From Candidatus Terasakiella magnetica (GTDB lineage: Bacteria; Pseudomonadota; Alphaproteobacteria; Rhodospirillales; Terasakiellaceae): a stretch of 64,000 nucleotides of DNA. This document shows, one piece after another, positions 1 through 64,000 of this stretch. The notes under the pieces were generated by a model. That model had not been told where the DNA came from, did no database searches, and was given only the letters and a program-made list of their open reading frames with translations. The position numbers and the translations under genes are program-made. The stretch's first letter is position 1. Every line of letters begins with the position of its first letter. The stretch lies in the NCBI RefSeq assembly GCF_900093605.1, contig NZ_FLYE01000012.1:62001-126000 (forward strand), in the 5' to 3' direction.

Positions 1-949
1 CCTGAAGCGGAATCCCTGCTGCTTTAGCTCTCTCAATTAGCCCCGCCCTTTGATCAGTTTTCAAAGTATACTGTGCCCATGCTGATTGATACTCAGCTAG
101 ACTGTTAGGAACTTCAAATTTTTCAGCTAAAGCAGAAGAATATATCTTCGCAATAGATTGACGCTCTGCGATTTCTTTGGGGAAAGCTTTTAACTTCACC
201 AATAAAATGGCAGCTTGGATTGTGTCTAAGCGTGAATTAAATCCGACAGAGACATTATCATACTTATGAAGGCCTTTGCCATGCACACGGAGCGAGCGCA
301 GTTTGTTGGCTAAAACCTCATCATTGGTAAAAATCGCACCGCCATCACCATAACAGCCCAATGGTTTTGCCGGAAAGAAACTTGTTGTTGTTATGGGGGC
401 CAATTGGCCGACTTTCTTATCACCAATAGATGCACCAAAGGACTGCGCACCATCAGCAAGGACATAAAGGTCAAACTCACTTGCAATCTTATTGATTGCA
501 TCATAATCAGCGGGTTGCCCAAATAAATCCACAGGGATAATACAACGTGGCTTAAGCTTCGTTTTCGCAATACTTTCAATCGCATTGTGAAGGCTTGTCA
601 CACTCATATTGAATGTATTTTCATCAACATCAACAAATACAGGCGTCGCCCCAGCATTCACAACCGCCTCAGCAGTTGCAATAAACGTAAATGCAGGGAC
701 AAAGACCGCATCACCGGGACCAATATTCAGGGCTTTCAGAGATAAAACCAACGCATCTGTGCCATTTGCACAGGAAATAGCGTGATGTGCGCCACAATAT
801 TGCGCCAACTTCTCTTCCAGCATATGGACTTCTGGCCCCATGATATACTGACCATGTTCCAGCACGGTTTTAATGGCTTGATCTATTTCCGGCTGTAACA
901 CCTTTTGTTGAGCAGCTAAATCAATAAATGCAATGGGGTCATGACCCAT
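1..949 (-). CDS. wbpE: DegT/DnrJ/EryC1/StrS sugar aminotransferase, WbpE-like (3' end cut by window edge)
   Basis: PLP-dependent aminotransferase that probably aminates C3 of a UDP-3-keto-2-acetamido-uronic acid. About 316 residues are visible; the C-terminus lies outside the window. The fold-type I pattern is clear: an ANGTDAL phosphate-binding loop near residues 61-67, a DGAQS aspartate motif near 166-170, and the Schiff-base lysine in FFPAKPLG at Lys195. The ATG lies 2 nt past the stop of the WbpD-like acetyltransferase, so the two are surely co-transcribed. Order behind WbpB- and WbpD-like genes matches the 2,3-diacetamido uronic acid pathway of Pseudomonas O-antigens. The WbpE assignment over other DegT enzymes rests on that context. 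Confidence 0.85.
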   Translation of the reverse strand, partial: MGHDPIAFIDLAAQQKVLQPEIDQAIKTVLEHGQYIMGPEVHMLEEKLAQYCGAHHAISCANGTDALVLSLKALNIGPGDAVFVPAFTFIATAEAVVNAGATPVFVDVDENTFNMSVTSLHNAIESIAKTKLKPRCIIPVDLFGQPADYDAINKIASEFDLYVLADGAQSFGASIGDKKVGQLAPITTTSFFPAKPLGCYGDGGAIFTNDEVLANKLRSLRVHGKGLHKYDNVSVGFNSRLDTIQAAILLVKLKAFPKEIAERQSIAKIYSSALAEKFEVPNSLAEYQSAWAQYTLKTDQRAGLIERAKAAGIPLQ

Positions 950-950
950 T

Positions 951-1502
951 TTAAATCTCCACTAGCTGCCCATCAGAAACTTGATATTTACGCCCATCCA
1001 ATGGACAAGTCATATCTTCATCCAAAATCTCACCAGCATGGCTGACCCAACCAATTTGTTTTGCTGGCACCCCAACCATTAAGGCATGAGCAGGCACGTC
1101 TTTTGTCACAACGCTTCCCGCACCAATAAAAGCATAGGGGTGGATCGTCACCCCGCAAACAATGGTGCAATTTGCCCCTAAGGTGGCACCTTTGCGCACA
1201 AGCGTATCACGGTATTGGTCTTTGCGAGAAACATGGGCGCGTGGGTTATAGACATTTGTAAAGACCATACTGGGCCCACAAAAAACATCATCTTCCAAAG
1301 TTACATTGTCATAGATCGATACGTTGTTCTGAACCTTCACCTGATTGCCAATAACAACCTTATTTCCAACAAAGACATTTTGCCCAAAAGAACAATCTTT
1401 GCCAATTTTAGCCCCAGCGCACACATGGGCCCAATGCCATACACGCGTACCTTCACCAATTTGTGCGCCATCATCAATGATTGCTGTTGGGTGATGCACC
1501 AT
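951..1502 (-). CDS. wbpD: Left-handed beta-helix N-acetyltransferase, WbpD-like
   Basis: Acetyl-CoA-dependent sugar N-acetyltransferase of 183 residues, the usual size for WbpD/WlbB. Isoleucine- and valine-rich hexapeptide repeats run through nearly the whole protein and form the left-handed beta-helix. A loop with [11 protein letters not shown] near residues 87-97 and the C-terminal [11 protein letters not shown] are typical of UDP-2-acetamido-3-amino-uronate acetyltransferases. It follows the WbpB-like dehydrogenase by 11 nt and precedes the WbpE-like aminotransferase by 1 nt. Expected role: acetylating the 3-amino group made by the aminotransferase. A generic maltose-O-acetyltransferase-type enzyme is the alternative, but the neighbours favour WbpD. 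Confidence 0.88.
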
Positions 1503-1513
1503 CTTGCTCTTCC

Positions 1514-2467
1514 TTAATTATTTTTTATGACACTTCTGCAAAACGGATGGAAATCACCCTGTAAACCTTGCACCTCGCCTTTGCGAATCTCGCTTACGAT
1601 TTCGATACTTTCGCGAGCTTCTTTTAAACTAAACCCACGACCTGCCAGAATCTCCTCATAGCTCAAGGTATGAAGATCCGTAAATCCATCTGAAAATTCC
1701 AGCTCATCGCCTTCAATCAAAATAGAACGATATGTTCTTTTGTTCTTTTCTATTGCCTCTTGAGGCAGATATGTTGCGTTAATTGACAAGAACCAACGCA
1801 CACGGGCGCGTTCAAACTCAAGATAACCAGCTGCAACATCATCATTATGAATATGAATTACATTGCGTTTTAACCCACCAAACACCCACTGCAACATATC
1901 ATAAAAATGCACACCGATATTTGTTGCAACACCGCCAGACTTTTTAAGATCACCTTTCCAGCTCACACCATACCAATGACCGCGAGAAGTCAGATACGTG
2001 AGGTCCACATCAAAAACTTTATCTTTTGGCGCGGCTTCAACTTTCTTTTTCAGTTCTTGGATAGAAGGATGCAAACGCAATTGCAAAATATTATAGACCT
2101 GCTGGCCTGTTTCTTTTTCAATCTCCCCAAGGGCATTAATATTCCACGGATTAAGAACCAATGGCTTTTCGCAAATCGCATCCGCCTGATTGCGAAGCGC
2201 AAAACGGATATGGGCATCATGTAGGTAATTAGGCGAACAAATCGACATAAAATCAATACCAGAGCCTTTGCGCCGTACCTTATCAATATGGCGATCAAAA
2301 CGCTCAAATTCTGTAAAAAAATCCGCATCAGGGAAATAACTATCAATAATCCCGACACTATCATTCGTATCCATCGCTGCAATCAGTTCGTTATCTGTTT
2401 CCTTGATTGCCTTCATATGACGCGGTGCGATGTAACCTGCCGCCCCGATCAATGCAAAAGTCTTCAT
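1514..2467 (-). CDS. wbpB: Gfo/Idh/MocA oxidoreductase, WbpB/WlbA-like UDP-GlcNAcA 3-dehydrogenase
   Basis: NAD-dependent oxidoreductase of 317 residues. The N-terminal Rossmann motif reads [13 protein letters not shown] (residues 5-17) and the family EKP signature occurs in ICEKPLVLN. Both are hallmarks of the WlbA/WbpB branch, which oxidises C3 of UDP-N-acetylglucosaminuronic acid. The ATG overlaps the stop of the upstream glycosyltransferase (ATGA). Together with the next two genes it gives 3-oxidation, transamination and acetylation. The UDP-GlcNAc 6-dehydrogenase (WbpA) that should supply the substrate is not in this window, so it must lie beyond position 1 or elsewhere. Confidence 0.88.
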
Positions 2468-3573
2468 GACTTATTCTTTTCCTTTGATTTTTCAATCACT
2501 TTTGATGCTTCTTCCAACCACATATCTGCAACAAGAGCAAGATCATATCTTTTCACAGCCTCTTGTGCTTTTGCGCGCATCTCAACCCGTAAATTCGGAT
2601 TACTCATGGTTTTACTTAACGCATTTTCCAATTCCTGATGCTCGCACAGAATGCCAAATTTTCCATCATTTAGAATATCGCGCAAGGCACCCGGGCTTTT
2701 TGTAGCAACCACGCAACACCCATTTGCTAGAGCTTCCACAATCACATTTGGAAAGCCTTCATATTGGGCGGTGTGAACAAATACATCAGCATGAGCAAAA
2801 ACATCATTTACTTGGGTAGTCACCCCTTCAAGGGTGATACGGTCACTTATATGAGCTTCATTAATCTTGCGTTGAAAGTCATCGCGCAAGCTACCCGTGC
2901 CATATATTTTTAAATCCCAATCAGGGAACTCATTTTGCAACGATATAAAAGTGGAAATGAGATGATCAAATCCCTTTTGTTTCTCAAGCCGACCCATCGC
3001 AACCAGTTTCTTACGTTCCGATAAAACTGTCTTGCGCGAAAACGAAGTCACACTAGCAATCGGGTTGGGAATAATCTTTGTTTCCAATTTCAACTTTTGT
3101 GAAAACCACGCTTTGATATCTTCTGACTGGACAGTAACCTGATCTGCAAAATTATAGGATAATTTGCGCGCAAGATTTTTCAAAGACCCCACTTTATGAT
3201 ATTGGGGATGGACGCGCTCTGAAACAATAATAGGTGTATGTGCCATTCTTGCCGCTAAAATGGCAGCAACGTTTGTTTCGGTCAAAAATGAAAAAACAAT
3301 GTCAGGCTTAATCTCTTCAAGCGTCTCTTTTAAGCTCAAAACACGGTTTAAAAACTGTTTTGCCATATTGATTTTATTTGACGCCACAGACATTACATCT
3401 AATTGATGAAGATGGATTTTTTCATCTACAGGATAAAAGAGCTCTATATCTTTACCCTGGAACAGACATAAATGCACATCATGCCCTGCAGCCACCCACT
3501 GATTACACAATAGGGAAGCCACCCTTTCTGCACCACCGGCACTGAATGTGGATATGACAAAAGCTATTTTCAT
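2464..3573 (-). CDS. Family 4 (GT-B) glycosyltransferase
   Basis: Retaining glycosyltransferase of 369 residues. The N-terminal FSAGGAERV loop and the C-terminal EGFPNVIVEALANG motif (the EX7E pair) identify family GT4. It transfers a sugar from a nucleotide donor to the growing glycan at the inner face of the membrane; donor and acceptor cannot be read from sequence. I start it at the ATG before KIAFVIS, because GT4 proteins begin with this beta strand; a longer in-frame start 7 codons upstream adds MDCTERI. The stop overlaps the next ATG by 4 nt. Confidence 0.9.
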   Translation of the reverse strand: MKIAFVISTFSAGGAERVASLLCNQWVAAGHDVHLCLFQGKDIELFYPVDEKIHLHQLDVMSVASNKINMAKQFLNRVLSLKETLEEIKPDIVFSFLTETNVAAILAARMAHTPIIVSERVHPQYHKVGSLKNLARKLSYNFADQVTVQSEDIKAWFSQKLKLETKIIPNPIASVTSFSRKTVLSERKKLVAMGRLEKQKGFDHLISTFISLQNEFPDWDLKIYGTGSLRDDFQRKINEAHISDRITLEGVTTQVNDVFAHADVFVHTAQYEGFPNVIVEALANGCCVVATKSPGALRDILNDGKFGILCEHQELENALSKTMSNPNLRVEMRAKAQEAVKRYDLALVADMWLEEASKVIEKSKEKNKS

Positions 3574-3599
3574 TATTCGTTCAGTGCAATCCAATTACT

Positions 3600-4427
3600 T
3601 TAGTTTTTACGCCCAGCCGACCTTACCAATTCATTGATATCAGAACCACCATTAATTGTTCCCAAATGCTCAAAAGTCTTCTCTTTTTTGCAATAGACAG
3701 CCCCATTATTCATGCCATCATCTTCACTCTTCACAACAATCAAGAATCCGCCATCATCTAGTAAGGAAAATAACTGCTTAATAGCTTGGAATATCTGAGC
3801 TTCAGTAAAATAAGATCGATTAAGAATATTTGCAGCCCTGATAACATTGAAACTCTTTGAGTTCAATTGCTTAGACGCCTGAAACATATCCAGCTCACAT
3901 AGAGAAAAGTTTGAGTTTTCCTGCTCGCACCGTGCTGCTAAACGATTAACCAGCTTGATCTCTTTTCCCTTATTTCTATAGGGACTTGTAGAGGCTTTAA
4001 GCAATCGATAAATCTGATTTTTCCAACGCACACCTGAAGAACTTGGGAATGCTTGGCCTAAAATATCAGCCTGTAATAAATGCCCCGTCTGTTTCTCAAA
4101 CAAAAGATCAGTAAAACCCGTCTGATAATAACGCCCAACCATGGTTAAATCAGAGGCAGTATAATCCATTTTCAAAGATTTTTTTTGCAGATGAGCAAAC
4201 CATTCAACACTGCTAATTGCAGAACTCGCCGCCACATCAAGAATTTTTAGCTCACAATCAAAGTCCAGAAACTCATCAACATATGAATTCACATCATTTA
4301 AGCGGTTATCACATGTTGTCTTAAAAGAACCGTTTGATAAACGTAAATGCTGGAAAAACTCACGGTCAATCGAGGGGACTGGTTCACTTTGTTCCAATAA
4401 GGCCTGTTTTATCGTAAAAAGTGGCAT
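3600..4427 (-). CDS. Putative class I methyltransferase-like protein, unknown substrate
   Basis: A 275-residue soluble protein that I do not recognise as a named family. Residues about 62-72 (LKILDVAASSA) resemble a degenerate SAM-binding motif I, and the C-terminal half has the motif IV-VI pattern RAANILNRSYF followed by LLDDGGFLIVVKSEDDG. The second glycine of motif I is replaced by small residues, so SAM binding is likely but catalysis is uncertain. It lies 6 nt after the stop of the 478-residue methyltransferase-like gene, within the glycan operon. It may modify a glycan or act as a partner of its neighbour. Confidence 0.6.
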   Translation of the reverse strand: MPLFTIKQALLEQSEPVPSIDREFFQHLRLSNGSFKTTCDNRLNDVNSYVDEFLDFDCELKILDVAASSAISSVEWFAHLQKKSLKMDYTASDLTMVGRYYQTGFTDLLFEKQTGHLLQADILGQAFPSSSGVRWKNQIYRLLKASTSPYRNKGKEIKLVNRLAARCEQENSNFSLCELDMFQASKQLNSKSFNVIRAANILNRSYFTEAQIFQAIKQLFSLLDDGGFLIVVKSEDDGMNNGAVYCKKEKTFEHLGTINGGSDINELVRSAGRKN

Positions 4428-4433
4428 TTTGAT

Positions 4434-5870
4434 CTACCCGATTGTTCGATGCAAAACAGCCAAATAGCGCTCTTCTGAGGAGCCATCTTGTGCCACCGTC
4501 TCAGCCTTAATCGTCACAGGGACGATATCATTTAAGTGAGAGATAAAAGCATGATTTTCTTCAATCCCTTCTGCCTGATGGCCTTCATAGAGCATCGTGG
4601 CCCAAGGAATATCCTTTAATTCCTCAATCCAATCAATATGCCCCCGAATAGACAAATAGGAAATCACATTATCCTGTTTATCAAGATGGAGGTTTTGCTC
4701 AATCACCTGCCGTAATGAAGTTTGCGCAGACATTTCGCCTTTTGTAGTTGAAAAACGTGTACAACCAATTGCGGACATCACTTTCTCAGCCTGATCGGCA
4801 ACTTTTTCAAAATCCAAACCGTGCACCCAATGGGCACCAGCACGCAAATAATGTGCCCCTGCTAATCCCATATTACAGCCGATATCAATGACATTGCGGT
4901 TTTCCAAACTCTCACCAGCTTGTTCCAGCAATTCATTAAAAATCGCCATGCGTTTTACCGGCTCTCTTTTTGCCATCATATTAAGGCCTGGAATAGCTTG
5001 ATAGAGATAATCCCCGCCCAACAGCACGCTTTTATCACCAAAATGGCTAATATTCTGGGCTGTTAAAGCCGTCTCTTTCAAAAACTTTTCATAATTTGAA
5101 ATTTCAAAATTATGGGGATCAATATAATAAGCCTGCCCGGTTCTCTCATCTGCATATAAGTTACGATTACAATTAGGTAGGCTGAAATCGTGATCTTGAA
5201 AACCCGCCACATTATTAAGAGAAATATCACCTTGCTTTGCCAAGGATTTCAGTTTCCCCACGACCCTGTCATATTGTTCAACAGAGGGCTCGATCCGCTC
5301 GATATGCTGCACCACATAACACACAGCAGTCTGTGTTTTTCCTTCCAGAAGGAAAATATCAATCAGGCGTGGAGCAATTTGTTGTGCATGCAAATAAGCA
5401 AAAATCAAAACCTGCTCTGAATGAGAAGTAAAATTCTTTTTCAAAAGATAACTACTTGGAATATCATCACAAAGAACCGAGGCAGTTTCATCACCAAGCT
5501 GGCGGAAAATCTTCATTCCACAATGAGCTGGATAAGACTCTTTAAGCTCAGATAAAACAGAATTGGACCATTCTTGTGGGGATAAATAAACAGTATGCCC
5601 CCCTGTTGCGATCTGATCTTGATCACACCCTAAACCATCCATGAGTTCTTCAATATTGCCAAATTCAAGAGAGGGAAATTTCTTCGTCAAAATCTTTTGG
5701 AATGGCAATTGGTCCAAGGTTGCCTTTTGTTGAGAAAAAGCATTAGACACGATCTTGCGCAAACCCAGCGTTCGAACCGTGCGGATTTCATTTTTAAGAC
5801 CGTCTTTCACATCCCTTAAAAAATAAAAAGGCCCCGGCGCAATCTGTCTTAATGTCTCTTTTAAAGGCAA
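4434..5870 (-). CDS. Two-part protein: unknown N-terminal region plus C-terminal methyltransferase domain
   Basis: A 478-residue protein. The C-terminal third carries a good class I SAM motif, VIDIGCNMGLAGAHYL (about residues 320-335), followed by an acidic motif II in HGLDFEK. The first roughly 300 residues match no family I can name; they contain the stretch NFEISNYEKF and a DPHNFE element slightly reminiscent of kinase-like folds, which is speculation. Start: no ATG is available near the N-terminus. The TTG at 5868-5870 has AGG six nt upstream and is used. It lies 3 nt after the upstream glycosyltransferase gene. Confidence 0.7.
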   Translation of the reverse strand: MPLKETLRQIAPGPFYFLRDVKDGLKNEIRTVRTLGLRKIVSNAFSQQKATLDQLPFQKILTKKFPSLEFGNIEELMDGLGCDQDQIATGGHTVYLSPQEWSNSVLSELKESYPAHCGMKIFRQLGDETASVLCDDIPSSYLLKKNFTSHSEQVLIFAYLHAQQIAPRLIDIFLLEGKTQTAVCYVVQHIERIEPSVEQYDRVVGKLKSLAKQGDISLNNVAGFQDHDFSLPNCNRNLYADERTGQAYYIDPHNFEISNYEKFLKETALTAQNISHFGDKSVLLGGDYLYQAIPGLNMMAKREPVKRMAIFNELLEQAGESLENRNVIDIGCNMGLAGAHYLRAGAHWVHGLDFEKVADQAEKVMSAIGCTRFSTTKGEMSAQTSLRQVIEQNLHLDKQDNVISYLSIRGHIDWIEELKDIPWATMLYEGHQAEGIEENHAFISHLNDIVPVTIKAETVAQDGSSEERYLAVLHRTIG

Positions 5871-5873
5871 AGC

Positions 5874-7049
5874 TTACCTATCCATTTCTTTTGTTAAACG
5901 TGACCAGTTTTTGATACGTTCATTCAAGGCAAAATCGCTTGAAAGATTTTCTTGAGCATATTGATGCAGGCGTTGCCTAATCTCACCCTTGTTTTTACTC
6001 AAACGCACAATCCAATCACGAACTTCTCCCTCAATAGAAAGAAAGTTATCTTGTTCTACAACAAGTCCAAGATCATTTTCTAGCAGAAAGTCATTTGATT
6101 GTGGTTGTGAAATAACAGGAATGCCCATGGCCAGATATTGACGAATTTTCATGGAAGCATTGCCCCCGACCAAAAAATAAGACGGTGCAAAACTTACACC
6201 AAGGTCAAAACGTTCCAACAAAGCTGGCATTTGCGACAAGGCTAACCATTCATGAATTGTACACTGTTGTGAAACACCACACTCTTCAGCATACGCTTTT
6301 AAAACATTCAACTTCTCGCTTCGCCCTACAATCACCCCATGCGCATGGGGGTATTCATCCTTCAGCCTTTTAAGCAAACCGATGATTTCCATACCGCCTT
6401 TTTCCTCAGGCAGTCCACCTGCATAACCAATAACCGGAAAGGCGTTTTCTGGCACATAAACCGGACAGGACAAAGCTTGTTTCGGAAAAAAAACATCTGT
6501 CGGTACACTATTGGAAACCACAAAAATTCGCTCTTTCTTAACGCCACCTTTTTCAACCCGCTCTGCATAGCCAGCCGTTACCGCTTCAACCCCTGCACAA
6601 TTGCGAAAAAAGGCTTCGCTGATCCAGTTATGGTAATAACGCAGCACGCGATCCATCAGATTAATCGGCTCTCCTTGAAGCTGATAAAGCCCCAGACTTT
6701 TGACAAAAACCCGCTGCGGCAACATTTTTGTCAAAAAGTATTCTTTAAGTGGATTATCCCCAAAACGAATGACAACAACATCTGCTTTATGAGTTTTATA
6801 AAGTTCTTTGACTTCTTTTGCCCATTGATAAGCATGTTTCAAACATTGCCAAGGCTTTGAAAAAGAAGGTGTTTCTTTAAAAAAACGTACTCTGTCTTGT
6901 GGCAAGTCTATTTCCACAGGCCCGTCTTTGATGAAATAAAACACCTCTCCCGGCAAGTTCTTTTCCAAACTATGAACAAACTGACGTTCATTCACAGACG
7001 GGCTCATCTTGCCAGAAAGAACAAAATTTGAAATATAAATGACCCGCAT
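5874..7049 (-). CDS. GT-B glycosyltransferase
   Basis: A 391-residue GT-B glycosyltransferase. The C-terminal Rossmann half shows GYAGGLPEEKGG, then GVIVGRSEK, and an acceptor/donor-site region NASMKIRQYLAMGIPVIS, where a family-4 glutamate pair is only partly kept. The N-terminal domain begins directly with VIYISNFV, so the ATG at 7049 is the natural start. It sits 8 nt after the sulfotransferase gene. The role is addition of one residue of the surface glycan; linkage and sugar cannot be predicted. Confidence 0.85.
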   Translation of the reverse strand: MRVIYISNFVLSGKMSPSVNERQFVHSLEKNLPGEVFYFIKDGPVEIDLPQDRVRFFKETPSFSKPWQCLKHAYQWAKEVKELYKTHKADVVVIRFGDNPLKEYFLTKMLPQRVFVKSLGLYQLQGEPINLMDRVLRYYHNWISEAFFRNCAGVEAVTAGYAERVEKGGVKKERIFVVSNSVPTDVFFPKQALSCPVYVPENAFPVIGYAGGLPEEKGGMEIIGLLKRLKDEYPHAHGVIVGRSEKLNVLKAYAEECGVSQQCTIHEWLALSQMPALLERFDLGVSFAPSYFLVGGNASMKIRQYLAMGIPVISQPQSNDFLLENDLGLVVEQDNFLSIEGEVRDWIVRLSKNKGEIRQRLHQYAQENLSSDFALNERIKNWSRLTKEMDR

Positions 7050-7057
7050 TTCTTTAT

Positions 7058-8062
7058 CTATGCGCCTTCATAACCATAAGCCTCGAGCGAAGGCTGCAAG
7101 ATTTTATTCATCTCGCCATGCTCGGCGATGTCAATATCCTTTTGCCAACGTCCTGCATTGGCCCCATTTAGAGAAATATTTAAAAGATCAGGGTGAAACT
7201 CCACATTCATAAACTCACAAATTTTATGAAGTGTGCCTTCTGGCTCACCCGATAATTCCTCTAAAGAGACTTCAAAATAACTCTCTTTAGGAACACGTTT
7301 GCGCACCTCCCACCATTTTGTCATCAAATCCTGATAAATCTGTGCAGCTTGTTGGCAAGTGCGCGGCATCCAGTTTTGTGCCATGTAAGAAGCCACCACA
7401 TCGCGTGGGTCACGATAAATATGAAGCAGCTTAATAGTAGGATCAATTTTCAGGAACTCTTCCAGCCAAATATGGTTCCAAGTATTGCGATCCACATAAA
7501 TACGCGCCTGATGGCGCTCAAGGCTGGTCTCAACAATGCCTAAAAAGAAACGTCGTACCGCCTCTAAGGCTTTGTCCTGATCCGTTGGTTTGAAATAGCC
7601 CATTTCATGAGGTTCAAGAAACTTTGTTCCCACCCAAGAAGCCCGATAGGAAAAGGCCGTTAATTCCTTGATTAAATCATCGGCAAATCTTGCAAACTCT
7701 GGACAATAGCCTTGTGCATTTAAATGCCCGTATTTAGGCAATAAATGATAACGCGATGAATGTGAGAGTTTTTTGCGCAAGCCAATCTGATCAATGAAAC
7801 GGCTCAATAAGGCAGGCTTAGCAACATCACCCAACAGCTTTTTCAACCTTTTTAGGCGGATATCAGCCCCATAAGGTGACCAGCCCCTATCCAAGCCCCG
7901 CATAAACTCCAAAACACCATCTGGGTCAATCATATAGCGCAAAGGCGGTGACACAGTCGTCATAGGATGCTGCTCAAGCACCTTATTTAACACAGTTGTA
8001 CCGGAACGTCCGCTGCCCCCCACCAGTATAATACCTTTTTCAGTCATCTGATTTGCTACCAT
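7058..8062 (-). CDS. PAPS-dependent sulfotransferase family protein
   Basis: A 334-residue sulfotransferase-fold protein. The 5'-phosphosulfate loop GGSGRSGTT lies at residues 15-23, and the 3'-phosphate site is seen in HIYRDPRDVVASY around residue 215. These are the two PAPS-binding signatures of the family. It most likely sulfates a sugar hydroxyl or an aminosugar in the glycan made by this locus. The ATG at 8062 overlaps the stop of the PIG-L deacetylase gene by 7 nt; an internal ATG at codon 6 is also possible. No signal peptide is seen, so it works in the cytoplasm before export. Confidence 0.87.
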   Translation of the reverse strand: MVANQMTEKGIILVGGSGRSGTTVLNKVLEQHPMTTVSPPLRYMIDPDGVLEFMRGLDRGWSPYGADIRLKRLKKLLGDVAKPALLSRFIDQIGLRKKLSHSSRYHLLPKYGHLNAQGYCPEFARFADDLIKELTAFSYRASWVGTKFLEPHEMGYFKPTDQDKALEAVRRFFLGIVETSLERHQARIYVDRNTWNHIWLEEFLKIDPTIKLLHIYRDPRDVVASYMAQNWMPRTCQQAAQIYQDLMTKWWEVRKRVPKESYFEVSLEELSGEPEGTLHKICEFMNVEFHPDLLNISLNGANAGRWQKDIDIAEHGEMNKILQPSLEAYGYEGA

Positions 8063-8703
8063 CGTGAGCGTATCACTTCAAAAGCTTCTGCAAAGAGACA
8101 TCCTGCCTGCAAACCACGAACTCTTGATAAACTCTCAATTGTTTCGGATTTGAAATAAGTTCGTTCTAGATCAAGCTGGCTTTGATACTGGAAAATATAC
8201 TCACATTTATTTTTCAAATGATGGCCCGTCAGCTCAACAAAGAAACGCCCTGAAAATTCTGTCATATTCCACGGCAATTCATATCCATAAACCCCTAAAG
8301 TAAAGCCAAAGGCTCGTTTTGTTTCTTCATGAAGAACCAAATGATCCTGATGGCGGTCATCTTTTGAAGGACAGAACACAAGGTCAGGATTTATTTTTTT
8401 CTTTAAAGCGACTAAATCTTCCAAGATATCCTGACGGTTTTCACTAAAACGCCGAACCGGATAATCAAAAAGATGGTGATTATCTACAGGCAATCCCATT
8501 TTCTCTATGGATGAACGCGCTTCTTCAATCAACTTCTGTGATGAAACACCTGTTGGCAAAGATTGCTTACAATCTGAAAAAACCGCGATATGAACATCCA
8601 CGCCATTTTCAATAAACTTCGCAATGGTACCGCCCATGCCCAATTCCGCATCATCTGGATGGGGAGAAAGAATTAAAACACGCTGTGGCAAATTAAATGT
8701 CAT
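8056..8703 (-). CDS. PIG-L/LmbE-family N-deacetylase
   Basis: A zinc-dependent deacetylase of 215 residues, the usual size for PIG-L proteins. The zinc site is visible: SPHPDDAELG near residues 13-22 and the later DRHQDHLVLHEE. Such enzymes remove an acetyl group from N-acetylated sugars in lipids, antibiotics or glycans. The ATG overlaps the stop of hisF2 (ATGA) and its own stop overlaps the sulfotransferase start. Deacetylation followed by N-sulfation is a tempting pairing with the next gene, but that is inference. Confidence 0.88.
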   Translation of the reverse strand: MTFNLPQRVLILSPHPDDAELGMGGTIAKFIENGVDVHIAVFSDCKQSLPTGVSSQKLIEEARSSIEKMGLPVDNHHLFDYPVRRFSENRQDILEDLVALKKKINPDLVFCPSKDDRHQDHLVLHEETKRAFGFTLGVYGYELPWNMTEFSGRFFVELTGHHLKNKCEYIFQYQSQLDLERTYFKSETIESLSRVRGLQAGCLFAEAFEVIRSRW

Positions 8704-9446
8704 GACCTGTCATTCCAATGATCTGGATATGTTTGTAATACCGCCTGATGAGGCCCATAAAAAGTAAACTGGCTACCAGAAGCAACCGCAGAGGCACCAT
8801 TTTTAACAGCTTGTTCTAAATCATCCCAGTTTTTTGCACCTGAACATGCAATTAAAGGCACATCCAGTGCATTTGCAAATAGTGTGATCGCCTCATGGTC
8901 CATTCCCAAATATGTACCATCTTGCGCCACGTTCTTTAAAAGAATTTCTCCAGCCCCAAGCCTAACCATTCTTTGGGCAAACTCTAAAGGGGTCTCTTTT
9001 TGATATTTCTGGCGGTTTCCCCGATAGGAAAGTTGCCCCTGTACCTTCAAATCAACAGACACAATTACCGCTTGTTGCCCATATTTAGCCGATATTTGTG
9101 TGATCAGATCCGGCTTTTCAATTGCACTTGATGACAGGACGATTTTATCAACACCAATCTGAAAAAGTTGATCAACCTGTTCAAAACTTGCCACCCCACC
9201 CCCATATGAAAGAGGTGTAAAACATTGAGCTGCCATTTTTTCAATCAGCTTAAAATTGATCCGTCCACTTTGTGTCGCATCAATATCACAGACCAGTAAC
9301 TCATCCACAGCCTTTAAATTAAAGACCCGCACAGCATTTAGCGGCTCCCCTACATAAAGGTCAGGTTTAAACTGTCTGGTCTTATATAACTCATCATCAT
9401 GAAGAAACAGAACGGGAATAAAACGCGGTGGAATATTATTATCCAT
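8700..9446 (-). CDS. hisF2: HisF-like ammonia-channel subunit for WbpG (HisF2)
   Basis: A 248-residue TIM-barrel protein homologous to HisF, but placed with WbpG and HisH2 in a glycan locus. Established knowledge of WbpG systems: HisH2 makes ammonia from glutamine and HisF2 channels it to WbpG. The sequence supports a changed role. True HisF at 53334-54095 has the catalytic Asp11 in IPCLDV, whereas here the matching segment is IPVLFL and the aspartate is gone; the second catalytic aspartate is kept (VSVDLKV, Asp132). Phosphate-binding loops such as YGGGV and SGAKNW remain. It overlaps hisH2 by 8 nt. Confidence 0.9.
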   Translation of the reverse strand: MDNNIPPRFIPVLFLHDDELYKTRQFKPDLYVGEPLNAVRVFNLKAVDELLVCDIDATQSGRINFKLIEKMAAQCFTPLSYGGGVASFEQVDQLFQIGVDKIVLSSSAIEKPDLITQISAKYGQQAVIVSVDLKVQGQLSYRGNRQKYQKETPLEFAQRMVRLGAGEILLKNVAQDGTYLGMDHEAITLFANALDVPLIACSGAKNWDDLEQAVKNGASAVASGSQFTFYGPHQAVLQTYPDHWNDRS

Positions 9447-10074
9447 GTATAAAATTCCACATCAGTTTTTGACCAAATTTGTGGCTCTTTTCCGGATGAA
9501 ATTGATAGGCCGTAATATTACCTGAGGAAAAACCAACAGGGATGATCTGGCCACCATAGTGGGTCGTTGCAATGACATTTTCTTCATCAAGACAGTCACA
9601 ATAATAAGAATGAGCAAAATAAAATCTATTTTTTTTCATTAACTCATCGCAATGATACATATGCTGCCTTAGCTTCACTATATTCCATCCCATATGTGGA
9701 ATTTTACTGCCTGCTGATAAATCTAATCCGGCAAGCCCTTTAACTTCACCGTTGAGCCATCCCAAGCCCTCTTCAGTACCCTCTTGGCTTTTTTCAAAAA
9801 GCATCTGGGAGCCGACACAAATTGCCAATAAAGGGATATTCTTGTCAAAAACTGCCTGTTTAAGGGTTTTTTCCAAGCCCGTTTCACGAAATGCCTTCAT
9901 ACAGGCATCAAAAGAACCTACACCGGGTAAAACCAAACGATCTGCCTGAAAAATCACGCCCGGGTCTGACGATAATGTCACATGACTATTGGCATATTTG
10001 ATCATATTGGCCATTGAGCCTCGATTGCCAATGCCATAATCAAGAATAACAGTATGCGCTTTAGACTGGGTCAA
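9439..10074 (-). CDS. hisH2: HisH-like glutaminase subunit for WbpG (HisH2)
   Basis: A class I glutamine amidotransferase of 211 residues that releases ammonia from glutamine. The catalytic cysteine lies in LAICVGSQ (Cys86), the oxyanion loop is LPGVGSF, and the His-Glu pair is in QFHPEKSH. There is no ATG near the N-terminus. I use the TTG at 10072-10074, which has GGA about 7 nt upstream; another TTG four codons earlier (10086) is possible but lacks a clear ribosome site. It overlaps the end of wbpG by 14 nt. Activity should depend on docking to HisF2, as in histidine synthesis. Confidence 0.9.
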   Translation of the reverse strand: MTQSKAHTVILDYGIGNRGSMANMIKYANSHVTLSSDPGVIFQADRLVLPGVGSFDACMKAFRETGLEKTLKQAVFDKNIPLLAICVGSQMLFEKSQEGTEEGLGWLNGEVKGLAGLDLSAGSKIPHMGWNIVKLRQHMYHCDELMKKNRFYFAHSYYCDCLDEENVIATTHYGGQIIPVGFSSGNITAYQFHPEKSHKFGQKLMWNFIHG

Positions 10075-11224
10075 TCGTCTTTCCAAAAATCTTTAAGAGC
10101 GGTTTTAAGGTTACACGATGTATAGCGCGAAGCATGTGATATTCCCAACAATTATATCGCGATGGAAAATCTGCAAATGTCTTTGGTGCTTGCTGTTCTA
10201 TTTCTCGCAATCCTTCAATGCTTACCCCCAGTTTTTCGGCCACATATTCAAACAATTCTTCGACTTCATCTTGTGCAATCGGTGGTGTTTTTAAAACCTC
10301 CAAAGCCTCTGTACGGCTTATTTGACCGGCACAAATTAAACTAGATAGATGGCCTTTGCGTTTATCAAATCCAAATTTATGCGGCAGCCAATAACCTTGG
10401 AAAAACTTGGTATAGACCGATTCATAATGTTTACCGCCATAAGCTTCCCAGCCCATTTCTTGCTCAATAAAAGCTTCAATCTCTTTTTTATTGAAAGGAA
10501 CATAGGAAAGTATTTTGAACATTGAGACTGAGGGAAAGAATTTGTTACGTACATATTCAAAATAAGTCGTATGCGGGTATGTGCGCACCGCTTCCTGACC
10601 ATAGCGCCGTGCAATATTACCAATATACTTCCAATCCGTATGACCTTGAGACCAGTTATGGGCCATGATCCCTTCTGTTTCACGGTTACTGCCTTTAATA
10701 ATCGTTGGTACATCATATTTGCGTGCAACCTGCATTAAAGTAGCCTGAATGGCATGGTCTGTTGGCACTTCACAATCTGGTACACCCGCTTTAAGAAAAG
10801 CCAATTGGATTGATTTAAATTCACGCCATTTCAGCACACTGGTTACGAGGTCGAGGTCAAGGGCCCTGATAATTTTTTCAATATTGTGAACTGCGAGCTC
10901 ATCATTCCAGCCATTATCAAGATGAACAGCTAACACACGAAGGTTAAACTGTTTTTTGACCAACCAAGCCACATAGGTGCTATCCACCCCACCACTAAGG
11001 CCGATCACACAATCGTACTTTTTTCCTTTTCCTGCTTGACGAATTTTATCCACCTCAATTTCAAGGCGCTGTTGAGCATCAACCTGAAACTTCGGTAAAC
11101 TCTTCATTTCCCGATCATAAGCACGGCAATAGGAACAGCCATCATCAAAAAACGTAATAGCTACAGCTGTTGAATCCATCACACAACGCGGACAGGTTTC
11201 ATACTCTTTAAAAAATGGTTTCAT
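10061..11224 (-). CDS. wbpG: N-acetyl sugar amidotransferase, WbpG/PseA family
   Basis: An ATP-dependent amidotransferase of 387 residues that turns an N-acetyl group on a sugar into an acetamidino group, using ammonia from HisH2/HisF2. A zinc-knuckle-like set of cysteines lies at residues 11, 14, 30 and 33 (CPRC and CSYC), and the PP-loop SGGVDS at residues 77-82 binds ATP. Both features define the family. The start overlaps the asnB stop (ATGA). With WbpB/D/E-like genes in the same operon, the likely substrate is a 2,3-diacetamido-uronic acid nucleotide. Confidence 0.92.
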   Translation of the reverse strand: MKPFFKEYETCPRCVMDSTAVAITFFDDGCSYCRAYDREMKSLPKFQVDAQQRLEIEVDKIRQAGKGKKYDCVIGLSGGVDSTYVAWLVKKQFNLRVLAVHLDNGWNDELAVHNIEKIIRALDLDLVTSVLKWREFKSIQLAFLKAGVPDCEVPTDHAIQATLMQVARKYDVPTIIKGSNRETEGIMAHNWSQGHTDWKYIGNIARRYGQEAVRTYPHTTYFEYVRNKFFPSVSMFKILSYVPFNKKEIEAFIEQEMGWEAYGGKHYESVYTKFFQGYWLPHKFGFDKRKGHLSSLICAGQISRTEALEVLKTPPIAQDEVEELFEYVAEKLGVSIEGLREIEQQAPKTFADFPSRYNCWEYHMLRAIHRVTLKPLLKIFGKTIDPV

Positions 11225-13050
11225 GAAACTTTATACAAATTCTTCCACGTCACAATATTTGAAAGTTGCCACATTTCATCAGAAAATGATCCATCTTTCT
11301 CAAAACTTGATATTTTTCCCTTCAAAGGGTTATCAGTCTCCTCCTTAAAGCCAACCTCATTTAAGAAATCCATATTTGCCTTAATATCACTGATAATCTG
11401 TTGGCGGATATCTTGGGTTAACAAACGCTGACCCGGACTTGGAAAACCAAACTTATTATCTCGCTCATATACATTTTGAGGCAAAAACTTCTTCATCGCA
11501 TGTCGAAGAATCATTTTCGTGCGCCCTTGCTTTACTAATAATTCCGGCTGGAGGGACATCAAAAATTCAACTACTTTATAATCCAAAAATGGCTGGCGAC
11601 TTTCAATTCCAAAGGCCATTGATGTTCTATCCTGCCATTGTAATTGCGGATAAATATTATATGAGAGTAATGCCCTCCGATATGCCTGCGCATTTATTTC
11701 AATTTTTTCCCTTGGGGTTATGGACCGCCCCCTTATTCTTTGTATAGAGTCTAACAATGAAGGGCTGAAAACATTCATAACATCCAGAGCAAAAACCGTG
11801 GCTGAATATGCATGCGGATGGCGTTGTATAATATGTTGAAGTTCGCGAAAGGCTTTTGCTAACTTTCCTCGAGAAATCAAATTCGCAATAAACTGGGGTA
11901 ACATTCTCAAATACCCATAAAGCATTTCATCAGCTCCTTGACCATCAAGGACTACCTTTAAATCGGTATTTTCTGAAATTGCCTTATACAAGTTCCATTC
12001 AGCAAAAATTGAAAAACCAGAAAATGGCGCTTCATGATGCCAAATGATTTTCTCCCGATCCCCCAGCAAATCTATAGGCTTAATCTCAGCTTCTAAATTA
12101 CTGACCTTCCACTTTTCAACTACCGCCCGACTGAATTCCCGCTCATCCACATTCTTATCAGGCGCCCAGCTTGTAAATGTCAAAAAATCAGAACCTCTTT
12201 GACCTTGGCCAATGTTGTGAGCTGCTATACCCACAATTGAAGAGCTATCTAGTCCACCCGATAACATCGCACCAATCGGTGCATCAGATAGTAATCTTTT
12301 ATCCACTGAGTCTTCCAATAAAGAACCTAATCTTTCAGAAGCCTCGGAAAAACATAGATTGATCATGGGCACATTGGCGATATCATACCATTGAGATTGC
12401 CCTACATGATTATCTCCAACAGTCCAAGAAACATAATGGCCGGGCTTGACCATATCTATTCCTTTAAATAAGGAATGGTTTCGATCAACTCTATCACCAG
12501 AAAAAAACTTATTCTGAGCGTTAACACTGTTTAATCTTGGTTGAAAAGCCTGTGTAGAAAAAAACTGCTTAACTTCTGAAGCAAAGGCAAAATTTCCTCT
12601 ATCATCTATACCACAAAATAGAGGCTTAACTCCAAAACGATCACGAGCAGCAAAAAGTTTCTTGTCAACATTATCCCAAATGACAAAAGCAAACATACCA
12701 TTAAGACGCGACAAACACTGTTCACCCCATTCTATAAACGCATATAAAAGTGTTTCAGTATCTGAATGACTGAGAAATTTAATATTTCTCTTTTCCAGAT
12801 CCTTTCGGATCTCTAGGTGATTATAAATTTCACCATTGAATACCATGCAATAGCGCCCAGAGACATCAGACATAGGCTGCTGTCCTGCATCAGACAAATC
12901 CTGGATTGATAAACGCCTATGACCTAAATGAATAAGATGCTGGTCATGTTTAAATGTCCTCCAACCGTCCCCATCTGGACCCCTATGGGTGATACTATTA
13001 ATTACATCTGTATTACAATTAATGCCAATAGAAAACCAAATACCACACAT
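11221..13050 (-). CDS. Asparagine synthetase-like amidotransferase (AsnB family), glycan-associated copy 1
   Basis: A 609-residue AsnB-family enzyme with an N-terminal class II glutaminase domain and a C-terminal ATP-pyrophosphatase domain. It must start at the ATG giving MCGIW, since the cysteine after Met becomes the nucleophile; upstream codons are out. The synthetase PP-loop is SGGLDS at residues 264-269. AsnB paralogues in O-antigen loci are thought to amidate uronic acids or similar carboxylates; the uronic acids made here would be suitable substrates. It overlaps wbpG by 4 nt and follows a glycosyltransferase gene by 41 nt. Confidence 0.9.
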   Translation of the reverse strand: MCGIWFSIGINCNTDVINSITHRGPDGDGWRTFKHDQHLIHLGHRRLSIQDLSDAGQQPMSDVSGRYCMVFNGEIYNHLEIRKDLEKRNIKFLSHSDTETLLYAFIEWGEQCLSRLNGMFAFVIWDNVDKKLFAARDRFGVKPLFCGIDDRGNFAFASEVKQFFSTQAFQPRLNSVNAQNKFFSGDRVDRNHSLFKGIDMVKPGHYVSWTVGDNHVGQSQWYDIANVPMINLCFSEASERLGSLLEDSVDKRLLSDAPIGAMLSGGLDSSSIVGIAAHNIGQGQRGSDFLTFTSWAPDKNVDEREFSRAVVEKWKVSNLEAEIKPIDLLGDREKIIWHHEAPFSGFSIFAEWNLYKAISENTDLKVVLDGQGADEMLYGYLRMLPQFIANLISRGKLAKAFRELQHIIQRHPHAYSATVFALDVMNVFSPSLLDSIQRIRGRSITPREKIEINAQAYRRALLSYNIYPQLQWQDRTSMAFGIESRQPFLDYKVVEFLMSLQPELLVKQGRTKMILRHAMKKFLPQNVYERDNKFGFPSPGQRLLTQDIRQQIISDIKANMDFLNEVGFKEETDNPLKGKISSFEKDGSFSDEMWQLSNIVTWKNLYKVS

Positions 13051-13091
13051 TCTACAATGCAATCTTAGTAATTATAAAAATATAAACATAA

Positions 13092-14210
13092 TCACTGTTT
13101 ATAAACTTCAATCAACTGTGAAACAATTTTTTCTTGATTATGCCACTGTTCTACATATTTTCTTGATCTAATTCCAAGCCTATGTCGCTCATCAAGGCTC
13201 ATATTCAAGAATAATTTTATTTGATCATAAATAGAAAATACATCTGCAGAAATAATCGGTATATCATTTTGCATACCTTTCGGTATGAAAGACAAATCAT
13301 CTTGGTGAAGGTAACAAATAACTGGCTTCCCCAATGCCATCAATTCAACAGCAAGGCCTCCGTACCAACCTATAATAAGCTGATCAATTAATAAATCACA
13401 CGCTTCATAATGTTTTCGAGCCTGCTCTCTATTCATCTTCTCTACTAAGACTAATTCGAATACGGCCCCTTCATCTTTTAACTTCGTCAAAGCTTTCAAA
13501 ACAGCTTCAGTACCTTTTATTGACCTATTACTTGGTGCATGTAATATCTTAGGTATTTTATTTTGCTGATATTTTGGCTCCCATTCGTCCAAAGAAATAT
13601 GAGCATAAGGCACAAATGTACTGTTCTCTGGCAAGTAGTTCCCTAAATCAGGGTTTACATAAAAAATATGTGTCATATAGCGTGACATATATTCAATAGA
13701 TGATCGATTTATCTCATCTCTTGCCGGGTTAATACTTATCTCAGGATAATAGGCACGCTTATTGGCTATTTTCGTACTAACTCGTGCATCATCCCCCTGG
13801 TAAGTGACACAAAGCTTTTTACCTAAAAGATGAAAAATGCGCACATCAATACCACTTAATATTCGTATAATAATTTCAGAGATTGTTCTTTTAACTTTAA
13901 CTACGACATTAAAATTCTCTTGAGCATCATCGTAAGTAATATGACCCCAATCAAAAATACATCGACCAAAATTATAATGGATAATATCCACATCAAGGAT
14001 TGAAAGAAACAATCGAAAACGATCAATAACTCCAGATAAAAAACCAGCTCCACTTGAAAAATAAGCATCATGGTTTTTCACAAATGGATCATCAACCAGA
14101 ACTGAGCATTTGCTGTCAAGACCTAATGATTTTTCTACATGCGCTAAATTTGCAGGTAAGCCTGCAACGTTTTTCGGAACATGTGCGACTTTCAAGTTCA
14201 CCTGTTTCAT
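13092..14210 (-). CDS. GT-B glycosyltransferase, member of a three-gene paralogous set
   Basis: A 372-residue GT-B glycosyltransferase. The N-terminal domain has the acceptor-side YQGDDAR motif, and the C-terminal domain has ILHAPSNRSIKGTEA followed by DQLIIGWYGGLAVELMALG. The same architecture recurs in the genes at 16737-17921 and 17896-19080. It is expected to add one sugar of the repeat. The ATG at 14210 lies 24 nt after the methyltransferase gene; the ribosome site is weak. No membrane segment is seen. Confidence 0.82.
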   Translation of the reverse strand: MKQVNLKVAHVPKNVAGLPANLAHVEKSLGLDSKCSVLVDDPFVKNHDAYFSSGAGFLSGVIDRFRLFLSILDVDIIHYNFGRCIFDWGHITYDDAQENFNVVVKVKRTISEIIIRILSGIDVRIFHLLGKKLCVTYQGDDARVSTKIANKRAYYPEISINPARDEINRSSIEYMSRYMTHIFYVNPDLGNYLPENSTFVPYAHISLDEWEPKYQQNKIPKILHAPSNRSIKGTEAVLKALTKLKDEGAVFELVLVEKMNREQARKHYEACDLLIDQLIIGWYGGLAVELMALGKPVICYLHQDDLSFIPKGMQNDIPIISADVFSIYDQIKLFLNMSLDERHRLGIRSRKYVEQWHNQEKIVSQLIEVYKQ

Positions 14211-14234
14211 TGCTGTAACTATATAACAACACCG

Positions 14235-15107
14235 TTAAGTGCGTCTACCTGATACTGTAATTCCATAAGGGTCTTCATATGCACGTGTTATTTCTAATTC
14301 TTCAGTGCGGAACCAACCTTCAATCTCCTCAAGGGTATGTCTGCTAGCTAATTGCGGATGGTACCAATCGTAATTTACGACTGCATTATCTTCTACACTT
14401 AAGTCATTATTCCAGAAACACTTGAAGAAATGGTTATAAATGAAACGTTGTAAATTCTGCTTTCCGGACTCAATTCCTAATTCCGGGATCGCGGGGACTT
14501 CGATCTCAAGATCAAGATCACTTAATACTTTTCCTAATTTAGCTATATTAGTACTTGTCAACATAGCATCTTCATAATTCATTTCTGATATAATATTTCT
14601 TAAATAATCATCAGTATATTCACGGATAGGTGACTTAACTTTATAGACATAAATTGAAATATCACCATTTTTGGCCAATATTTCCACCAAATTCCTAAAT
14701 GCTTGCTGTGGATCAGCTGTATGATGGAGAACTTCTTGGCTATAAATGTAATCAAATTGACCAAGGTCCGTTAAATCATCCAATAAATCTTTTTGGTAGA
14801 ACTGTGTATTACGAGCACCTTCTAAATTAGCTTCAGCAACTTTTGCAGCAACAAGGTCTATACCTATGATTTCCGTACTATCAACTTCACTATTCTCTCT
14901 GAATAATGCGGTTACCCGCCCATTTCCACAACCTGCATCCAATACTCGAGAACGATTTTTCAAGCACTCACGCATGCCTTGTACATTGAACCATCCATTA
15001 CGTTGCATAATCCATTGATGAATTTCTGATTTTGGATCAAGAGTTTGAGAAAAAGCCAAATCAGGATTTTTATGCCATTTATCTTTAAAACTAATTTTCG
15101 TATTCAT
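14235..15107 (-). CDS. SAM-dependent methyltransferase, paralogue of the protein at 36932-37966
   Basis: A class I methyltransferase of 290 residues. SAM motif I is VLDAGCGNGRV near residue 55 and the post-motif YSQEVLHHTADP follows. The C-terminal half carries a distinctive pattern (PIREYTDDYL, then NLQRFIYNHFFK, then NYDWYHP) that is repeated in the larger methyltransferase at 36932-37966. The pattern probably marks a substrate-specific domain. It lies 4 nt after the deacetylase-like gene, so it should methylate the glycan or a sugar nucleotide, although a protein substrate cannot be excluded. Confidence 0.82.
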   Translation of the reverse strand: MNTKISFKDKWHKNPDLAFSQTLDPKSEIHQWIMQRNGWFNVQGMRECLKNRSRVLDAGCGNGRVTALFRENSEVDSTEIIGIDLVAAKVAEANLEGARNTQFYQKDLLDDLTDLGQFDYIYSQEVLHHTADPQQAFRNLVEILAKNGDISIYVYKVKSPIREYTDDYLRNIISEMNYEDAMLTSTNIAKLGKVLSDLDLEIEVPAIPELGIESGKQNLQRFIYNHFFKCFWNNDLSVEDNAVVNYDWYHPQLASRHTLEEIEGWFRTEELEITRAYEDPYGITVSGRRT

Positions 15108-15111
15108 TTAA

Positions 15112-15813
15112 TTAACTTTTAAAATTAAGCATTTCGCGAATTGAATAAGATTTCATAGATTTTCCATTCATAAGGTCAAGAAGTTCTAAATAAAAAGTAC
15201 GCACTCCACGCCCTCGATATACTAGCTCTTCTATATTTATATTTTTCTGAAATAAATCTTTATTATCTGAATAATATGTGGAATTTGGTGTATTCAACAT
15301 AAGGTGTATTGGATGAAAATCAAATACGTATAAGCTATCATTAGATACGCTTTTTTCTAATATTGATATATTAAAAGCTTGATAGTCTAATTGATTATGC
15401 ATTTCACCATAAGAAAAATCCATATTATCCATATAATATATTGGAACTTGCCAAACCCCCCAAGCATGACGATGTGGCCTTATATCATCTTCCAGAAACT
15501 GGTCATATGTACTCGTATATACATAACCATTATCCTTCAACCAAACAGTCAATGGATGTGAAATAACACAAGAATGAGATCGCCAGCCCACTGCTTTGGG
15601 CAACATTTCTCTCATCTTATTTAATTCCTTATCCCATCCACCTTGTTCTGCTGGTAAAAATGGATGAGGACCAGACTCATGTTTTGAGTTATTTAAAACA
15701 TCATAAAACTGTGTACAGAAAAATGTCCCTTTCCCTGGGATGGGGATCAGATCAAAGAACTCTTTCATCCTGCTTTCTGACATATAATCAGTATCAAAAC
15801 TTAGACAAATCAT
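15112..15813 (-). CDS. Divergent polysaccharide deacetylase-like protein
   Basis: A 233-residue protein of the NodB-like (CE4) superfamily in a divergent form. The metal-site motif is read as LSFDTDY at residues 4-10; a WRSHS element and a late FDFHPIHLMLN element follow. The protein at 28184-28894 shows the same three elements, so the two are paralogues. It may remove an N- or O-acetyl group during glycan assembly, but the second canonical histidine motif is not clear and activity is unproven. It ends 4 nt before the methyltransferase and starts 2 nt after the epimerase. Confidence 0.72.
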   Translation of the reverse strand: MICLSFDTDYMSESRMKEFFDLIPIPGKGTFFCTQFYDVLNNSKHESGPHPFLPAEQGGWDKELNKMREMLPKAVGWRSHSCVISHPLTVWLKDNGYVYTSTYDQFLEDDIRPHRHAWGVWQVPIYYMDNMDFSYGEMHNQLDYQAFNISILEKSVSNDSLYVFDFHPIHLMLNTPNSTYYSDNKDLFQKNINIEELVYRGRGVRTFYLELLDLMNGKSMKSYSIREMLNFKS

Positions 15814-15815
15814 TA

Positions 15816-16697
15816 TTATTTAAATTCTTCTATAGCTGATTTAAAAATAATTTCTGGTTTTACAAGCATTGTTTTCATTTTTGTAATATCTGCAATCAAA
15901 TCATTATTTGCTGTTTGCTCATCCAATTCAAAAACAGGTTCTTTATGTAATACTTGTCCAATTTTATTACCTATTTCACGTAAAGACATAATCTCTTCAC
16001 CAGCAAGATTAATCTTCTCGCTAGTCTCTAAGTCCAAACAAGATTTCATAGCACGCACAGCATCGCTAACATGAATTGGATTAATTTTGAGACCATTTTC
16101 ACCACTTAAATTAATTGGTTCATGATGGCGCACTTTATTGATTAAACGAGGAATCAACATATCAGCGCGCTGTTCCTTGCCATATATAAAGAATGGTCGC
16201 AAAATAATCACATTCATTAATTTACTGTAATTCTCAACAAGTAATTCTCCACAACGCTTTGAAGCGAGATAGTAACCTAAAGGCCCTTCCACTGTCAGCA
16301 GATCATCCTCGAAAAAAGCATTTCCACCAGACCCATAAATCCCGCCAGAAGAAGTGTAAACGAACTGCTTAACACCATTTTGAACAGACCAATCAAGACA
16401 CTCAGCAAGAGCATTAAGATTTACAGAGAACATATCTAGTGCGCCCTCAGGAAAATCACGAAACCTTCTTGATTGGGCTAAGTAAAAAAACGTGTCAATT
16501 TCTTCCGGTAGTTTGCTTGTCCAATTTGGCTTTGATAAATCAGTGAGTACCTTTGTCGCCCTATTTGGAAAAAAATTGTCTTCCTTCTGTCTGGAAACAG
16601 CCCAAACCTTGTGGTCAATGCATAATTGACGAACTAATTGTCGCCCAAGTAAACCATCAGCACCAGTTATACATATGCGTTTCACATTACCCGCCAC
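15816..16697 (-). CDS. NAD-dependent epimerase/dehydratase (extended SDR)
   Basis: A 293-residue extended short-chain dehydrogenase. The NAD-binding loop GADGLLG lies at residues 12-18, the serine region is YTSSGGIYGSG and the catalytic pair is in YLASK. It is slightly shorter than typical GalE-type epimerases. It should epimerise or reduce a nucleotide sugar for this locus. Start: a GTG at 16697 is used; a second GTG four codons later is also compatible. There are 39 nt between this start and the previous glycosyltransferase stop. Confidence 0.82.
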   Translation of the reverse strand: MAGNVKRICITGADGLLGRQLVRQLCIDHKVWAVSRQKEDNFFPNRATKVLTDLSKPNWTSKLPEEIDTFFYLAQSRRFRDFPEGALDMFSVNLNALAECLDWSVQNGVKQFVYTSSGGIYGSGGNAFFEDDLLTVEGPLGYYLASKRCGELLVENYSKLMNVIILRPFFIYGKEQRADMLIPRLINKVRHHEPINLSGENGLKINPIHVSDAVRAMKSCLDLETSEKINLAGEEIMSLREIGNKIGQVLHKEPVFELDEQTANNDLIADITKMKTMLVKPEIIFKSAIEEFK

Positions 16698-16736
16698 TTT
16701 AAAATAATTAAAATTTGGTTATAGAATGAAAAAATG

Positions 16737-17921
16737 TCAAACCCCGAGTTTTTTATTGATATGATCAAAATGCTTTCCAATAACTTTTGGGGAATGGTGC
16801 TTAGACACAAAAGCAGGTCCTTTTTGTGCAATTTCATTCAATTCAGATTGCGGCATATAATATATCCCCTTCAAAACTTCTTTCAAATTTTTAAAATCCG
16901 CACGAATAAAAGGCAATTCATTTTCCGCAAGTTTCCCTGCAAATAGATACAAATCTTCTAAATCAGTCCGAATACCACATATAACAGGTTTTCCAAGGCA
17001 TAACCCTTCTAACGCAAACATCGCATACCAGCCAAGAACCATCTGTTCAAAAACGATATCAGCGTTCTCCATCCGGGCTTTTAATTCTTTATTAGCCACA
17101 CCTTGTACTAAATCTAATTGAATATCCAAGCCTTCACTTTTAAGCTCATCAACTGCTCTTATTAAAAAGTTTGAACCTTTTATTTCTTTATGATTTGGGG
17201 CATGAAATATTACAAGAGGATCTCCAACATCCCGAATTTTTTTCACATTAATAGGGCTCCATTTTTCCATATCAATAGAAAAATGATTTAGCATTAATTC
17301 ATCCCATCCCGGCATATAATCCACCCACTCTAAACCACCTATAATAAAGTCAGCATTTTTAAACCAACGCTTTACTGTTTTATCCACCTGGGACCAATAT
17401 CTTCTTGTTTGTGGGTAGTCCATGGCAAGTGCATGACGAAAGCATAGTTCAGGTGAACGTGTCATGACCTGAATATCACTTCCAAAAGGCAGTATAACAG
17501 TGCGTACATTTGATGCCCTTAAATAATGCGGTTCTAAAGCACTCAAGAAAGGTAAGTTGCGAAGCGGCCCACCCTCAAATGTCATATAAAGACAACGATA
17601 TTTGAAAATACAACGAATAAATAATAAAATATCCTTTATAACAACAGGTAACTGAGAGTTTTCATGAAAAACACAATCAAATTCGCGAGTTATAAACGTA
17701 CCATTGTCACAAAATGTCTCTGCTGAATAATTATAAAGTTCCAAAGATTTCTTATGATATATATTACTAATTATACCTTTAGGACCAAGTCCAACGTCAA
17801 ATCGCTTATCAAACCGTTTTGATAGTCTGCATAAAACTTCTATAATTGGTATCGAAAGAAAGCACAGTAAATATGTTAAGAAGATACTGAATATATCAAT
17901 TATTTTTTTTAACATTATCAT
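16737..17921 (-). CDS. GT-B glycosyltransferase, second member of the paralogous set
   Basis: A 394-residue protein with a hydrophobic N-terminal segment (about residues 1-25, IIDIFSIFLTYLLCFLSIP) that may anchor it to the membrane. The GT-B core shows LPFGSDIQV in the N-terminal half, then FHAPNHKEIKGSN and EQMVLGWYAMFALEGLCLG in the C-terminal half, closely matching the protein at 13092-14210. The frame can start at TTG 17930, ATG 17921 or ATG 17915; I use 17921, which has GAG four nt upstream. It overlaps the next upstream gene by about 26 nt, so translation is probably coupled. Confidence 0.8.
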   Translation of the reverse strand: MIMLKKIIDIFSIFLTYLLCFLSIPIIEVLCRLSKRFDKRFDVGLGPKGIISNIYHKKSLELYNYSAETFCDNGTFITREFDCVFHENSQLPVVIKDILLFIRCIFKYRCLYMTFEGGPLRNLPFLSALEPHYLRASNVRTVILPFGSDIQVMTRSPELCFRHALAMDYPQTRRYWSQVDKTVKRWFKNADFIIGGLEWVDYMPGWDELMLNHFSIDMEKWSPINVKKIRDVGDPLVIFHAPNHKEIKGSNFLIRAVDELKSEGLDIQLDLVQGVANKELKARMENADIVFEQMVLGWYAMFALEGLCLGKPVICGIRTDLEDLYLFAGKLAENELPFIRADFKNLKEVLKGIYYMPQSELNEIAQKGPAFVSKHHSPKVIGKHFDHINKKLGV

Positions 17922-19080
17922 ATATCTCAATTATTGACTTTGTCACTTTTTCTATATCGTGCATATTCATAATAGATTTTCTTGATATTATTTTTTTATT
18001 CTTAATAATTTCCGGTTTTTCGATTATATCAAATATAGTTTCACTTAATTTTTCCAGACTTGTTAAGATAAGTCCAGACTCCCTCATTTCCTCTGTAACA
18101 AACTCTTCCCTAACGTAAGTTATGGCCGGAACATGAGCCATTAGAGACTCTATTTGTGCATTCGCATAGTGCCCCATTTTCATCTTACCTATAGATACAT
18201 CTGCTGTTTTATATGCAAGCAGGATCTCTTTAAAGGTCTTACCCCGTAAATGTATAAAATCGATTTGATAACCCTTATTTCTTATATCATTGATTATTGA
18301 CTCAATAATATCAGTCCCTTCAATACCGGGATGGTTTGTCACATGAACAATCTGCAATGGCCTTTCGATACCAGGCCGACCAACTTTATGTATTGTATGC
18401 CCATTTAGAGCATCAAAAAATGTTAGATCTGGTAAAGCAAATGGAACATACACAGCATTAGCCATAAAATCCCTCATATCCGGTGTCGTCACGATATGAG
18501 TATCACCATACCGCATTGCCTGCTTTTTAACTGTCTTATGCTGTTTTGTTTCACATATTCGATCATAATCACAGTTCTGACAAATATTAAAATCAGGATG
18601 TAGGCGGGTATTCACTTCATACTCACGAATATCACAACCTCTCCAATGGATCACAACTGTGCGGTTCATTTTTTCTTTAAAGACCCTTAAAGCCCAACCT
18701 TGATAAGAAAATTGAGACGCATTGTGTAAATGGAGAACATCATAATTAGCTATAACTGACCAAAAAAGATAAGCTTCAGAACGAGCTCTCAGAACTGGAT
18801 GAAATGGTGGGACATAATGATAATCAGCCTGATCCCAAACCACAGACTTACCAATAGCAAGAAAACCTACATCAACCCCACATGATTTTAGGTTTTTTGA
18901 TAAATGGTATATAACATGTAAAGGGTTTCCGATATGAAGAACAAATCCAGACAAGGAAATTCTAGGCTTTACAAGCTTATAATAATTAAAAAATAGAAAT
19001 AAAAATAAATTGAATATAGGGTCGTATAATTTAAAAAATATATAATTATAAAAATCTACAATATATTTCTTTAGTTTCAT
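17896..19080 (-). CDS. GT-B glycosyltransferase with a cysteine cluster, third member of the paralogous set
   Basis: A 394-residue GT-B protein. The N-terminal part is hydrophobic and aromatic (about residues 8-35), suggesting membrane association. The acceptor-side motif is HWRGCDIREYEV, directly followed by a cysteine cluster (CQNCDYDRIC) that its two paralogues lack and that could bind a metal. The donor domain shows VHVTNHPGIEGTD and MKMGHYANAQIESLMAH. The start ATG touches the stop of the membrane-protein gene at 19080. A glycosyl-transfer role is likely; the use of the cysteines is unknown. Confidence 0.78.
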   Translation of the reverse strand: MKLKKYIVDFYNYIFFKLYDPIFNLFLFLFFNYYKLVKPRISLSGFVLHIGNPLHVIYHLSKNLKSCGVDVGFLAIGKSVVWDQADYHYVPPFHPVLRARSEAYLFWSVIANYDVLHLHNASQFSYQGWALRVFKEKMNRTVVIHWRGCDIREYEVNTRLHPDFNICQNCDYDRICETKQHKTVKKQAMRYGDTHIVTTPDMRDFMANAVYVPFALPDLTFFDALNGHTIHKVGRPGIERPLQIVHVTNHPGIEGTDIIESIINDIRNKGYQIDFIHLRGKTFKEILLAYKTADVSIGKMKMGHYANAQIESLMAHVPAITYVREEFVTEEMRESGLILTSLEKLSETIFDIIEKPEIIKNKKIISRKSIMNMHDIEKVTKSIIEIYDNVKKNN

Positions 19081-20699
19081 CAGACCTGCTCATCAACAAT
19101 ATTCTTAATCTCATACACTTGGTATCTGCCATTATCAAAACTTGGTTTAATTCGTTTTAAAACACTCTCTAATTCCGGACTATTCCCATCACAACTTGAA
19201 TCAAAAACTAAAAGTTCTGCACCATATGAATTATATGAGCGTACAGTAGCCTTCAAAGATACAAAAGGAAGAACTGTTTCATTTTCTTTCTGCCACTCAG
19301 CCCACCAATTGAACTGTGCACCGCCAAATTTCGGTGCATGTACCAACCACCAAACTGCCTTATGCTGTGCTTCATACAATAAAGGATATACTAACCTTCC
19401 AGGTAAACAAAGGATTGTTGACTCTGAAAGCCTTTGCATATGGCCTAATAGTTCTTGATAGGCTTCATCTGATTTCACGTAATTTATATAAATATTTGAA
19501 ATTTTAATATATGAAATGACAGAATATAATATAGTTACTGCAAAAACTAAATAAGCCAGTAATATATCATAAGAAAAAATTGTAATAATAAATGGAAAAA
19601 TACAATAATCAAAGTACCTGTAACTTTCACCTATGAATTTTAGCCTATCAGATATTACAATAAAGGCTACCAATATACCGCTAAAAGCCCAAAGCAAAAA
19701 TTTTTGATGCCATTGGTCTATAACAATTATTTGAAATCCAAATAAAAGAATGAAGAAAACCAATATCCAAGGGAAGTTCATTAATATTCTATGGGCTGGG
19801 TGCTTTTTTAACGTATGTATTGCACTTCTTATTTGCCCCTTAATAAGTAACTTAGCGGAATCTATAAAAATAGAAGATGAAAAAGCCGTATTGGATGTCC
19901 AGCTTTGACTATAACAATAATGCCTTGAGTGATTAATATGCCCCTTAATTAAAAGCCACGCATAACCACCTGTACAAATAATAGATAATAATATACCCAA
20001 AAACGTTAATAATATGGGCCAATAACTCATAGATAAAAGAGACAATAATGAAGAGATAAATACTACAGCTTGAGTTGAAAATTTACTCGTTATAATAACA
20101 AGTGCCGTCATAGTTACAGCTATACAAGCCCACCACTCAAAGCCTGCACCACTTGACAGAACAACCACTTGTGCAAAAAGCGCAATATTTCCAAAAAGCA
20201 TACCAAGAACCCGAGGGCTAATTAAACAAGCATGCCATGGCTCTGAATAAAGCAAAGGCGTGAAAATAAATGCTACACTTCCTATAGCAGCAGCCGTACT
20301 CATGTCCTCACTGGGTAATATTGCAACCTCTTGTAAAACCATGGACAAGCCAAAATAAAACACCACTGCATGAATGCCCTCTAATAAAGGACTAATTAAG
20401 AATTCATATCGCTCCAATAACCGAGTAGGCAAAAAAGAACACAGCCAATGATAGAACGCAGGATAATTAAAATCACCACCGACGAGAAACTGCGGGGCCT
20501 GTCGTGGGATCGCATTATTATTCTCCCGTATTAGCTTTATCATAACCAAATGGACTAATACATCACCCGGATAACCTCTCATTGGAAAATCTAATTTTAA
20601 AAAACCGGGTTGGATTTTATACCTTAAGTACAATCTTGATAGAAAAGCTATAATAAAGAGAGAAAATGAAAAGATAATATCAATCATAATAATTTGCAT
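19080..20699 (-). CDS. Polytopic membrane protein, GT-C-like, function unknown
   Basis: A 539-residue integral membrane protein with roughly ten hydrophobic segments spread from residue 5 to about 410, and a soluble C-terminal region of about 130 residues. After the first segment comes a loop with DVLVHLVMIKLI and GGDFNYPAFYHWL, which resembles the acidic first periplasmic loop of GT-C glycosyltransferases. A polymerase or flippase role is less likely but possible. The ATG at 20697-20699 overlaps the TAA of the VTC-like gene (TAATG); an upstream in-frame TTG is ignored. No exact family is recognised. Confidence 0.7.
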   Translation of the reverse strand: MQIIMIDIIFSFSLFIIAFLSRLYLRYKIQPGFLKLDFPMRGYPGDVLVHLVMIKLIRENNNAIPRQAPQFLVGGDFNYPAFYHWLCSFLPTRLLERYEFLISPLLEGIHAVVFYFGLSMVLQEVAILPSEDMSTAAAIGSVAFIFTPLLYSEPWHACLISPRVLGMLFGNIALFAQVVVLSSGAGFEWWACIAVTMTALVIITSKFSTQAVVFISSLLSLLSMSYWPILLTFLGILLSIICTGGYAWLLIKGHINHSRHYCYSQSWTSNTAFSSSIFIDSAKLLIKGQIRSAIHTLKKHPAHRILMNFPWILVFFILLFGFQIIVIDQWHQKFLLWAFSGILVAFIVISDRLKFIGESYRYFDYCIFPFIITIFSYDILLAYLVFAVTILYSVISYIKISNIYINYVKSDEAYQELLGHMQRLSESTILCLPGRLVYPLLYEAQHKAVWWLVHAPKFGGAQFNWWAEWQKENETVLPFVSLKATVRSYNSYGAELLVFDSSCDGNSPELESVLKRIKPSFDNGRYQVYEIKNIVDEQV

Positions 20700-21406
20700 T
20701 AATGCCAAACCTGTTGATATGCATTATCAATGGCATTTACATATTTACTATTTGGTTCTGCTTTTAAACCATGCAGCCGTACCAATTCAGAAACCCATGC
20801 AACATCATCTTGTTCACATTTAATTTCCATCACAACGTTTTTGCTTAAATCTTTTTTAAAATTATGCGTTAATCCAAAAAGTGAGCTTGAGGAAGCATAA
20901 CGGACATCATGATCAAACGATATGCGGACACCATCTCCAAACCTTGAGAACCAAGCCTCCCTATCGTAATCCACAAGAACAACTGGTCTTAACTGTTCAG
21001 CTCTTACAATACGCTCAAAATCACGCAACATTTCATTAGACTTTTCAGGCCAAGAGCCTGTCTTAACAAACACTTGGTAATCATCTAATGGAATTGTTGT
21101 TTTAATTTTATTAATCAACCTTCCGATTCTCATCTTCTGCTCAATTTTAAGGAATTCACATTCGTTTTCTATTGATGAATAAGTTCTAATCCTTAATTTG
21201 TTTCTAATATTCTCGCCGGTAACCTTTTGAACATATGCGTTCAAGTCATATGAATCGTAATATAAAGAACGCACAAAATAACGATTATTTTCCATTCCTT
21301 TAGAATGTTTATCTAGTGTACATAAAGTACGGATATCTGCCCTAATCCTATAGTAATCGACCTGACTAATCAGGTATTTGCTTTCAAATCGTAAAAGTGA
21401 ATCCAT
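20699..21406 (-). CDS. VTC-domain polyphosphate polymerase-like protein
   Basis: A 235-residue protein with a stand-alone VTC domain, the tunnel-fold family that includes the catalytic domain of yeast Vtc4. Charged residues expected inside the tunnel are visible in order: FESKY (Glu8, Lys10), YYD at 49-51, NKLRIRTY near 69-76, IEQK near 88-91, DYDRE (Arg149), RISFD (Arg161) and MEIKCE (Glu194, Lys196). It has no membrane segment; the adjacent DUF4956 and CotH proteins could supply one. Polyphosphate synthesis or another phosphoryl-transfer reaction is plausible; activity of bacterial members of this class is not well established. Confidence 0.85.
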   Translation of the reverse strand: MDSLLRFESKYLISQVDYYRIRADIRTLCTLDKHSKGMENNRYFVRSLYYDSYDLNAYVQKVTGENIRNKLRIRTYSSIENECEFLKIEQKMRIGRLINKIKTTIPLDDYQVFVKTGSWPEKSNEMLRDFERIVRAEQLRPVVLVDYDREAWFSRFGDGVRISFDHDVRYASSSSLFGLTHNFKKDLSKNVVMEIKCEQDDVAWVSELVRLHGLKAEPNSKYVNAIDNAYQQVWH

Positions 21407-21413
21407 TAACCAA

Positions 21414-24326
21414 TTATCTCAAACTTACATGCTCAGGGAGAGGGGCGACTGTAGATAAATCAGGAATTACCAGACCATTAACTGAAACAGGTTTAGTTTT
21501 TAATTCAGTCGGAATTTCTCCTAGGACTGCAGGCTTAACAACAGGTAAACCCCTCTTATTCCTTACTGAAATTTGGTTCTCAGGACTAATAAAATGTAAT
21601 TCTTCCGATTTTATTTTCTGATTCTCTAACTGATTAACTAGAGTAGTACCCTTTAATTCTAAAACCGACGCATCTTGTACAGTAAAGTCTTTATTATTCA
21701 TAGCGATCAAAGAACCATATACAGTTACATCTGCTGGTCCAAAAATATCCTTCTTTTGATATAAAGAAATTCCGGTTTTATTTTGCGTTAACAACGAGGC
21801 GTAAATTGACACATGTGATTGATCTTTAGAGGCAACCCCAATCGACGAACCATCAAGTGTAGTATGATATACCCATATCTCGCTTTTCTCTCCTGCACTA
21901 ATGCCTTTATCTCCCATATGGGATAACCAACTATCCTTAATCACCACATTTGAACCTGAGAAATCAACCCCATCGCCCTTATTATTCAAAAATATTGTAT
22001 TTTCAATTATTGCCTCTACCCAGTCACCATCAAAAGCATCAGATGCATTTTCTGAGAAATAACTATTTTCAATTCTCACTTTTGCTCGTTTTACATTCAA
22101 ACCATCATCAGCATGAGCATGGCTGATACGTACATCTGACAAAGTCACATCCGAATGATAGAAATTTAGCTGACCAGATAAATATTTACCATTTAACCAA
22201 GCCTCGCTCCCACCAGAAATCTGAGTATGCTTAATTTGAGATACTCCGTTCGCAGCTATGACTGAAACTGTACCCCAAGGAGGCTGGGAAGCATCTGCGG
22301 GTTCAATAATCACATTTTCTTCAGCTGTACCCAAGGCTATTAATGGTTGATGTAGCAATATATTTGCGCCGACACCCATTTTTATCTTAACGCCAGGTAA
22401 CAAGCTTAACCCATAGTCTTTAGGGAAATTCAAACTTTCATGAAGCTCATACTCACCTTTTTCCAATTTGAGAGTTTGTCCCACTTTTTTAAATGGCAAC
22501 CCACTTCGTGCTATAAATTGATCAACTGGCATAAAAGGCGTTGTCACAGGCGCTTCTTTTTTATTTTCATATAAAGAAGCTGTCCGTCTGTTTCTATAAC
22601 CTTCAACTGCATGTTTAGTGATTGCATTTCTTAGCAATGGTAAGAAATCATCCACTTGAAATGCATCCTTTTCGTTATAAACAACGCCCCTAATTGTTAG
22701 TCTCCAATCAGAAGGTATCGGCATCAAATTTTCACTTCTTACAGTGTATAAAAACTGTGTATCAAATGCCAAAACTACTGAGGTATTATTTTTTTTCACA
22801 TAATCAATATTTACTTCTTTTGTTTCTCCATATGGGTTCTGAAGTGTGATCTCTAGACCTTTCTCGTTAAAGCCCTTTATTCCAAAGAACTCAACTCCAT
22901 CCAAATATAAACCTGCCAAACCATCAGGTGATATCGACATAGACAAACTATGATCATTTTCATTCATTTTAATGTCTGAAAATGATCTAGAAAAGCCCAA
23001 CCATTTTTTTAGAAGTTTCTGATTATTCACAATTTTTTGAATACGGAGGCTCTGGTAATAATCCTCACTCGGTTTATTTTTTGCCTCTAAACCAATGTCC
23101 AGAAATGAACGAATAGACTGATACTCATTTCTCATCATTTTAACAAAATCTAAATCTTCACTATTGAGCAGCTTCCATAGCTCTTGATTCCGTCGAAATT
23201 GCACATCCGGAACCTGTAAAGTTTTATTTATTATTTTATGCCCACCAATCAACGTATCAAATGTTGTTTTAGGACCCACAATTTGATGTGATTGATCAAC
23301 ACGTTTAGATCCATCCCACTGACCCAGGCTATACACATTGACATCATATAAGATTGGTTCGAATCGTCCTGTCGTCGTATCGTAATACCAACGCACATTG
23401 TCAATTTGTTGTGCATGAGCACTGCCAAAAACCCAACTCAGAGCACTCCATTTTACAAATTTATCTATATTTATATATAGAGGAATTTTCTGAGCATATA
23501 TCAATGGATCTGCATCACGAACTAGTTCTAACAATTCCTGCCAGCGTTTTACAATTCTCCCTTGAATGGGGCCTTCCTGAATATTGCCACTGTAATATGC
23601 CGGATATGAATCAAACCCACTTTCAATACCAAATGCATTATAACGAGTATCAACCCATACATTATCTGCATTAAAAATTTCGCCATTTGGATATTGAAGC
23701 TTTTCAAGCATTTCCTTACCTGGTTGTTCACTCCAGAAATACAGGCCCATATCGATGTTGTTAATTTTTAATCGTGCAAAACCAGCATCAGGAACCAAAA
23801 GACCTAATTTTCGGGCAATTTTATAGGCAACAGCTTCTGTTTCATATGCTTTATCCGCAGGTATAATCAGATTAATTTCACGTTTGCCTTGAAACAAATT
23901 ATCTCTGTTAAATTTTACCCGCCATGATTTTACTGAAGAATTCCAATGATTTGCCAAATCGCCACGTACTCTGACTTTCGCTTTATAGCGTTTATTGTCA
24001 TACACAAATTGAGCAGGCACCCAAATCTTATTTGGCTTCAACAAAACCCCTTCAGAGGCTGCGTTCCTCGTAATAACTTCAATTCTTCTTAAATCATCAG
24101 ACTTAATCGACAACTGATAAACAGGTAAATCCGCCGTTTGCGCTCGCTCAGTATAAAGCGTCGATTTCTTTAAATTTTGAACCACATCATTTTTAACGTC
24201 TCTTAAAACTTCCTTCACTTGAGGGCGAAACATAATAGCAAGCGCCACTAATGTAACAATTCCAAGAATAACAAGCGCAGTATTTAATAGAACGAGCCGT
24301 TTTAATGTCGTATGAGATATTTGCAT
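21414..24326 (-). CDS. CotH-kinase-like protein fused to a right-handed beta-helix, membrane-anchored
   Basis: A 970-residue protein, the largest in the window. An N-terminal membrane anchor (about residues 10-32, VLLNTALVILGIVTLVALAIM) is followed by a CotH-like kinase domain (about 70-470). Readable family elements are INLIIPADKAYE, MGLYFWSEQPGKEML and the metal-site region EPILYDVNV; the usual WDxD is changed to YDVN. Residues about 640-890 form parallel beta-helix repeats with recurring IENS and VVIKDS patterns. CotH proteins are atypical kinases acting on secreted proteins. The gene lies 7 nt from the VTC gene and 8 nt from the DUF4956 gene. Confidence 0.85.
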   Translation of the reverse strand: MQISHTTLKRLVLLNTALVILGIVTLVALAIMFRPQVKEVLRDVKNDVVQNLKKSTLYTERAQTADLPVYQLSIKSDDLRRIEVITRNAASEGVLLKPNKIWVPAQFVYDNKRYKAKVRVRGDLANHWNSSVKSWRVKFNRDNLFQGKREINLIIPADKAYETEAVAYKIARKLGLLVPDAGFARLKINNIDMGLYFWSEQPGKEMLEKLQYPNGEIFNADNVWVDTRYNAFGIESGFDSYPAYYSGNIQEGPIQGRIVKRWQELLELVRDADPLIYAQKIPLYINIDKFVKWSALSWVFGSAHAQQIDNVRWYYDTTTGRFEPILYDVNVYSLGQWDGSKRVDQSHQIVGPKTTFDTLIGGHKIINKTLQVPDVQFRRNQELWKLLNSEDLDFVKMMRNEYQSIRSFLDIGLEAKNKPSEDYYQSLRIQKIVNNQKLLKKWLGFSRSFSDIKMNENDHSLSMSISPDGLAGLYLDGVEFFGIKGFNEKGLEITLQNPYGETKEVNIDYVKKNNTSVVLAFDTQFLYTVRSENLMPIPSDWRLTIRGVVYNEKDAFQVDDFLPLLRNAITKHAVEGYRNRRTASLYENKKEAPVTTPFMPVDQFIARSGLPFKKVGQTLKLEKGEYELHESLNFPKDYGLSLLPGVKIKMGVGANILLHQPLIALGTAEENVIIEPADASQPPWGTVSVIAANGVSQIKHTQISGGSEAWLNGKYLSGQLNFYHSDVTLSDVRISHAHADDGLNVKRAKVRIENSYFSENASDAFDGDWVEAIIENTIFLNNKGDGVDFSGSNVVIKDSWLSHMGDKGISAGEKSEIWVYHTTLDGSSIGVASKDQSHVSIYASLLTQNKTGISLYQKKDIFGPADVTVYGSLIAMNNKDFTVQDASVLELKGTTLVNQLENQKIKSEELHFISPENQISVRNKRGLPVVKPAVLGEIPTELKTKPVSVNGLVIPDLSTVAPLPEHVSLR

Positions 24327-24334
24327 TATTCAAT

Positions 24335-25015
24335 TTACAATGGAAGGGAAACACGAGGAGCAAGTAATGATGCTTTATTAATACCCTCAAGCTCTTTCAA
24401 TGAACTCAACAATTCTTGTTGTGTTTTGATATCCGTATTCTTAAGTCTCAGTTCCATCACTGCTTCAAACTCATCTTTTTGCATATCAAAATTACGTATT
24501 TCTCTCTTCAACACATATTTCTTTGCTATCTCATTAATTGCATCTTCAGGCAGCTCACCCACACCTTCAAGTACCAGAACACAATCGCAGAAACGTTGTT
24601 TGCCATATTCTAAGTAATGCAGAACGATAACGACAATCGCAAAAAAGATACTGCTGACAACCACAACAGTCCAATTATAAGTCCCACAACCTAAACCAAC
24701 TGCAATTCCCCAAAATAGAAAAATCATATCACGGGAATCTTTAATGACTGTTCTGAAGCGGATAATTGATAAAGCACCAACCAAGCCAAGAGATAACGCA
24801 AGGTTACTCCCAATCAACATCATGACCAACCCAACAATCGCCGGAATCAATACAAGCGTAACAAGAAAAGTTCTCTCATATGTCAAACCCCGGTGGGTCC
24901 AACGATAAATGCCAGCAGAGAAAACACCCAATCCGACTGAAACACTCAAACTAATCAGTAAGTCTACAAGCGATATCGCAATACTTTGTGTATTCATTAC
25001 AGTTGATGGTAGCAT
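24335..25015 (-). CDS. DUF4956-family membrane protein
   Basis: A 226-residue protein with about four membrane segments in residues 15-145, separated by a short charged loop, and a soluble C-terminal domain. The conserved GALSIIRFRTVIKD and DMIFLFWGIAVGLG elements are diagnostic of DUF4956. Genes of this family are often found beside CotH-kinase and VTC-domain genes, as here, which supports a joint function. It is the first gene of that three-gene module. The ATG at 25015 has AGG about 6 nt upstream. Confidence 0.85.
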   Translation of the reverse strand: MLPSTVMNTQSIAISLVDLLISLSVSVGLGVFSAGIYRWTHRGLTYERTFLVTLVLIPAIVGLVMMLIGSNLALSLGLVGALSIIRFRTVIKDSRDMIFLFWGIAVGLGCGTYNWTVVVVSSIFFAIVVIVLHYLEYGKQRFCDCVLVLEGVGELPEDAINEIAKKYVLKREIRNFDMQKDEFEAVMELRLKNTDIKTQQELLSSLKELEGINKASLLAPRVSLPL

Positions 25016-25031
25016 TTTAAACCTGAGTCAA

Positions 25032-25060
25032 TATTTAAGATTAGTTCCATTCTTAATCAA
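25032..25060 (-). promoter_or_regulatory. Candidate sigma-70-type promoter for the DUF4956-CotH-VTC genes
   Basis: On the minus strand, TTGATT (25055-25060) and TAAATA (25032-25037) are spaced by 17 nt, in the 224-nt gap between the methyltransferase gene and the DUF4956 gene. The leader would be only about 10 nt. A small dyad (AAACTAG / CTAGTTT, 25073-25096) lies upstream. Nothing else is recognisable in this gap and no small gene is supported. Confidence 0.35.
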
Positions 25061-25239
25061 ACTTGCACACAAAAACTAGTGAAATTTATCTAGTTTCTCA
25101 TAGAGGTTTCTTGATATACAAATAACAAATATACCCCTTTAGTTTTCACTTCATTTGATACAGAACAGTCAAAGAACATAGATTTGGATACAGATTTATT
25201 TGCATATGGAGGAATTGTTGCTACGAAAAGAATCTAAAG

Positions 25240-26106
25240 TTACTTATGGCCTTTGCAAAACATTGTAAAACCTCTTTTATATGGCATATCTGACTGATCA
25301 ATCTCTTTTAATTGATTAAGATGTTCAACCTGCCCTGCTTCAAGTATGGGCTTTCCTGTCTGCACAAGGGCTTCAAACATAAGATAACAATACTCGATTT
25401 GCGCTTTCTCTCCTATTTTCCAAGAAACTTCATCTACTGTAAAACCAGCATTTTTAAAAAGAGATAGAATTGTCCCCTCTAAATCTTCAAAAAAATCCGG
25501 ATTTGTACTGTGCGTTGCAAAAAGGTTTTGGCGTAACGATTTTGGATCAACCTTTATCCCCCATCTCTCCTTGGCTTGAGCCAAAATAGCTTTTCCCTTT
25601 TCTGTTTGCGCTGCTTTTTCGAGATTTGGATATGCATCACCGTGAACTTTTAAGAGCATACCGCCTGGTTTCAAAACTCTATACACTTCCGCAAGGCACT
25701 GTTCTGGGTGGGGAATGACTGAAAAGACTTCAGAAATAAAACATTTATCGAAGCTATTATCTTCAAAAGGTAAATCATGAACATCACCTTTAATACATTT
25801 AATATTATCTGGAAAACGGAAAATTCTTAGGTTTCCACCAAAGCCCTCTACATGATCTAAGGCTGTAATATGATTAACACATTTTGCAATTTCACCCGTG
25901 TAATGCATACCGCCGGCACCTAATTCAAGTACATCGTCTGTTTTTGACAAATCTAACAGACGAAATGTCTCTTCAACATGCATTCTCTTAATAAGATTAT
26001 CCTGGCCTCTTTTCCAATCCAGAAACTCTCGAATTGGATATTTCAATATTCTTAACCAGCTTCTTCTTGGAAAATAACCAAAAGCCATTTTTAATTCCAT
26101 TATCAT
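25240..26106 (-). CDS. SAM-dependent methyltransferase
   Basis: A 288-residue class I methyltransferase. Motif I is VLELGAGGMHYTGEI near residues 60-74, followed by CIKGDVHDLPFEDNSFD and RVLKPGGMLLKVHG, the Ubi/COQ5-like pattern. The N-terminal 45 residues are basic and may contact membrane or glycan. It lies 12 nt after the Wzt gene, so it could methylate the non-reducing end of the glycan and so stop chain growth, as WbdD-type enzymes do in ABC-exported O-antigens. That role is inference. Starts at 26106, 26100 or 26088 are all in frame. Confidence 0.82.
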   Translation of the reverse strand: MIMELKMAFGYFPRRSWLRILKYPIREFLDWKRGQDNLIKRMHVEETFRLLDLSKTDDVLELGAGGMHYTGEIAKCVNHITALDHVEGFGGNLRIFRFPDNIKCIKGDVHDLPFEDNSFDKCFISEVFSVIPHPEQCLAEVYRVLKPGGMLLKVHGDAYPNLEKAAQTEKGKAILAQAKERWGIKVDPKSLRQNLFATHSTNPDFFEDLEGTILSLFKNAGFTVDEVSWKIGEKAQIEYCYLMFEALVQTGKPILEAGQVEHLNQLKEIDQSDMPYKRGFTMFCKGHK

Positions 26107-26118
26107 GATTAAAATAAA

Positions 26119-27399
26119 TTAATTCTGAGCCATCTGTGCCGGCAAAACTGCAATAGCATCAACTTGATCAGAATAGGCCCTTCTTGAAACAAAAAAGCCG
26201 GAAACACCTCTTACTTCACATAATATTTCACCTTCAGGTTCATAAAACATCACCCACAGAGAAAAATGATTATTCAAAAGCAATAAGCTCGGAATAGATA
26301 GTGTAATAGTGCCTTTTTTCTTCAATAAAATTTTCTGTATTGATATATCATGTGTGTAAGGATTTATTAATGCAATGGAATTTACTTCAGCGACATAACT
26401 TCCGTTACTCTGTAAATCGAAGCCTATAAAAATGCAAACCTCTTTCCCGTCCACATAAGAGGATTCATATTCCACATCTATTTCAACTGCCTCGCCCGTA
26501 TAAAAAGATGTCCCATATTGTTCATCTGGCCTCTTAATACCAACGTTCTTAATTTTCACATTCCCAGTCGTTATTTGCGCCGAATCAATATCTATTGAAT
26601 TCAAATGAGCTAACTCACCCTCTTTCTTATGCACCAACTGATAATATGATTTAATTTGAGAATTCACATCCCCAATACTATGAATTTCACCACTACTTAA
26701 TACGATTGCGCGTTGGCATAACTGTTGAATTTGCGCTGTATTGTGAGACACAAACAAGACTGTTGCGCCACTTTGACAAATTTGCTTTACACGTTCCGCA
26801 GATTTCTGGACAAAGTGACTATCCCCTGTTGCCAAGGCTTCATCAATAATAATAATTTCAGGCTCGACACTCATTGCAATTGAAAAAAGCAAACGCGCAC
26901 GCATACCTGATGAGTAAGTCCTAAACGGTTGATCAATGAAATGACCAATTTCTGAAAACTCAATAATAGAATCCATTTTATCAAGAATTTCCTCTCGCGA
27001 AATTCCCATCAACAGACCACTATAATAAATATTTTCCCGACCAGAAAACTCTGGGTGAACACCGACCCCTAACGCTAATAACGCGGTAATATGTCCATTA
27101 ACTTCAATCTGTCCTTCATCAACAGGTAACAAGCCTGCAATCATCTTAAGGAGCGTCGTTTTACCACTGCCATTTAAACCGATAATACCAACAACTTCTC
27201 CTTTTTTGATATCAAAAGAAACATCATTGATAGCATGAAACTCTTTACATTTTTCACCACTCTTTAAACCAAGAAAAGCTCGAATGGGACCTGTAATCGG
27301 GTTTTCATACAATTTGAATTTTTTCGTAACATTTTGAACCCGAATTGCAATGTCATCTAGACCCTGCGTATTTTCCAAATTTTTCCATCCATTAGACAT
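26119..27399 (-). CDS. wzt: Glycan ABC exporter ATPase with C-terminal domain (Wzt)
   Basis: A 426-residue ATP-binding subunit. Walker A is GLNGSGKT (residues 74-81), the signature is YSSGMRARL, Walker B ends in IIIIDEALATGD and the switch histidine is in FVSHN. Residues about 270-426 form a separate, beta-rich C-terminal domain, the part that binds the modified glycan end in Wzt proteins of the O9a type. The extra length over a plain KpsT-like ATPase supports that reading. ATG overlaps the Wzm stop (TGATG). It powers transport of undecaprenyl-linked glycan across the inner membrane. Confidence 0.92.
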   Translation of the reverse strand: MSNGWKNLENTQGLDDIAIRVQNVTKKFKLYENPITGPIRAFLGLKSGEKCKEFHAINDVSFDIKKGEVVGIIGLNGSGKTTLLKMIAGLLPVDEGQIEVNGHITALLALGVGVHPEFSGRENIYYSGLLMGISREEILDKMDSIIEFSEIGHFIDQPFRTYSSGMRARLLFSIAMSVEPEIIIIDEALATGDSHFVQKSAERVKQICQSGATVLFVSHNTAQIQQLCQRAIVLSSGEIHSIGDVNSQIKSYYQLVHKKEGELAHLNSIDIDSAQITTGNVKIKNVGIKRPDEQYGTSFYTGEAVEIDVEYESSYVDGKEVCIFIGFDLQSNGSYVAEVNSIALINPYTHDISIQKILLKKKGTITLSIPSLLLLNNHFSLWVMFYEPEGEILCEVRGVSGFFVSRRAYSDQVDAIAVLPAQMAQN

Positions 27400-28184
27400 C
27401 AGATATGCTCATTGATAATCAAACGAAAACGACTCAATAAATAATACCCAACAATACTGCTTACAACTGACATAATTGAGAAAACAAACCAGCTCATCAT
27501 ATGGAATTCACCAAATATCACATCTCGAAAAACAATAATAATATGGGAAAATGGATTTAATAAAATGAGTGTCCACAATGTCTCGCTCACCAGCCCTTCG
27601 AATAGCAAAACAGGTGATAAATAGACAAGGAGTCCAAAGAATAGTGTAATAACCTCTGATATATCTTTAAATATCACACCAATAATCATTAATAACCAAC
27701 TGCTTCCTAATGCAAATAACGTTAGCAAAATAATAGGGAGAGGCATTAGGAAAATAGTTAATGATATATTACCAGCATATAATCCAACACCAATAGCAAT
27801 AACAAACGTTATTATGACACTTATTGCCCCCAGAATAATCGAATTTGCAGGCAATGTTTCAACAGGATAAATTACTTGTTTAACAAGTTCCATCCTCGAA
27901 CGTATCAACATCGGTGCATCATTCATTGTTTTACTAATAAAAGACCAGGCAACCTGCCCGCATAAAACATAAGCGATATAATCAATAGAAGTATCAAAAC
28001 CAGGTAGCTTGCTTTTAAAAATAAAAAGTATAATAAAAACGTATACGGCTGTTTGTATCAAAGGGATGAGTGCAATCCAGAGCAAGCCCAGCAAAGAACC
28101 TTTTGTTCTTACCTGTAAATCGCGCAACGCCATTTCCCATATCAATCTTCGATATTTAATGAATGAATGAAAATAGCTAAACAT
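27399..28184 (-). CDS. wzm: Glycan ABC exporter permease (Wzm)
   Basis: A 261-residue ABC-2 type permease with six predicted membrane helices. The N-terminal WEMALRDLQVRTKGSLLG element is the cytoplasmic coupling helix typical of KpsM/Wzm. With the adjacent Wzt it forms the inner-membrane exporter. This means the polymer is assembled fully in the cytoplasm rather than by Wzx/Wzy, at least for the glycan made by the neighbouring genes. Start and stop overlap both neighbours (TAATG at 28182-28186). Confidence 0.92.
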   Translation of the reverse strand: MFSYFHSFIKYRRLIWEMALRDLQVRTKGSLLGLLWIALIPLIQTAVYVFIILFIFKSKLPGFDTSIDYIAYVLCGQVAWSFISKTMNDAPMLIRSRMELVKQVIYPVETLPANSIILGAISVIITFVIAIGVGLYAGNISLTIFLMPLPIILLTLFALGSSWLLMIIGVIFKDISEVITLFFGLLVYLSPVLLFEGLVSETLWTLILLNPFSHIIIVFRDVIFGEFHMMSWFVFSIMSVVSSIVGYYLLSRFRLIINEHI

Positions 28185-28894
28185 TATGGCGATATATCTG
28201 AAATTTTACAGGAAGGGAAATGAAGAAGTGAATCAAACATTGTTCTAGGGCCTTCTCCAGTTGATGTCAAACCTTGCAAATCAATAGGCTCCACTTGGTC
28301 AATTCTTGGTTTTCGATCTTTTAACCGTTTATAATTTGATAAATCCGCACCATTTAATACCAAATGCACCGGATGAAAATTAATAATTCCCAGTTTCAAA
28401 TCATCACGCCCTGTATTCTCATATCTCCAATACGCAGTTGGCTTGAACATCTCATAATTATCTTCCCATACATATGTATAACGGTCCAATTTCCTATGAG
28501 GTGTCCAATATTCACTATAAATAGAATATGGAATTGAAGGCAAAAAGAGTGAAACATCTGTAACGATTGAGGTATATTCACAAACTTCTGCTAAGATTGA
28601 TGATGATTGCACAAGTCCATGACTACGCATTGATTTCGCTTCAGGAAACAGGTCCATCATATGTTTCAATACATCTATAGAAGTCTTCCCATGAGTTGAA
28701 CCTTCCATAAAGTTAGGATGGATACCTATTTCAAATAAGTCATTATATTCCTGAAGACGCCTTACTGCGGAACTAAGATGCGTGGCAAACCAAGTTGCAT
28801 TCACCCGATGCTCAATCAAAATATCAGCAACATTATTAATGATAAAATCGGGTGCCCAATCAATATCAAGAGTAATAACAGGCTGAGTAAGCAT
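28184..28894 (-). CDS. Divergent polysaccharide deacetylase-like protein
   Basis: A 236-residue protein of the divergent CE4-like type. LDIDWAPDF gives the acidic metal motif, IGIHPNF a histidine motif, then SMRSHG, then NFHPVHLVLN near the C-terminus and GEGPRTMF at the end. It shares these landmarks with the protein at 15112-15813. I start it at the ATG at 28892-28894, which has GGAG six nt upstream; an in-frame GTG at 28906 lacks such a site. It probably hydrolyses an acyl group on the sugar chain before export. Confidence 0.72.
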   Translation of the reverse strand: MLTQPVITLDIDWAPDFIINNVADILIEHRVNATWFATHLSSAVRRLQEYNDLFEIGIHPNFMEGSTHGKTSIDVLKHMMDLFPEAKSMRSHGLVQSSSILAEVCEYTSIVTDVSLFLPSIPYSIYSEYWTPHRKLDRYTYVWEDNYEMFKPTAYWRYENTGRDDLKLGIINFHPVHLVLNGADLSNYKRLKDRKPRIDQVEPIDLQGLTSTGEGPRTMFDSLLHFPSCKISDISP

Positions 28895-28921
28895 TAAATT
28901 CTCCACAAGTCTTCAATATCT

Positions 28922-29857
28922 TTAATGCAATCTCTCACGCATTGAACGTATCACATCCGAAGGCAAGCATCGCTTTTCCTCATCTTCAAGCTGAACTTCT
29001 TCAATACAAATTACACCGTCCCGACATAAAACTCTAATTTCACCAGACTTTCTATTAATACCTGCAACTTGACCAGGCACGGCAAGAAAAGAACCGACAT
29101 GCTCTTCTTTTCTTGCACGCCAAATCGTTATTTTACGCCCATCGTCCAAAAAAGAAAATGCGCCTGCAAAAGGTTCCGCACTTGCACGAATTAAACGATC
29201 AACTTGTATAAAAGATGTATTCCAGTCTATTTTTCCATCCTCTGGTCGCCTTGGATAAACCCGTAAAAATGTATCAGGGTCTATTGGCTGTGGCTCAGTT
29301 GAAAAGTTCCCTTCAGAAATTGAATGCAGTGCATCTAAAAACAACAATGGTGTATGTTTTTCAAGATCATCATATATCTTTGAAATATATGTCCCTTCAT
29401 CTATGGGTAAATAAATTTTCTTGAAAACGGGTCCACTATCTAATCCATCATCCATTTGCATGAGACTAAGGCAAACTTCCTCTTCACCATTAAGCAGAGC
29501 CCAGTTTGGACAAGCATTCCCCTTATATCGAGGAACATCCCCCGCGTGCGCATTTAACACGCCATAAGGCAACAATGAGCGAAAATCTTTTTTTATCAGT
29601 ACAGGCCAGTTCACACTAATCCCAACCTGTGCACCTGATTTCGCAATTTCTTGCCTTAAAAGCTCAGAATTTAAATTACTCACATTGAAAAAACTTGCAC
29701 CAATTTCCTCTGCCAAATGCTTAAAATCCTCAACACCAACCTTATACTCAGGCGCAGCTTCATTAGTGATGATGGCACAACATTCATATCCATTTTGTAC
29801 AGCAAGTTTAATGGCATCAAACAATAGATGTGTACGACCCAAAGCAACAAATTTCAT
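28922..29857 (-). CDS. Formyltransferase-fold protein (Fmt/ArnA-like)
   Basis: A 311-residue protein of the methionyl-tRNA formyltransferase superfamily. The catalytic set is readable as Asn102 and His104 in LNAHAGDVPRYKG and Asp140 in DDGLDSGPVF. A C-terminal subdomain (about 200-311) is present. It is not placed with def or fmt partners, so a housekeeping tRNA role is unlikely. In this context it most likely N-formylates an amino sugar using 10-formyltetrahydrofolate, like the enzymes that make formamido sugars. Another one-carbon acyl transfer remains possible. Confidence 0.85.
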   Translation of the reverse strand: MKFVALGRTHLLFDAIKLAVQNGYECCAIITNEAAPEYKVGVEDFKHLAEEIGASFFNVSNLNSELLRQEIAKSGAQVGISVNWPVLIKKDFRSLLPYGVLNAHAGDVPRYKGNACPNWALLNGEEEVCLSLMQMDDGLDSGPVFKKIYLPIDEGTYISKIYDDLEKHTPLLFLDALHSISEGNFSTEPQPIDPDTFLRVYPRRPEDGKIDWNTSFIQVDRLIRASAEPFAGAFSFLDDGRKITIWRARKEEHVGSFLAVPGQVAGINRKSGEIRVLCRDGVICIEEVQLEDEEKRCLPSDVIRSMRERLH

Positions 29858-29874
29858 ACAACCACTCTAAAATC

Positions 29875-30795
29875 TTATTTTTCAATATCTTTCATTGAAG
29901 GTAACGTATTCATATCCCTCGCAGATTCAATAAAACTCTTTAATTTATCAGCTTCATTATATGTTGAATGATGTATTTTCCATTTAATTGGCCAATCAAC
30001 CCAATGACAAGGATGAGTTAAAACTGCATGAACATGCCCCATTGGTAAAGACTCTGTAATCCAATCTTCAGTCAGATACGAAAAAAAACCGCCCTGACCT
30101 GCATCTTCTACCCATGAAAAATCCAAAGAATAATTTGAAGACCCCTCAAAACCAAATGAAGGCAAGCGTTGTGAAACTTTATCCAAAAACTTTTGTCTTC
30201 GCACAGGCCAATCTTCCGGCCTCTCAGGATATGCAGATGGCCCATGAATAGTAAAATATTTTGCAGAGAAACCCATTTTTAACTGAAAAATATCTAACTC
30301 ATCTCGCAAGACTGAGTAAAAGTCCTCATATGCTGGTGCTAAAGTATGCAAACCAAAGACAAAACCTTCTTTTGCATAACTTTGAAATGCTTTTACATAT
30401 GGATCAACATCATAATAATCATTGGATAAGATTAAATATATATCTGATCTTATATTGTACTTTTTCTCTATATCCAGAAAAAGGTGCAAGGATTCAGGTG
30501 CATAATCGATATCATGACGGAGATGGATATAATATTCATCATTCTTCTTATCAAACCTTGGATACAAATCCGCAGAAGTAATAAATTTCGCACCTTTCGA
30601 AATATGGAACCTTATAAAATATTCATATAATTTGATATTATGGGGCGAAATTGAAATAATCTCTTTTGATGGAAGAACTTTTTCCTTACGGGCCAAAATT
30701 TTATAATATGCGCGACGAAGGGGTTCCTTAAGTCCCATTACGTCAAGCAATCTAACTAACTTCTGGCCGTTATTACTCGCTATAAATGAATGCAT
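29875..30795 (-). CDS. Polysaccharide deacetylase-like protein, third variant
   Basis: A 306-residue soluble protein. The NodB-like metal motif LRHDIDYAPES (about residues 98-108) is clear, followed by FGLHTLAP, FTIHGPSAYP and LTHPCHWVDW, which supply several candidate metal-binding histidines. The fold family is thus probably CE4, but its overall sequence is unlike the deacetylase-like proteins at 15112-15813 and 28184-28894. It sits between the formyltransferase and radical SAM genes. A role in freeing an amino group before formylation is a reasonable guess. Confidence 0.72.
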   Translation of the reverse strand: MHSFIASNNGQKLVRLLDVMGLKEPLRRAYYKILARKEKVLPSKEIISISPHNIKLYEYFIRFHISKGAKFITSADLYPRFDKKNDEYYIHLRHDIDYAPESLHLFLDIEKKYNIRSDIYLILSNDYYDVDPYVKAFQSYAKEGFVFGLHTLAPAYEDFYSVLRDELDIFQLKMGFSAKYFTIHGPSAYPERPEDWPVRRQKFLDKVSQRLPSFGFEGSSNYSLDFSWVEDAGQGGFFSYLTEDWITESLPMGHVHAVLTHPCHWVDWPIKWKIHHSTYNEADKLKSFIESARDMNTLPSMKDIEK

Positions 30796-30828
30796 TTAAC
30801 ACCTTGGGAACCAATAAAAGAACAATAC

Positions 30829-32106
30829 TCACATACCATTATAATATGCATGGTCCATTTTGCTCTTCCAAGAAATCAACTGTTCCATACTCAAATGACA
30901 CGTGGGCAACATAGGCGAGTGCCGCGCAACTGTAAATTCCTTATAACTATATTCCTCAGGAATTAAGCCTTTCTCCACAGCCTCATTATGAATTGGCGTT
31001 CCTGGCAAAGGACGCAAATATTGAATCCCCACCATTTCAACATTTCTTTTACCCATTGATGCAATAAAATCACAGGTACTTGCTAATGTCTCTGCATCAT
31101 CTTCTGGATGCCCAATCATCATATTAATACTGGGTATAATACCTGCATTTAACAGACTCTGTATTCCTGCATCAACGACCTCTGTGGTATAACCTTTTCT
31201 ATATTTCTTCATCATTTTTGGGTGAAAACTTTCAACTCCAAAATCTAATTTATAACAACCTGCTTTACGCATTAAAGCGAGTAACTCAGTGTCTTTCAAC
31301 CAATTAAAGCGACAATCGGCACTCCATTCAACTCTGATACCTTTTGCAATCACATCATTGCAAAAACGTCTAACCCAATCAGCATCAGCCATAATATCGG
31401 CCGTCATAAATTTGAGAGTGCTCCCATTAGGGAACGCACTTAATTCATCTAAAAAATCATCCGTAACACGGTATCTGTTATTTTGAGTTCGAATATGACA
31501 AAAAGTACACTTAAATGGACAACCTGAAGACAGACGCACAGTATGTGAATCGTAATTCTCAATACCGAGTTCCTCAATCAATTCGCGGCTACTTTTCAAA
31601 TGAGACAACGAATCTGAATGATGTATAACCCTGCCACCATCAAATATCTTACCAGTTTCCGGCGTTCTATAAACAATCCCCGTTAACGGTATAACATCAT
31701 TCTTTCCATCTAAAAAAGCTAGAAGCTGTCCTAGGTTTACCTCAGAGTCCCAACCTCGTACACCATAATCAACGAATGAATAATCATGTAATATTTGTTT
31801 TTGCAGTCCTTCCCAATCATCAAACAACAACATTGCTGTCTTTGCACCATACTTCTTTGCAACTCGGAAATAATCTAAGCCCTCATATAGACCATCTGCA
31901 ATAGACAACCATTGGGCAACAACATCATACCCTGCAAAATCATGATCTAAATACGTATCTTGTACTTTCAAATCAACATCATACCCAAGATCTCGCAAGT
32001 ACCTGCATGTTAACAGTATATGAGAGGGAAGCTCTTTCCATGTTCGATAACCAAAACGATTTTCTTCTGTTATATATTCACGGACCTTAAATAGTAAAAT
32101 CTTCAT
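30829..32106 (-). CDS. Radical SAM protein with N-terminal cobalamin-binding-like domain
   Basis: A 425-residue radical SAM enzyme. The iron-sulfur motif CxxxCxxC is seen as CPFKCTFC (Cys196, Cys200, Cys203). The first 150 residues look like the B12-binding-like Rossmann domain common in this class, though the DxHxxG motif that contacts cobalamin is not seen. TIM-barrel elements such as FMTADIMAD and DFGVESF follow. Likely chemistry is C-methylation, epimerisation or another radical change of a sugar or lipid. It is 27 nt downstream of the carbamoyltransferase gene. The substrate is unknown. Confidence 0.85.
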   Translation of the reverse strand: MKILLFKVREYITEENRFGYRTWKELPSHILLTCRYLRDLGYDVDLKVQDTYLDHDFAGYDVVAQWLSIADGLYEGLDYFRVAKKYGAKTAMLLFDDWEGLQKQILHDYSFVDYGVRGWDSEVNLGQLLAFLDGKNDVIPLTGIVYRTPETGKIFDGGRVIHHSDSLSHLKSSRELIEELGIENYDSHTVRLSSGCPFKCTFCHIRTQNNRYRVTDDFLDELSAFPNGSTLKFMTADIMADADWVRRFCNDVIAKGIRVEWSADCRFNWLKDTELLALMRKAGCYKLDFGVESFHPKMMKKYRKGYTTEVVDAGIQSLLNAGIIPSINMMIGHPEDDAETLASTCDFIASMGKRNVEMVGIQYLRPLPGTPIHNEAVEKGLIPEEYSYKEFTVARHSPMLPTCHLSMEQLISWKSKMDHAYYNGM

Positions 32107-32133
32107 TATGTTATCCAGCTCTTGCTGACCATT

Positions 32134-33849
32134 CTAATTATCTTTTTGAACAATAAATGTACCAATTGCTAAAATATCAAGTCCCGAAGTAAAAAAAGTA
32201 CGAATTGCATCATCGGGAGAGCAAACCATTGGCTCTCCAGCAACATTAAATGACGTGTTTAGGACTAATGGAACACCTGTTTTCTTTTCAAATTCTGATA
32301 TCAATTGCCAATATTTAAGATTTGTCTCTTTTTTCACAGTTTGCAAGCGTCCCGTACCATCATTGTGAACAACAGCAGGCACAATAGACCTTTTATCTTC
32401 TTTAATGGAGTATACTTGTTCCATATAATCTGCAGATGCACCATCTGGTATATCAAAGTATTGAGATACCTTCTCCCATAATATGCTCGGTGCAAATGGT
32501 CTAAATGCCTCTCGATATTTCACCGAAAGATTAATCTTATCTTTCATAGTTTCATCTCTTGGGTCCGCTAGAATTGAACGAGCACCCAATGCTCTTTCAC
32601 CAAATTCCAAAGCCCCATGGAACCAACCTACAATTTTTCCATTAATAAGGCATTCAACAGTATCACTAACAATATTCGATGATTTTTTATAATGTAACTT
32701 ATATCGCTGTAACGTCTTCTCTATTTCATCATCATTCCATGAGGGACCAGTATAAGCTGAAACAGACGCTCGAAATGGATCAGGTACATCTTGTTTCTCT
32801 TGAGCGTGTAACCATAAAGCTGCACTAATAGCACAACCATTATCGCCTGCAGCTGGGCCTACAAATAATTTTTTGAAGTTGGTATTTCCAATAATTTTTC
32901 CATTCGCCAATGAATTCATGGCACAACCACCAGCTAATACCAAATTCGACATACCCGTTTCTTCTGCCAACCAATCAAGAGAACTAAAGAGAATCTCTTC
33001 ATAGATATATTGTACGGCTGCCGCAAAATCATAGTGTATTTGCTCTAATGGTTCATTAGGCTTACGTGGTGGAACTCCAAGATACTTAATCAATTCTTCG
33101 CCAAAATAACCACCAACACGCATATTTGAAAAAGTAAAGCAATATTGGTCAATTACAACATTACCTTCCTCATAACGGACGAGCCCACGAATAATATCTT
33201 GAAAACGCTCAGGAGAACCAAAAGCGGCAGCTCCCATTACTTTCCATTCTTCGCCGTTCGCTTGAAAGCCCAAATATTCTGTAAAAGTAGCATAATAAAT
33301 GCCCATAGAATGGGGGAAAGGAACAGATTTTAACACATCAACCTTATTTCCTTTTAAGGTACCATAGCTAATAGCATCTGATTCAGCATGCTCATCAATA
33401 ACTGCAATTGCACATTCCTCAAAAGAAGATGCATATGCCCACCCCATATGAGCCATATGATGAGACAAATAGTAAAATAGGCCTCCCCTTTCTGCCATGC
33501 CTTGTTGCATATACTGGATATTCTCGCCCTCTAAATAAGGCATCATGTTATTAGGTAAAATATACAACCACTCAGGTTCATACCTTCTCCATTGTGTAAA
33601 ACCAGACATATTCATATTTTTCATATGAATAGCTGGATTCCACGGCATGACCACATGATCAACATCACGTAAATCTGACAAACCTATGGACTCCAAACAA
33701 TATTTTATTGCTTGATGCGGAAAAGCCCTACTTCTTTTTTGCCGATTAAAACGTTCTTCACTAACAGCAGCAATAAGCTTACCATCTTGCAATATTGCAG
33801 CCCCCGACTGACTCCCGGAAACATGCAAGCCCAATATATTTTTGACCAT
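32134..33849 (-). CDS. Carbamoyltransferase, NodU/CmcH/TobZ family
   Basis: A 571-residue O-carbamoyltransferase. The N-terminal Kae1-like domain carries the metal-site SHHMAHMGWAYASS, and the C-terminal YrdC-like domain carries the signature EFGERALGARSILADPR. Both halves are needed: one forms carbamoyl-adenylate from carbamoyl phosphate and ATP, the other transfers it. The expected product is an O-carbamoylated sugar in the glycan, as NodU does for Nod factors. It ends 27 nt before the radical SAM gene and begins 19 nt after the FemAB-like gene. Confidence 0.92.
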   Translation of the reverse strand: MVKNILGLHVSGSQSGAAILQDGKLIAAVSEERFNRQKRSRAFPHQAIKYCLESIGLSDLRDVDHVVMPWNPAIHMKNMNMSGFTQWRRYEPEWLYILPNNMMPYLEGENIQYMQQGMAERGGLFYYLSHHMAHMGWAYASSFEECAIAVIDEHAESDAISYGTLKGNKVDVLKSVPFPHSMGIYYATFTEYLGFQANGEEWKVMGAAAFGSPERFQDIIRGLVRYEEGNVVIDQYCFTFSNMRVGGYFGEELIKYLGVPPRKPNEPLEQIHYDFAAAVQYIYEEILFSSLDWLAEETGMSNLVLAGGCAMNSLANGKIIGNTNFKKLFVGPAAGDNGCAISAALWLHAQEKQDVPDPFRASVSAYTGPSWNDDEIEKTLQRYKLHYKKSSNIVSDTVECLINGKIVGWFHGALEFGERALGARSILADPRDETMKDKINLSVKYREAFRPFAPSILWEKVSQYFDIPDGASADYMEQVYSIKEDKRSIVPAVVHNDGTGRLQTVKKETNLKYWQLISEFEKKTGVPLVLNTSFNVAGEPMVCSPDDAIRTFFTSGLDILAIGTFIVQKDN

Positions 33850-33868
33850 ATTTTAAGGGTCCCAAGTG

Positions 33869-34930
33869 TTAATTATCTTTTCCAAATGGATAGACATAAA
33901 AGAATGGATATTCATAACATAATTCTGCTGGATCAATTTTAAGAATATTTTGATCATTAATCTTATTCAAATATAAATATTCTTTATCCACAGCCCCCCA
34001 CCTTTTCTTAAATCGATAGACACTTTCCTGATTAATATGGGTCCCACCCCAATTCCAGATGTTATGTCCATCTTTCACAGCGTCTATCATTGCCTCAAAA
34101 ATAAGATAACTCAGTGGTTGTTTAGAACGTGCTTCTTTCTTAATAACAGGCGTAAAATATTCAACGATGCCATTAAAATAAAACAAAAGTAAAGCCGCAA
34201 CAGGTTCACCCTGATCAAAAGCCGTATAGATCTGATATTGTTCACCTTCTATGTAAGTATCCTTCAAACCAGAAAAAAACTCACGTGGTTTAGGCGTTCC
34301 ACCAATAACTGACATATTATCATTATGTGTGCTCTCTAAAAAAGCCAGTGCTTTTTCGTTGCAACCTTTTTGATGTACCAGCCCTTCTTTCTGTGATTTT
34401 CTAACCATATTTCGAGTCTTAGAATGAAATATCGACATTAATCGATCTTCAAGGCTTTCATCTGGCAAAAAGACTTGTGGTAAATAGGTCATTTGACCAA
34501 TTCGAGAGTCCACATAAGAAACAACACAATCTTCTGACAGGGCTTTCTGTTTTTCTAAAAACATAAATGGAGAGCAAATCAATGTAGATGTGGCACAATT
34601 TTTCTCCTTAGAAAAAGAAAAAAATTTTTGCGATAACTTAACCAAAGCATCGCCTTGTACAGTTACAACAGGTCCAGCATGGCTACCATAAAAGGGCAAT
34701 GCATTTAATATAGAGCCATACTTACCATCAATCATTATTGCAGGTAAAACACCCACAACTTGCTTTCTCGCATTTCGTGCCAAGAAAATAAAAATCTGAC
34801 TTTGTGCAATATTAGAAATTAATTTGAGGTAATTTGCCTCTTGAAACAACATTGCTTCATCAGCTTGTCCCAAAAATTCAATATATTCTGAGGTTGGTTC
34901 ATTAATTATTTCAATGCTAATATCAGACAT
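33869..34930 (-). CDS. FemAB/GNAT-like acyltransferase
   Basis: A 353-residue protein with two GNAT-like halves. The C-terminal half has KQPLSYLIFEAMIDAV and NIWNWGGTHINQESVYRFK, characteristic of FemAB-like and GNAT_6 proteins. FemAB enzymes transfer amino acids from aminoacyl-tRNA, while related PEP-CTERM-locus proteins act on other acyl donors; sequence alone does not say which applies. It overlaps the asnB stop by 8 nt, which suggests that amidation and acyl transfer act on the same molecule. Confidence 0.78.
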   Translation of the reverse strand: MSDISIEIINEPTSEYIEFLGQADEAMLFQEANYLKLISNIAQSQIFIFLARNARKQVVGVLPAIMIDGKYGSILNALPFYGSHAGPVVTVQGDALVKLSQKFFSFSKEKNCATSTLICSPFMFLEKQKALSEDCVVSYVDSRIGQMTYLPQVFLPDESLEDRLMSIFHSKTRNMVRKSQKEGLVHQKGCNEKALAFLESTHNDNMSVIGGTPKPREFFSGLKDTYIEGEQYQIYTAFDQGEPVAALLLFYFNGIVEYFTPVIKKEARSKQPLSYLIFEAMIDAVKDGHNIWNWGGTHINQESVYRFKKRWGAVDKEYLYLNKINDQNILKIDPAELCYEYPFFYVYPFGKDN

Positions 34931-36809
34931 GCTTCCCGCTCAGAAACTGCTTACACCATTCATCGAAATACAACAAAGACCATACAAGAAGCCTTCTATT
35001 ACATTGTCCTGAGAAATGTTGATCAAGTAAAGAGGTCACTTCTTTAAAATCCATCCAATTATATATTGATGAATTTCTACTCAATAAGCGGTCTTTAACA
35101 AAATCAATACTCTCCCCTTTAAACCAATTCTCATCTGGCGCTGAAAAACCCTGTTTAATCCCACCACTAATTTCATCTGGAATAATATTAGAAATTGCTT
35201 TTCTTAATAACAGTTTTCCATCTTTTGTTTTCTGAAAATATTTCTGAGCTTTCTTTGAATCATTTTCATTAATCCGGATAACATTCGATAAATTTCCCAA
35301 TTTATATTTAACCGGTAATTTCATTGCAAAATCAATTAAATCATTGTCCAAAAAAGGAACCCGGCTTTCAATGCCATGGGCCATAGAAAGTTTATCTTCT
35401 ACGACAAGGAGACCATGTAAAAATGTACGAGCTTCAAAATATAATGAATGATTAATGTAATCTTCCGGTCTCGTCATTTTTTCTGCATGGGTCTTAAATA
35501 CATTGCGGAAAATGTCTTTTGTCCATACATGCCCAACATCCTGCTTAATAGGTGCAAAGACTTTCCAAATATCCTTATTAGGAATTAAACGCTGCCAAAA
35601 TTGGTAATATTTATCAACATATTCATCAAAATTACTATTATTAACAGCCCGGTAATACCGCCAAGGATACCCCCCAAATAATTCATCTCCACCAGTGCCA
35701 GCAAGAACAATTTTATTAAATTTGCTAGCCAAATGGGCCGCATAATAATTTGGATAGCTCTGTCCCACACGAGGTTCTTCAAGGTGCCAGACTAAATCAC
35801 TCATACACCTTTCCATATCTCCAGCCTTCAAAACCATTTCATAATGTCTGGTCTTAAACTGATATGACATAAATTCTGCCTTTGGGCGCTCATCAAAGGC
35901 CATTTCAAGTCCACTTGCTGAATGTTTATCAAACCCAACTGTAAAAGTGTGCATATCATGAATTTGAGGTGCTGAAATTGCAGTAATGGCACCTGAATCC
36001 ATACCCCCTGATAGATATGAGCCGACAGGGACATCCCCAACTAGTTGTCTATTAACAGCTTGGCGTAATAAGTAATCTAATTCTTCTGTATATACTCTTT
36101 CATCTTTTTCTGACTCAACTTCTTGAAAATCATAATCCCAATACCGCGTGTCTTTCCGTGAGTCTTTGGATGATAAATCTATTTGAACATATGTAGCTGG
36201 ATTAAGAAGCTCAACATTCTTAAATAATGTTTTATTCGTGAAAAAATTCTGAAATGTGAAATACTCAATGAGAGCTTCTTGGTCTAACGAGTTTTTAAAC
36301 TCAGGAAATGTAAGAAAAGCCTTAACCTCCGAGGCAAATAACAATGTATCGCCAATAAAGGTCATATATAGGGGTTTAATGCCATACCTATCGCGCGCGA
36401 AGAAAACACTTTGATCCTGCCGATCATATATCGCAAACGCAAACATACCATTAAATCGTTTAACAACTTCAGGCCCCCATTCACAATACGCATACAACAC
36501 AACTTCACTATCTGTCTTAGAACGAAATTGATATCCACGGCTCTCAAGCTCTAAACGAAGTTCATTAAAGTTATATATTTCGCCATTAAAAATAAGAATA
36601 TAGCGACCATCTGATGAAAACATCGGTTGATGGCCTGCCATACTTAAATCAATAATAGAAAGACGGCGATGCCCAAACCCAACACTGTTTTCAACAAAAA
36701 TCCCATCATCGTCTGGGCCTCTATGTGCAATTGCTTCACACATAGCCTGAATATAACGTGACTCTGCTGGGCGATTATTAAAGTGAACTATACCAGCAAT
36801 ACCACACAT
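34923..36809 (-). CDS. Asparagine synthetase-like amidotransferase (AsnB family), glycan-associated copy 2
   Basis: A 628-residue AsnB-family protein with MCGIAGIVHF at the start, so the glutaminase nucleophile Cys2 is intact. The PP-loop is SGGMDS at residues 267-272, and the ATP-binding region LAGTGGDELFGGYPW is complete. An aspartate-to-asparagine housekeeping role is doubtful, given that it is one of three copies and lies in a glycan operon; amidation of a sugar carboxylate or aminoacyl group is more likely. The coding start is 122 nt from the upstream methyltransferase stop. Confidence 0.9.
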   Translation of the reverse strand: MCGIAGIVHFNNRPAESRYIQAMCEAIAHRGPDDDGIFVENSVGFGHRRLSIIDLSMAGHQPMFSSDGRYILIFNGEIYNFNELRLELESRGYQFRSKTDSEVVLYAYCEWGPEVVKRFNGMFAFAIYDRQDQSVFFARDRYGIKPLYMTFIGDTLLFASEVKAFLTFPEFKNSLDQEALIEYFTFQNFFTNKTLFKNVELLNPATYVQIDLSSKDSRKDTRYWDYDFQEVESEKDERVYTEELDYLLRQAVNRQLVGDVPVGSYLSGGMDSGAITAISAPQIHDMHTFTVGFDKHSASGLEMAFDERPKAEFMSYQFKTRHYEMVLKAGDMERCMSDLVWHLEEPRVGQSYPNYYAAHLASKFNKIVLAGTGGDELFGGYPWRYYRAVNNSNFDEYVDKYYQFWQRLIPNKDIWKVFAPIKQDVGHVWTKDIFRNVFKTHAEKMTRPEDYINHSLYFEARTFLHGLLVVEDKLSMAHGIESRVPFLDNDLIDFAMKLPVKYKLGNLSNVIRINENDSKKAQKYFQKTKDGKLLLRKAISNIIPDEISGGIKQGFSAPDENWFKGESIDFVKDRLLSRNSSIYNWMDFKEVTSLLDQHFSGQCNRRLLVWSLLYFDEWCKQFLSGKHV

Positions 36810-36931
36810 CTCATTTCGCCCTTTTAAAAGTGATTTTTTCCCTTACCAGATACACTCTTGGACAAAAACATGCAAATCAAATCCTATATGCCTTAATCTT
36901 TCGTAACCTGGTCGTCAGGTGCGATAATTCA

Positions 36932-37966
36932 TCATAATTGGTCAGTTTTTTTCGCAATAATTGTCAATCCAGCTAATTCTTCAGTTTCATGTTCAATGCT
37001 TAAACCAATTTCCGAACACCACTCTCTAACCTCATCCAAAGTCTGGCGGTGTGCATTCTTGGGTGCATACCAATCAAAATTAATATGATTCATTTCATCA
37101 AAAGTCATTTCAGGGCGATAAAATGCTTTAAAAATATGCCAATAAAATAATCTTTGGAGGTTGATTGTTCCCGCTGGGATATCCAAAAGATCAATATTTT
37201 CTTTAATATCAATCTCAATATCCAAATCCCCTAGCGTTTCACCTAAAGCAGTCAATGCTTTAATTTCTTGCCAACTTTCCTGAGGAGACATATTTTGAAG
37301 TTTTTCTCGAATATAATCATCCGTAAACTCACGAATCGGCCCTTTTTTACGGTAAACGTAAAATAAAAAATAACCACCAACTTTCAAATGACGGTTTACT
37401 GCTTTCAATGCTTTTTTTGTATCATCTGTATGATGCAAAACACCTTCAGAAAAAATCAAATCAACACTTTGATCAGGAAGGGGTAACTGCATTAAATCAC
37501 TTTGCAATGCACCAATTTGAATTCCCTTTTCATGAAATCGTAATTTAGCAACATCAACTGCTTCAGATACATCCACACCAATATATCGAATCTTTTCCAA
37601 TACTTGATCAAACATTACCAATGCTGAATTTGATGCACCGCAACCCGCATCCAAAACAACCGGGTTTTCACCTAGACCTTTAAACCAAGAAGAACTCGTT
37701 ACATCACCATATTTTTCCAACAACCAGTTCCTCAGAACATCTTGCATTGCTTCGCCTTCAAATGTATCTCGCTTTGACCATTTAAAACCAAACGTATCGC
37801 TTGTTTGTTCCTGAGCTGCTGAAAGTAATGCCGATGATCGTAAAATACCATTTTTAAAAATATATTCACAACCATCTAATTCCACCTTTTCACCTTCTTG
37901 CGGAATATTTAGACCTATTATATTTTCAAACCAATCAAGAGATGGGTTTACGTATTGTGACGACAT
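36932..37966 (-). CDS. SAM-dependent methyltransferase, larger paralogue of 14235-15107
   Basis: A 344-residue protein. Motif I is VVLDAGCGASNSALVMF, and the second half has PIREFTDDYI, NLQRLFYWHIFK and NFDWYAP, matching the smaller methyltransferase at 14235-15107. The N-terminal 100 residues are an extra domain with no recognised family. I use the ATG at 37964-37966 since AGAGGA lies 8 nt upstream; the frame runs open to 38032 but without such a site. It probably methylates a sugar nucleotide or chain end. Confidence 0.82.
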   Translation of the reverse strand: MSSQYVNPSLDWFENIIGLNIPQEGEKVELDGCEYIFKNGILRSSALLSAAQEQTSDTFGFKWSKRDTFEGEAMQDVLRNWLLEKYGDVTSSSWFKGLGENPVVLDAGCGASNSALVMFDQVLEKIRYIGVDVSEAVDVAKLRFHEKGIQIGALQSDLMQLPLPDQSVDLIFSEGVLHHTDDTKKALKAVNRHLKVGGYFLFYVYRKKGPIREFTDDYIREKLQNMSPQESWQEIKALTALGETLGDLDIEIDIKENIDLLDIPAGTINLQRLFYWHIFKAFYRPEMTFDEMNHINFDWYAPKNAHRQTLDEVREWCSEIGLSIEHETEELAGLTIIAKKTDQL

Positions 37967-38078
37967 AAGATATTCCTCTTGAGTCTGCAAATATGCATGG
38001 TAATGATTAAAAGCCATCCATCTGACTTTCAATCAAATCAACCAAATTAATATTACTATTGTTTCTTTATTATAATTT

Positions 38079-39227
38079 CTATGACAAAGACTCCAGCGTC
38101 TCAACGATATATTGATAGTCCCTATCTGTCATACAGTTATGTAAAGGAATAGCCATAGTATTTCGATCACAATCATATGCATTTGGATAATCCACTGCAT
38201 CGAAATCATATTTTTCTTTATAATACTTTAACATGTGAACCGCATGAGTTCCTGGACGCGTAGAAATCCCCTTAGATTGCAAAATATCCATAATGTCATT
38301 TCTTGGCATTGGGGCTAGATCTGGATGTACAAACATTACAAATGCCTGCCATGCATGACGCCCATTCTTTGGCTCTTCAGGGCATTTGAGCCATGGTATA
38401 TGTTTAAGTGCCTCTCGATACCACTTTGCCCATTGAGACCTTTCTTGAATAAACCTTTCAAGCTTCTCCAACTGCACTAAACCAACTGCACCTTGAAGGT
38501 CTGTCATTCGATAATTAAAACCTAAAAGGTTAAAATCAGGCATCAAATATGGATGAGGGCCATTATGCCGTTGTTCTTCAGAGATTGAAGCACCATGATT
38601 TCTTAAGATATTAGCTTGTTCAGCTATTGAACCTTTATGGGTCAATAACATCCCGCCCTCACCTGTCGTAATTATTTTCCTTGGATGAAAACTAAATGCT
38701 GCAGCATCACCTAAAGAGCCTGCAAACTTATTTCCATATTTGGCGCCTGCAGCACAGGCTGCATCTTCAAGTATAAATACATGACCCGGCAATCCTTCAC
38801 GTAAAAGATCAACATCTGCACACAAACCAAACAAGTGAACTGGAATAACTACTTTAGTTTTTGATGAGACCCGTCTTAATGCATCTTGAACATCAATATT
38901 ATATGTTTCAGGATTAACATCTGCAAAAATCGGCGTAGCACCGCAATACGCAACAACATTTGCAGTAGCTACCCATGTAAAGGCTGGTATAATAACTTCA
39001 TCTCCGGGGCCAATACCTAGTGCTACCAATGCTAAGTGCAAAGCCGTTGTACAAGATGTTGTTGCTAAACTATATTCAACCTGGTGCTTTTCGGCAAAAA
39101 CTCGTTCAAATTCAGCGACCTTTGGGCCTTGTGTCAACCAACCATTTTCTAATGGATCACGTAGAGCATGCCACTCTTCATCGCCTACACTGGGAAGAGA
39201 TATCTGTATAGAATACTCTGTTCCCAT
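38079..39227 (-). CDS. DegT/DnrJ/EryC1/StrS sugar aminotransferase
   Basis: A 382-residue PLP-dependent sugar aminotransferase. The conserved lysine is Lys184 in FHPRKIITTGEGG, and the N-terminal TTSCTTALHLALVALG loop binds the cofactor phosphate. It converts a keto-sugar nucleotide to an amino-sugar nucleotide. It differs from the WbpE-like enzyme at 1-949, so a second amino sugar is likely. The start is ATG at 39227; a GTG 4 codons upstream (39239) overlaps the epimerase gene but has no ribosome site. The epimerase just upstream may supply its substrate. Confidence 0.88.
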   Translation of the reverse strand: MGTEYSIQISLPSVGDEEWHALRDPLENGWLTQGPKVAEFERVFAEKHQVEYSLATTSCTTALHLALVALGIGPGDEVIIPAFTWVATANVVAYCGATPIFADVNPETYNIDVQDALRRVSSKTKVVIPVHLFGLCADVDLLREGLPGHVFILEDAACAAGAKYGNKFAGSLGDAAAFSFHPRKIITTGEGGMLLTHKGSIAEQANILRNHGASISEEQRHNGPHPYLMPDFNLLGFNYRMTDLQGAVGLVQLEKLERFIQERSQWAKWYREALKHIPWLKCPEEPKNGRHAWQAFVMFVHPDLAPMPRNDIMDILQSKGISTRPGTHAVHMLKYYKEKYDFDAVDYPNAYDCDRNTMAIPLHNCMTDRDYQYIVETLESLS

Positions 39228-39228
39228 T

Positions 39229-40227
39229 TTATTCAACACCTACTGCTTTACGGCGGGCTTCCACAGCAGCCTTATGGGAATTGCGCCATTCAATCAAATT
39301 TTCAAGCCCTTCATCCAAGTTAGTAATTGCATCAAAAGAAATTTCTTCAGCTGCACGTTTAGGGCAACCTACGCGGTTCGTAACCAAAGTTGCTTGAGAA
39401 CGCTCTTGATATTTAATCGGTTGCGAACAACCCGTAATTTCAACGAGTTTCTCAGCCAACTCCTTTAAAGAAGTCCGTGTACCTGTTCCTACATTATAAT
39501 AACGGTCTGTCGTATCCGCTTTCATTGCGCAAATATTTGCACGACCACAATCACCGACATAAACAAAATCAAACGCTTCAGAACCATCACCAAAAATAGT
39601 TGGGCTTTCACCACGGTCAATGGCATCTAACATTTTCATGATCACCGCAATATAAGCTCCATGATAATCTTGGCGTGGCCCATACACATTCATATAGCGC
39701 ATACCAACCTGCTGTAATCCATAACGATTAGCAAAAGCCGTTGCCATGGCTTCACCAGCAATTTTTGTTGCACCGTAAAAGTTTTTATTCAAAAACGGAT
39801 GATCTTCCGTCATGGGGTCTTCGACCGCATCCCCGTAAACAGAGGCTGAAGACGACCAGACTAAACGCTCTACTTTGTTGTGAACACAGGCTTCAAGCAC
39901 ATTAAACATGCCCTCAACATTCACTTTAAAGGCTGAACGAGGAAATTCATGACATTGTAATAACCAAAGGGCAGCAAATTGAAAAACACCATCAACATCT
40001 TTTAAGGCAGCATTCAAAATATCCGACTGACAAATATCACCACCCGCTTCAAAAATTTTTACCCGCGGGTCACTCAGAACATTCTCTAGGTTCTCTTTAG
40101 AGCCTCTGGAAAAATTATCATAGATTGTTAGCTCTTTAATATCTTCCTTAAGAAGCTCTTCCATCGCATGAGAACCGATTAGCCCTGCACCTCCAATTGA
40201 AACAAACTTCTTGCCTCGAACATCCAT
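39229..40227 (-). CDS. NAD-dependent nucleotide-sugar epimerase/dehydratase
   Basis: A 332-residue extended SDR protein, the first gene of the 40 kb minus-strand run. The NAD loop is GGAGLIGS (residues 12-19), the active-site pair is YGATK, and the serine region is WSSSASVYGD. Similar to UDP-glucose 4-epimerase/WbpP-type enzymes. It probably makes the keto or epimeric sugar nucleotide used by the adjacent aminotransferase. AGGA lies 7 nt before the ATG, and a palindrome with a -10-like element lies about 30 nt upstream. Confidence 0.87.
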   Translation of the reverse strand: MDVRGKKFVSIGGAGLIGSHAMEELLKEDIKELTIYDNFSRGSKENLENVLSDPRVKIFEAGGDICQSDILNAALKDVDGVFQFAALWLLQCHEFPRSAFKVNVEGMFNVLEACVHNKVERLVWSSSASVYGDAVEDPMTEDHPFLNKNFYGATKIAGEAMATAFANRYGLQQVGMRYMNVYGPRQDYHGAYIAVIMKMLDAIDRGESPTIFGDGSEAFDFVYVGDCGRANICAMKADTTDRYYNVGTGTRTSLKELAEKLVEITGCSQPIKYQERSQATLVTNRVGCPKRAAEEISFDAITNLDEGLENLIEWRNSHKAAVEARRKAVGVE

Positions 40228-40256
40228 GTTAAAATCCTATTTTCCAGACCTTTATA

Positions 40257-40274
40257 AACTCATTATAATGAGTT
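40257..40274. promoter_or_regulatory. 18-bp perfect palindrome overlapping a -10-like element
   Basis: AACTCATTATAATGAGTT is perfectly self-complementary and lies 30 nt upstream of the first gene of the glycan operon. Its centre contains TATAAT, so a repressor bound here would block RNA polymerase. A good -35 element is not seen at the right distance, which fits a promoter that depends on an activator. It could also form a small RNA hairpin. Function is inferred from position only. Confidence 0.5.
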
Positions 40275-40327
40275 ACACGTTCAGCAATTTTAAGTCAAAA
40301 GATAATGGTTCTTTCAATCCTCAGACA

Positions 40328-40360
40328 CAAAAAAATCCCTGCTAAAATGAACAGGGATTT
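40328..40360 (-). terminator. Rho-independent terminator of the second amtB
   Basis: The 10-bp inverted repeat AAAATCCCTG / CAGGGATTTT (40331-40360) has a 10-nt loop, and on the minus strand it runs into eight T residues. It starts about 22 nt after the amtB stop at 40382. It separates the nitrogen genes from the glycan operon. Confidence 0.85.
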
Positions 40361-40381
40361 TACATTCATTCTCAATCTATA

Positions 40382-41611
40382 TTAACGACCTTGCGTTAAG
40401 TCCTCTTCAGGGTATGCACCGATATGGTGGATGGAGAGGTCAGCACCGCGGAATTCTTCTTCTTGATCCAAGCGGATACCAATTGTTTTTGCCAACACGC
40501 CATAGACCACAAAGCCTGAGATGGTAGCAAACGCGATACCGATGAGGGAGCCGACCAGTTGTGCCATGAAAGTGACACCGCCCATGCCGCCAAGGGCTTC
40601 TAGGCCAAAGACACCACAAGCCAAGCCACCAAGCAGGCCGCACATACCGTGCAATGGCCACACACCGAGCACGTCATCGATTTTCCATTTGTTCTGACAC
40701 TTCTCAAAGCCCCAAACAAACAACGCACCAGCTAAACCACCTGTTACAAGCGCGCCGATAGGGTGCATCACGTCAGAGCCTGCACAAACCGCAACCAAGC
40801 CCGCAAGCGCGCCGTTATGGATGAAGCCCGGATCGTTTTTACCCACAACAACCGCTGTTAAGATACCACCGATCATCGCCATTAAAGAGTTCACGGCCAC
40901 AAGACCAGTTACACCTTCAACAGATTGTGCAGACATGACGTTAAAGCCGAACCAACCCACACAAAGGATCCAAGAGCCTAATGCAAGGAACGGGATGTTG
41001 CTTGGTGGAATACCAATAACAGAGCCGTCTTTTTTATAACGTCCCATACGTGCACCAAGCATCACAACTGCGCCAAGGGCTAACCAGCCACCAACACCAT
41101 GCACAACGATTGAGCCGGCAAAATCATGAAAACCAGCGCCGAAGCTTTCTTCAATCCACGCTTGAAGGCCAAAATTGCCGTTCCAAACGATCCCTTCAAA
41201 GAAAGGATACACCAGACCGGTTAGAATAGCCGTTGCGATCAATTGCGGGAAGAAACGTGCGCGCTCAGCAATACCGCCAGAAATAATCGCCGGAATAGCC
41301 GCTGCAAAAGTCAAAAGGAAGAAGAATTTGACCAGATCAAAACCGCTTTTGGCAAATAAGTCACCGCTTGCGCCCGAAATCACACTGGCCGGGGCCAAAA
41401 AACTTACCCCATACGCCACCATGTAGCCCACAAAGAAATAAGCAACGGTGGATACTGCGAAATCCACAATGATTTTAACAAGGGCGTTCACCTGATTTTT
41501 ACGACGAACAGTCCCAACTTCTAAAAATGCGAAGCCTGCGTGCATGGCAAGAACCATAATGGCCCCCATCAACACGAAAAAGACATCTGCACCAATTTTA
41601 ACGGTTTCCAT
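40382..41611 (-). CDS. amtB: Ammonium transporter, second AmtB copy
   Basis: A 409-residue Amt/Mep/Rh-family ammonium channel with about eleven membrane helices. The twin pore histidines are visible in IVVHGVGGWLALG and WPLHGMCGLLGG, so ammonium conduction should be intact. It lacks the cleavable signal peptide seen in the copy at 41952-43277. The 340-nt upstream gap (41612-41951) holds nitrogen-regulation sites and the terminator of the other amtB, so it is likely transcribed on its own and induced by ammonium limitation. The C-terminal tail is short and ends in a charged EEDLTQGR. Confidence 0.93.
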   Translation of the reverse strand: METVKIGADVFFVLMGAIMVLAMHAGFAFLEVGTVRRKNQVNALVKIIVDFAVSTVAYFFVGYMVAYGVSFLAPASVISGASGDLFAKSGFDLVKFFFLLTFAAAIPAIISGGIAERARFFPQLIATAILTGLVYPFFEGIVWNGNFGLQAWIEESFGAGFHDFAGSIVVHGVGGWLALGAVVMLGARMGRYKKDGSVIGIPPSNIPFLALGSWILCVGWFGFNVMSAQSVEGVTGLVAVNSLMAMIGGILTAVVVGKNDPGFIHNGALAGLVAVCAGSDVMHPIGALVTGGLAGALFVWGFEKCQNKWKIDDVLGVWPLHGMCGLLGGLACGVFGLEALGGMGGVTFMAQLVGSLIGIAFATISGFVVYGVLAKTIGIRLDQEEEFRGADLSIHHIGAYPEEDLTQGR

Positions 41612-41695
41612 ATTCTCTCTACCTTAATTTGCCAAACAGCAAACCCACTCCCAAATCATGGGTCTGCCTAGGAATTAAACATTGCCACCCTATTA

Positions 41696-41710
41696 TCAAG
41701 AAACATGCCA
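41696..41710 (-). promoter_or_regulatory. Candidate sigma-54 promoter of the second amtB
   Basis: On the minus strand TGGCATGTTTCTTGA matches the sigma-54 consensus TGGCACG-N4-TTGC at 9 of 11 fixed bases, with the right spacing. It uses the same TTGA at -12 as the glnK promoter. The leader would be about 74 nt. A second, poorer candidate lies at 41638-41655. Confidence 0.55.
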
Positions 41711-41722
41711 ATTAATTAGGCA
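41706..41722. promoter_or_regulatory. TGC-N11-GCA dyad, possible NtrC site 1
   Basis: TGCCAATTAATTAGGCA is a 17-bp imperfect palindrome of the TGC-N11-GCA form of NtrC sites. It overlaps the -24 side of the candidate sigma-54 promoter, so it could be repressive rather than activating, or chance. Confidence 0.4.
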
Positions 41723-41764
41723 AACTATTCATAGCGCAGAATACTGCGGAGTCGCATATAAAAA

Positions 41765-41781
41765 TGCCCAAAATTCAGGCA
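41765..41781. promoter_or_regulatory. TGC-N11-GCA dyad, possible NtrC site 2
   Basis: TGCCCAAAATTCAGGCA has the TGC-N11-GCA pattern and lies about 90 nt upstream of the expected start of transcription of the second amtB, a usual place for an NtrC enhancer. Confidence 0.5.
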
Positions 41782-41799
41782 TGAGCTTTTTTGCACAAT

Positions 41800-41816
41800 T
41801 GCTAATCATATAGGCA
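41800..41816. promoter_or_regulatory. TGC-N11-GCA dyad, possible NtrC site 3
   Basis: TGCTAATCATATAGGCA again fits TGC-N11-GCA, 35 nt upstream of the previous dyad. Paired sites favour cooperative binding of an enhancer protein such as NtrC. Confidence 0.5.
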
Positions 41817-41882
41817 GTTTGCTGATTATTTTTTGTGCATTAATTTTTATGCTTAATTTTTAACACAGGCCCCAAAAAGGAA

Positions 41883-41911
41883 GTCCCGGCACTCGTAAAG
41901 AGTACCGGGAC
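41883..41911 (-). terminator. Probable terminator of glnK-amtB
   Basis: A 12-bp stem (GTCCCGGCACTC with GAGTACCGGGAC, one mismatch) has a 5-nt loop and is followed on the minus strand by TTCCTTTTTGG. It lies about 40 nt after the stop of the first amtB. The T tract is interrupted, so strength is uncertain. Confidence 0.65.
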
Positions 41912-41951
41912 CGACCTTTGGGAAGGTAGAGATGAAGTAATCGAAAAACGA

Positions 41952-43277
41952 TTACACAGTTTGTGAGCCGCGACCGAACTCAGGATAGGCTTCCATCCCC
42001 AATTCAGCACGATCCAAACCAAGCTCCTCATCTTCTTCGGAGCAACGGATGCCAACTGTAGCCTTCAGGATGAACCAGACGATCGCAGAAGTAACGATTA
42101 CAAATGCGCCGATGGAAACAACACCGATAGCTTGAGTAGCAAATGAAGTGTCAGCGTTAGTTGCAGGAACAATCATTGTGCCCCAGATACCACACGCCAA
42201 GTGAGCAGAGATTGCACCAACAACGTCATCGATTTTAAATTTATCGAGAAGCGGTACAACAAACACAACGATCACACCGCCAACAGCACCGATCAGGAAG
42301 GCAGACGCCAACGTTGGTGTGTCAGGACCAGCTGTGATGGAAACAAGACCACCGATCGCGCCGTTTAATGTCATAGAAAGGTCAACTTTCTTATAAACAA
42401 GTTGTGTCAGGACTGCCGCTGCGATTGTACCGCCAACAGCTGCCATATTTGTATTGATAAAGATGTTTGAAATCGCAACCGCATCAGCAGCTGTACCCAG
42501 CGCCAATTGTGAGCCGCCATTAAAGCCGAACCAACCGAGCCACAGGATGAACGTACCCAATGTCGCCATTGGCAGGTTTGCACCCGGGATTGGCATTACA
42601 CGGCCATCAGCATCATATTTGCCTTTACGTGCACCAAGGATGATTGCACCAGTCAATGCACACCAGCCACCAGTTGAGTGTACGAGTGTCGAGCCGGCAA
42701 AATCAGCAAAGCCCATTTCAGCCAACCAGCCGCCGCCCCACTGCCACATGGCAATAGTTGGGTAGATGAAACCAGAAAGAACAACTACAAAGCCAAGGAA
42801 AGGCCATAGTTTAATACGTTCCGCTACCGTACCGGAAACCACTGAAGCTGCTGTTGCAACAAATACCATCTGGAAGAACCAGTCAGAAGAAGCTGCATAG
42901 CCACCAGAGAAATCACCGCCAAGTGCAGCTGCATCATCTGGACCCCACAAAGAGAAGGAACCGATGAAACCACCTTCAACGCCACCATAAAGCACGTTGT
43001 AACCCACAAGGTAGAACATGAAGCCTGAAACAGCGTATAAAACGATGTTTTTCAAACAAATTGTTGCTGTGTTCTTGGAACGAACCAAACCTGATTCCAA
43101 CATGGCGAAACCAGCCGCCATAAACATCACCAAGAAACCACAAACCAAGAAAAGAAATGTATTTAGAATATATTGTACTTCAGCGTCCGGGCCTTCAGCC
43201 AGGGCGGGATCAATCGCAGCAACCAGCCCAAGCATGGCAACCAGCGAGATTTTTGAAAGTTTTTTCAACGCAGTCAT
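41952..43277 (-). CDS. amtB: Ammonium transporter AmtB, glnK-linked
   Basis: A 441-residue ammonium channel. A signal peptide (about residues 1-27, ending PALA) precedes the membrane domain, as is usual for AmtB. Pore histidines are in LVHSTGGWCAL and ISAHLACGIWG. It lies 14 nt behind glnK and has AAGGAG 9 nt before its ATG, so the two form the classic operon in which GlnK plugs the channel when ammonium is plentiful. The long C-terminal cytoplasmic tail (GIRCSEEDEELGLDRAE) is the part GlnK contacts. Confidence 0.96.
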   Translation of the reverse strand: MTALKKLSKISLVAMLGLVAAIDPALAEGPDAEVQYILNTFLFLVCGFLVMFMAAGFAMLESGLVRSKNTATICLKNIVLYAVSGFMFYLVGYNVLYGGVEGGFIGSFSLWGPDDAAALGGDFSGGYAASSDWFFQMVFVATAASVVSGTVAERIKLWPFLGFVVVLSGFIYPTIAMWQWGGGWLAEMGFADFAGSTLVHSTGGWCALTGAIILGARKGKYDADGRVMPIPGANLPMATLGTFILWLGWFGFNGGSQLALGTAADAVAISNIFINTNMAAVGGTIAAAVLTQLVYKKVDLSMTLNGAIGGLVSITAGPDTPTLASAFLIGAVGGVIVVFVVPLLDKFKIDDVVGAISAHLACGIWGTMIVPATNADTSFATQAIGVVSIGAFVIVTSAIVWFILKATVGIRCSEEDEELGLDRAELGMEAYPEFGRGSQTV

Positions 43278-43291
43278 TGTCTTAGAACTCC

Positions 43292-43702
<411 letters not shown>

Positions 43703-43707
43703 CTATT

Positions 43708-43722
43708 TCAAGGACCGTGCCA
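43708..43722 (-). promoter_or_regulatory. Sigma-54 promoter of glnK-amtB
   Basis: On the minus strand TGGCACGGTCCTTGA matches TGGCACG-N4-TTGC at 10 of 11 fixed bases. It lies 78 nt before the glnK ATG. This is the strongest promoter match in the window and fits induction by NtrC under ammonium limitation. Confidence 0.8.
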
Positions 43723-43796
43723 GAATCAAAAAAATTAAAATAAATACTTAATAACAATGACTTAGAAATGAGCGCCCGATTCGCGCTTCACTGCAT

Positions 43797-43827
43797 TGCA
43801 CAAATTTTAGCGCCTATTATTTAGGCA
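43797..43827. promoter_or_regulatory. Overlapping NtrC-like dyads upstream of glnK
   Basis: Two half-overlapping 17-mers, TGCACAAATTTTAGCGC (43797-43813) and CGCCTATTATTTAGGCA (43811-43827), fit TGC-N11-GCA with one changed base each. They are about 100-130 nt upstream of the expected start of transcription. The same stretch also lies just past the stop of the PKMT-like gene. Confidence 0.5.
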
Positions 43828-43849
43828 ATTATATATTAATGATTAAATC

Positions 43850-45355
43850 TTAGGCAGAAATGAGCGCGCACAAAAGGAAACGTTGAAGTTTTGCCCCAAC
43901 CCACTGCTGGACCATTTCATCGGGCTGACCAAGGTAGGGCTTCATTTTCTCACCAAGCTCATCAACACTAAAAGACCCATCCATAAGCGCGAGCAATTTA
44001 TCCTCATGCTCACTCAGTTTGACGGCTTCATGATGGATATTACAAACAATATCTGAGTGTTGCGCCCAATAGCGTACAAAATCATAGGCTTTGGGCTTAA
44101 TGGTAAGCACGCTCTGGGATTGATCCTCATTTGCCATCACAGAAACAATGCCCATTTTAACCATTTCAATCAAAATACCATCCAGCTCAGCCTTTATAGC
44201 TTCCACAGCTATTGTCCCAAGTAAGCCATGTGTGCGCTCCACAAGTTCCTCATAATTAAGACGCAAAGGAAAAGCGCGCACCATTTCGATGAGGGCTGTA
44301 CAAATCACCAGCCCTTGGGGACTGGCCTTAATATTGTATCTTTTAAAACCCTCAATGGAAATCTGCGTCATTTTACCAATCTGATCGGGATGGATTGGCG
44401 TGGTGATTTTACAGTTCATTATAAAACGCACATTTTTTAAATGCTCAATCTTAAGAGCCTGTACGGGCTCCACACCCGCCTTGACCATTAAACTGCTTCT
44501 GAATTTCCGGTTGTTCAGATAATCGCCATATTGCTCATAATTGACCCTATCGCCTTGGTTGCCCAAAACCTGTGTTATTTGATTTTGCACCTCTTGGGAA
44601 ACCGAAGAGGCAAATTCCGTATCACATAAATACTGTAAGCCATTCTCTTCGGCCTTGGTGGCAAATTCATGGAAATAACAGGGGTTATTATCTTCTTCCA
44701 TATAATCATGCAGCAGATAATTATCCTCGGCTTTTAAAACACCATTAAGGTCAGGTTCTAAGGCCTGACGATAAGGCGCATGTTCGGGCTTAATATGGTC
44801 TTTAACAAAGCCCGCTACCTGTTTGGCCTGTTTGGCTTTTTGCGCAGGCTCTACAGCCTCTTTGGTATGAAAGAGCAACATATCACGCACAGTTTTTGCC
44901 GCCTGCCAACCCGGATAGGTATTATAATTAATATAAGTCACACCTTGGTCACTTAGACAATGAGCACAAACCCGCATGACATCGTCTTGCAGATTTTTAG
45001 GGATCCAGGAATAGAGCCCATGGGCAATGATATAATCAAACTTCTGGTCGCCAAAGTCATACTCAGCAAAGGATTGTGCGACAAAGTCGATATTCTTTAA
45101 CCCAAGGCCCTCACAATGATTTTGTGCAATCTCAATCTGAACAGGAGATAAATCAATTCCTAAAAAACTGGCCTCTGGATAGCGCACAGCAAGGGGCAAA
45201 ATATTACTGCCTGTCGCACAGCCCAACTCAAGAATGCGCGCCCTAGAAAGATCAGCCGGCTTTAATCCATGAATATGGGCTAACCCATTGAATTGTTCAG
45301 GATTTGACTGTTGGTAGAAATAACTGAGATACACAGCTTCGTCATAACTGGTCAT
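43850..45355 (-). CDS. Protein lysine methyltransferase-like protein with regulatory domain (rickettsial PKMT family)
   Basis: A 501-residue protein. The N-terminal methyltransferase domain starts with YDEAVYLSYF and has motif I ILELGCATGSN (residues 41-51), then DYIIAHGLYSWIP and YNTYPGWQAAKTVRDML. This is the pattern of Rickettsia PKMT enzymes, which methylate lysines of outer-membrane protein B. A central methyltransferase-regulatory domain (about 215-300) and a C-terminal winged-helix-like region follow. No OmpB-like target is in the window. It is divergent from the PRMT-like gene; 160 nt separate them. Confidence 0.85.
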   Translation of the reverse strand: MTSYDEAVYLSYFYQQSNPEQFNGLAHIHGLKPADLSRARILELGCATGSNILPLAVRYPEASFLGIDLSPVQIEIAQNHCEGLGLKNIDFVAQSFAEYDFGDQKFDYIIAHGLYSWIPKNLQDDVMRVCAHCLSDQGVTYINYNTYPGWQAAKTVRDMLLFHTKEAVEPAQKAKQAKQVAGFVKDHIKPEHAPYRQALEPDLNGVLKAEDNYLLHDYMEEDNNPCYFHEFATKAEENGLQYLCDTEFASSVSQEVQNQITQVLGNQGDRVNYEQYGDYLNNRKFRSSLMVKAGVEPVQALKIEHLKNVRFIMNCKITTPIHPDQIGKMTQISIEGFKRYNIKASPQGLVICTALIEMVRAFPLRLNYEELVERTHGLLGTIAVEAIKAELDGILIEMVKMGIVSVMANEDQSQSVLTIKPKAYDFVRYWAQHSDIVCNIHHEAVKLSEHEDKLLALMDGSFSVDELGEKMKPYLGQPDEMVQQWVGAKLQRFLLCALISA

Positions 45356-45515
45356 TTTTTGCCCTAGATCAAAAAAACATTACCTTGCAATGTGATCATC
45401 ACCTCAAAGAGAAGAAATTACTATCCTTAATTATAAGGCATAAACCCATGACAAATTGCTCATAATCCCATATTCTTCTCTTATCTGTTTGGATTAGGAT
45501 ATTTTGCGCTCTAAA

Positions 45516-46805
45516 ATGGAAGCCTTCAAATTAATGGCCAAGCCATCCGATACAATCAAAAGGTTGCTTTCACAAGGAGCCAGCGAACTTGCTGGTGCCA
45601 AATATGAAGCTGCGCGCAAAACCTTTGAGACAGCCCTTGAAATTGAAAACGATAATATCAGCGCCAATTACTTTTTAGCTGCAACCCTTGAAGAGCTTGA
45701 TGAGACTGATCTCGCAGTTGAAACCTACCTTAAAGTCATTAAGCTCGATGCAACCGTGCGCCAAGCCTATATCCAACTGTCTAATATCTTTTACACACAA
45801 GATAAAAAACAAAGCGCTCTTGGCATTTTAGAGACCGCAAGACACCAGTTTCCAAAAGATAAAGATATCTTATATTTGCGCGGTCAGGTCGCCATGCAGT
45901 GCTTGCCCGGTTGGCATTTACCTATGCTGGCTGACCAAGAACGCAATGACCTTTATGAAAAAGCCATCAACGCCACCGTGCGCACAGGCGACATTGCCCT
46001 TGATATCGGCACGGGCTCCGGCTTACTCGCCATGATGGCGGTGCGCGCAGGGGCTGCCCATGTTTATGCCTGTGAGTCTGAGCCTTTTGTGGCTGAGCTT
46101 GCGCGCCAGATTGTTGAAAAAAATGGCCTAAGCGATAAAATTACTGTCATTAACAAACGCTCCAACGACCTTGTGGTTGGGGAAGATCTGCCGCAAAAAG
46201 TCGATATTGTACTGACTGAAATTTTTGATCGTGCCCTTGTTGGTGAAGGTATTTTACCGACCTTAAATCATGCCTGGAAAAACCTGCTTAATGACGGCGC
46301 GCGCATTATCCCCCAAGGGGCCACCCTTTATGGCGTGGTGATTGAATGCCCGCACCTGCAACGTTTTCACCATCTTGAAACCGTAAATGGTTTTGACTTA
46401 AGTGAAATGAATGTGCTGGCCCATCCACTGGCTTATAAAGATGGTATGATTGACCTGCAAGAAAGCGAGGATCATCGTATCTTAAGCGAGCCTTTCATCA
46501 TTCGAAAATTTGATTTTCGCTATCCCCCGCCTTTGAACTTTCGCGAAAAATGCCCGGTGAATTTTAAACAGGATGGCACGGGTGATGCGATTTTAATGTG
46601 GTTTGACCTACATCTTACCCATGACTTGACCTTTTCAACCCAAAAACCCAAACCGCGCAACCATTGGCGCCAAGCCGCCCAGATTTTGCTCAAGCCCCAG
46701 CCTTGCGAAATTTCTAAGCCCTTGATGCTTAAAACCTATTATCGGAACTATTTTGATTTTGAATTGGGCAAAGAAACCAAGAAAACTCTAAAGAAGGTAA
46801 AATAA
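45516..46805 (+). CDS. TPR protein with PRMT7/9-like arginine methyltransferase domain
   Basis: A 429-residue protein. Residues about 15-125 form three tetratricopeptide repeats. The rest resembles protein arginine methyltransferases of the PRMT7/PRMT9 type: WHLPMLADQERNDLY, then motif I LDIGTGSGLLAMMA (about 162-175), the double-E loop TEIFDRALVGEG (about 234-245) and the late HWRQAAQIL THW-like element. Both active-site glutamates are kept. The start is ATG 45516; TTG 45504 (AGGA nearby) and ATG 45534 are in frame. Target proteins are unknown; flagellin or ribosomal proteins are possible. Confidence 0.82.
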   Translation: MEAFKLMAKPSDTIKRLLSQGASELAGAKYEAARKTFETALEIENDNISANYFLAATLEELDETDLAVETYLKVIKLDATVRQAYIQLSNIFYTQDKKQSALGILETARHQFPKDKDILYLRGQVAMQCLPGWHLPMLADQERNDLYEKAINATVRTGDIALDIGTGSGLLAMMAVRAGAAHVYACESEPFVAELARQIVEKNGLSDKITVINKRSNDLVVGEDLPQKVDIVLTEIFDRALVGEGILPTLNHAWKNLLNDGARIIPQGATLYGVVIECPHLQRFHHLETVNGFDLSEMNVLAHPLAYKDGMIDLQESEDHRILSEPFIIRKFDFRYPPPLNFREKCPVNFKQDGTGDAILMWFDLHLTHDLTFSTQKPKPRNHWRQAAQILLKPQPCEISKPLMLKTYYRNYFDFELGKETKKTLKKVK

Positions 46806-46917
46806 TACCCTTTGGTAGTAGGTTTTACGGGAATATACGGATATTCTTCTGCACAATATTAAACAAGCCAATTTTAGCTTATACTCTCTCTTCATAAAAA
46901 CGAGGAGATATGGGAAA

Positions 46918-47523
46918 ATGGGCATACGTGAAACTGGCAGGTTTGAACAAAAAAACACAACAAAAGCTTTCACCCATTTCCATCAGCTCTTTGATGAGCC
47001 AAACGATCCACAAGAGCTCCAACACCTGCGCGAAAATACCTGCCTGAGCAAACTCAGCGCACAAGATGTTGAACGGCTCACTCGCCCAGTGCCCTATAGC
47101 GTGCGGTATTTCAAATCAAAACGCCGCGGGTTTTTCTGGCGTTTGATCACAGCACAGTTTGAACATCTCTTAAGCAATGCCACCATCAGCCGAAATAACT
47201 TGGCTGCCTATTTTGACCTATTCACAACACTTTACGGGAGGCAAAACATCATTAACGCCAATGAAGAATGTTTAAAACTGGTCAAAAACCTCCATGCCGA
47301 TAATGGGCAGTCTTTAAGCGTTCAACAGTTTTATAACCACCCCACCAGCAAAATAATCCTCACTGACTTTGTTGAGACACTTTCTGGGCAAATCAAAGAA
47401 AACCCCAAAGAGCGTGTTAACTGGATGGTGAATTTTCTTAAAAAACGCTGCCTTGTCTATAAAAACAAGCCCCATACAGAAGCAGAGTTAAAAACGATCC
47501 TGCAGGAACTCAAACTGCTTTAA
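46918..47523 (+). CDS. Conserved-looking soluble protein of unknown function
   Basis: A 201-residue protein of unknown family. It has no signal peptide, membrane segment or nucleotide-binding motif. It is basic (many lysines and arginines, for example SKRRGFFWR near residue 61) and mostly helical by composition. The ATG at 46918 is preceded by GAGGAG 12 nt upstream, a somewhat long distance. It sits between the PRMT-like gene (112 nt away) and the SGNH-like gene (84 nt away), with a weak dyad downstream. Confidence 0.65.
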   Translation: MGIRETGRFEQKNTTKAFTHFHQLFDEPNDPQELQHLRENTCLSKLSAQDVERLTRPVPYSVRYFKSKRRGFFWRLITAQFEHLLSNATISRNNLAAYFDLFTTLYGRQNIINANEECLKLVKNLHADNGQSLSVQQFYNHPTSKIILTDFVETLSGQIKENPKERVNWMVNFLKKRCLVYKNKPHTEAELKTILQELKLL

Positions 47524-47607
47524 TAAGATAAAGCACGACAGGCCTTTATCTCTTATAAAAAATCGCCTAAAAAGAAGCGCGGTATTTTATAATCATGATC
47601 GTTTTCA

Positions 47608-48759
47608 ATGAAAAAATTTTTCCATAATTTTTTGCTTGTTTTAGCCAGCCTGACTTTCTGTTTTCTTCTTCTGGAAATCGGGTTGCGTTTTTTGCCTGTC
47701 AAAACTGGTTTACAAATCCAAGCCGTAAATGAAAACGACCCGGTCTTTCATGCAACGCCAAATATTGATTATACCTACTCAAACGGCTGGTCCTTTAAAA
47801 TACCCAACACAGGACATGTGAATTCTGACGGGTTTGTGAATGATCAGGATTATGATGCCTCTGCCACAACACCGCTTATGGCCGTGATCGGGGATTCCTT
47901 TATTGAATCCCTCATGGTGCCTTATGACAAAACCATTCAAGGGCGCTTGGCACAATCAGTTAAAAATACAGGGCGTGTTTATTCATTTGCATTTTCTGGC
48001 GCGCCGTTAAGCCAGTATCTTATTTGGGCACAATATGCACAGGCAAAGTTCAAGCCGGATATCATGTCCTTTGTCATCATTTCAAATGATTTTGATGAAA
48101 GCCTACTCAAATATAAAAAAGCACCCGGCTTTCATTATTTTGACCAAAATAAGCTTAGACGTATTGATTATACACCGGGTTTTTTAAGAACGATCGTTAA
48201 TAGTTCAGCCGTTTTCAGATATCTCGTCTATAACATGCATATTCATAAAACCATTGCTGCGGGCTTAAGATTACTCCCAACTGATTTCTATCAAAGCTTA
48301 AAATCACTCTTTATCTCTAAAGAGGAAAAATCGCCCAGTGATACCTTAAGCCGTATTTTTGAAAATAATGTCCCTGTCACTGTAAGTGCAGAAAAATCAA
48401 CAGATGCGCAACGGGCCATTGATCTCTTTCTGGGTAATGTTGTTGAATATTCCGGCCTGCCAGCAGAAAAGATCGTCTTCATCATCGATGCTCTTAGAGC
48501 ACGGATTTATCAAAACCAGCCTCAATCCAATAAGGGCTATGCGGCCTCCATGTTTGCCTATTTCAAACAGCAAGCTCAGGCCAAAGGCTTTAATGTTATT
48601 GATACGGACCCTTATTTTAGGCTTGATTATCAAAAAAATAAGACGCAATTTGATTTCTTGCCATTTGACGCCCATTGGAACGATCATGCCCATGGGGTCA
48701 TTGCAACTGCAGTGAAACAACACCCGCTCATCCAATCCACTTTCTTTACGGATAAATGA
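47608..48759 (+). CDS. Secreted or membrane-anchored SGNH/AlgX-like hydrolase
   Basis: A 383-residue protein with an N-terminal hydrophobic segment (residues 5-25). SGNH blocks are recognisable: GDSFIES near residue 99 (Ser), a glycine in SGAPLSQY, an asparagine in ISNDFDES near 154, and DAHWNDHAHG near the end (Asp-x-x-His type). SGNH proteins on the periplasmic side often add or remove acetyl groups on polysaccharides. The stop overlaps the UbiH start (ATGA), so the pair is co-translated although their jobs look unrelated. Confidence 0.72.
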   Translation: MKKFFHNFLLVLASLTFCFLLLEIGLRFLPVKTGLQIQAVNENDPVFHATPNIDYTYSNGWSFKIPNTGHVNSDGFVNDQDYDASATTPLMAVIGDSFIESLMVPYDKTIQGRLAQSVKNTGRVYSFAFSGAPLSQYLIWAQYAQAKFKPDIMSFVIISNDFDESLLKYKKAPGFHYFDQNKLRRIDYTPGFLRTIVNSSAVFRYLVYNMHIHKTIAAGLRLLPTDFYQSLKSLFISKEEKSPSDTLSRIFENNVPVTVSAEKSTDAQRAIDLFLGNVVEYSGLPAEKIVFIIDALRARIYQNQPQSNKGYAASMFAYFKQQAQAKGFNVIDTDPYFRLDYQKNKTQFDFLPFDAHWNDHAHGVIATAVKQHPLIQSTFFTDK

Positions 48760-49988
48760 ATATAATCATGCCTCAAAAAATCAAAACAGATGTTCTCATC
48801 ATCGGCGGTGGACTTGTTGGTGGTATGACGGCTTGTGCCTTAGCGCGCGGTGGTGTTGATGTTATTGTGGTTGATGCCGATGATCCAGAAACCTTGCTCA
48901 AGGCCGAGTATGATGGGCGTTGTTCAGCCATTGCACGCTCTGTCCATAATGCCTTTGTTGCCCTTGGCCTGTGGGAACATATGGCACCTGAAGCCGGTAT
49001 CATTGAAGATATCCGTGTAACCGATGGGGCATCGCCCCTGTTTTTACATTTTGACAGCCTTGATCTGGTTGGTGTGCCTTTTGGCTATATGCTGGAAAAC
49101 CGCACGGTGCGCAAAGCCATCCTTAAAGTCGTGCCGGAAATGGACCACGCCACATATTTAGCCCCAAAACGCGTGCAACATATAGAGCGCAACGCCTCTG
49201 AAGTAAACGCCACGCTTGATGATGGGACTGAGATTAACGCAAAGCTGGTGATTGGGGCCGATGGTCGCGGCTCTTGGGTGCGCCGCTCAGCCAATATTGA
49301 TATTACCAAATGGTCTTATGAACAAACCGCCATTGTCTGCACGGTTGAAAGCGAAAAGCCGCATCTTAATGTGGCCCAAGAACATTTTCTGCCCAGTGGC
49401 CCCTTTGCCATCCTGCCCATGCAAGATAAACGCAGCTCCATTGTCTGGACAGAAAGCACACGCAACGCCCCTGTCATGATGAAACTCAGTGATGAAGATT
49501 TTCAAGCAGAGCTAACGGAACGTTTTGGCAATTATTTAGGCGAGGTAAAAGTCGAAGGCCCGCGTTGGTCTTATCCGCTCACCTTACAATTTGCCAAACG
49601 TTCCATTGATCAGCGCCTTGTTCTTGTGGGCGATGCCTCCCACGGGATGCATCCGGTGGCTGGCCAAGGTTTTAACATGGGTGCGCGCGATGCCTGCGCC
49701 ATTGCTGAGCTGATCATCCAGACCAAGCAACTGGGCCTTGATGTGGGCGCGGGGCGCGTTTTAGAAGATTATGATCGCTGGCGCCATTTTGATAACCATC
49801 TCATGCTGGCCTCCACAGATGCCATCGTGAAACTTTTTTCTAACAACAGCTCACCTATCCGTTTTGCCCGTGATGCGGGCCTTGCCATTGTGGAACAGCT
49901 CCCCTTTGCCAAGAAATTCTTCACAAAATCAGCCATGGGCCTTGTCGGAGAGTTACCCGAGATCATGAAAGAGCGTGAGGCGTCTTAA
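48756..49988 (+). CDS. UbiH/UbiF/VisC/COQ6-family FAD-dependent hydroxylase
   Basis: A 410-residue flavoprotein monooxygenase that should hydroxylate the ubiquinone precursor ring. The FAD dinucleotide fold is VLIIGGGLVGGMTA (about residues 13-26) and the second FAD motif is GDASHGMHPVAGQGFNMG (about 290-307), both diagnostic for the UbiH/F family. Which ring position it hydroxylates (UbiH, UbiF or UbiL-like) cannot be decided. The stop overlaps the region just before the next asnB start at 49990 by 1 nt distance, giving an operon. Confidence 0.9.
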   Translation: MNIIMPQKIKTDVLIIGGGLVGGMTACALARGGVDVIVVDADDPETLLKAEYDGRCSAIARSVHNAFVALGLWEHMAPEAGIIEDIRVTDGASPLFLHFDSLDLVGVPFGYMLENRTVRKAILKVVPEMDHATYLAPKRVQHIERNASEVNATLDDGTEINAKLVIGADGRGSWVRRSANIDITKWSYEQTAIVCTVESEKPHLNVAQEHFLPSGPFAILPMQDKRSSIVWTESTRNAPVMMKLSDEDFQAELTERFGNYLGEVKVEGPRWSYPLTLQFAKRSIDQRLVLVGDASHGMHPVAGQGFNMGARDACAIAELIIQTKQLGLDVGAGRVLEDYDRWRHFDNHLMLASTDAIVKLFSNNSSPIRFARDAGLAIVEQLPFAKKFFTKSAMGLVGELPEIMKEREAS

Positions 49989-49989
49989 A

Positions 49990-51924
49990 ATGTGCGGTAT
50001 TGCAGGGCTCATTGATCTTAAAGCACAGACCTCAACAGAAGAACTTTCCCAACTCACCAAACGCATGACCGATACCCTCTATCACCGCGGTCCAGATGGT
50101 GGTGATGTTTGGGTAGATGGAGAAAACGGTATTGGGCTAGGTCATCGCCGCCTTGCCATTATTGATCTCTCACAAGCGGGTCATCAGCCCATGACCTCCT
50201 ATGATGGGCGTTTTGTGATTGTTTATAATGGGGAAGTCTATAATGCCAATGACTTACGCCCCGAACTTGAAGCCGCAGGTTATCAATTTAATGGTCACAG
50301 CGACACCGAAGTGATCGTTAATGGATTTGCCCATTGGGGGGTCAAGGCCACTATTGAGAAACTTATCGGCATGTTTGCAATTGCCGCTTGGGATAAAAAA
50401 GAAAAAACCTTTTATCTGGTGCGTGACCGTGTGGGTATTAAACCGCTTTATTGGGCCGAAACGACAAATAGCTTTCTTTTCGGCTCAGAGCTGAAGGCCC
50501 TTTATCAACACCCAGATTGCCCCAAAGAGTTTAACCGCAACGCAATTGCATCTTACCTAAGGCATAATTATATCCCCGCGCCTTTAAGTGTCTTTCAAAA
50601 CATCCAAAAACTCATGCCCGGTCATTTTTTGGTGCGCAACCATCAAGGGGAACAAAAAATTGAATCTTTCTGGTCTTTGGACAATGTCATCACGCAAAAT
50701 CAGAAATTTGCAGGTAGTGAAACCGAAGCCATCGACCAATTAGAAGACCTGCTTAAAGATGCTGTTGGGCGGCGTATGATTTCTGATGTGCCCTTAGGGG
50801 CCTTTTTATCTGGTGGTATTGATAGCTCAACCGTGGCTGCCCTTATGCAGCAACAATCTGATAAAGCCATACGTACATTTTCCATCGGTTTTGAAGAAGC
50901 TGGCTATAATGAAGCCATCCATGCCAAAGAGGTAGCAAAACATATTGGCACGGACCATACCGAGCTCTATGTCACCCCCTCTGAAGCACGTGATGTGATC
51001 CCGAAGATCGCAGATTATTATGATGAGCCATTTTCAGACTCTTCTCAGATCCCAACCTATCTGGTTTCAAAAATGACAAAAGACCATGTCACAGTTGCCT
51101 TGTCCGGTGATGGCGGCGATGAGCTTTTTGCAGGCTATACACGCTACTTTGTGGGGCAAAAACTAGGAAAACACCTATATTCAACACCAAAAAGCTTCAG
51201 ACAGTTAGGCGTGAAACTCATTCACTCCATGTCGCCCAATACGTGGGATAAAATCTTCAAGATCATTCCTGAAAGAAAACGCCCCAGCCTTCCCGGTGAT
51301 AAACTCTATAAGCTGGCAAAAGTTATGGATGGGACCAAAAATGACTTTTATCGCCGCCTTGTCAGCCATTGGGATCAACCTGAAAATATCGTTCTCAATG
51401 GTAAAGAAGAAACAGACCTAATCTGGAATAAGGATTTAAAAGGGATAACACCGGATTTCATCGATCAGATGCAATATCTGGATACGTTAACCTATCTTCC
51501 AGATGATATTTTAACCAAAGTTGATCGCGCCTCAATGGCTGTTTCCCTTGAAGCACGCGTTCCTTTATTGGACCATCGCCTTATTGAATATGCATGGAGC
51601 CTACCTCAATCCATGAAGATTAAGGACGGACAGGGAAAATGGGCATTGCGCCAAGTTCTTTACCGCCATATCCCAAAAGACTTAATCGAACGTCCAAAAA
51701 TGGGTTTTGCCGTTCCCATTGATCAATGGTTGCGCGGACCACTTCGCGACTGGGCTGAAGACCTGTTAAATCCGCAAGCTCTTGAAGAAACAGGCATCTT
51801 TAATTCTGCACCCATTCAAGAAAAATGGAATGAACATCAAAGCGGACAACGCAATCTTCAATATCACCTCTGGGATATTTTAATGTTCCAAAGCTGGTAT
51901 CGAAAATGGATGGAAAACGGTTAA
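49990..51924 (+). CDS. asnB: Asparagine synthetase-like amidotransferase (AsnB family), copy 3
   Basis: A 644-residue AsnB-family enzyme. The start is the ATG giving MCGIAGLIDL, which makes Cys2 the glutaminase nucleophile; the five codons before it in the open frame are ignored. The PP-loop is SGGIDS (residues 274-279) and the ATP site includes ALSGDGGDELFAGYTRY. Of the three copies it is the most ordinary in length and motif, and it lies outside the main glycan run, so it is the best candidate for cellular asparagine synthesis. Its partner methyltransferase leaves a glycan role open. Confidence 0.9.
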   Translation: MCGIAGLIDLKAQTSTEELSQLTKRMTDTLYHRGPDGGDVWVDGENGIGLGHRRLAIIDLSQAGHQPMTSYDGRFVIVYNGEVYNANDLRPELEAAGYQFNGHSDTEVIVNGFAHWGVKATIEKLIGMFAIAAWDKKEKTFYLVRDRVGIKPLYWAETTNSFLFGSELKALYQHPDCPKEFNRNAIASYLRHNYIPAPLSVFQNIQKLMPGHFLVRNHQGEQKIESFWSLDNVITQNQKFAGSETEAIDQLEDLLKDAVGRRMISDVPLGAFLSGGIDSSTVAALMQQQSDKAIRTFSIGFEEAGYNEAIHAKEVAKHIGTDHTELYVTPSEARDVIPKIADYYDEPFSDSSQIPTYLVSKMTKDHVTVALSGDGGDELFAGYTRYFVGQKLGKHLYSTPKSFRQLGVKLIHSMSPNTWDKIFKIIPERKRPSLPGDKLYKLAKVMDGTKNDFYRRLVSHWDQPENIVLNGKEETDLIWNKDLKGITPDFIDQMQYLDTLTYLPDDILTKVDRASMAVSLEARVPLLDHRLIEYAWSLPQSMKIKDGQGKWALRQVLYRHIPKDLIERPKMGFAVPIDQWLRGPLRDWAEDLLNPQALEETGIFNSAPIQEKWNEHQSGQRNLQYHLWDILMFQSWYRKWMENG

Positions 51925-51930
51925 CCCTAC

Positions 51931-52662
51931 ATGTTCAATATCGATTTCTTGCATATGATCCGCAGCCATGAGGTGGAAAAGATCATCCAACTTTTACCTC
52001 AAGAAGCAAAGGTTCTGGAAATTGGTGGCGGTAGCGGACATCAGGCAAAGCTTTTAAAAGACCGTGGCTTTGATATTACCTCTATTGATGTTGCCGATTC
52101 AATTTATGCCGATGAACAGGTCTTTCCCGTTCAAACATATGATGGCAAAAAACTTCCCTTTGCAGATCAAAGTTTTGATGTAGTTCTATCGTCCAATGTC
52201 TTGGAGCATATTCACGATCTAGACCCATTGATGGAAGAATTCAGCCGCGTTGTAAAACCATCCGGTTTTAACTTACATGTTATGCCAACAGGCTCATGGC
52301 GTTTTTGGACCATTGTGGCAAATTATTTCGAATTCCTGCAAATCTTGCTGCTTTCCTTTAGCCCCGCAAAATTAAAAAATCCGAAGCACTGGGGAAAACA
52401 GCTATTGGTTAATATCTATAACCATCTCATTCCACCACGCCATGGTGAATTTGGGAATTGTTTTAGCGAAATATGGTCATTTCGCCCCAAGCGTTGGCAA
52501 AAATACTTTGAAAAACATGCATTTTTAATCAGTAAAAGCGAACAGATGGGACTTTTCTATACAGGGCACATGCTATTTAACAAAAAAATCAGCATTTCAA
52601 GACGAGAGAAACTAGCAAAGTTCCTCGGCTCATCCTGTCATCTGTTTGTCTTAAAAAAATAA
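51931..52662 (+). CDS. SAM-dependent methyltransferase
   Basis: A 243-residue class I methyltransferase. Motif I is VLEIGGGSGHQAKLL (about residues 24-38), then LPFADQSFDVVLSSNVLEHI, typical of Methyltransf_11. It begins 6 nt after the asnB stop. The C-terminal half has a hydrophobic patch (FLQILLLSF) and a basic tail, hinting at a lipid-linked or membrane-near substrate. The gene ends 4 nt before the convergent tautomerase gene. Confidence 0.82.
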   Translation: MFNIDFLHMIRSHEVEKIIQLLPQEAKVLEIGGGSGHQAKLLKDRGFDITSIDVADSIYADEQVFPVQTYDGKKLPFADQSFDVVLSSNVLEHIHDLDPLMEEFSRVVKPSGFNLHVMPTGSWRFWTIVANYFEFLQILLLSFSPAKLKNPKHWGKQLLVNIYNHLIPPRHGEFGNCFSEIWSFRPKRWQKYFEKHAFLISKSEQMGLFYTGHMLFNKKISISRREKLAKFLGSSCHLFVLKK

Positions 52663-52666
52663 GCGC

Positions 52667-53002
52667 CTAACGTTTCACATAATTCGGCTTGTCTATATCA
52701 ATGGCTTCAACCGAAATAGACACATCGCTTGAAACTAATCCGTCAATCTTATCAAAGACACGCTGGATCATGTCCTGTTTTTGCTCATCCGTGCGCCCGA
52801 CAAACAGTTTTGCATCCACATGGACGAAAAGCTGGTCTGTGTTGGCCGTTACATAATGTTCTACAGGCAATGCGCGGGCTTTGATCGCACCGGGGTTAAA
52901 CAGGCCGGACTCTTCAGCCCCGTTCCAGACTTCTTGTACCAATTTTTGGATATCAAGCTGTTTTTCAACAGCTTTAGCATATGAAATAACCATATGTGGC
53001 AT
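52667..53002 (-). CDS. 5-carboxymethyl-2-hydroxymuconate isomerase/tautomerase-like protein
   Basis: A 111-residue tautomerase-superfamily protein. It begins MPHMVISY, so processing leaves Pro1 free as the catalytic base, as in CHMI and 4-oxalocrotonate tautomerase. Length fits the CHMI branch. It lies 5 nt after hisE and is probably the last gene of the his operon transcript. A direct role in histidine synthesis is not known. Confidence 0.83.
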   Translation of the reverse strand: MPHMVISYAKAVEKQLDIQKLVQEVWNGAEESGLFNPGAIKARALPVEHYVTANTDQLFVHVDAKLFVGRTDEQKQDMIQRVFDKIDGLVSSDVSISVEAIDIDKPNYVKR

Positions 53003-53007
53003 AATTT

Positions 53008-53331
53008 TTACTCCTTTGGACGGGATGCTTTTTCAACAATACCCGAAATTCCTTCACGCTTTGCAAGCTCAGCCCAAACATCTTCAGGTTTGACCCCCAT
53101 TTCGGCCCAAAGCACCATTAAGTGATAGAAAAGGTCAGCACTTTCGCCCACCAATTCCTCATTACCTTCACTCAATGCGGCAATCACGCATTCAACGCCT
53201 TCTTCACCCACTTTCTGGGCGATTTTACCGCGCCCCTTGGAAAAGAGCTTGGCGGTATAAGACTGAGACGGATCCGCGCCTTTTCTAGAAGCGATGGTTT
53301 TAAACAGTGTATCAAGTACAGTTGCGTCCAT
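53008..53331 (-). CDS. hisE: Phosphoribosyl-ATP pyrophosphatase HisE
   Basis: A 107-residue hydrolase for step 2 of histidine synthesis (PR-ATP to PR-AMP). The acidic metal helix pattern EEGVECVIAALSEGNEEL followed by ESADLFYHLMVL is complete. The start is the ATG at 53331, 2 nt after the hisF stop; a TTG two codons upstream (53337) is ignored. HisI, which follows it in the pathway, is not in the window. Confidence 0.95.
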   Translation of the reverse strand: MDATVLDTLFKTIASRKGADPSQSYTAKLFSKGRGKIAQKVGEEGVECVIAALSEGNEELVGESADLFYHLMVLWAEMGVKPEDVWAELAKREGISGIVEKASRPKE

Positions 53332-53333
53332 GA

Positions 53334-54095
53334 TCAATCCAATCTCACCGCAATACCGGCTTTTGCCATATGTTCTTTGGTCTCTTTAATGGTGTAAGTG
53401 CCAAAATGGAAGATCGAGGCCGCAAGCACGGCAGAAGCATGACCTTTGGTTACCCCTTCGACCATATGGTCCAAATTCCCCACCCCACCAGAAGCAATCA
53501 CCGGAATGGAAACCGCATCGGCAATCGCGCGGGTAAGCTCCAGATTAAAACCGATCTTGGTGCCATCACGGTCCATAGAGGTCAGCAAGATTTCCCCTGC
53601 CCCATAATCCGCCATCTTTTTTGCCCATTCCACCGCATCAATGCCGGTTTCTTTGCGCCCACCATGGGTGAAAATTTCAAACTTATCCGGCCCGACCGAT
53701 TTGGCATCAATTGCCACCACAATACATTGGCTGCCAAATTTTTCTGCAGCCTCGCGCACAAACTCAGGGCGTTTCACCGCGGCTGAATTGATCGAGACTT
53801 TATCGGCCCCTGCGAGCAAAAGCTTGCGGATATCTTCTACTTCGCGCACACCCCCGCCAACAGTCAGCGGCATAAAACATTGTTCTGCCGTGCGACGCAC
53901 CACATCATAAATGGTATCGCGGTTTTCATGGGTTGCGGTGATATCCAAAAAAGTTAGCTCATCGGCGCCAGCAGCATCATAGACTTTGGCCTGTTCAACT
54001 GGGTCACCCGCATCGATCAGGTCAACGAAATTAACGCCTTTAACCACACGGCCATCAGCCACATCCAAACAGGGGATAATTCTTACTTTCAACAT
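53334..54095 (-). CDS. hisF: Imidazole glycerol phosphate synthase cyclase subunit HisF
   Basis: A 253-residue TIM-barrel cyclase that, with HisH, makes imidazole glycerol phosphate and AICAR. Catalytic Asp11 ([10 protein letters not shown]) and Asp130 (VVAIDAK) fall at the textbook positions, unlike in the HisF2 copy. The phosphate loops VGGGV and ASGGVGN are intact. It lies 6 nt after hisA. Confidence 0.97.
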
Positions 54096-54101
54096 ATTGA
54101 A

Positions 54102-54833
54102 TTACCCTTTTAACACCTTCATGGCCTCTGCCACATTAAGCTTGCCGTCATAAATGGCCCGACCGGAAATGGCCCCGTCCAGACCGGGGACCTCAGCGGC
54201 TTTTACCGCTTCAATATCTGCCATGCTGGACACACCGCCGGATAAAATCACAGGCGTTGAAACCGCATTTGCCAGATCAACCGTGGCCTGCAAGTTTGGC
54301 CCTTCCATGGCGCCATCTTTTGAAATATCGGTAAAGATGATGGCAGCCACACCCGCATCTTCAAATTTCAAGGCAAGATCATGAACTTTCATGTCAGAAA
54401 CTTCTGCCCAGCCTTCAACCGCAACATAGCCATCGCGCGCATCAATGCCCACCGCGACCCGGCCTGGAAAACGTTTACACGCCTCAATCACAAAATCAGG
54501 GTCACGCAAGGCAATGGTGCCTAAAATCACCCGTGAAATCCCCGCATCCAACCAATATTGAATGGTCTCATAGGTGCGAATACCACCGCCAAGCTGGGTT
54601 TGGGCTTTACCATCAATGCCTTTGAGGATGGATTGTACGGCCTCTGCATTGGCAGGCTTGCCTTCAAAAGCGCCGTTTAAGTCTACAATATGGACCCACT
54701 CACAACCATCATCCACAAACTGCTTGGCTTGTGCACCCGGGTTATCATTAAACACTGTGGAAGCATCCATATCACCACGCAACAAACGCACGCAGTTACC
54801 GTCTTTTAGATCAATTGCTGGATAGAGATTCAT
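54102..54833 (-). CDS. hisA: HisA, ProFAR isomerase
   Basis: A 243-residue TIM-barrel isomerase for step 4 of histidine synthesis. It starts [12 protein letters not shown], giving the catalytic Asp8 in the normal place; five upstream in-frame codons are not used. The second catalytic aspartate lies in FTDISKDG and the phosphate loop is SGGVSSM. It is 2 nt after the hisH stop. Confidence 0.97.
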
Positions 54834-54835
54834 TT

Positions 54836-55477
54836 TTAAGGCTTCCACTTCAAGAAATTGGTAATGACTTTCAGGCCAATGGCCTGACTTTTTTCCGGAT
54901 GGAACTGGGTACCGACCATATTGTCACGCCCAATCACCGCGGTGACATCCCCGCCATAGCTTACCGTTGCCAACTGATGGGCCGGATCAGCGGTTTTAAA
55001 CTGATAAGAATGCACAAAATAAACATTGGCTTTTGGGATATCAGCCAAAAGCGGGTGAGCCCCCTCATCAAAGGACAGCTCATTCCAACCCATATGCGGG
55101 ATTTTAAGTGCTTTATCCTCAGGCTTAATGGCGACAACTTCCCCGCCAATCCAGCCCAGACCCTCATGACTGCCATGTTCCAGACCGCGATCAGCCATAA
55201 GCTGCATGCCCACACAAATACCCATGAAAGGTTTACCTTTTTGATGCACGGCTTCATCCAAAGCCTCATACATACCATCAAGGGCGCGCAAGCCTTGGGC
55301 ACAATCGCCAAAAGCACCCACACCGGGCAGAACCACACGATCGGCATTTGCCACATCTTCGGGTTTGTTAGAAACCAGCACGTCAAGGCCAAGATCAGCC
55401 TCGCGCGCTGCGCGTTCAAAGGATTTTTCAGCCGAACGTAAATTGCCCGACCCATAATCAATGATGACAACAGACAT
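54836..55477 (-). CDS. hisH: Imidazole glycerol phosphate synthase glutaminase subunit HisH
   Basis: A 213-residue class I glutaminase that feeds ammonia to HisF. The nucleophile is in MGICVGMQ, the oxyanion loop is LPGVGAFGD and the His-Glu pair lies in QFHPEKSQ. Comparison with HisH2 at 9439-10074 shows the same core but clearly different surfaces, which fits separate partners. Confidence 0.97.
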
Positions 55478-55496
55478 ACTGTCTCAAGCCCACTTT

Positions 55497-55871
55497 CTAG
55501 TCAGTTTGAAGCTTGCTCACCACCCGCTGCAACCCATGATCAACAGATTGCGCAGAGATCACATCTTCTTCCACATATCCGCGCCGTTCCAAGGTCCAGC
55601 GCGCCAAATCATTGGCATAGATACCCAATAACATATTGAAGGTGATATTGACCACAGCTTGCCCAAAGAGATCAAGCCCAAACACACCCAAAAGCAAACT
55701 AATTGCAAGTGAGGCTGCAAAAATACCGCCTGCCACCCACCAATAGCCTTTCATCAAGGCCCAAAATGCGGAAAAGATAAAAGCCGCCCAGTTAAATCCC
55801 TCTTTAACCAAACGCACATCAGGCTGTGGCTCAAAGCCAAATTTTAAGGTATGGACGGTATAGAGTTTCAT
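55497..55871 (-). CDS. DUF2628-family small membrane protein
   Basis: A 124-residue protein with two or three hydrophobic segments (about residues 30-45, 50-65 and 70-90) and the pattern FNWAAFIFSAFWALMKGYWW, typical of DUF2628. Similar genes are often found inside his operons of alphaproteobacteria. Function is unknown. Its ATG overlaps the GST stop (TAATG); 19 nt separate it from hisH. Confidence 0.8.
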   Translation of the reverse strand: MKLYTVHTLKFGFEPQPDVRLVKEGFNWAAFIFSAFWALMKGYWWVAGGIFAASLAISLLLGVFGLDLFGQAVVNITFNMLLGIYANDLARWTLERRGYVEEDVISAQSVDHGLQRVVSKLQTD

Positions 55872-56476
55872 TAAATCTCATCCATAGATTTCCAGCGCGG
55901 CTGGGATTTTACCCGATCAATCCACGCGCTCACCTTTGGGTAGGCGGCCAGATCAAACCCGCCTTGGTCTGCCACATGGCTATAGGCAAACAGCGCGATA
56001 TCCACGATGGAATAGCGATTGCCCACAAAGAAATCCTGATCACATAAATGCTTTTCCATCACATCCAAGGCTTGATAGCCTTTTTGCCAAAGCATTGGCA
56101 GACGTGGGTCTTCAGCCTCGCTTTGCCCCAGATAATGCATGGAATAACGCGCCACAGCCAAGGCGGGTTCATGGCTATATTGTTCCCAAAACAGCCATTG
56201 ATAGGTCAAAGACTTATCAAAATAATCCATCGCCATATATTGGGTTTCATCGGCAAAATGCAGCAAGATGGCATTGGACTGGCACAAGACCATACCTTCA
56301 TCCAAAACAAGTGCTGGCACCTGGCCTGCCGGATTTATCGCTTTAAATTCATCACTTTGACAAGCACCCGCCACCACATCCATTTCGCGGGTTTCAAACT
56401 CATAGCCAAGCTGGTGCAAGAGCAAACGCACCTTATAGCAATTGCCGGAGCCTTGATTAGAATAAAGCGTGAGCAT
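55871..56476 (-). CDS. Glutathione S-transferase family protein
   Basis: A 201-residue GST. The thioredoxin-like N-terminal domain (MLTLYSNQGSGNCYKVRLL) and GQVPALVLDEG with QSNAILLHF form the glutathione site, and an all-helical C-terminal domain has IVDIALFAYSHV. The catalytic Ser/Cys is probably in SGNCYK. The gene lies between hisB and DUF2628 with small gaps, so it is co-transcribed with histidine genes; the substrate is unknown. Confidence 0.88.
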   Translation of the reverse strand: MLTLYSNQGSGNCYKVRLLLHQLGYEFETREMDVVAGACQSDEFKAINPAGQVPALVLDEGMVLCQSNAILLHFADETQYMAMDYFDKSLTYQWLFWEQYSHEPALAVARYSMHYLGQSEAEDPRLPMLWQKGYQALDVMEKHLCDQDFFVGNRYSIVDIALFAYSHVADQGGFDLAAYPKVSAWIDRVKSQPRWKSMDEI

Positions 56477-56491
56477 CTTTGCCTCTAAACT

Positions 56492-57079
56492 TTAAAGCGC
56501 ACCCTTTGTGCTTGGAATCGCATCAGATTTTCGCGGATCAATCTCAACAGCTTGGCGCAACGAGCGTGCTAAACCTTTATAGCAAGCTTCTGCAATATGG
56601 TGGTTATTTTCCCCATCCAAACATTCAACATGCAAGGAAAGTCCGGCTTTTAAGCCAAAAGACTGGAACCAATGCTGGAACATTTCCGTATCCATATCGC
56701 CCAATTGCGCCTGAGAAAAGGCCACTTTCCACACAAGATAGGGACGATTTGAACAATCCAGCGCCACACGCACCAAAGTTTCATCCATGGGGATATAGGC
56801 ATGGGCATAACGGTTAATGCCTTTTTTATCACCCAAAGCTTGGGAAAAAGCCTCCCCCATCGCCAAGGCCACATCTTCAACCGTGTGGTGACAATCAATA
56901 TGGAGATCCCCACTACAGCGCACTTTAATATCCATCAACCCATGACGAGAAAGCTGTTCCAACATATGATCAAGAAAACCAATGCCTGTCTTAATGTCAT
57001 ATTCGCCGGTTCCATCCAGATTAATCTCAACAGAAATATCGGTCTCAGATGTCTTTCGCGCGACGGATGCAGTGCGCAT
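56492..57079 (-). CDS. hisB: Imidazoleglycerol-phosphate dehydratase HisB
   Basis: A 195-residue monofunctional dehydratase (step 6). The two metal motifs CHHTVED and NNHHIAEA are complete. I start it at [12 protein letters not shown], the ATG at 57079, because IGPD begins this way; 11 upstream in-frame codons are ignored. It is the first gene of the his run and the phosphatase (HisN-like) is not in the window. The 78-nt gap upstream should hold its promoter, but no clear match is seen. Confidence 0.95.
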
Positions 57080-57157
57080 GGTCAATGTCTCCAATAGAAT
57101 AATACTGCTCATAGATTTACAGCAGATTTCCTAAGAAAGCTATAATTTCAATAAACT

Positions 57158-58189
57158 CTATAGCAGCCGTTGAAAGAGGGCTTTGACGCCCTGCAAAGGA
57201 ATAGATAAGGATGCCATTGCATGGTTCTGTAAAAGTCGTCCTGCAATAGAAAGAAAGAGATTTGGGAAACGCATCATGGTGCGAAAAACCCGCCAGACCA
57301 CTAAACGTTCAAAGACTTCCAACTCATAATGAGGATAGTTCTTTTTTAAATTATCGACTAAACCCAACAGGGAAGTACATACCTTTTTCACATCGACATT
57401 ATGTTGCTGAACTAAAGACTTATTCCCAAAAATAGAAAAACGAATATTTGTAAATAATTCTTCATCCCATAAATCATGATGGAAATGTCGCGATATATAA
57501 CTTTCCTGAATTTTAAGCGTATTTTGAAGCTGGCGGTCCTGCTTCACCGCAGAGATCGAATGACTATGAAAGCGTTGTCTAACCAGAGGTTCCGCAATAT
57601 TAAGACCTTTGCCATATTCTAACAAACGCCCCCACAGTTCCCAATCCTGTGTGGTATCAAACTCTTCATTATAACGCAGCCCATTTTCTTGAAAAGGATG
57701 GGCGCTCATCATCACACTTGGGTGTGCAAAGGGGTTAAGCAAAATGCAATGACTGCGAATGGCAGAATCGGTTAATGGCAAGGAGGTCTGCATCATTTTA
57801 TAACCTTCTTGATTAATCTGACGCACGTTACTGCCAACCAAGACAAGGGTATGATCTTTCTCAAAGAAACGGAGCTGTTGCTCAAACCTGTATGGCTCGC
57901 AAATATCATCGCCATCCATACGCGCAATATATTTCCCTTGCGCTTTATCTAACCCCTTATTGAGGCTTGCGGCGAGACCGAGGTTTTCGGCATTCTCAAT
58001 GAGAAAAATCCGTGAATCCTTGATACCATTATTTTTAATAATTTCAGCAGATTTATCCGTAGAAGCATCATTTACAATGATAAATTCAAAGTCCTGTAAC
58101 GTTTGCGATAAAACACTATCAATAGATTCTTGAATAAATCGCTCATCATTATAAACAGCCATAATAACTGAAATCAGAGGAGCTGTCAT
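57158..58189 (-). CDS. Family 2 (GT-A) glycosyltransferase
   Basis: A 343-residue GT2 enzyme. The nucleotide-sugar fold is ISVIMAVYNDERF with FIIVNDASTDKS, and the DxD-type site is ARMDGDD (about residues 90-96). The C-terminal third is helical and has no clear membrane segment. It ends the phosphonate/glycan group and is 3 nt from the GT4 gene. Inverting transfer of an unknown sugar is expected. Confidence 0.9.
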   Translation of the reverse strand: MTAPLISVIMAVYNDERFIQESIDSVLSQTLQDFEFIIVNDASTDKSAEIIKNNGIKDSRIFLIENAENLGLAASLNKGLDKAQGKYIARMDGDDICEPYRFEQQLRFFEKDHTLVLVGSNVRQINQEGYKMMQTSLPLTDSAIRSHCILLNPFAHPSVMMSAHPFQENGLRYNEEFDTTQDWELWGRLLEYGKGLNIAEPLVRQRFHSHSISAVKQDRQLQNTLKIQESYISRHFHHDLWDEELFTNIRFSIFGNKSLVQQHNVDVKKVCTSLLGLVDNLKKNYPHYELEVFERLVVWRVFRTMMRFPNLFLSIAGRLLQNHAMASLSIPLQGVKALFQRLL

Positions 58190-58192
58190 AAA

Positions 58193-59347
58193 TCACCCCT
58201 GCTTTCGATAATGACGAACTGTCTGATAAATAATCTCTCTCTCACGTGCAGCAACTTCAGATACTGCATATTTCTTTAAGGATTTATTCCGTGCATTTAT
58301 GCCTAGCATCATACGCTCATCTGTAGACATTGATATCATTTTCTGAACTCCCTGACGCAAAGCCTCAATTGACTGACCAACAACAATTGCAGAAACACCA
58401 TCACTTACTTCATTCATTATTCCTGGTGAATTAGTAGTCAAAATTGGTATTCCAAAAGCCATTGCTTCTATCAATGCTTTTGGATGCCCTTCATATAATG
58501 ACGGAAAAACAAAACCATCCGCCTTTGTCAAAAATTGAACAATTTCCGGCTGTGAACACTTTCCTTTAAAAGAAATATCTAATCTTAAGTTCCTAGATAA
58601 TTCTTCTAATTCACTTTTTTGTGGTCCATCTCCAATAATTGTAATTTTAACAGATAAATCCTGGCAGGCATAAAATAAGTTCTTTAAATTTTTTTCAGGA
58701 GACAAACGCCCAAAATAAACAAAATGAAACAAATCGCTTACTGTATTCTGACAATAAGGAAGCGACCATATTAACGGATCTATAAAATTAGGAACAATAA
58801 AGTTCTCACCTAAATTTGACCCATGTCTTTGATAAACATTATTCACCATTTCTTGTGTCGTAAAAATGTTACAATGACTACATGATAAATATTTCTTCTC
58901 ATACTTCAAAGCGGCAATTGATGTAGAACTTCCTTCTCCCGATTCACGTGTCCGATTCTCAAAATGGCTGTAGCCTTGTCGAATACCCAAAGGTTTTGAA
59001 AAGAAAAAAGCACACCTTGATGCTATATGTGCACCATATAACTGATTAGTTTTAAAAAAATCCAATTGTGAAAGTTTGTTTCTATGAATTAATGGAAGTA
59101 ATAAGGCGTACAACCTATAATGTAACCCTGTTTGGTTAAATAAAACTTCAATAAAATCATACTCTGCAGCTATCTCTACTTCTTCGGGACCGCCATAACT
59201 TATAATAGTCGTCCTCACACCATTTTTTGCATGTTCTTTGTATAATGCTAACTCACGATCAATTATTGATGCTTCTTTCCATGTTTTCAAAGAACCACCA
59301 AAAGTCATAAATAGGCCTATCGATATGGATTCACTTGATAAATTCAT
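58193..59347 (-). CDS. Family 4 (GT-B) glycosyltransferase
   Basis: A 384-residue GT4 protein. YFGRLSPEKNL, IIGDGPQKSELEEL and FPSLYEGHPKALIEAMAFG (EX7E) are family signatures. The start is the ATG at 59345-59347, which overlaps the stop of the transglutaminase-like gene (TAATG); an in-frame GTG two codons upstream is possible. It probably extends the glycan that carries the phosphonate group. Confidence 0.9.
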   Translation of the reverse strand: MNLSSESISIGLFMTFGGSLKTWKEASIIDRELALYKEHAKNGVRTTIISYGGPEEVEIAAEYDFIEVLFNQTGLHYRLYALLLPLIHRNKLSQLDFFKTNQLYGAHIASRCAFFFSKPLGIRQGYSHFENRTRESGEGSSTSIAALKYEKKYLSCSHCNIFTTQEMVNNVYQRHGSNLGENFIVPNFIDPLIWSLPYCQNTVSDLFHFVYFGRLSPEKNLKNLFYACQDLSVKITIIGDGPQKSELEELSRNLRLDISFKGKCSQPEIVQFLTKADGFVFPSLYEGHPKALIEAMAFGIPILTTNSPGIMNEVSDGVSAIVVGQSIEALRQGVQKMISMSTDERMMLGINARNKSLKKYAVSEVAAREREIIYQTVRHYRKQG

Positions 59348-60156
59348 TAACACCTACCAAATTTTTTCCAATATAACGAGCTACCTACAACTAATAAAAA
59401 AATTGGTACAATCCATTTAAAAGCATATGCTAACTGCTCTATTAAGTAAGCTAAAGGGCGATAACCTTTGGCACCTGGGCTAGACATAATACTATTACCT
59501 CTGGCATCATAAGTTTCAGCTATCAAATCCCCTTTATAATAAGATTTCACGCTTTCTAAGTTTTTCTCGGCAAAGGAAAGTCCAAAAGGCATTACAAGGC
59601 TCATTGAAGCATCCAATATATAGTCTTCTTTATTTATCTGGCTTTGTGCAACCACATGACCTGAGAGCCCCACCACATATGTATTAATTCCATACTTATT
59701 TGTGAGCATATCTGCTAAGAGAACAGATAATTGGCTACAGATTCCATACCCACGCCTTAATGCCGCTTCATAATGCATATATTCATATTTTGAAAAAATA
59801 TCATTATCTTTAGTTAGAGCTACACTAAAAAGGAAATCATCAAAAAATCGTGCAATCCATAAAATCCAATTTTCGTAAAATTGGACATAACCTTGCACTC
59901 CTTTAATCATTGTTTTTTGATGGATCCAATTATAAATTGTCGCATCATCAACAATTTTCACTGTTTCTTTCAAAAAACGCTCTGACTTTCCATACTTGCT
60001 ATACGCCTCTTCGATTAAAGAAACAGATTCATTATATGAAATAACTTCCTCATCGAAATAAATTCGATCATCAATTGAAATAAAGTAACCCGCAAAGTTT
60101 ATAATAAGAAGAAATATCCCAATAAAAAGAGACAAAAATCTAATTCCAACCCGCAT
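59347..60156 (-). CDS. Membrane-anchored transglutaminase-like protein
   Basis: A 269-residue protein with a membrane segment at each end (about residues 5-28 and 244-262). Between them is a transglutaminase/protease-like domain with the Cys140-His167-Asp182 triad seen in RRGYGICSQLS, LSGHVVAQ and ILDASMS. The short C-terminal tail should face the cytoplasm, so the domain lies in the periplasm. Such proteins cleave or cross-link peptide bonds or act as accessory proteins in glycan export. The role here is unknown. Confidence 0.75.
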   Translation of the reverse strand: MRVGIRFLSLFIGIFLLIINFAGYFISIDDRIYFDEEVISYNESVSLIEEAYSKYGKSERFLKETVKIVDDATIYNWIHQKTMIKGVQGYVQFYENWILWIARFFDDFLFSVALTKDNDIFSKYEYMHYEAALRRGYGICSQLSVLLADMLTNKYGINTYVVGLSGHVVAQSQINKEDYILDASMSLVMPFGLSFAEKNLESVKSYYKGDLIAETYDARGNSIMSSPGAKGYRPLAYLIEQLAYAFKWIVPIFLLVVGSSLYWKKFGRC

Positions 60157-60204
60157 TAAATTTCACCTGATTCTGTGTACAATACAGGCTCGTTATAAAC
60201 AGCC

Positions 60205-61305
60205 TCACCCAAACAGTAAAGCTTCTTCAATATCACTCATTGTCACATCAAATGGGTGATTTCCAAGCCGTTCTAAATTCACCTGACTAGCTATACTGCG
60301 TACATCATGCTCATTGATTGTTTGTATTTCACTGAGTTTTGATTTTAAACCAATTGTAGATGACAAGGAAATGAGTTTTTCATCTGCCTCTTGAATAGAC
60401 CTACAGTTCAAAACACCTAACAATTGCCTCATTATTCCAGATTGATCCAGAATATAATTTTTTCGCAAAAAATAAGGTAACGTAAGAAAGACCGCTTGCC
60501 CGTGCTCAATGCCATATTTTTGCGTAATAGCATATGAAATGGCATGTGGGGCCGTTGTTTTTGAGATATTAATTGCCCGCCCCGCGTAATTTGAGCCTAA
60601 CGCCATCTTATCTAAAACAGCAACATCACTTTCTTCACATACAAAAATGGGCAATGATGGCATGATCAGGCTAATAGCTTCCAAGGCATACCTACGACTT
60701 TCCTCATTTGCGCCTTTTGCCCAAAAAGACTCAATTGCCTGACATAACGCATCAATCCCGCATGAGGCCTTAATATATTGCGAAGCCGATACCCCTAAAT
60801 AACCATCAAGAAGATACCCCGTTGGCAAACATGCTGGTGATAATAGGGAATATTTTTTCTCTTTTACATAAACCGTTGCAAAGCTTGTGCTTTCACTACC
60901 TGTTCCAAATGTTGTGGGAATGGCAAAAAACTCAACGTCATGATTATGCAAATCATAGGCTGAAGCGTCACTAAGCGCCTTTTCAAAGTGCGCATCAGGG
61001 ACTTCTGCCAGCAATTTAATACCTTTTGCCACATCAATCGCACTACCGCCGCCAATGGCAATAAGTGTGGATGGCTTACAGATCCGGTATTTCTCAACAC
61101 CACTTTGTATCTCAGCAAGCTGTGGGTTGGGATTAAATTCGTTGAAATAAACGACAGACTTTCCCGCCAATACCTTTTCAAGCTTTTCTGCTGCACCTGA
61201 AGCATAAAATGAATGGCGTCCTGTGACGACAAAAACAGTCCCGTCTTTTTCCCCAATATGCTCACCCAAACCGTCCCAAGTAAATTGTTTCTGGGATAAA
61301 GCCAT
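60205..61305 (-). CDS. Iron-containing alcohol dehydrogenase, probable phosphonoacetaldehyde reductase
   Basis: A 366-residue group III dehydrogenase. The NAD(P)-binding motif GGGSAIDVAK lies at residues 85-94, followed by TFGTGSES and the metal ligands in DALCQAIE and YGIEHGQAV. In phosphonate clusters such an enzyme after AepX and AepY reduces phosphonoacetaldehyde to 2-hydroxyethylphosphonate. No aminotransferase of the 2-AEP type is seen nearby, which favours the alcohol product. It lies 2 nt after the decarboxylase gene. Confidence 0.82.
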   Translation of the reverse strand: MALSQKQFTWDGLGEHIGEKDGTVFVVTGRHSFYASGAAEKLEKVLAGKSVVYFNEFNPNPQLAEIQSGVEKYRICKPSTLIAIGGGSAIDVAKGIKLLAEVPDAHFEKALSDASAYDLHNHDVEFFAIPTTFGTGSESTSFATVYVKEKKYSLLSPACLPTGYLLDGYLGVSASQYIKASCGIDALCQAIESFWAKGANEESRRYALEAISLIMPSLPIFVCEESDVAVLDKMALGSNYAGRAINISKTTAPHAISYAITQKYGIEHGQAVFLTLPYFLRKNYILDQSGIMRQLLGVLNCRSIQEADEKLISLSSTIGLKSKLSEIQTINEHDVRSIASQVNLERLGNHPFDVTMSDIEEALLFG

Positions 61306-61307
61306 CC

Positions 61308-62438
61308 TTAGTCACTTTCCATAAAAGCGCGCACATTAGATGTATTTTGCATCGGCGTTTGTGTGGGGCGGCCAAGATCATCGCGATGGCCACAAGCCGT
61401 TATAATCTCAATAAAATGTGGACCGGACTTACCATCAACAGTCTTCAAGGCGTCATGTAGACTTTCTTGCGTCTCTACCCGTTGGACATGGGCATAACCA
61501 CAGCCATGTGCAATCTTTTGAATGGAAATCCGTTGTGCGATGGTTTCTTGTCCACCAACAGATTCATGAGCCCCGTTATTAATCACAATATGGATGAGGT
61601 TCTCTGGTGCATATGTACCGTTCATCGCTAACGCTCCCATATGCATAAGCATGGCACCATCACCATCTAAACAAACAACTGTCTTGTCCGGCTTATTTAA
61701 AGCAGCACCCAAAGCAATTTGGGATGCATGACCCATACCGCCAATAACCAGAAAATCTTTATCATGGCTCTCACTGCGTCGCTCTCTTGTTTCAAAAAGC
61801 TCACGTGATGTCATGCCTGTTGTTGAAACAAAAACAGCCTTGTTAGAAAAACGTGCCGACACAGAAGCAATCACTTCTTCACGACTGAGCAACCCCTCTT
61901 GAGCAGGAGAAGTCGCCAATGTGTATTTCTCAAACGTATTTTTGCGCACCACCAAGGCAAAAGGGCCGCCTTTTGTCTTTAAATGCGAAACGGCCTGATC
62001 AATCTGGCCTTGCGTTTGCTCAGGGTCTTCATCAAGACATAAGTAAGGAATTTCCATAGCCTCAAGCATCTCCAGCATAACGCGACCCTGCTTTACATGC
62101 TGGGGCTCATCTTTCACACCGGGTTCACCACGCCAGCCAATCAACAAAAGCATGGGGATATTACAGACTTCTGGATCAACCATAGACAGGATCGGATTGA
62201 CCACATTGCCCAAGCCTGAATTCTGCATATAAACACAGGGAATTTCACCTGTCGCCAGATGGTATCCAATCGCCAAGCCAACGGCGCCACCTTCATTTGC
62301 CGCAATCAAATGTTTATCCGTGGATAGATTATCAGAAAGATACGCACAAAAATTCTTCAGCAATGAATCCGGCACACCGGAAAAGAAAGTAATCTTTGAA
62401 GTTTCTAGCTGCTTATAAAACTGGCTTGGGCTTAACAT
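61308..62438 (-). CDS. aepY: Phosphonopyruvate decarboxylase
   Basis: A 376-residue TPP-dependent enzyme that decarboxylates phosphonopyruvate to phosphonoacetaldehyde, the irreversible step that pulls the unfavourable PEP mutase reaction. The TPP-binding motif begins at GDG (residues 259-261) and ends at NN (287-288); the catalytic glutamate is in AANEGGAVG. The ATG overlaps the aepX stop (TAATG), so coupling is tight. Confidence 0.9.
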   Translation of the reverse strand: MLSPSQFYKQLETSKITFFSGVPDSLLKNFCAYLSDNLSTDKHLIAANEGGAVGLAIGYHLATGEIPCVYMQNSGLGNVVNPILSMVDPEVCNIPMLLLIGWRGEPGVKDEPQHVKQGRVMLEMLEAMEIPYLCLDEDPEQTQGQIDQAVSHLKTKGGPFALVVRKNTFEKYTLATSPAQEGLLSREEVIASVSARFSNKAVFVSTTGMTSRELFETRERRSESHDKDFLVIGGMGHASQIALGAALNKPDKTVVCLDGDGAMLMHMGALAMNGTYAPENLIHIVINNGAHESVGGQETIAQRISIQKIAHGCGYAHVQRVETQESLHDALKTVDGKSGPHFIEIITACGHRDDLGRPTQTPMQNTSNVRAFMESD

Positions 62439-63739
62439 TATCTTGTCCCTGGGATTAAATCGAGCACCGCTTTAATCGGCATACAATCCTTATCAACCTC
62501 ATAACTGCGACCATTATCAAGGATGGTTTCCGCAACCCCCATCATGCTTGGATACGCAGCACGCAACAAATGGTTTGCATAAATCACCACACGCACGCCA
62601 TTGTCTCTCAGCTCATCTTCATGAGTCTGATTATAACTCGAAGGAACGGCAAACAACGGTTTTGTCATAGGCAGTGCATTATATTGACGGCAGAATTCAA
62701 AAACTTCATCCGGTTGTTTTAATCGACTATGGATTAAAATACCATCAGCGCCAGCTTCCAAATATTTTTTAGCCCGCATGATCGCATCATCGACGCCTTT
62801 CTCAAGAATCAGACTTTCGATACGCGCAACCACCATAAAGTTTTCAGTCACTTGGGCTCGTTTTCCAGCGCGGATTTTATCAGCAAAATCATCCGGATCA
62901 GCCTGTTCCTGTTTAACTTCATTTCCAAACAGCGAATTCTTTTTTAAGCCGACTTTATCTTCAATCACAACAGCCGAGACACCATGGCGTTCTAATGAAC
63001 GTACCGTATAGACAAAATGCTCAATCTTACCGCCTGTATCCCCATCAAAAATAAACGGCTTTGTTGTAACTTCAAAAATCTCATTGATAGTATTAATACG
63101 ACTTGAAATATCAACCAGTTCAATATCTGGCTTACCTTTAACAGTAGACTCCGTCAGACTGCTGCCCCACATGGCGTCAAACTGAAGCGACGCCCCGTCT
63201 TTTTTAACTTCTGCATGTTCGACCACAAGACCAGACAAACCATTATGGGCTTCCATAACCTTGACCAAAGGCTTGTTATCCAGAAGCCGTTTTAATGTGT
63301 TCAAACGAATATCCGGTGTGATCCCGATTTCTTTTTGAGCTGCATGAAGCTTTGTTGAGGAAATCCCTTGCGTATAGGGAAACTCTACAAGCTCTCCTCC
63401 CCATTCAGACAAGATAGAAATAACTTTTTCGCGTGTCTTTTGCTGCACGCCTGTTTTCCAGTCATCACCATGCACCACCACATCCGGTTTGTAGGCTCTC
63501 AAGTTATCTTCATAATCCAATGATTCTTGAGGAACAACACGTGCAACACCCTTGATACATTCAATCACCTGCTTTCGCTGCTCATAAGACATCATGGGAA
63601 GCCGCTTGTAACTCGCAATGGCACGATCAGTTAATAAGCCAATCGTTAAGTCACCAAGAGAGGAGGCGTTATTAATCATATTAATATGACCTGGATGGAC
63701 CAAATCCGCACTCATACCCATATATATATTTTTAGTCAT
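62438..63739 (-). CDS. aepX: Cytidylyltransferase-PEP mutase fusion
   Basis: A 433-residue two-domain protein. Residues 1-135 are a cytidylyltransferase-like domain with HPGH (15-18) and ISST (126-129). Residues about 145-433 are PEP mutase, with the diagnostic [10 protein letters not shown] at 260-269 that separates mutases from lyases. The mutase makes phosphonopyruvate from PEP; the transferase probably makes a CMP-phosphonate from a later pathway product for transfer to a glycan or lipid. The ATG has GGA about 8 nt upstream. It is the first gene of the phosphonate set. Confidence 0.9.
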
Positions 63740-63847
63740 TTTTTTTCCATTTTCGACTTACATGTCACGACCGTTCTGGCTTTACAGCTCTTTAAATAAA
63801 AGATACGCCCAAACGTAAGGATAAATAAAAGCGAAGTCTATCTTTTC

Positions 63848-64000
63848 TCATTTTGCATGATTTAATGGAATAAACTTACCACCCTTTATCATTCGTCCAC
63901 CCAATTCCACTGTTGGGTCCATTCTCAGAGAAAGGGGCACCTCAGAATCATAAAGATACGAGAAAACGACCGGGAAGATATCCTGATTAATCAACACATC
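63848..64000 (-). CDS. C-terminal part of an unknown protein (5' end cut by window edge)
   Basis: An open frame enters from the right edge and ends with TGA at 63848-63850, giving 50 visible residues. They include LRMDPTVELGGRMIKGG; no family is recognised and no membrane segment is seen. It lies about 108 nt upstream of aepX on the same strand. The coding reading is based only on the open frame and codon pattern. Confidence 0.5.
   Translation of the reverse strand, partial: DVLINQDIFPVVFSYLYDSEVPLSLRMDPTVELGGRMIKGGKFIPLNHAK

Follow-up and report, generated by a model that had tools for sequence, protein, structure and literature searches.

Predicted lysine and arginine protein methyltransferases as probable chance neighbours in Candidatus Terasakiella magnetica

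In the 64,000-nucleotide stretch of Candidatus Terasakiella magnetica DNA analysed here (the window), which belongs to a 3.68-Mb draft genome in 47 contigs (G000), two divergent genes encode predicted protein methyltransferases. ORF A (43850..45355, minus strand) is read as an OM-type protein lysine methyltransferase (PKMT) of 501 aa, and ORF B (45504..46805, plus strand) as a TPR-PRMT of 433 aa when translation begins at the TTG at 45504. The intergenic gap (45356..45503) then measures 148 nt, and lengthens to 160 nt with the ATG at 45516 or to 178 nt with the ATG at 45534. The original prediction had placed the two genes side by side and divergent across a gap of 160 nt, an arrangement that the coordinates confirm and a distance that corresponds to the ATG 45516 start; our preference is for ATG 45534 as the likely true start, since two congener homologues of the PRMT begin close to that codon in the alignment. 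Promoter-like matches between 43600 and 47100 were about as frequent as in shuffled sequence (10 vs a shuffle mean of 7.4).

The left anchor of the locus is a glnK/PII-type gene (43292..43687, minus strand), recognised by congener synteny, past which two amt-type genes lie further from ORF A (41952-43277 and 40382-41611). Downstream of ORF B, a 201-aa protein is encoded at 46918..47523 (plus strand), with a homologue at the equivalent place in one congener; it gave no Pfam, NCBIfam or PHROG match, and its predicted model is all-helical and of low confidence (pLDDT 65.6). A gene for a UbiH-type FAD monooxygenase (48756..49988, plus strand), present in all six genus genomes and placed by synteny, forms the right anchor. 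The names glnK/PII, amt, UbiH (or ubiH-like) and asnB-like are those we presume for these genes rather than the outcome of a library search. Around the PKMT gene no mobile-element marks were recognised and the repeats are short and chance-like; its GC content (0.436) is above the window mean (0.402).

Across the six genus genomes the gene order is held in common as amt, amt, glnK, then ubiH-like and asnB-like genes, with the frame filter hiding glnK in G001 and G003 and the G003 contig stopping inside an amt gene. Between glnK and ubiH, the PRMT gene occurs in three of the six (G000, G005 and G002) and is absent from G001, G003 and G004, and a PKMT gene between glnK and the PRMT gene is found in G000 only. 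The G005 genome does encode a PKMT (38% identical), situated ~315 kb from its own PRMT gene and adjoined by an autotransporter gene. The glnK–ubiH interval is variable within the genus.

Among solved structures, ORF A matches Rickettsia PKMT1 (5dnk) at E 8.9e-83 over residues 3-462 of 501 and PKMT2 (5doo) at E 2.5e-70 over nearly its full length, the next-best methyltransferase structure being far weaker (E 9.5e-10). Pfam detects a methyltransferase domain, MethyTransf_Reg (E 1e-22) and PKMT_2nd (E 1.8e-8), and the protein comprises a SAM-binding region (~38-150), MethyTransf_Reg (211-292) and a PKMT C-terminal winged helix (~420-472); the homology to PKMT1/2 does not stop at the SAM domain but extends to the C-terminal regions, the extent by which OM PKMTs are recognised. 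According to the available text of one study, Asp102 and His146 of RpPKMT1 contact AdoMet, and Leu103 and Ile130 affect OmpB binding (PMC11784438). The first two residues correspond to D68 and H112 of ORF A and are conserved throughout the 11 aligned sequences, of which ORF A is one; Leu103 is kept as L69, and Ile130 is replaced by Phe (F96) at a position where the 10 other aligned relatives carry Ile (nine) or Leu (one). On sequence grounds, ORF A is a predicted OM PKMT of the rickettsial PKMT1/2 type, and the earlier call of a rickettsial PKMT-type enzyme is borne out by the nearly full-length match and by the AdoMet residues in place.

Gene neighbourhoods were scanned in unfiltered frames for 26 PKMT relatives, comprising all 16 other order-level matches and 10 of the 50 other class-level matches, picked by score and leaving out G218, G392 and G088 despite similar scores. 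Overlap-filtered ORF calling had missed the PKMT in four of 27 stretches, and yielded 64 PRMT frames across the 80 named PRMT loci considered below, two congener stretches and the window. An autotransporter gene stands at most 166 nt from the PKMT frame in five of the 26 neighbourhoods (G005, G461, G322, G183 and G542); PF03797 was confirmed by Pfam in the autotransporters of all five, and the four best-scoring relatives of ORF A are all among these loci. An autotransporter within 200 nt is absent from the other 21: in G278 one lies 7.7 kb from the PKMT gene, and in the remaining 20 none was found within the fetched stretch. IalB-family genes occur within ~5.2 kb of the PKMT gene in seven of the 26, with an eighth at 7.4 kb (Pfam-confirmed in all four scanned), and an alpha/beta-hydrolase-like lipoprotein gene is likewise nearby in seven (above the Pfam cut-off in one of two scanned). 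Since the IalB and hydrolase profiles were built from these same loci, their matches are independent only elsewhere (IalB in G528 and G414; hydrolase in G528 and G552). In a single neighbourhood, G375, the PKMT gene is flanked by two flagellin genes, with a TPR-sulfotransferase alongside. The 80 PRMT loci serving as a control (1.16 Mb) contained no autotransporter, IalB, hydrolase or PKMT gene and one flagellin gene, a comparison that is loose because some of these loci are Gram-positive.

Taken from the autotransporter, IalB, hydrolase and flagellin neighbours among the 26 loci, the PKMT branch to which ORF A belongs often travels with surface-protein genes, and the presence of an autotransporter next to its four closest relatives among the 26 points to a surface target; OmpB is itself an autotransporter. 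With no surface-protein gene beside it, ORF A is an exception in its branch. Searches of the G000 genome found no autotransporter (PF03797, best E 0.034) and no YadA-type anchor (PF03895, best E 0.64), and flagellins are present at two loci. As association with an autotransporter is not a strict definition of OM PKMTs, its absence from this genome only lowers confidence in the class assignment.

ORF A resembles the OM PKMTs of Rickettsia (RpPKMT1, RtPKMT2; 5dnk, 5doo) over nearly its full length, with identical SAM-binding Asp and His, and resembles OM PKMTs with autotransporter targets in that its nearest relatives are encoded beside autotransporters. It departs from RpPKMT1 in having Phe for Ile130 and in adjoining a PRMT gene, and from the Rickettsia PKMTs and Acinetobacter KmtA (the latter likened to it by family only) in residing in a genome where neither an autotransporter nor a YadA anchor was detected. 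A further difference is the host genus, Terasakiella, which is free-living. According to the available text of PMC11784438, OmpB is methylated by rickettsial PKMTs, and the substrate of KmtA is the trimeric autotransporter adhesin AtaA. ORF A would most likely use SAM to methylate a surface or secreted protein at several lysines, and its nearest relatives probably act on the autotransporter encoded next to them; we infer this activity and substrate, together with the place and timing of methylation. As no autotransporter-type target was found in G000, the enzyme there may act on another surface protein, such as flagellin, or the gene may be an acquired orphan.

The latter reading, in which the G000 gene is decaying or was acquired without its target, is rather unlikely, though the most probable of the rival readings. 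It would fit the absence of a PKMT gene at this locus from all five congeners, the lack of a detected autotransporter partner in G000, the divergence at the Ile130 position and the variability of the glnK–ubiH stretch; the intact 501-aa frame and the retained catalytic residues argue against it.

Turning to ORF B, Pfam identifies TPRs and PRMT_C (E 1.3e-12), and the top phmmer matches are PRMT7 (4c4a, E 5e-57) and PRMT9 (8rbk, E 1.4e-41). TPR helices (~14-133) precede a PRMT Rossmann fold (~134-270) and a PRMT_C barrel (272-394 and beyond). A bacterial PRMT profile, made from seven sequences with ORF B included, totals 299 bits over the two modules of mouse PRMT7 and 276 and 264 bits over those of PRMT9; for the first module only, the values are 189 for mouse PRMT7 and 200 and 195 for PRMT9. 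Worm and trypanosome PRMT7 score 185 and 183, and the best score outside PRMT7/9 is that of PRMT3 (132). Judged by sequence comparison, the family identity of ORF B, like that of ORF A, is far beyond chance.

The predicted model of ORF B, built with 40 of 63 listed sequences, reaches a pLDDT of 94.0 and a pTM of 0.87. Bovine PRMT9 is the top Foldseek match (TM 0.75 by query length), and a second aligner matches bovine PRMT9 (8rbk) to model residues 12-427 with 409 residues aligned, an rmsd of 4.5 and a Z score of 29.2. Over the PRMT module the Z scores are about tied (TbPRMT7 30.8, human PRMT9 30.8, mouse PRMT7 30.4), and few rows of the fold comparison extend to the TPR part, essentially one chain (8rbk). 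On the strength of the 409-residue alignment with bovine PRMT9, the predicted layout of ORF B mirrors that of PRMT9 from the TPR region through its first module, the TPR part of this correspondence coming mainly from that one chain and from Pfam. With the double-E and HW motifs read as in the available text of PMC12153873, E239, E248 and W388 are invariant among the 40 aligned bacterial sequences; D242 is found in 39 and H387 in 34, the other six having Cys at the H387 position. ORF B combines the Rossmann fold and PRMT_C barrel with the double-E and THW-type loops by which PRMTs are recognised; sequence and model together suggest that it is most likely a genuine PRMT. The original assignment to the PRMT7/9 type agrees with PRMT7 and PRMT9 as the best matches and with the active-site residues in place.

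In common with PRMT9 (bovine 8rbk, human 6pdm), ORF B has a TPR region ahead of a PRMT module, the folds agreeing over those 409 aligned residues, and it has the same D in the double-E loop. Unlike PRMT9, it is bacterial, carries HW where the first PRMT9 module has CW, and contains one PRMT module instead of two in tandem, for which last reason it is not filed as PRMT9. It shares the HW motif with mouse PRMT7 (4c4a), to which the bacterial profile gives its highest total score, and the single module with TbPRMT7 (4m38), which holds the top Z score of 30.8 jointly with human PRMT9; the available text of PMC8399567 describes T. brucei PRMT7 as single-module. What separates ORF B from PRMT7 is its bacterial origin and the Pfam-detected TPR repeats ahead of the PRMT module. 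In the proposed mechanism, the TPR superhelix probably docks a substrate protein, two subunits probably dimerise via the PRMT arm, and the double-E loop and HW motif would position the arginine for methylation. The product would most likely be monomethylarginine and possibly symmetric dimethylarginine, the product type being a guess.

A pattern scan of genome contigs returned 368 stretches, in 323 of which a relative of ORF B is encoded. The best 80 of these 323 were kept, and their titles span Alphaproteobacteria, Streptomyces and other actinomycetes, Bacteriovoracaceae, Magnetococcales, Cyanobacteria and Roseivirga, taxa that are record titles, many of them of metagenome bins whose names are possibly wrong. 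The PRMT occurs in 56 of 385 class-sample genomes at E 1e-12 or better, the weakest matches perhaps not being of PRMT7/9 type, and in 30 of 317 order genomes at 1e-30. Outside the genus, no conserved PRMT neighbour was seen among the 25 largest clusters or in 11 loci inspected. One close relative, L026, adjoins a flagellin gene (1 of 80 loci), which is no more than a hint. The suggestion of a flagellin or OM target shared by both enzymes stands in one part: for the PKMT taken by itself a surface target is plausible, given the autotransporters in five and the flagellins in one of the 26 neighbourhoods of its relatives.

An improbable account of ORF B is that it has the PRMT fold but methylates something other than protein arginine, such as RNA, a small metabolite or free arginine, its TPR part serving only as a scaffold. 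That none of the clusters listed represents a neighbour conserved beyond the genus is in keeping with it, as are nine loci (eight actinobacterial by title) in which a common gene family lies near the PRMT gene, some of these frames maybe being high-GC artefacts. Against it stand the intact double-E glutamates, HW motif and PRMT_C barrel, together with a best Foldseek match, aligned over the whole length, that is PRMT9, a protein arginine methyltransferase.

As regards the pairing of the two genes, the 317 order genomes, searched at thresholds of E 1e-40 for the PKMT and 1e-30 for the PRMT, contain the PKMT in 17 cases, both genes in two (1.6 expected) and adjacent genes in one. In the class sample, where many PKMT matches span the N-terminal half only, both genes occur together in 20 of 385 genomes where 7.4 would be expected (hypergeometric 2e-6, with genome size and kinship uncontrolled) and, by genus, in 12 of 277 genera against 4.4 expected (3e-4, with the same factors uncontrolled). 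This is a real excess in raw counts, which counts against a fully independent pair, and a looser functional tie between PKMT and PRMT is possible. Eight class-sample genomes have a PKMT of at least 380 bits, a cut chosen afterwards, and among them only G000 has the PRMT too. Of the other 19 class genomes with both genes, 13 have them on separate contigs and six have them 358 kb or more apart, these being draft contigs for which adjacency at contig ends is conceivable. At E 1e-20, no PKMT was found in the 80 other PRMT loci, covered for up to 8 kb on each side and often less.

A conserved PKMT–PRMT gene pair was accordingly rejected, adjacency being kept neither in the genus nor in the order, the class sample or the 80 PRMT loci. 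The original prediction of a new modification pair had named restriction of the pairing to this genome as the result that would speak against it, and within what was searched the pairing was seen in this genome only (adjacent in 1 of 317 order genomes, in none of the 19 other class genomes and in none of the 80 PRMT loci). The data suggest that the pairing is accidental. A true modification pair, with both enzymes acting on one flagellin or other surface protein under co-regulation by the divergent arrangement, is very improbable, since the short gap, the class-sample excess and the flagellins beside one PKMT relative (G375), beside one PRMT relative (L026) and elsewhere in G000 are set against the near absence of adjacency in order, class sample and PRMT loci, the lack of an adjacent PKMT gene in two of the three PRMT-bearing genus genomes and the ~315 kb between the genes in G005.

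The explanation that we favour with good confidence is that ORF A and ORF B are two functionally separate accessory protein methyltransferases that became chance neighbours in the variable stretch between glnK and the ubiH-like gene. Of greater reach, and offered as a tentative possibility, is the proposal that single-module TPR-PRMTs form a widespread bacterial family, catalyse genuine protein arginine methylation and are a prokaryotic sister or source of eukaryotic PRMT7 and PRMT9, the TPR-plus-module layout of PRMT9 then predating the duplication. In the titles and abstracts of the open-access literature, among the matches listed, no description of a bacterial PRMT7/9-type enzyme was found. 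Two abstracts point in the opposite direction, one stating in passing that PRMT1 occurs in prokaryotes and eukaryotes (PMC10418467) and the other that an arginine residue of Salmonella PhoP is open to methylation (PMC8546571). The origin and duplication of PRMT7 are said to warrant further investigation (PMC8399567).

The PKMT–PRMT pair itself is not a system. Among the relatives of ORF A, the grouping of the PKMT gene with IalB, autotransporter and lipoprotein hydrolase genes in a cassette supplies concrete candidate substrates of OM PKMTs. The greatest interest lies in the TPR-PRMTs of bacteria, whose predicted architecture resembles that of the first half of animal PRMT9: if these enzymes are active, PRMT7/9-type arginine methylation would occur in several bacterial phyla (by record title), and the origin and duplication of PRMT7 would become testable from the bacterial side.

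Directly downstream of the PRMT gene, at window positions 46918-47523, lies the gene for a 201-aa protein that falls into no known family; its homologue in the congener G005 (L178:10546-11307) likewise follows the PRMT directly. The two proteins match at 43% over 145 aa, with a basic KRRG stretch in the conserved core, and the 201-aa protein is a possible partner or substrate; in a second congener, G002, no homologue directly follows the PRMT.

One gene family recurs close to the PRMT relatives at nine loci (L046, L060, L061, L073, L076, L083, L085, L093 and L098), eight of which have actinobacterial record titles; some of its frames are perhaps artefacts. The THW loop reads CW rather than HW in six bacterial PRMTs (L053, L057, L066, L069, L071 and L072), labelled Bacteriovoracaceae and Pseudanabaena by title, and in this they resemble PRMT9, whose first module also carries CW.

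Several relatives of the outer-membrane PKMT occur in a recurring cassette that combines an IalB-family protein, an autotransporter, the PKMT and an alpha/beta-hydrolase-like lipoprotein. It was seen at L180, L216, L182, L181, where the fetched stretch ends before any IalB gene, and L221, where the PKMT precedes the autotransporter, as well as at L223 and L224, both without the autotransporter. The host genome encodes a 587-aa protein (G000:C43:89010-89699; stretches L193 and L194) with a weak autotransporter-like match (E 0.034) and what look like three outer-membrane barrel domain repeats.

At L026:4598-7237, a PRMT relative that is among the two closest outside the genus (best 80 of 323 relatives kept; 64% over the PRMT module) lies next to a divergently oriented flagellin gene, the sole flagellin found in the scan of 80 PRMT loci. 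In genome G375, the PKMT relative is flanked by a flagellin gene on each side and adjoined by a TPR-sulfotransferase (L184:4889-11648), a neighbourhood that suggests a flagellin-directed branch within the outer-membrane PKMT family.
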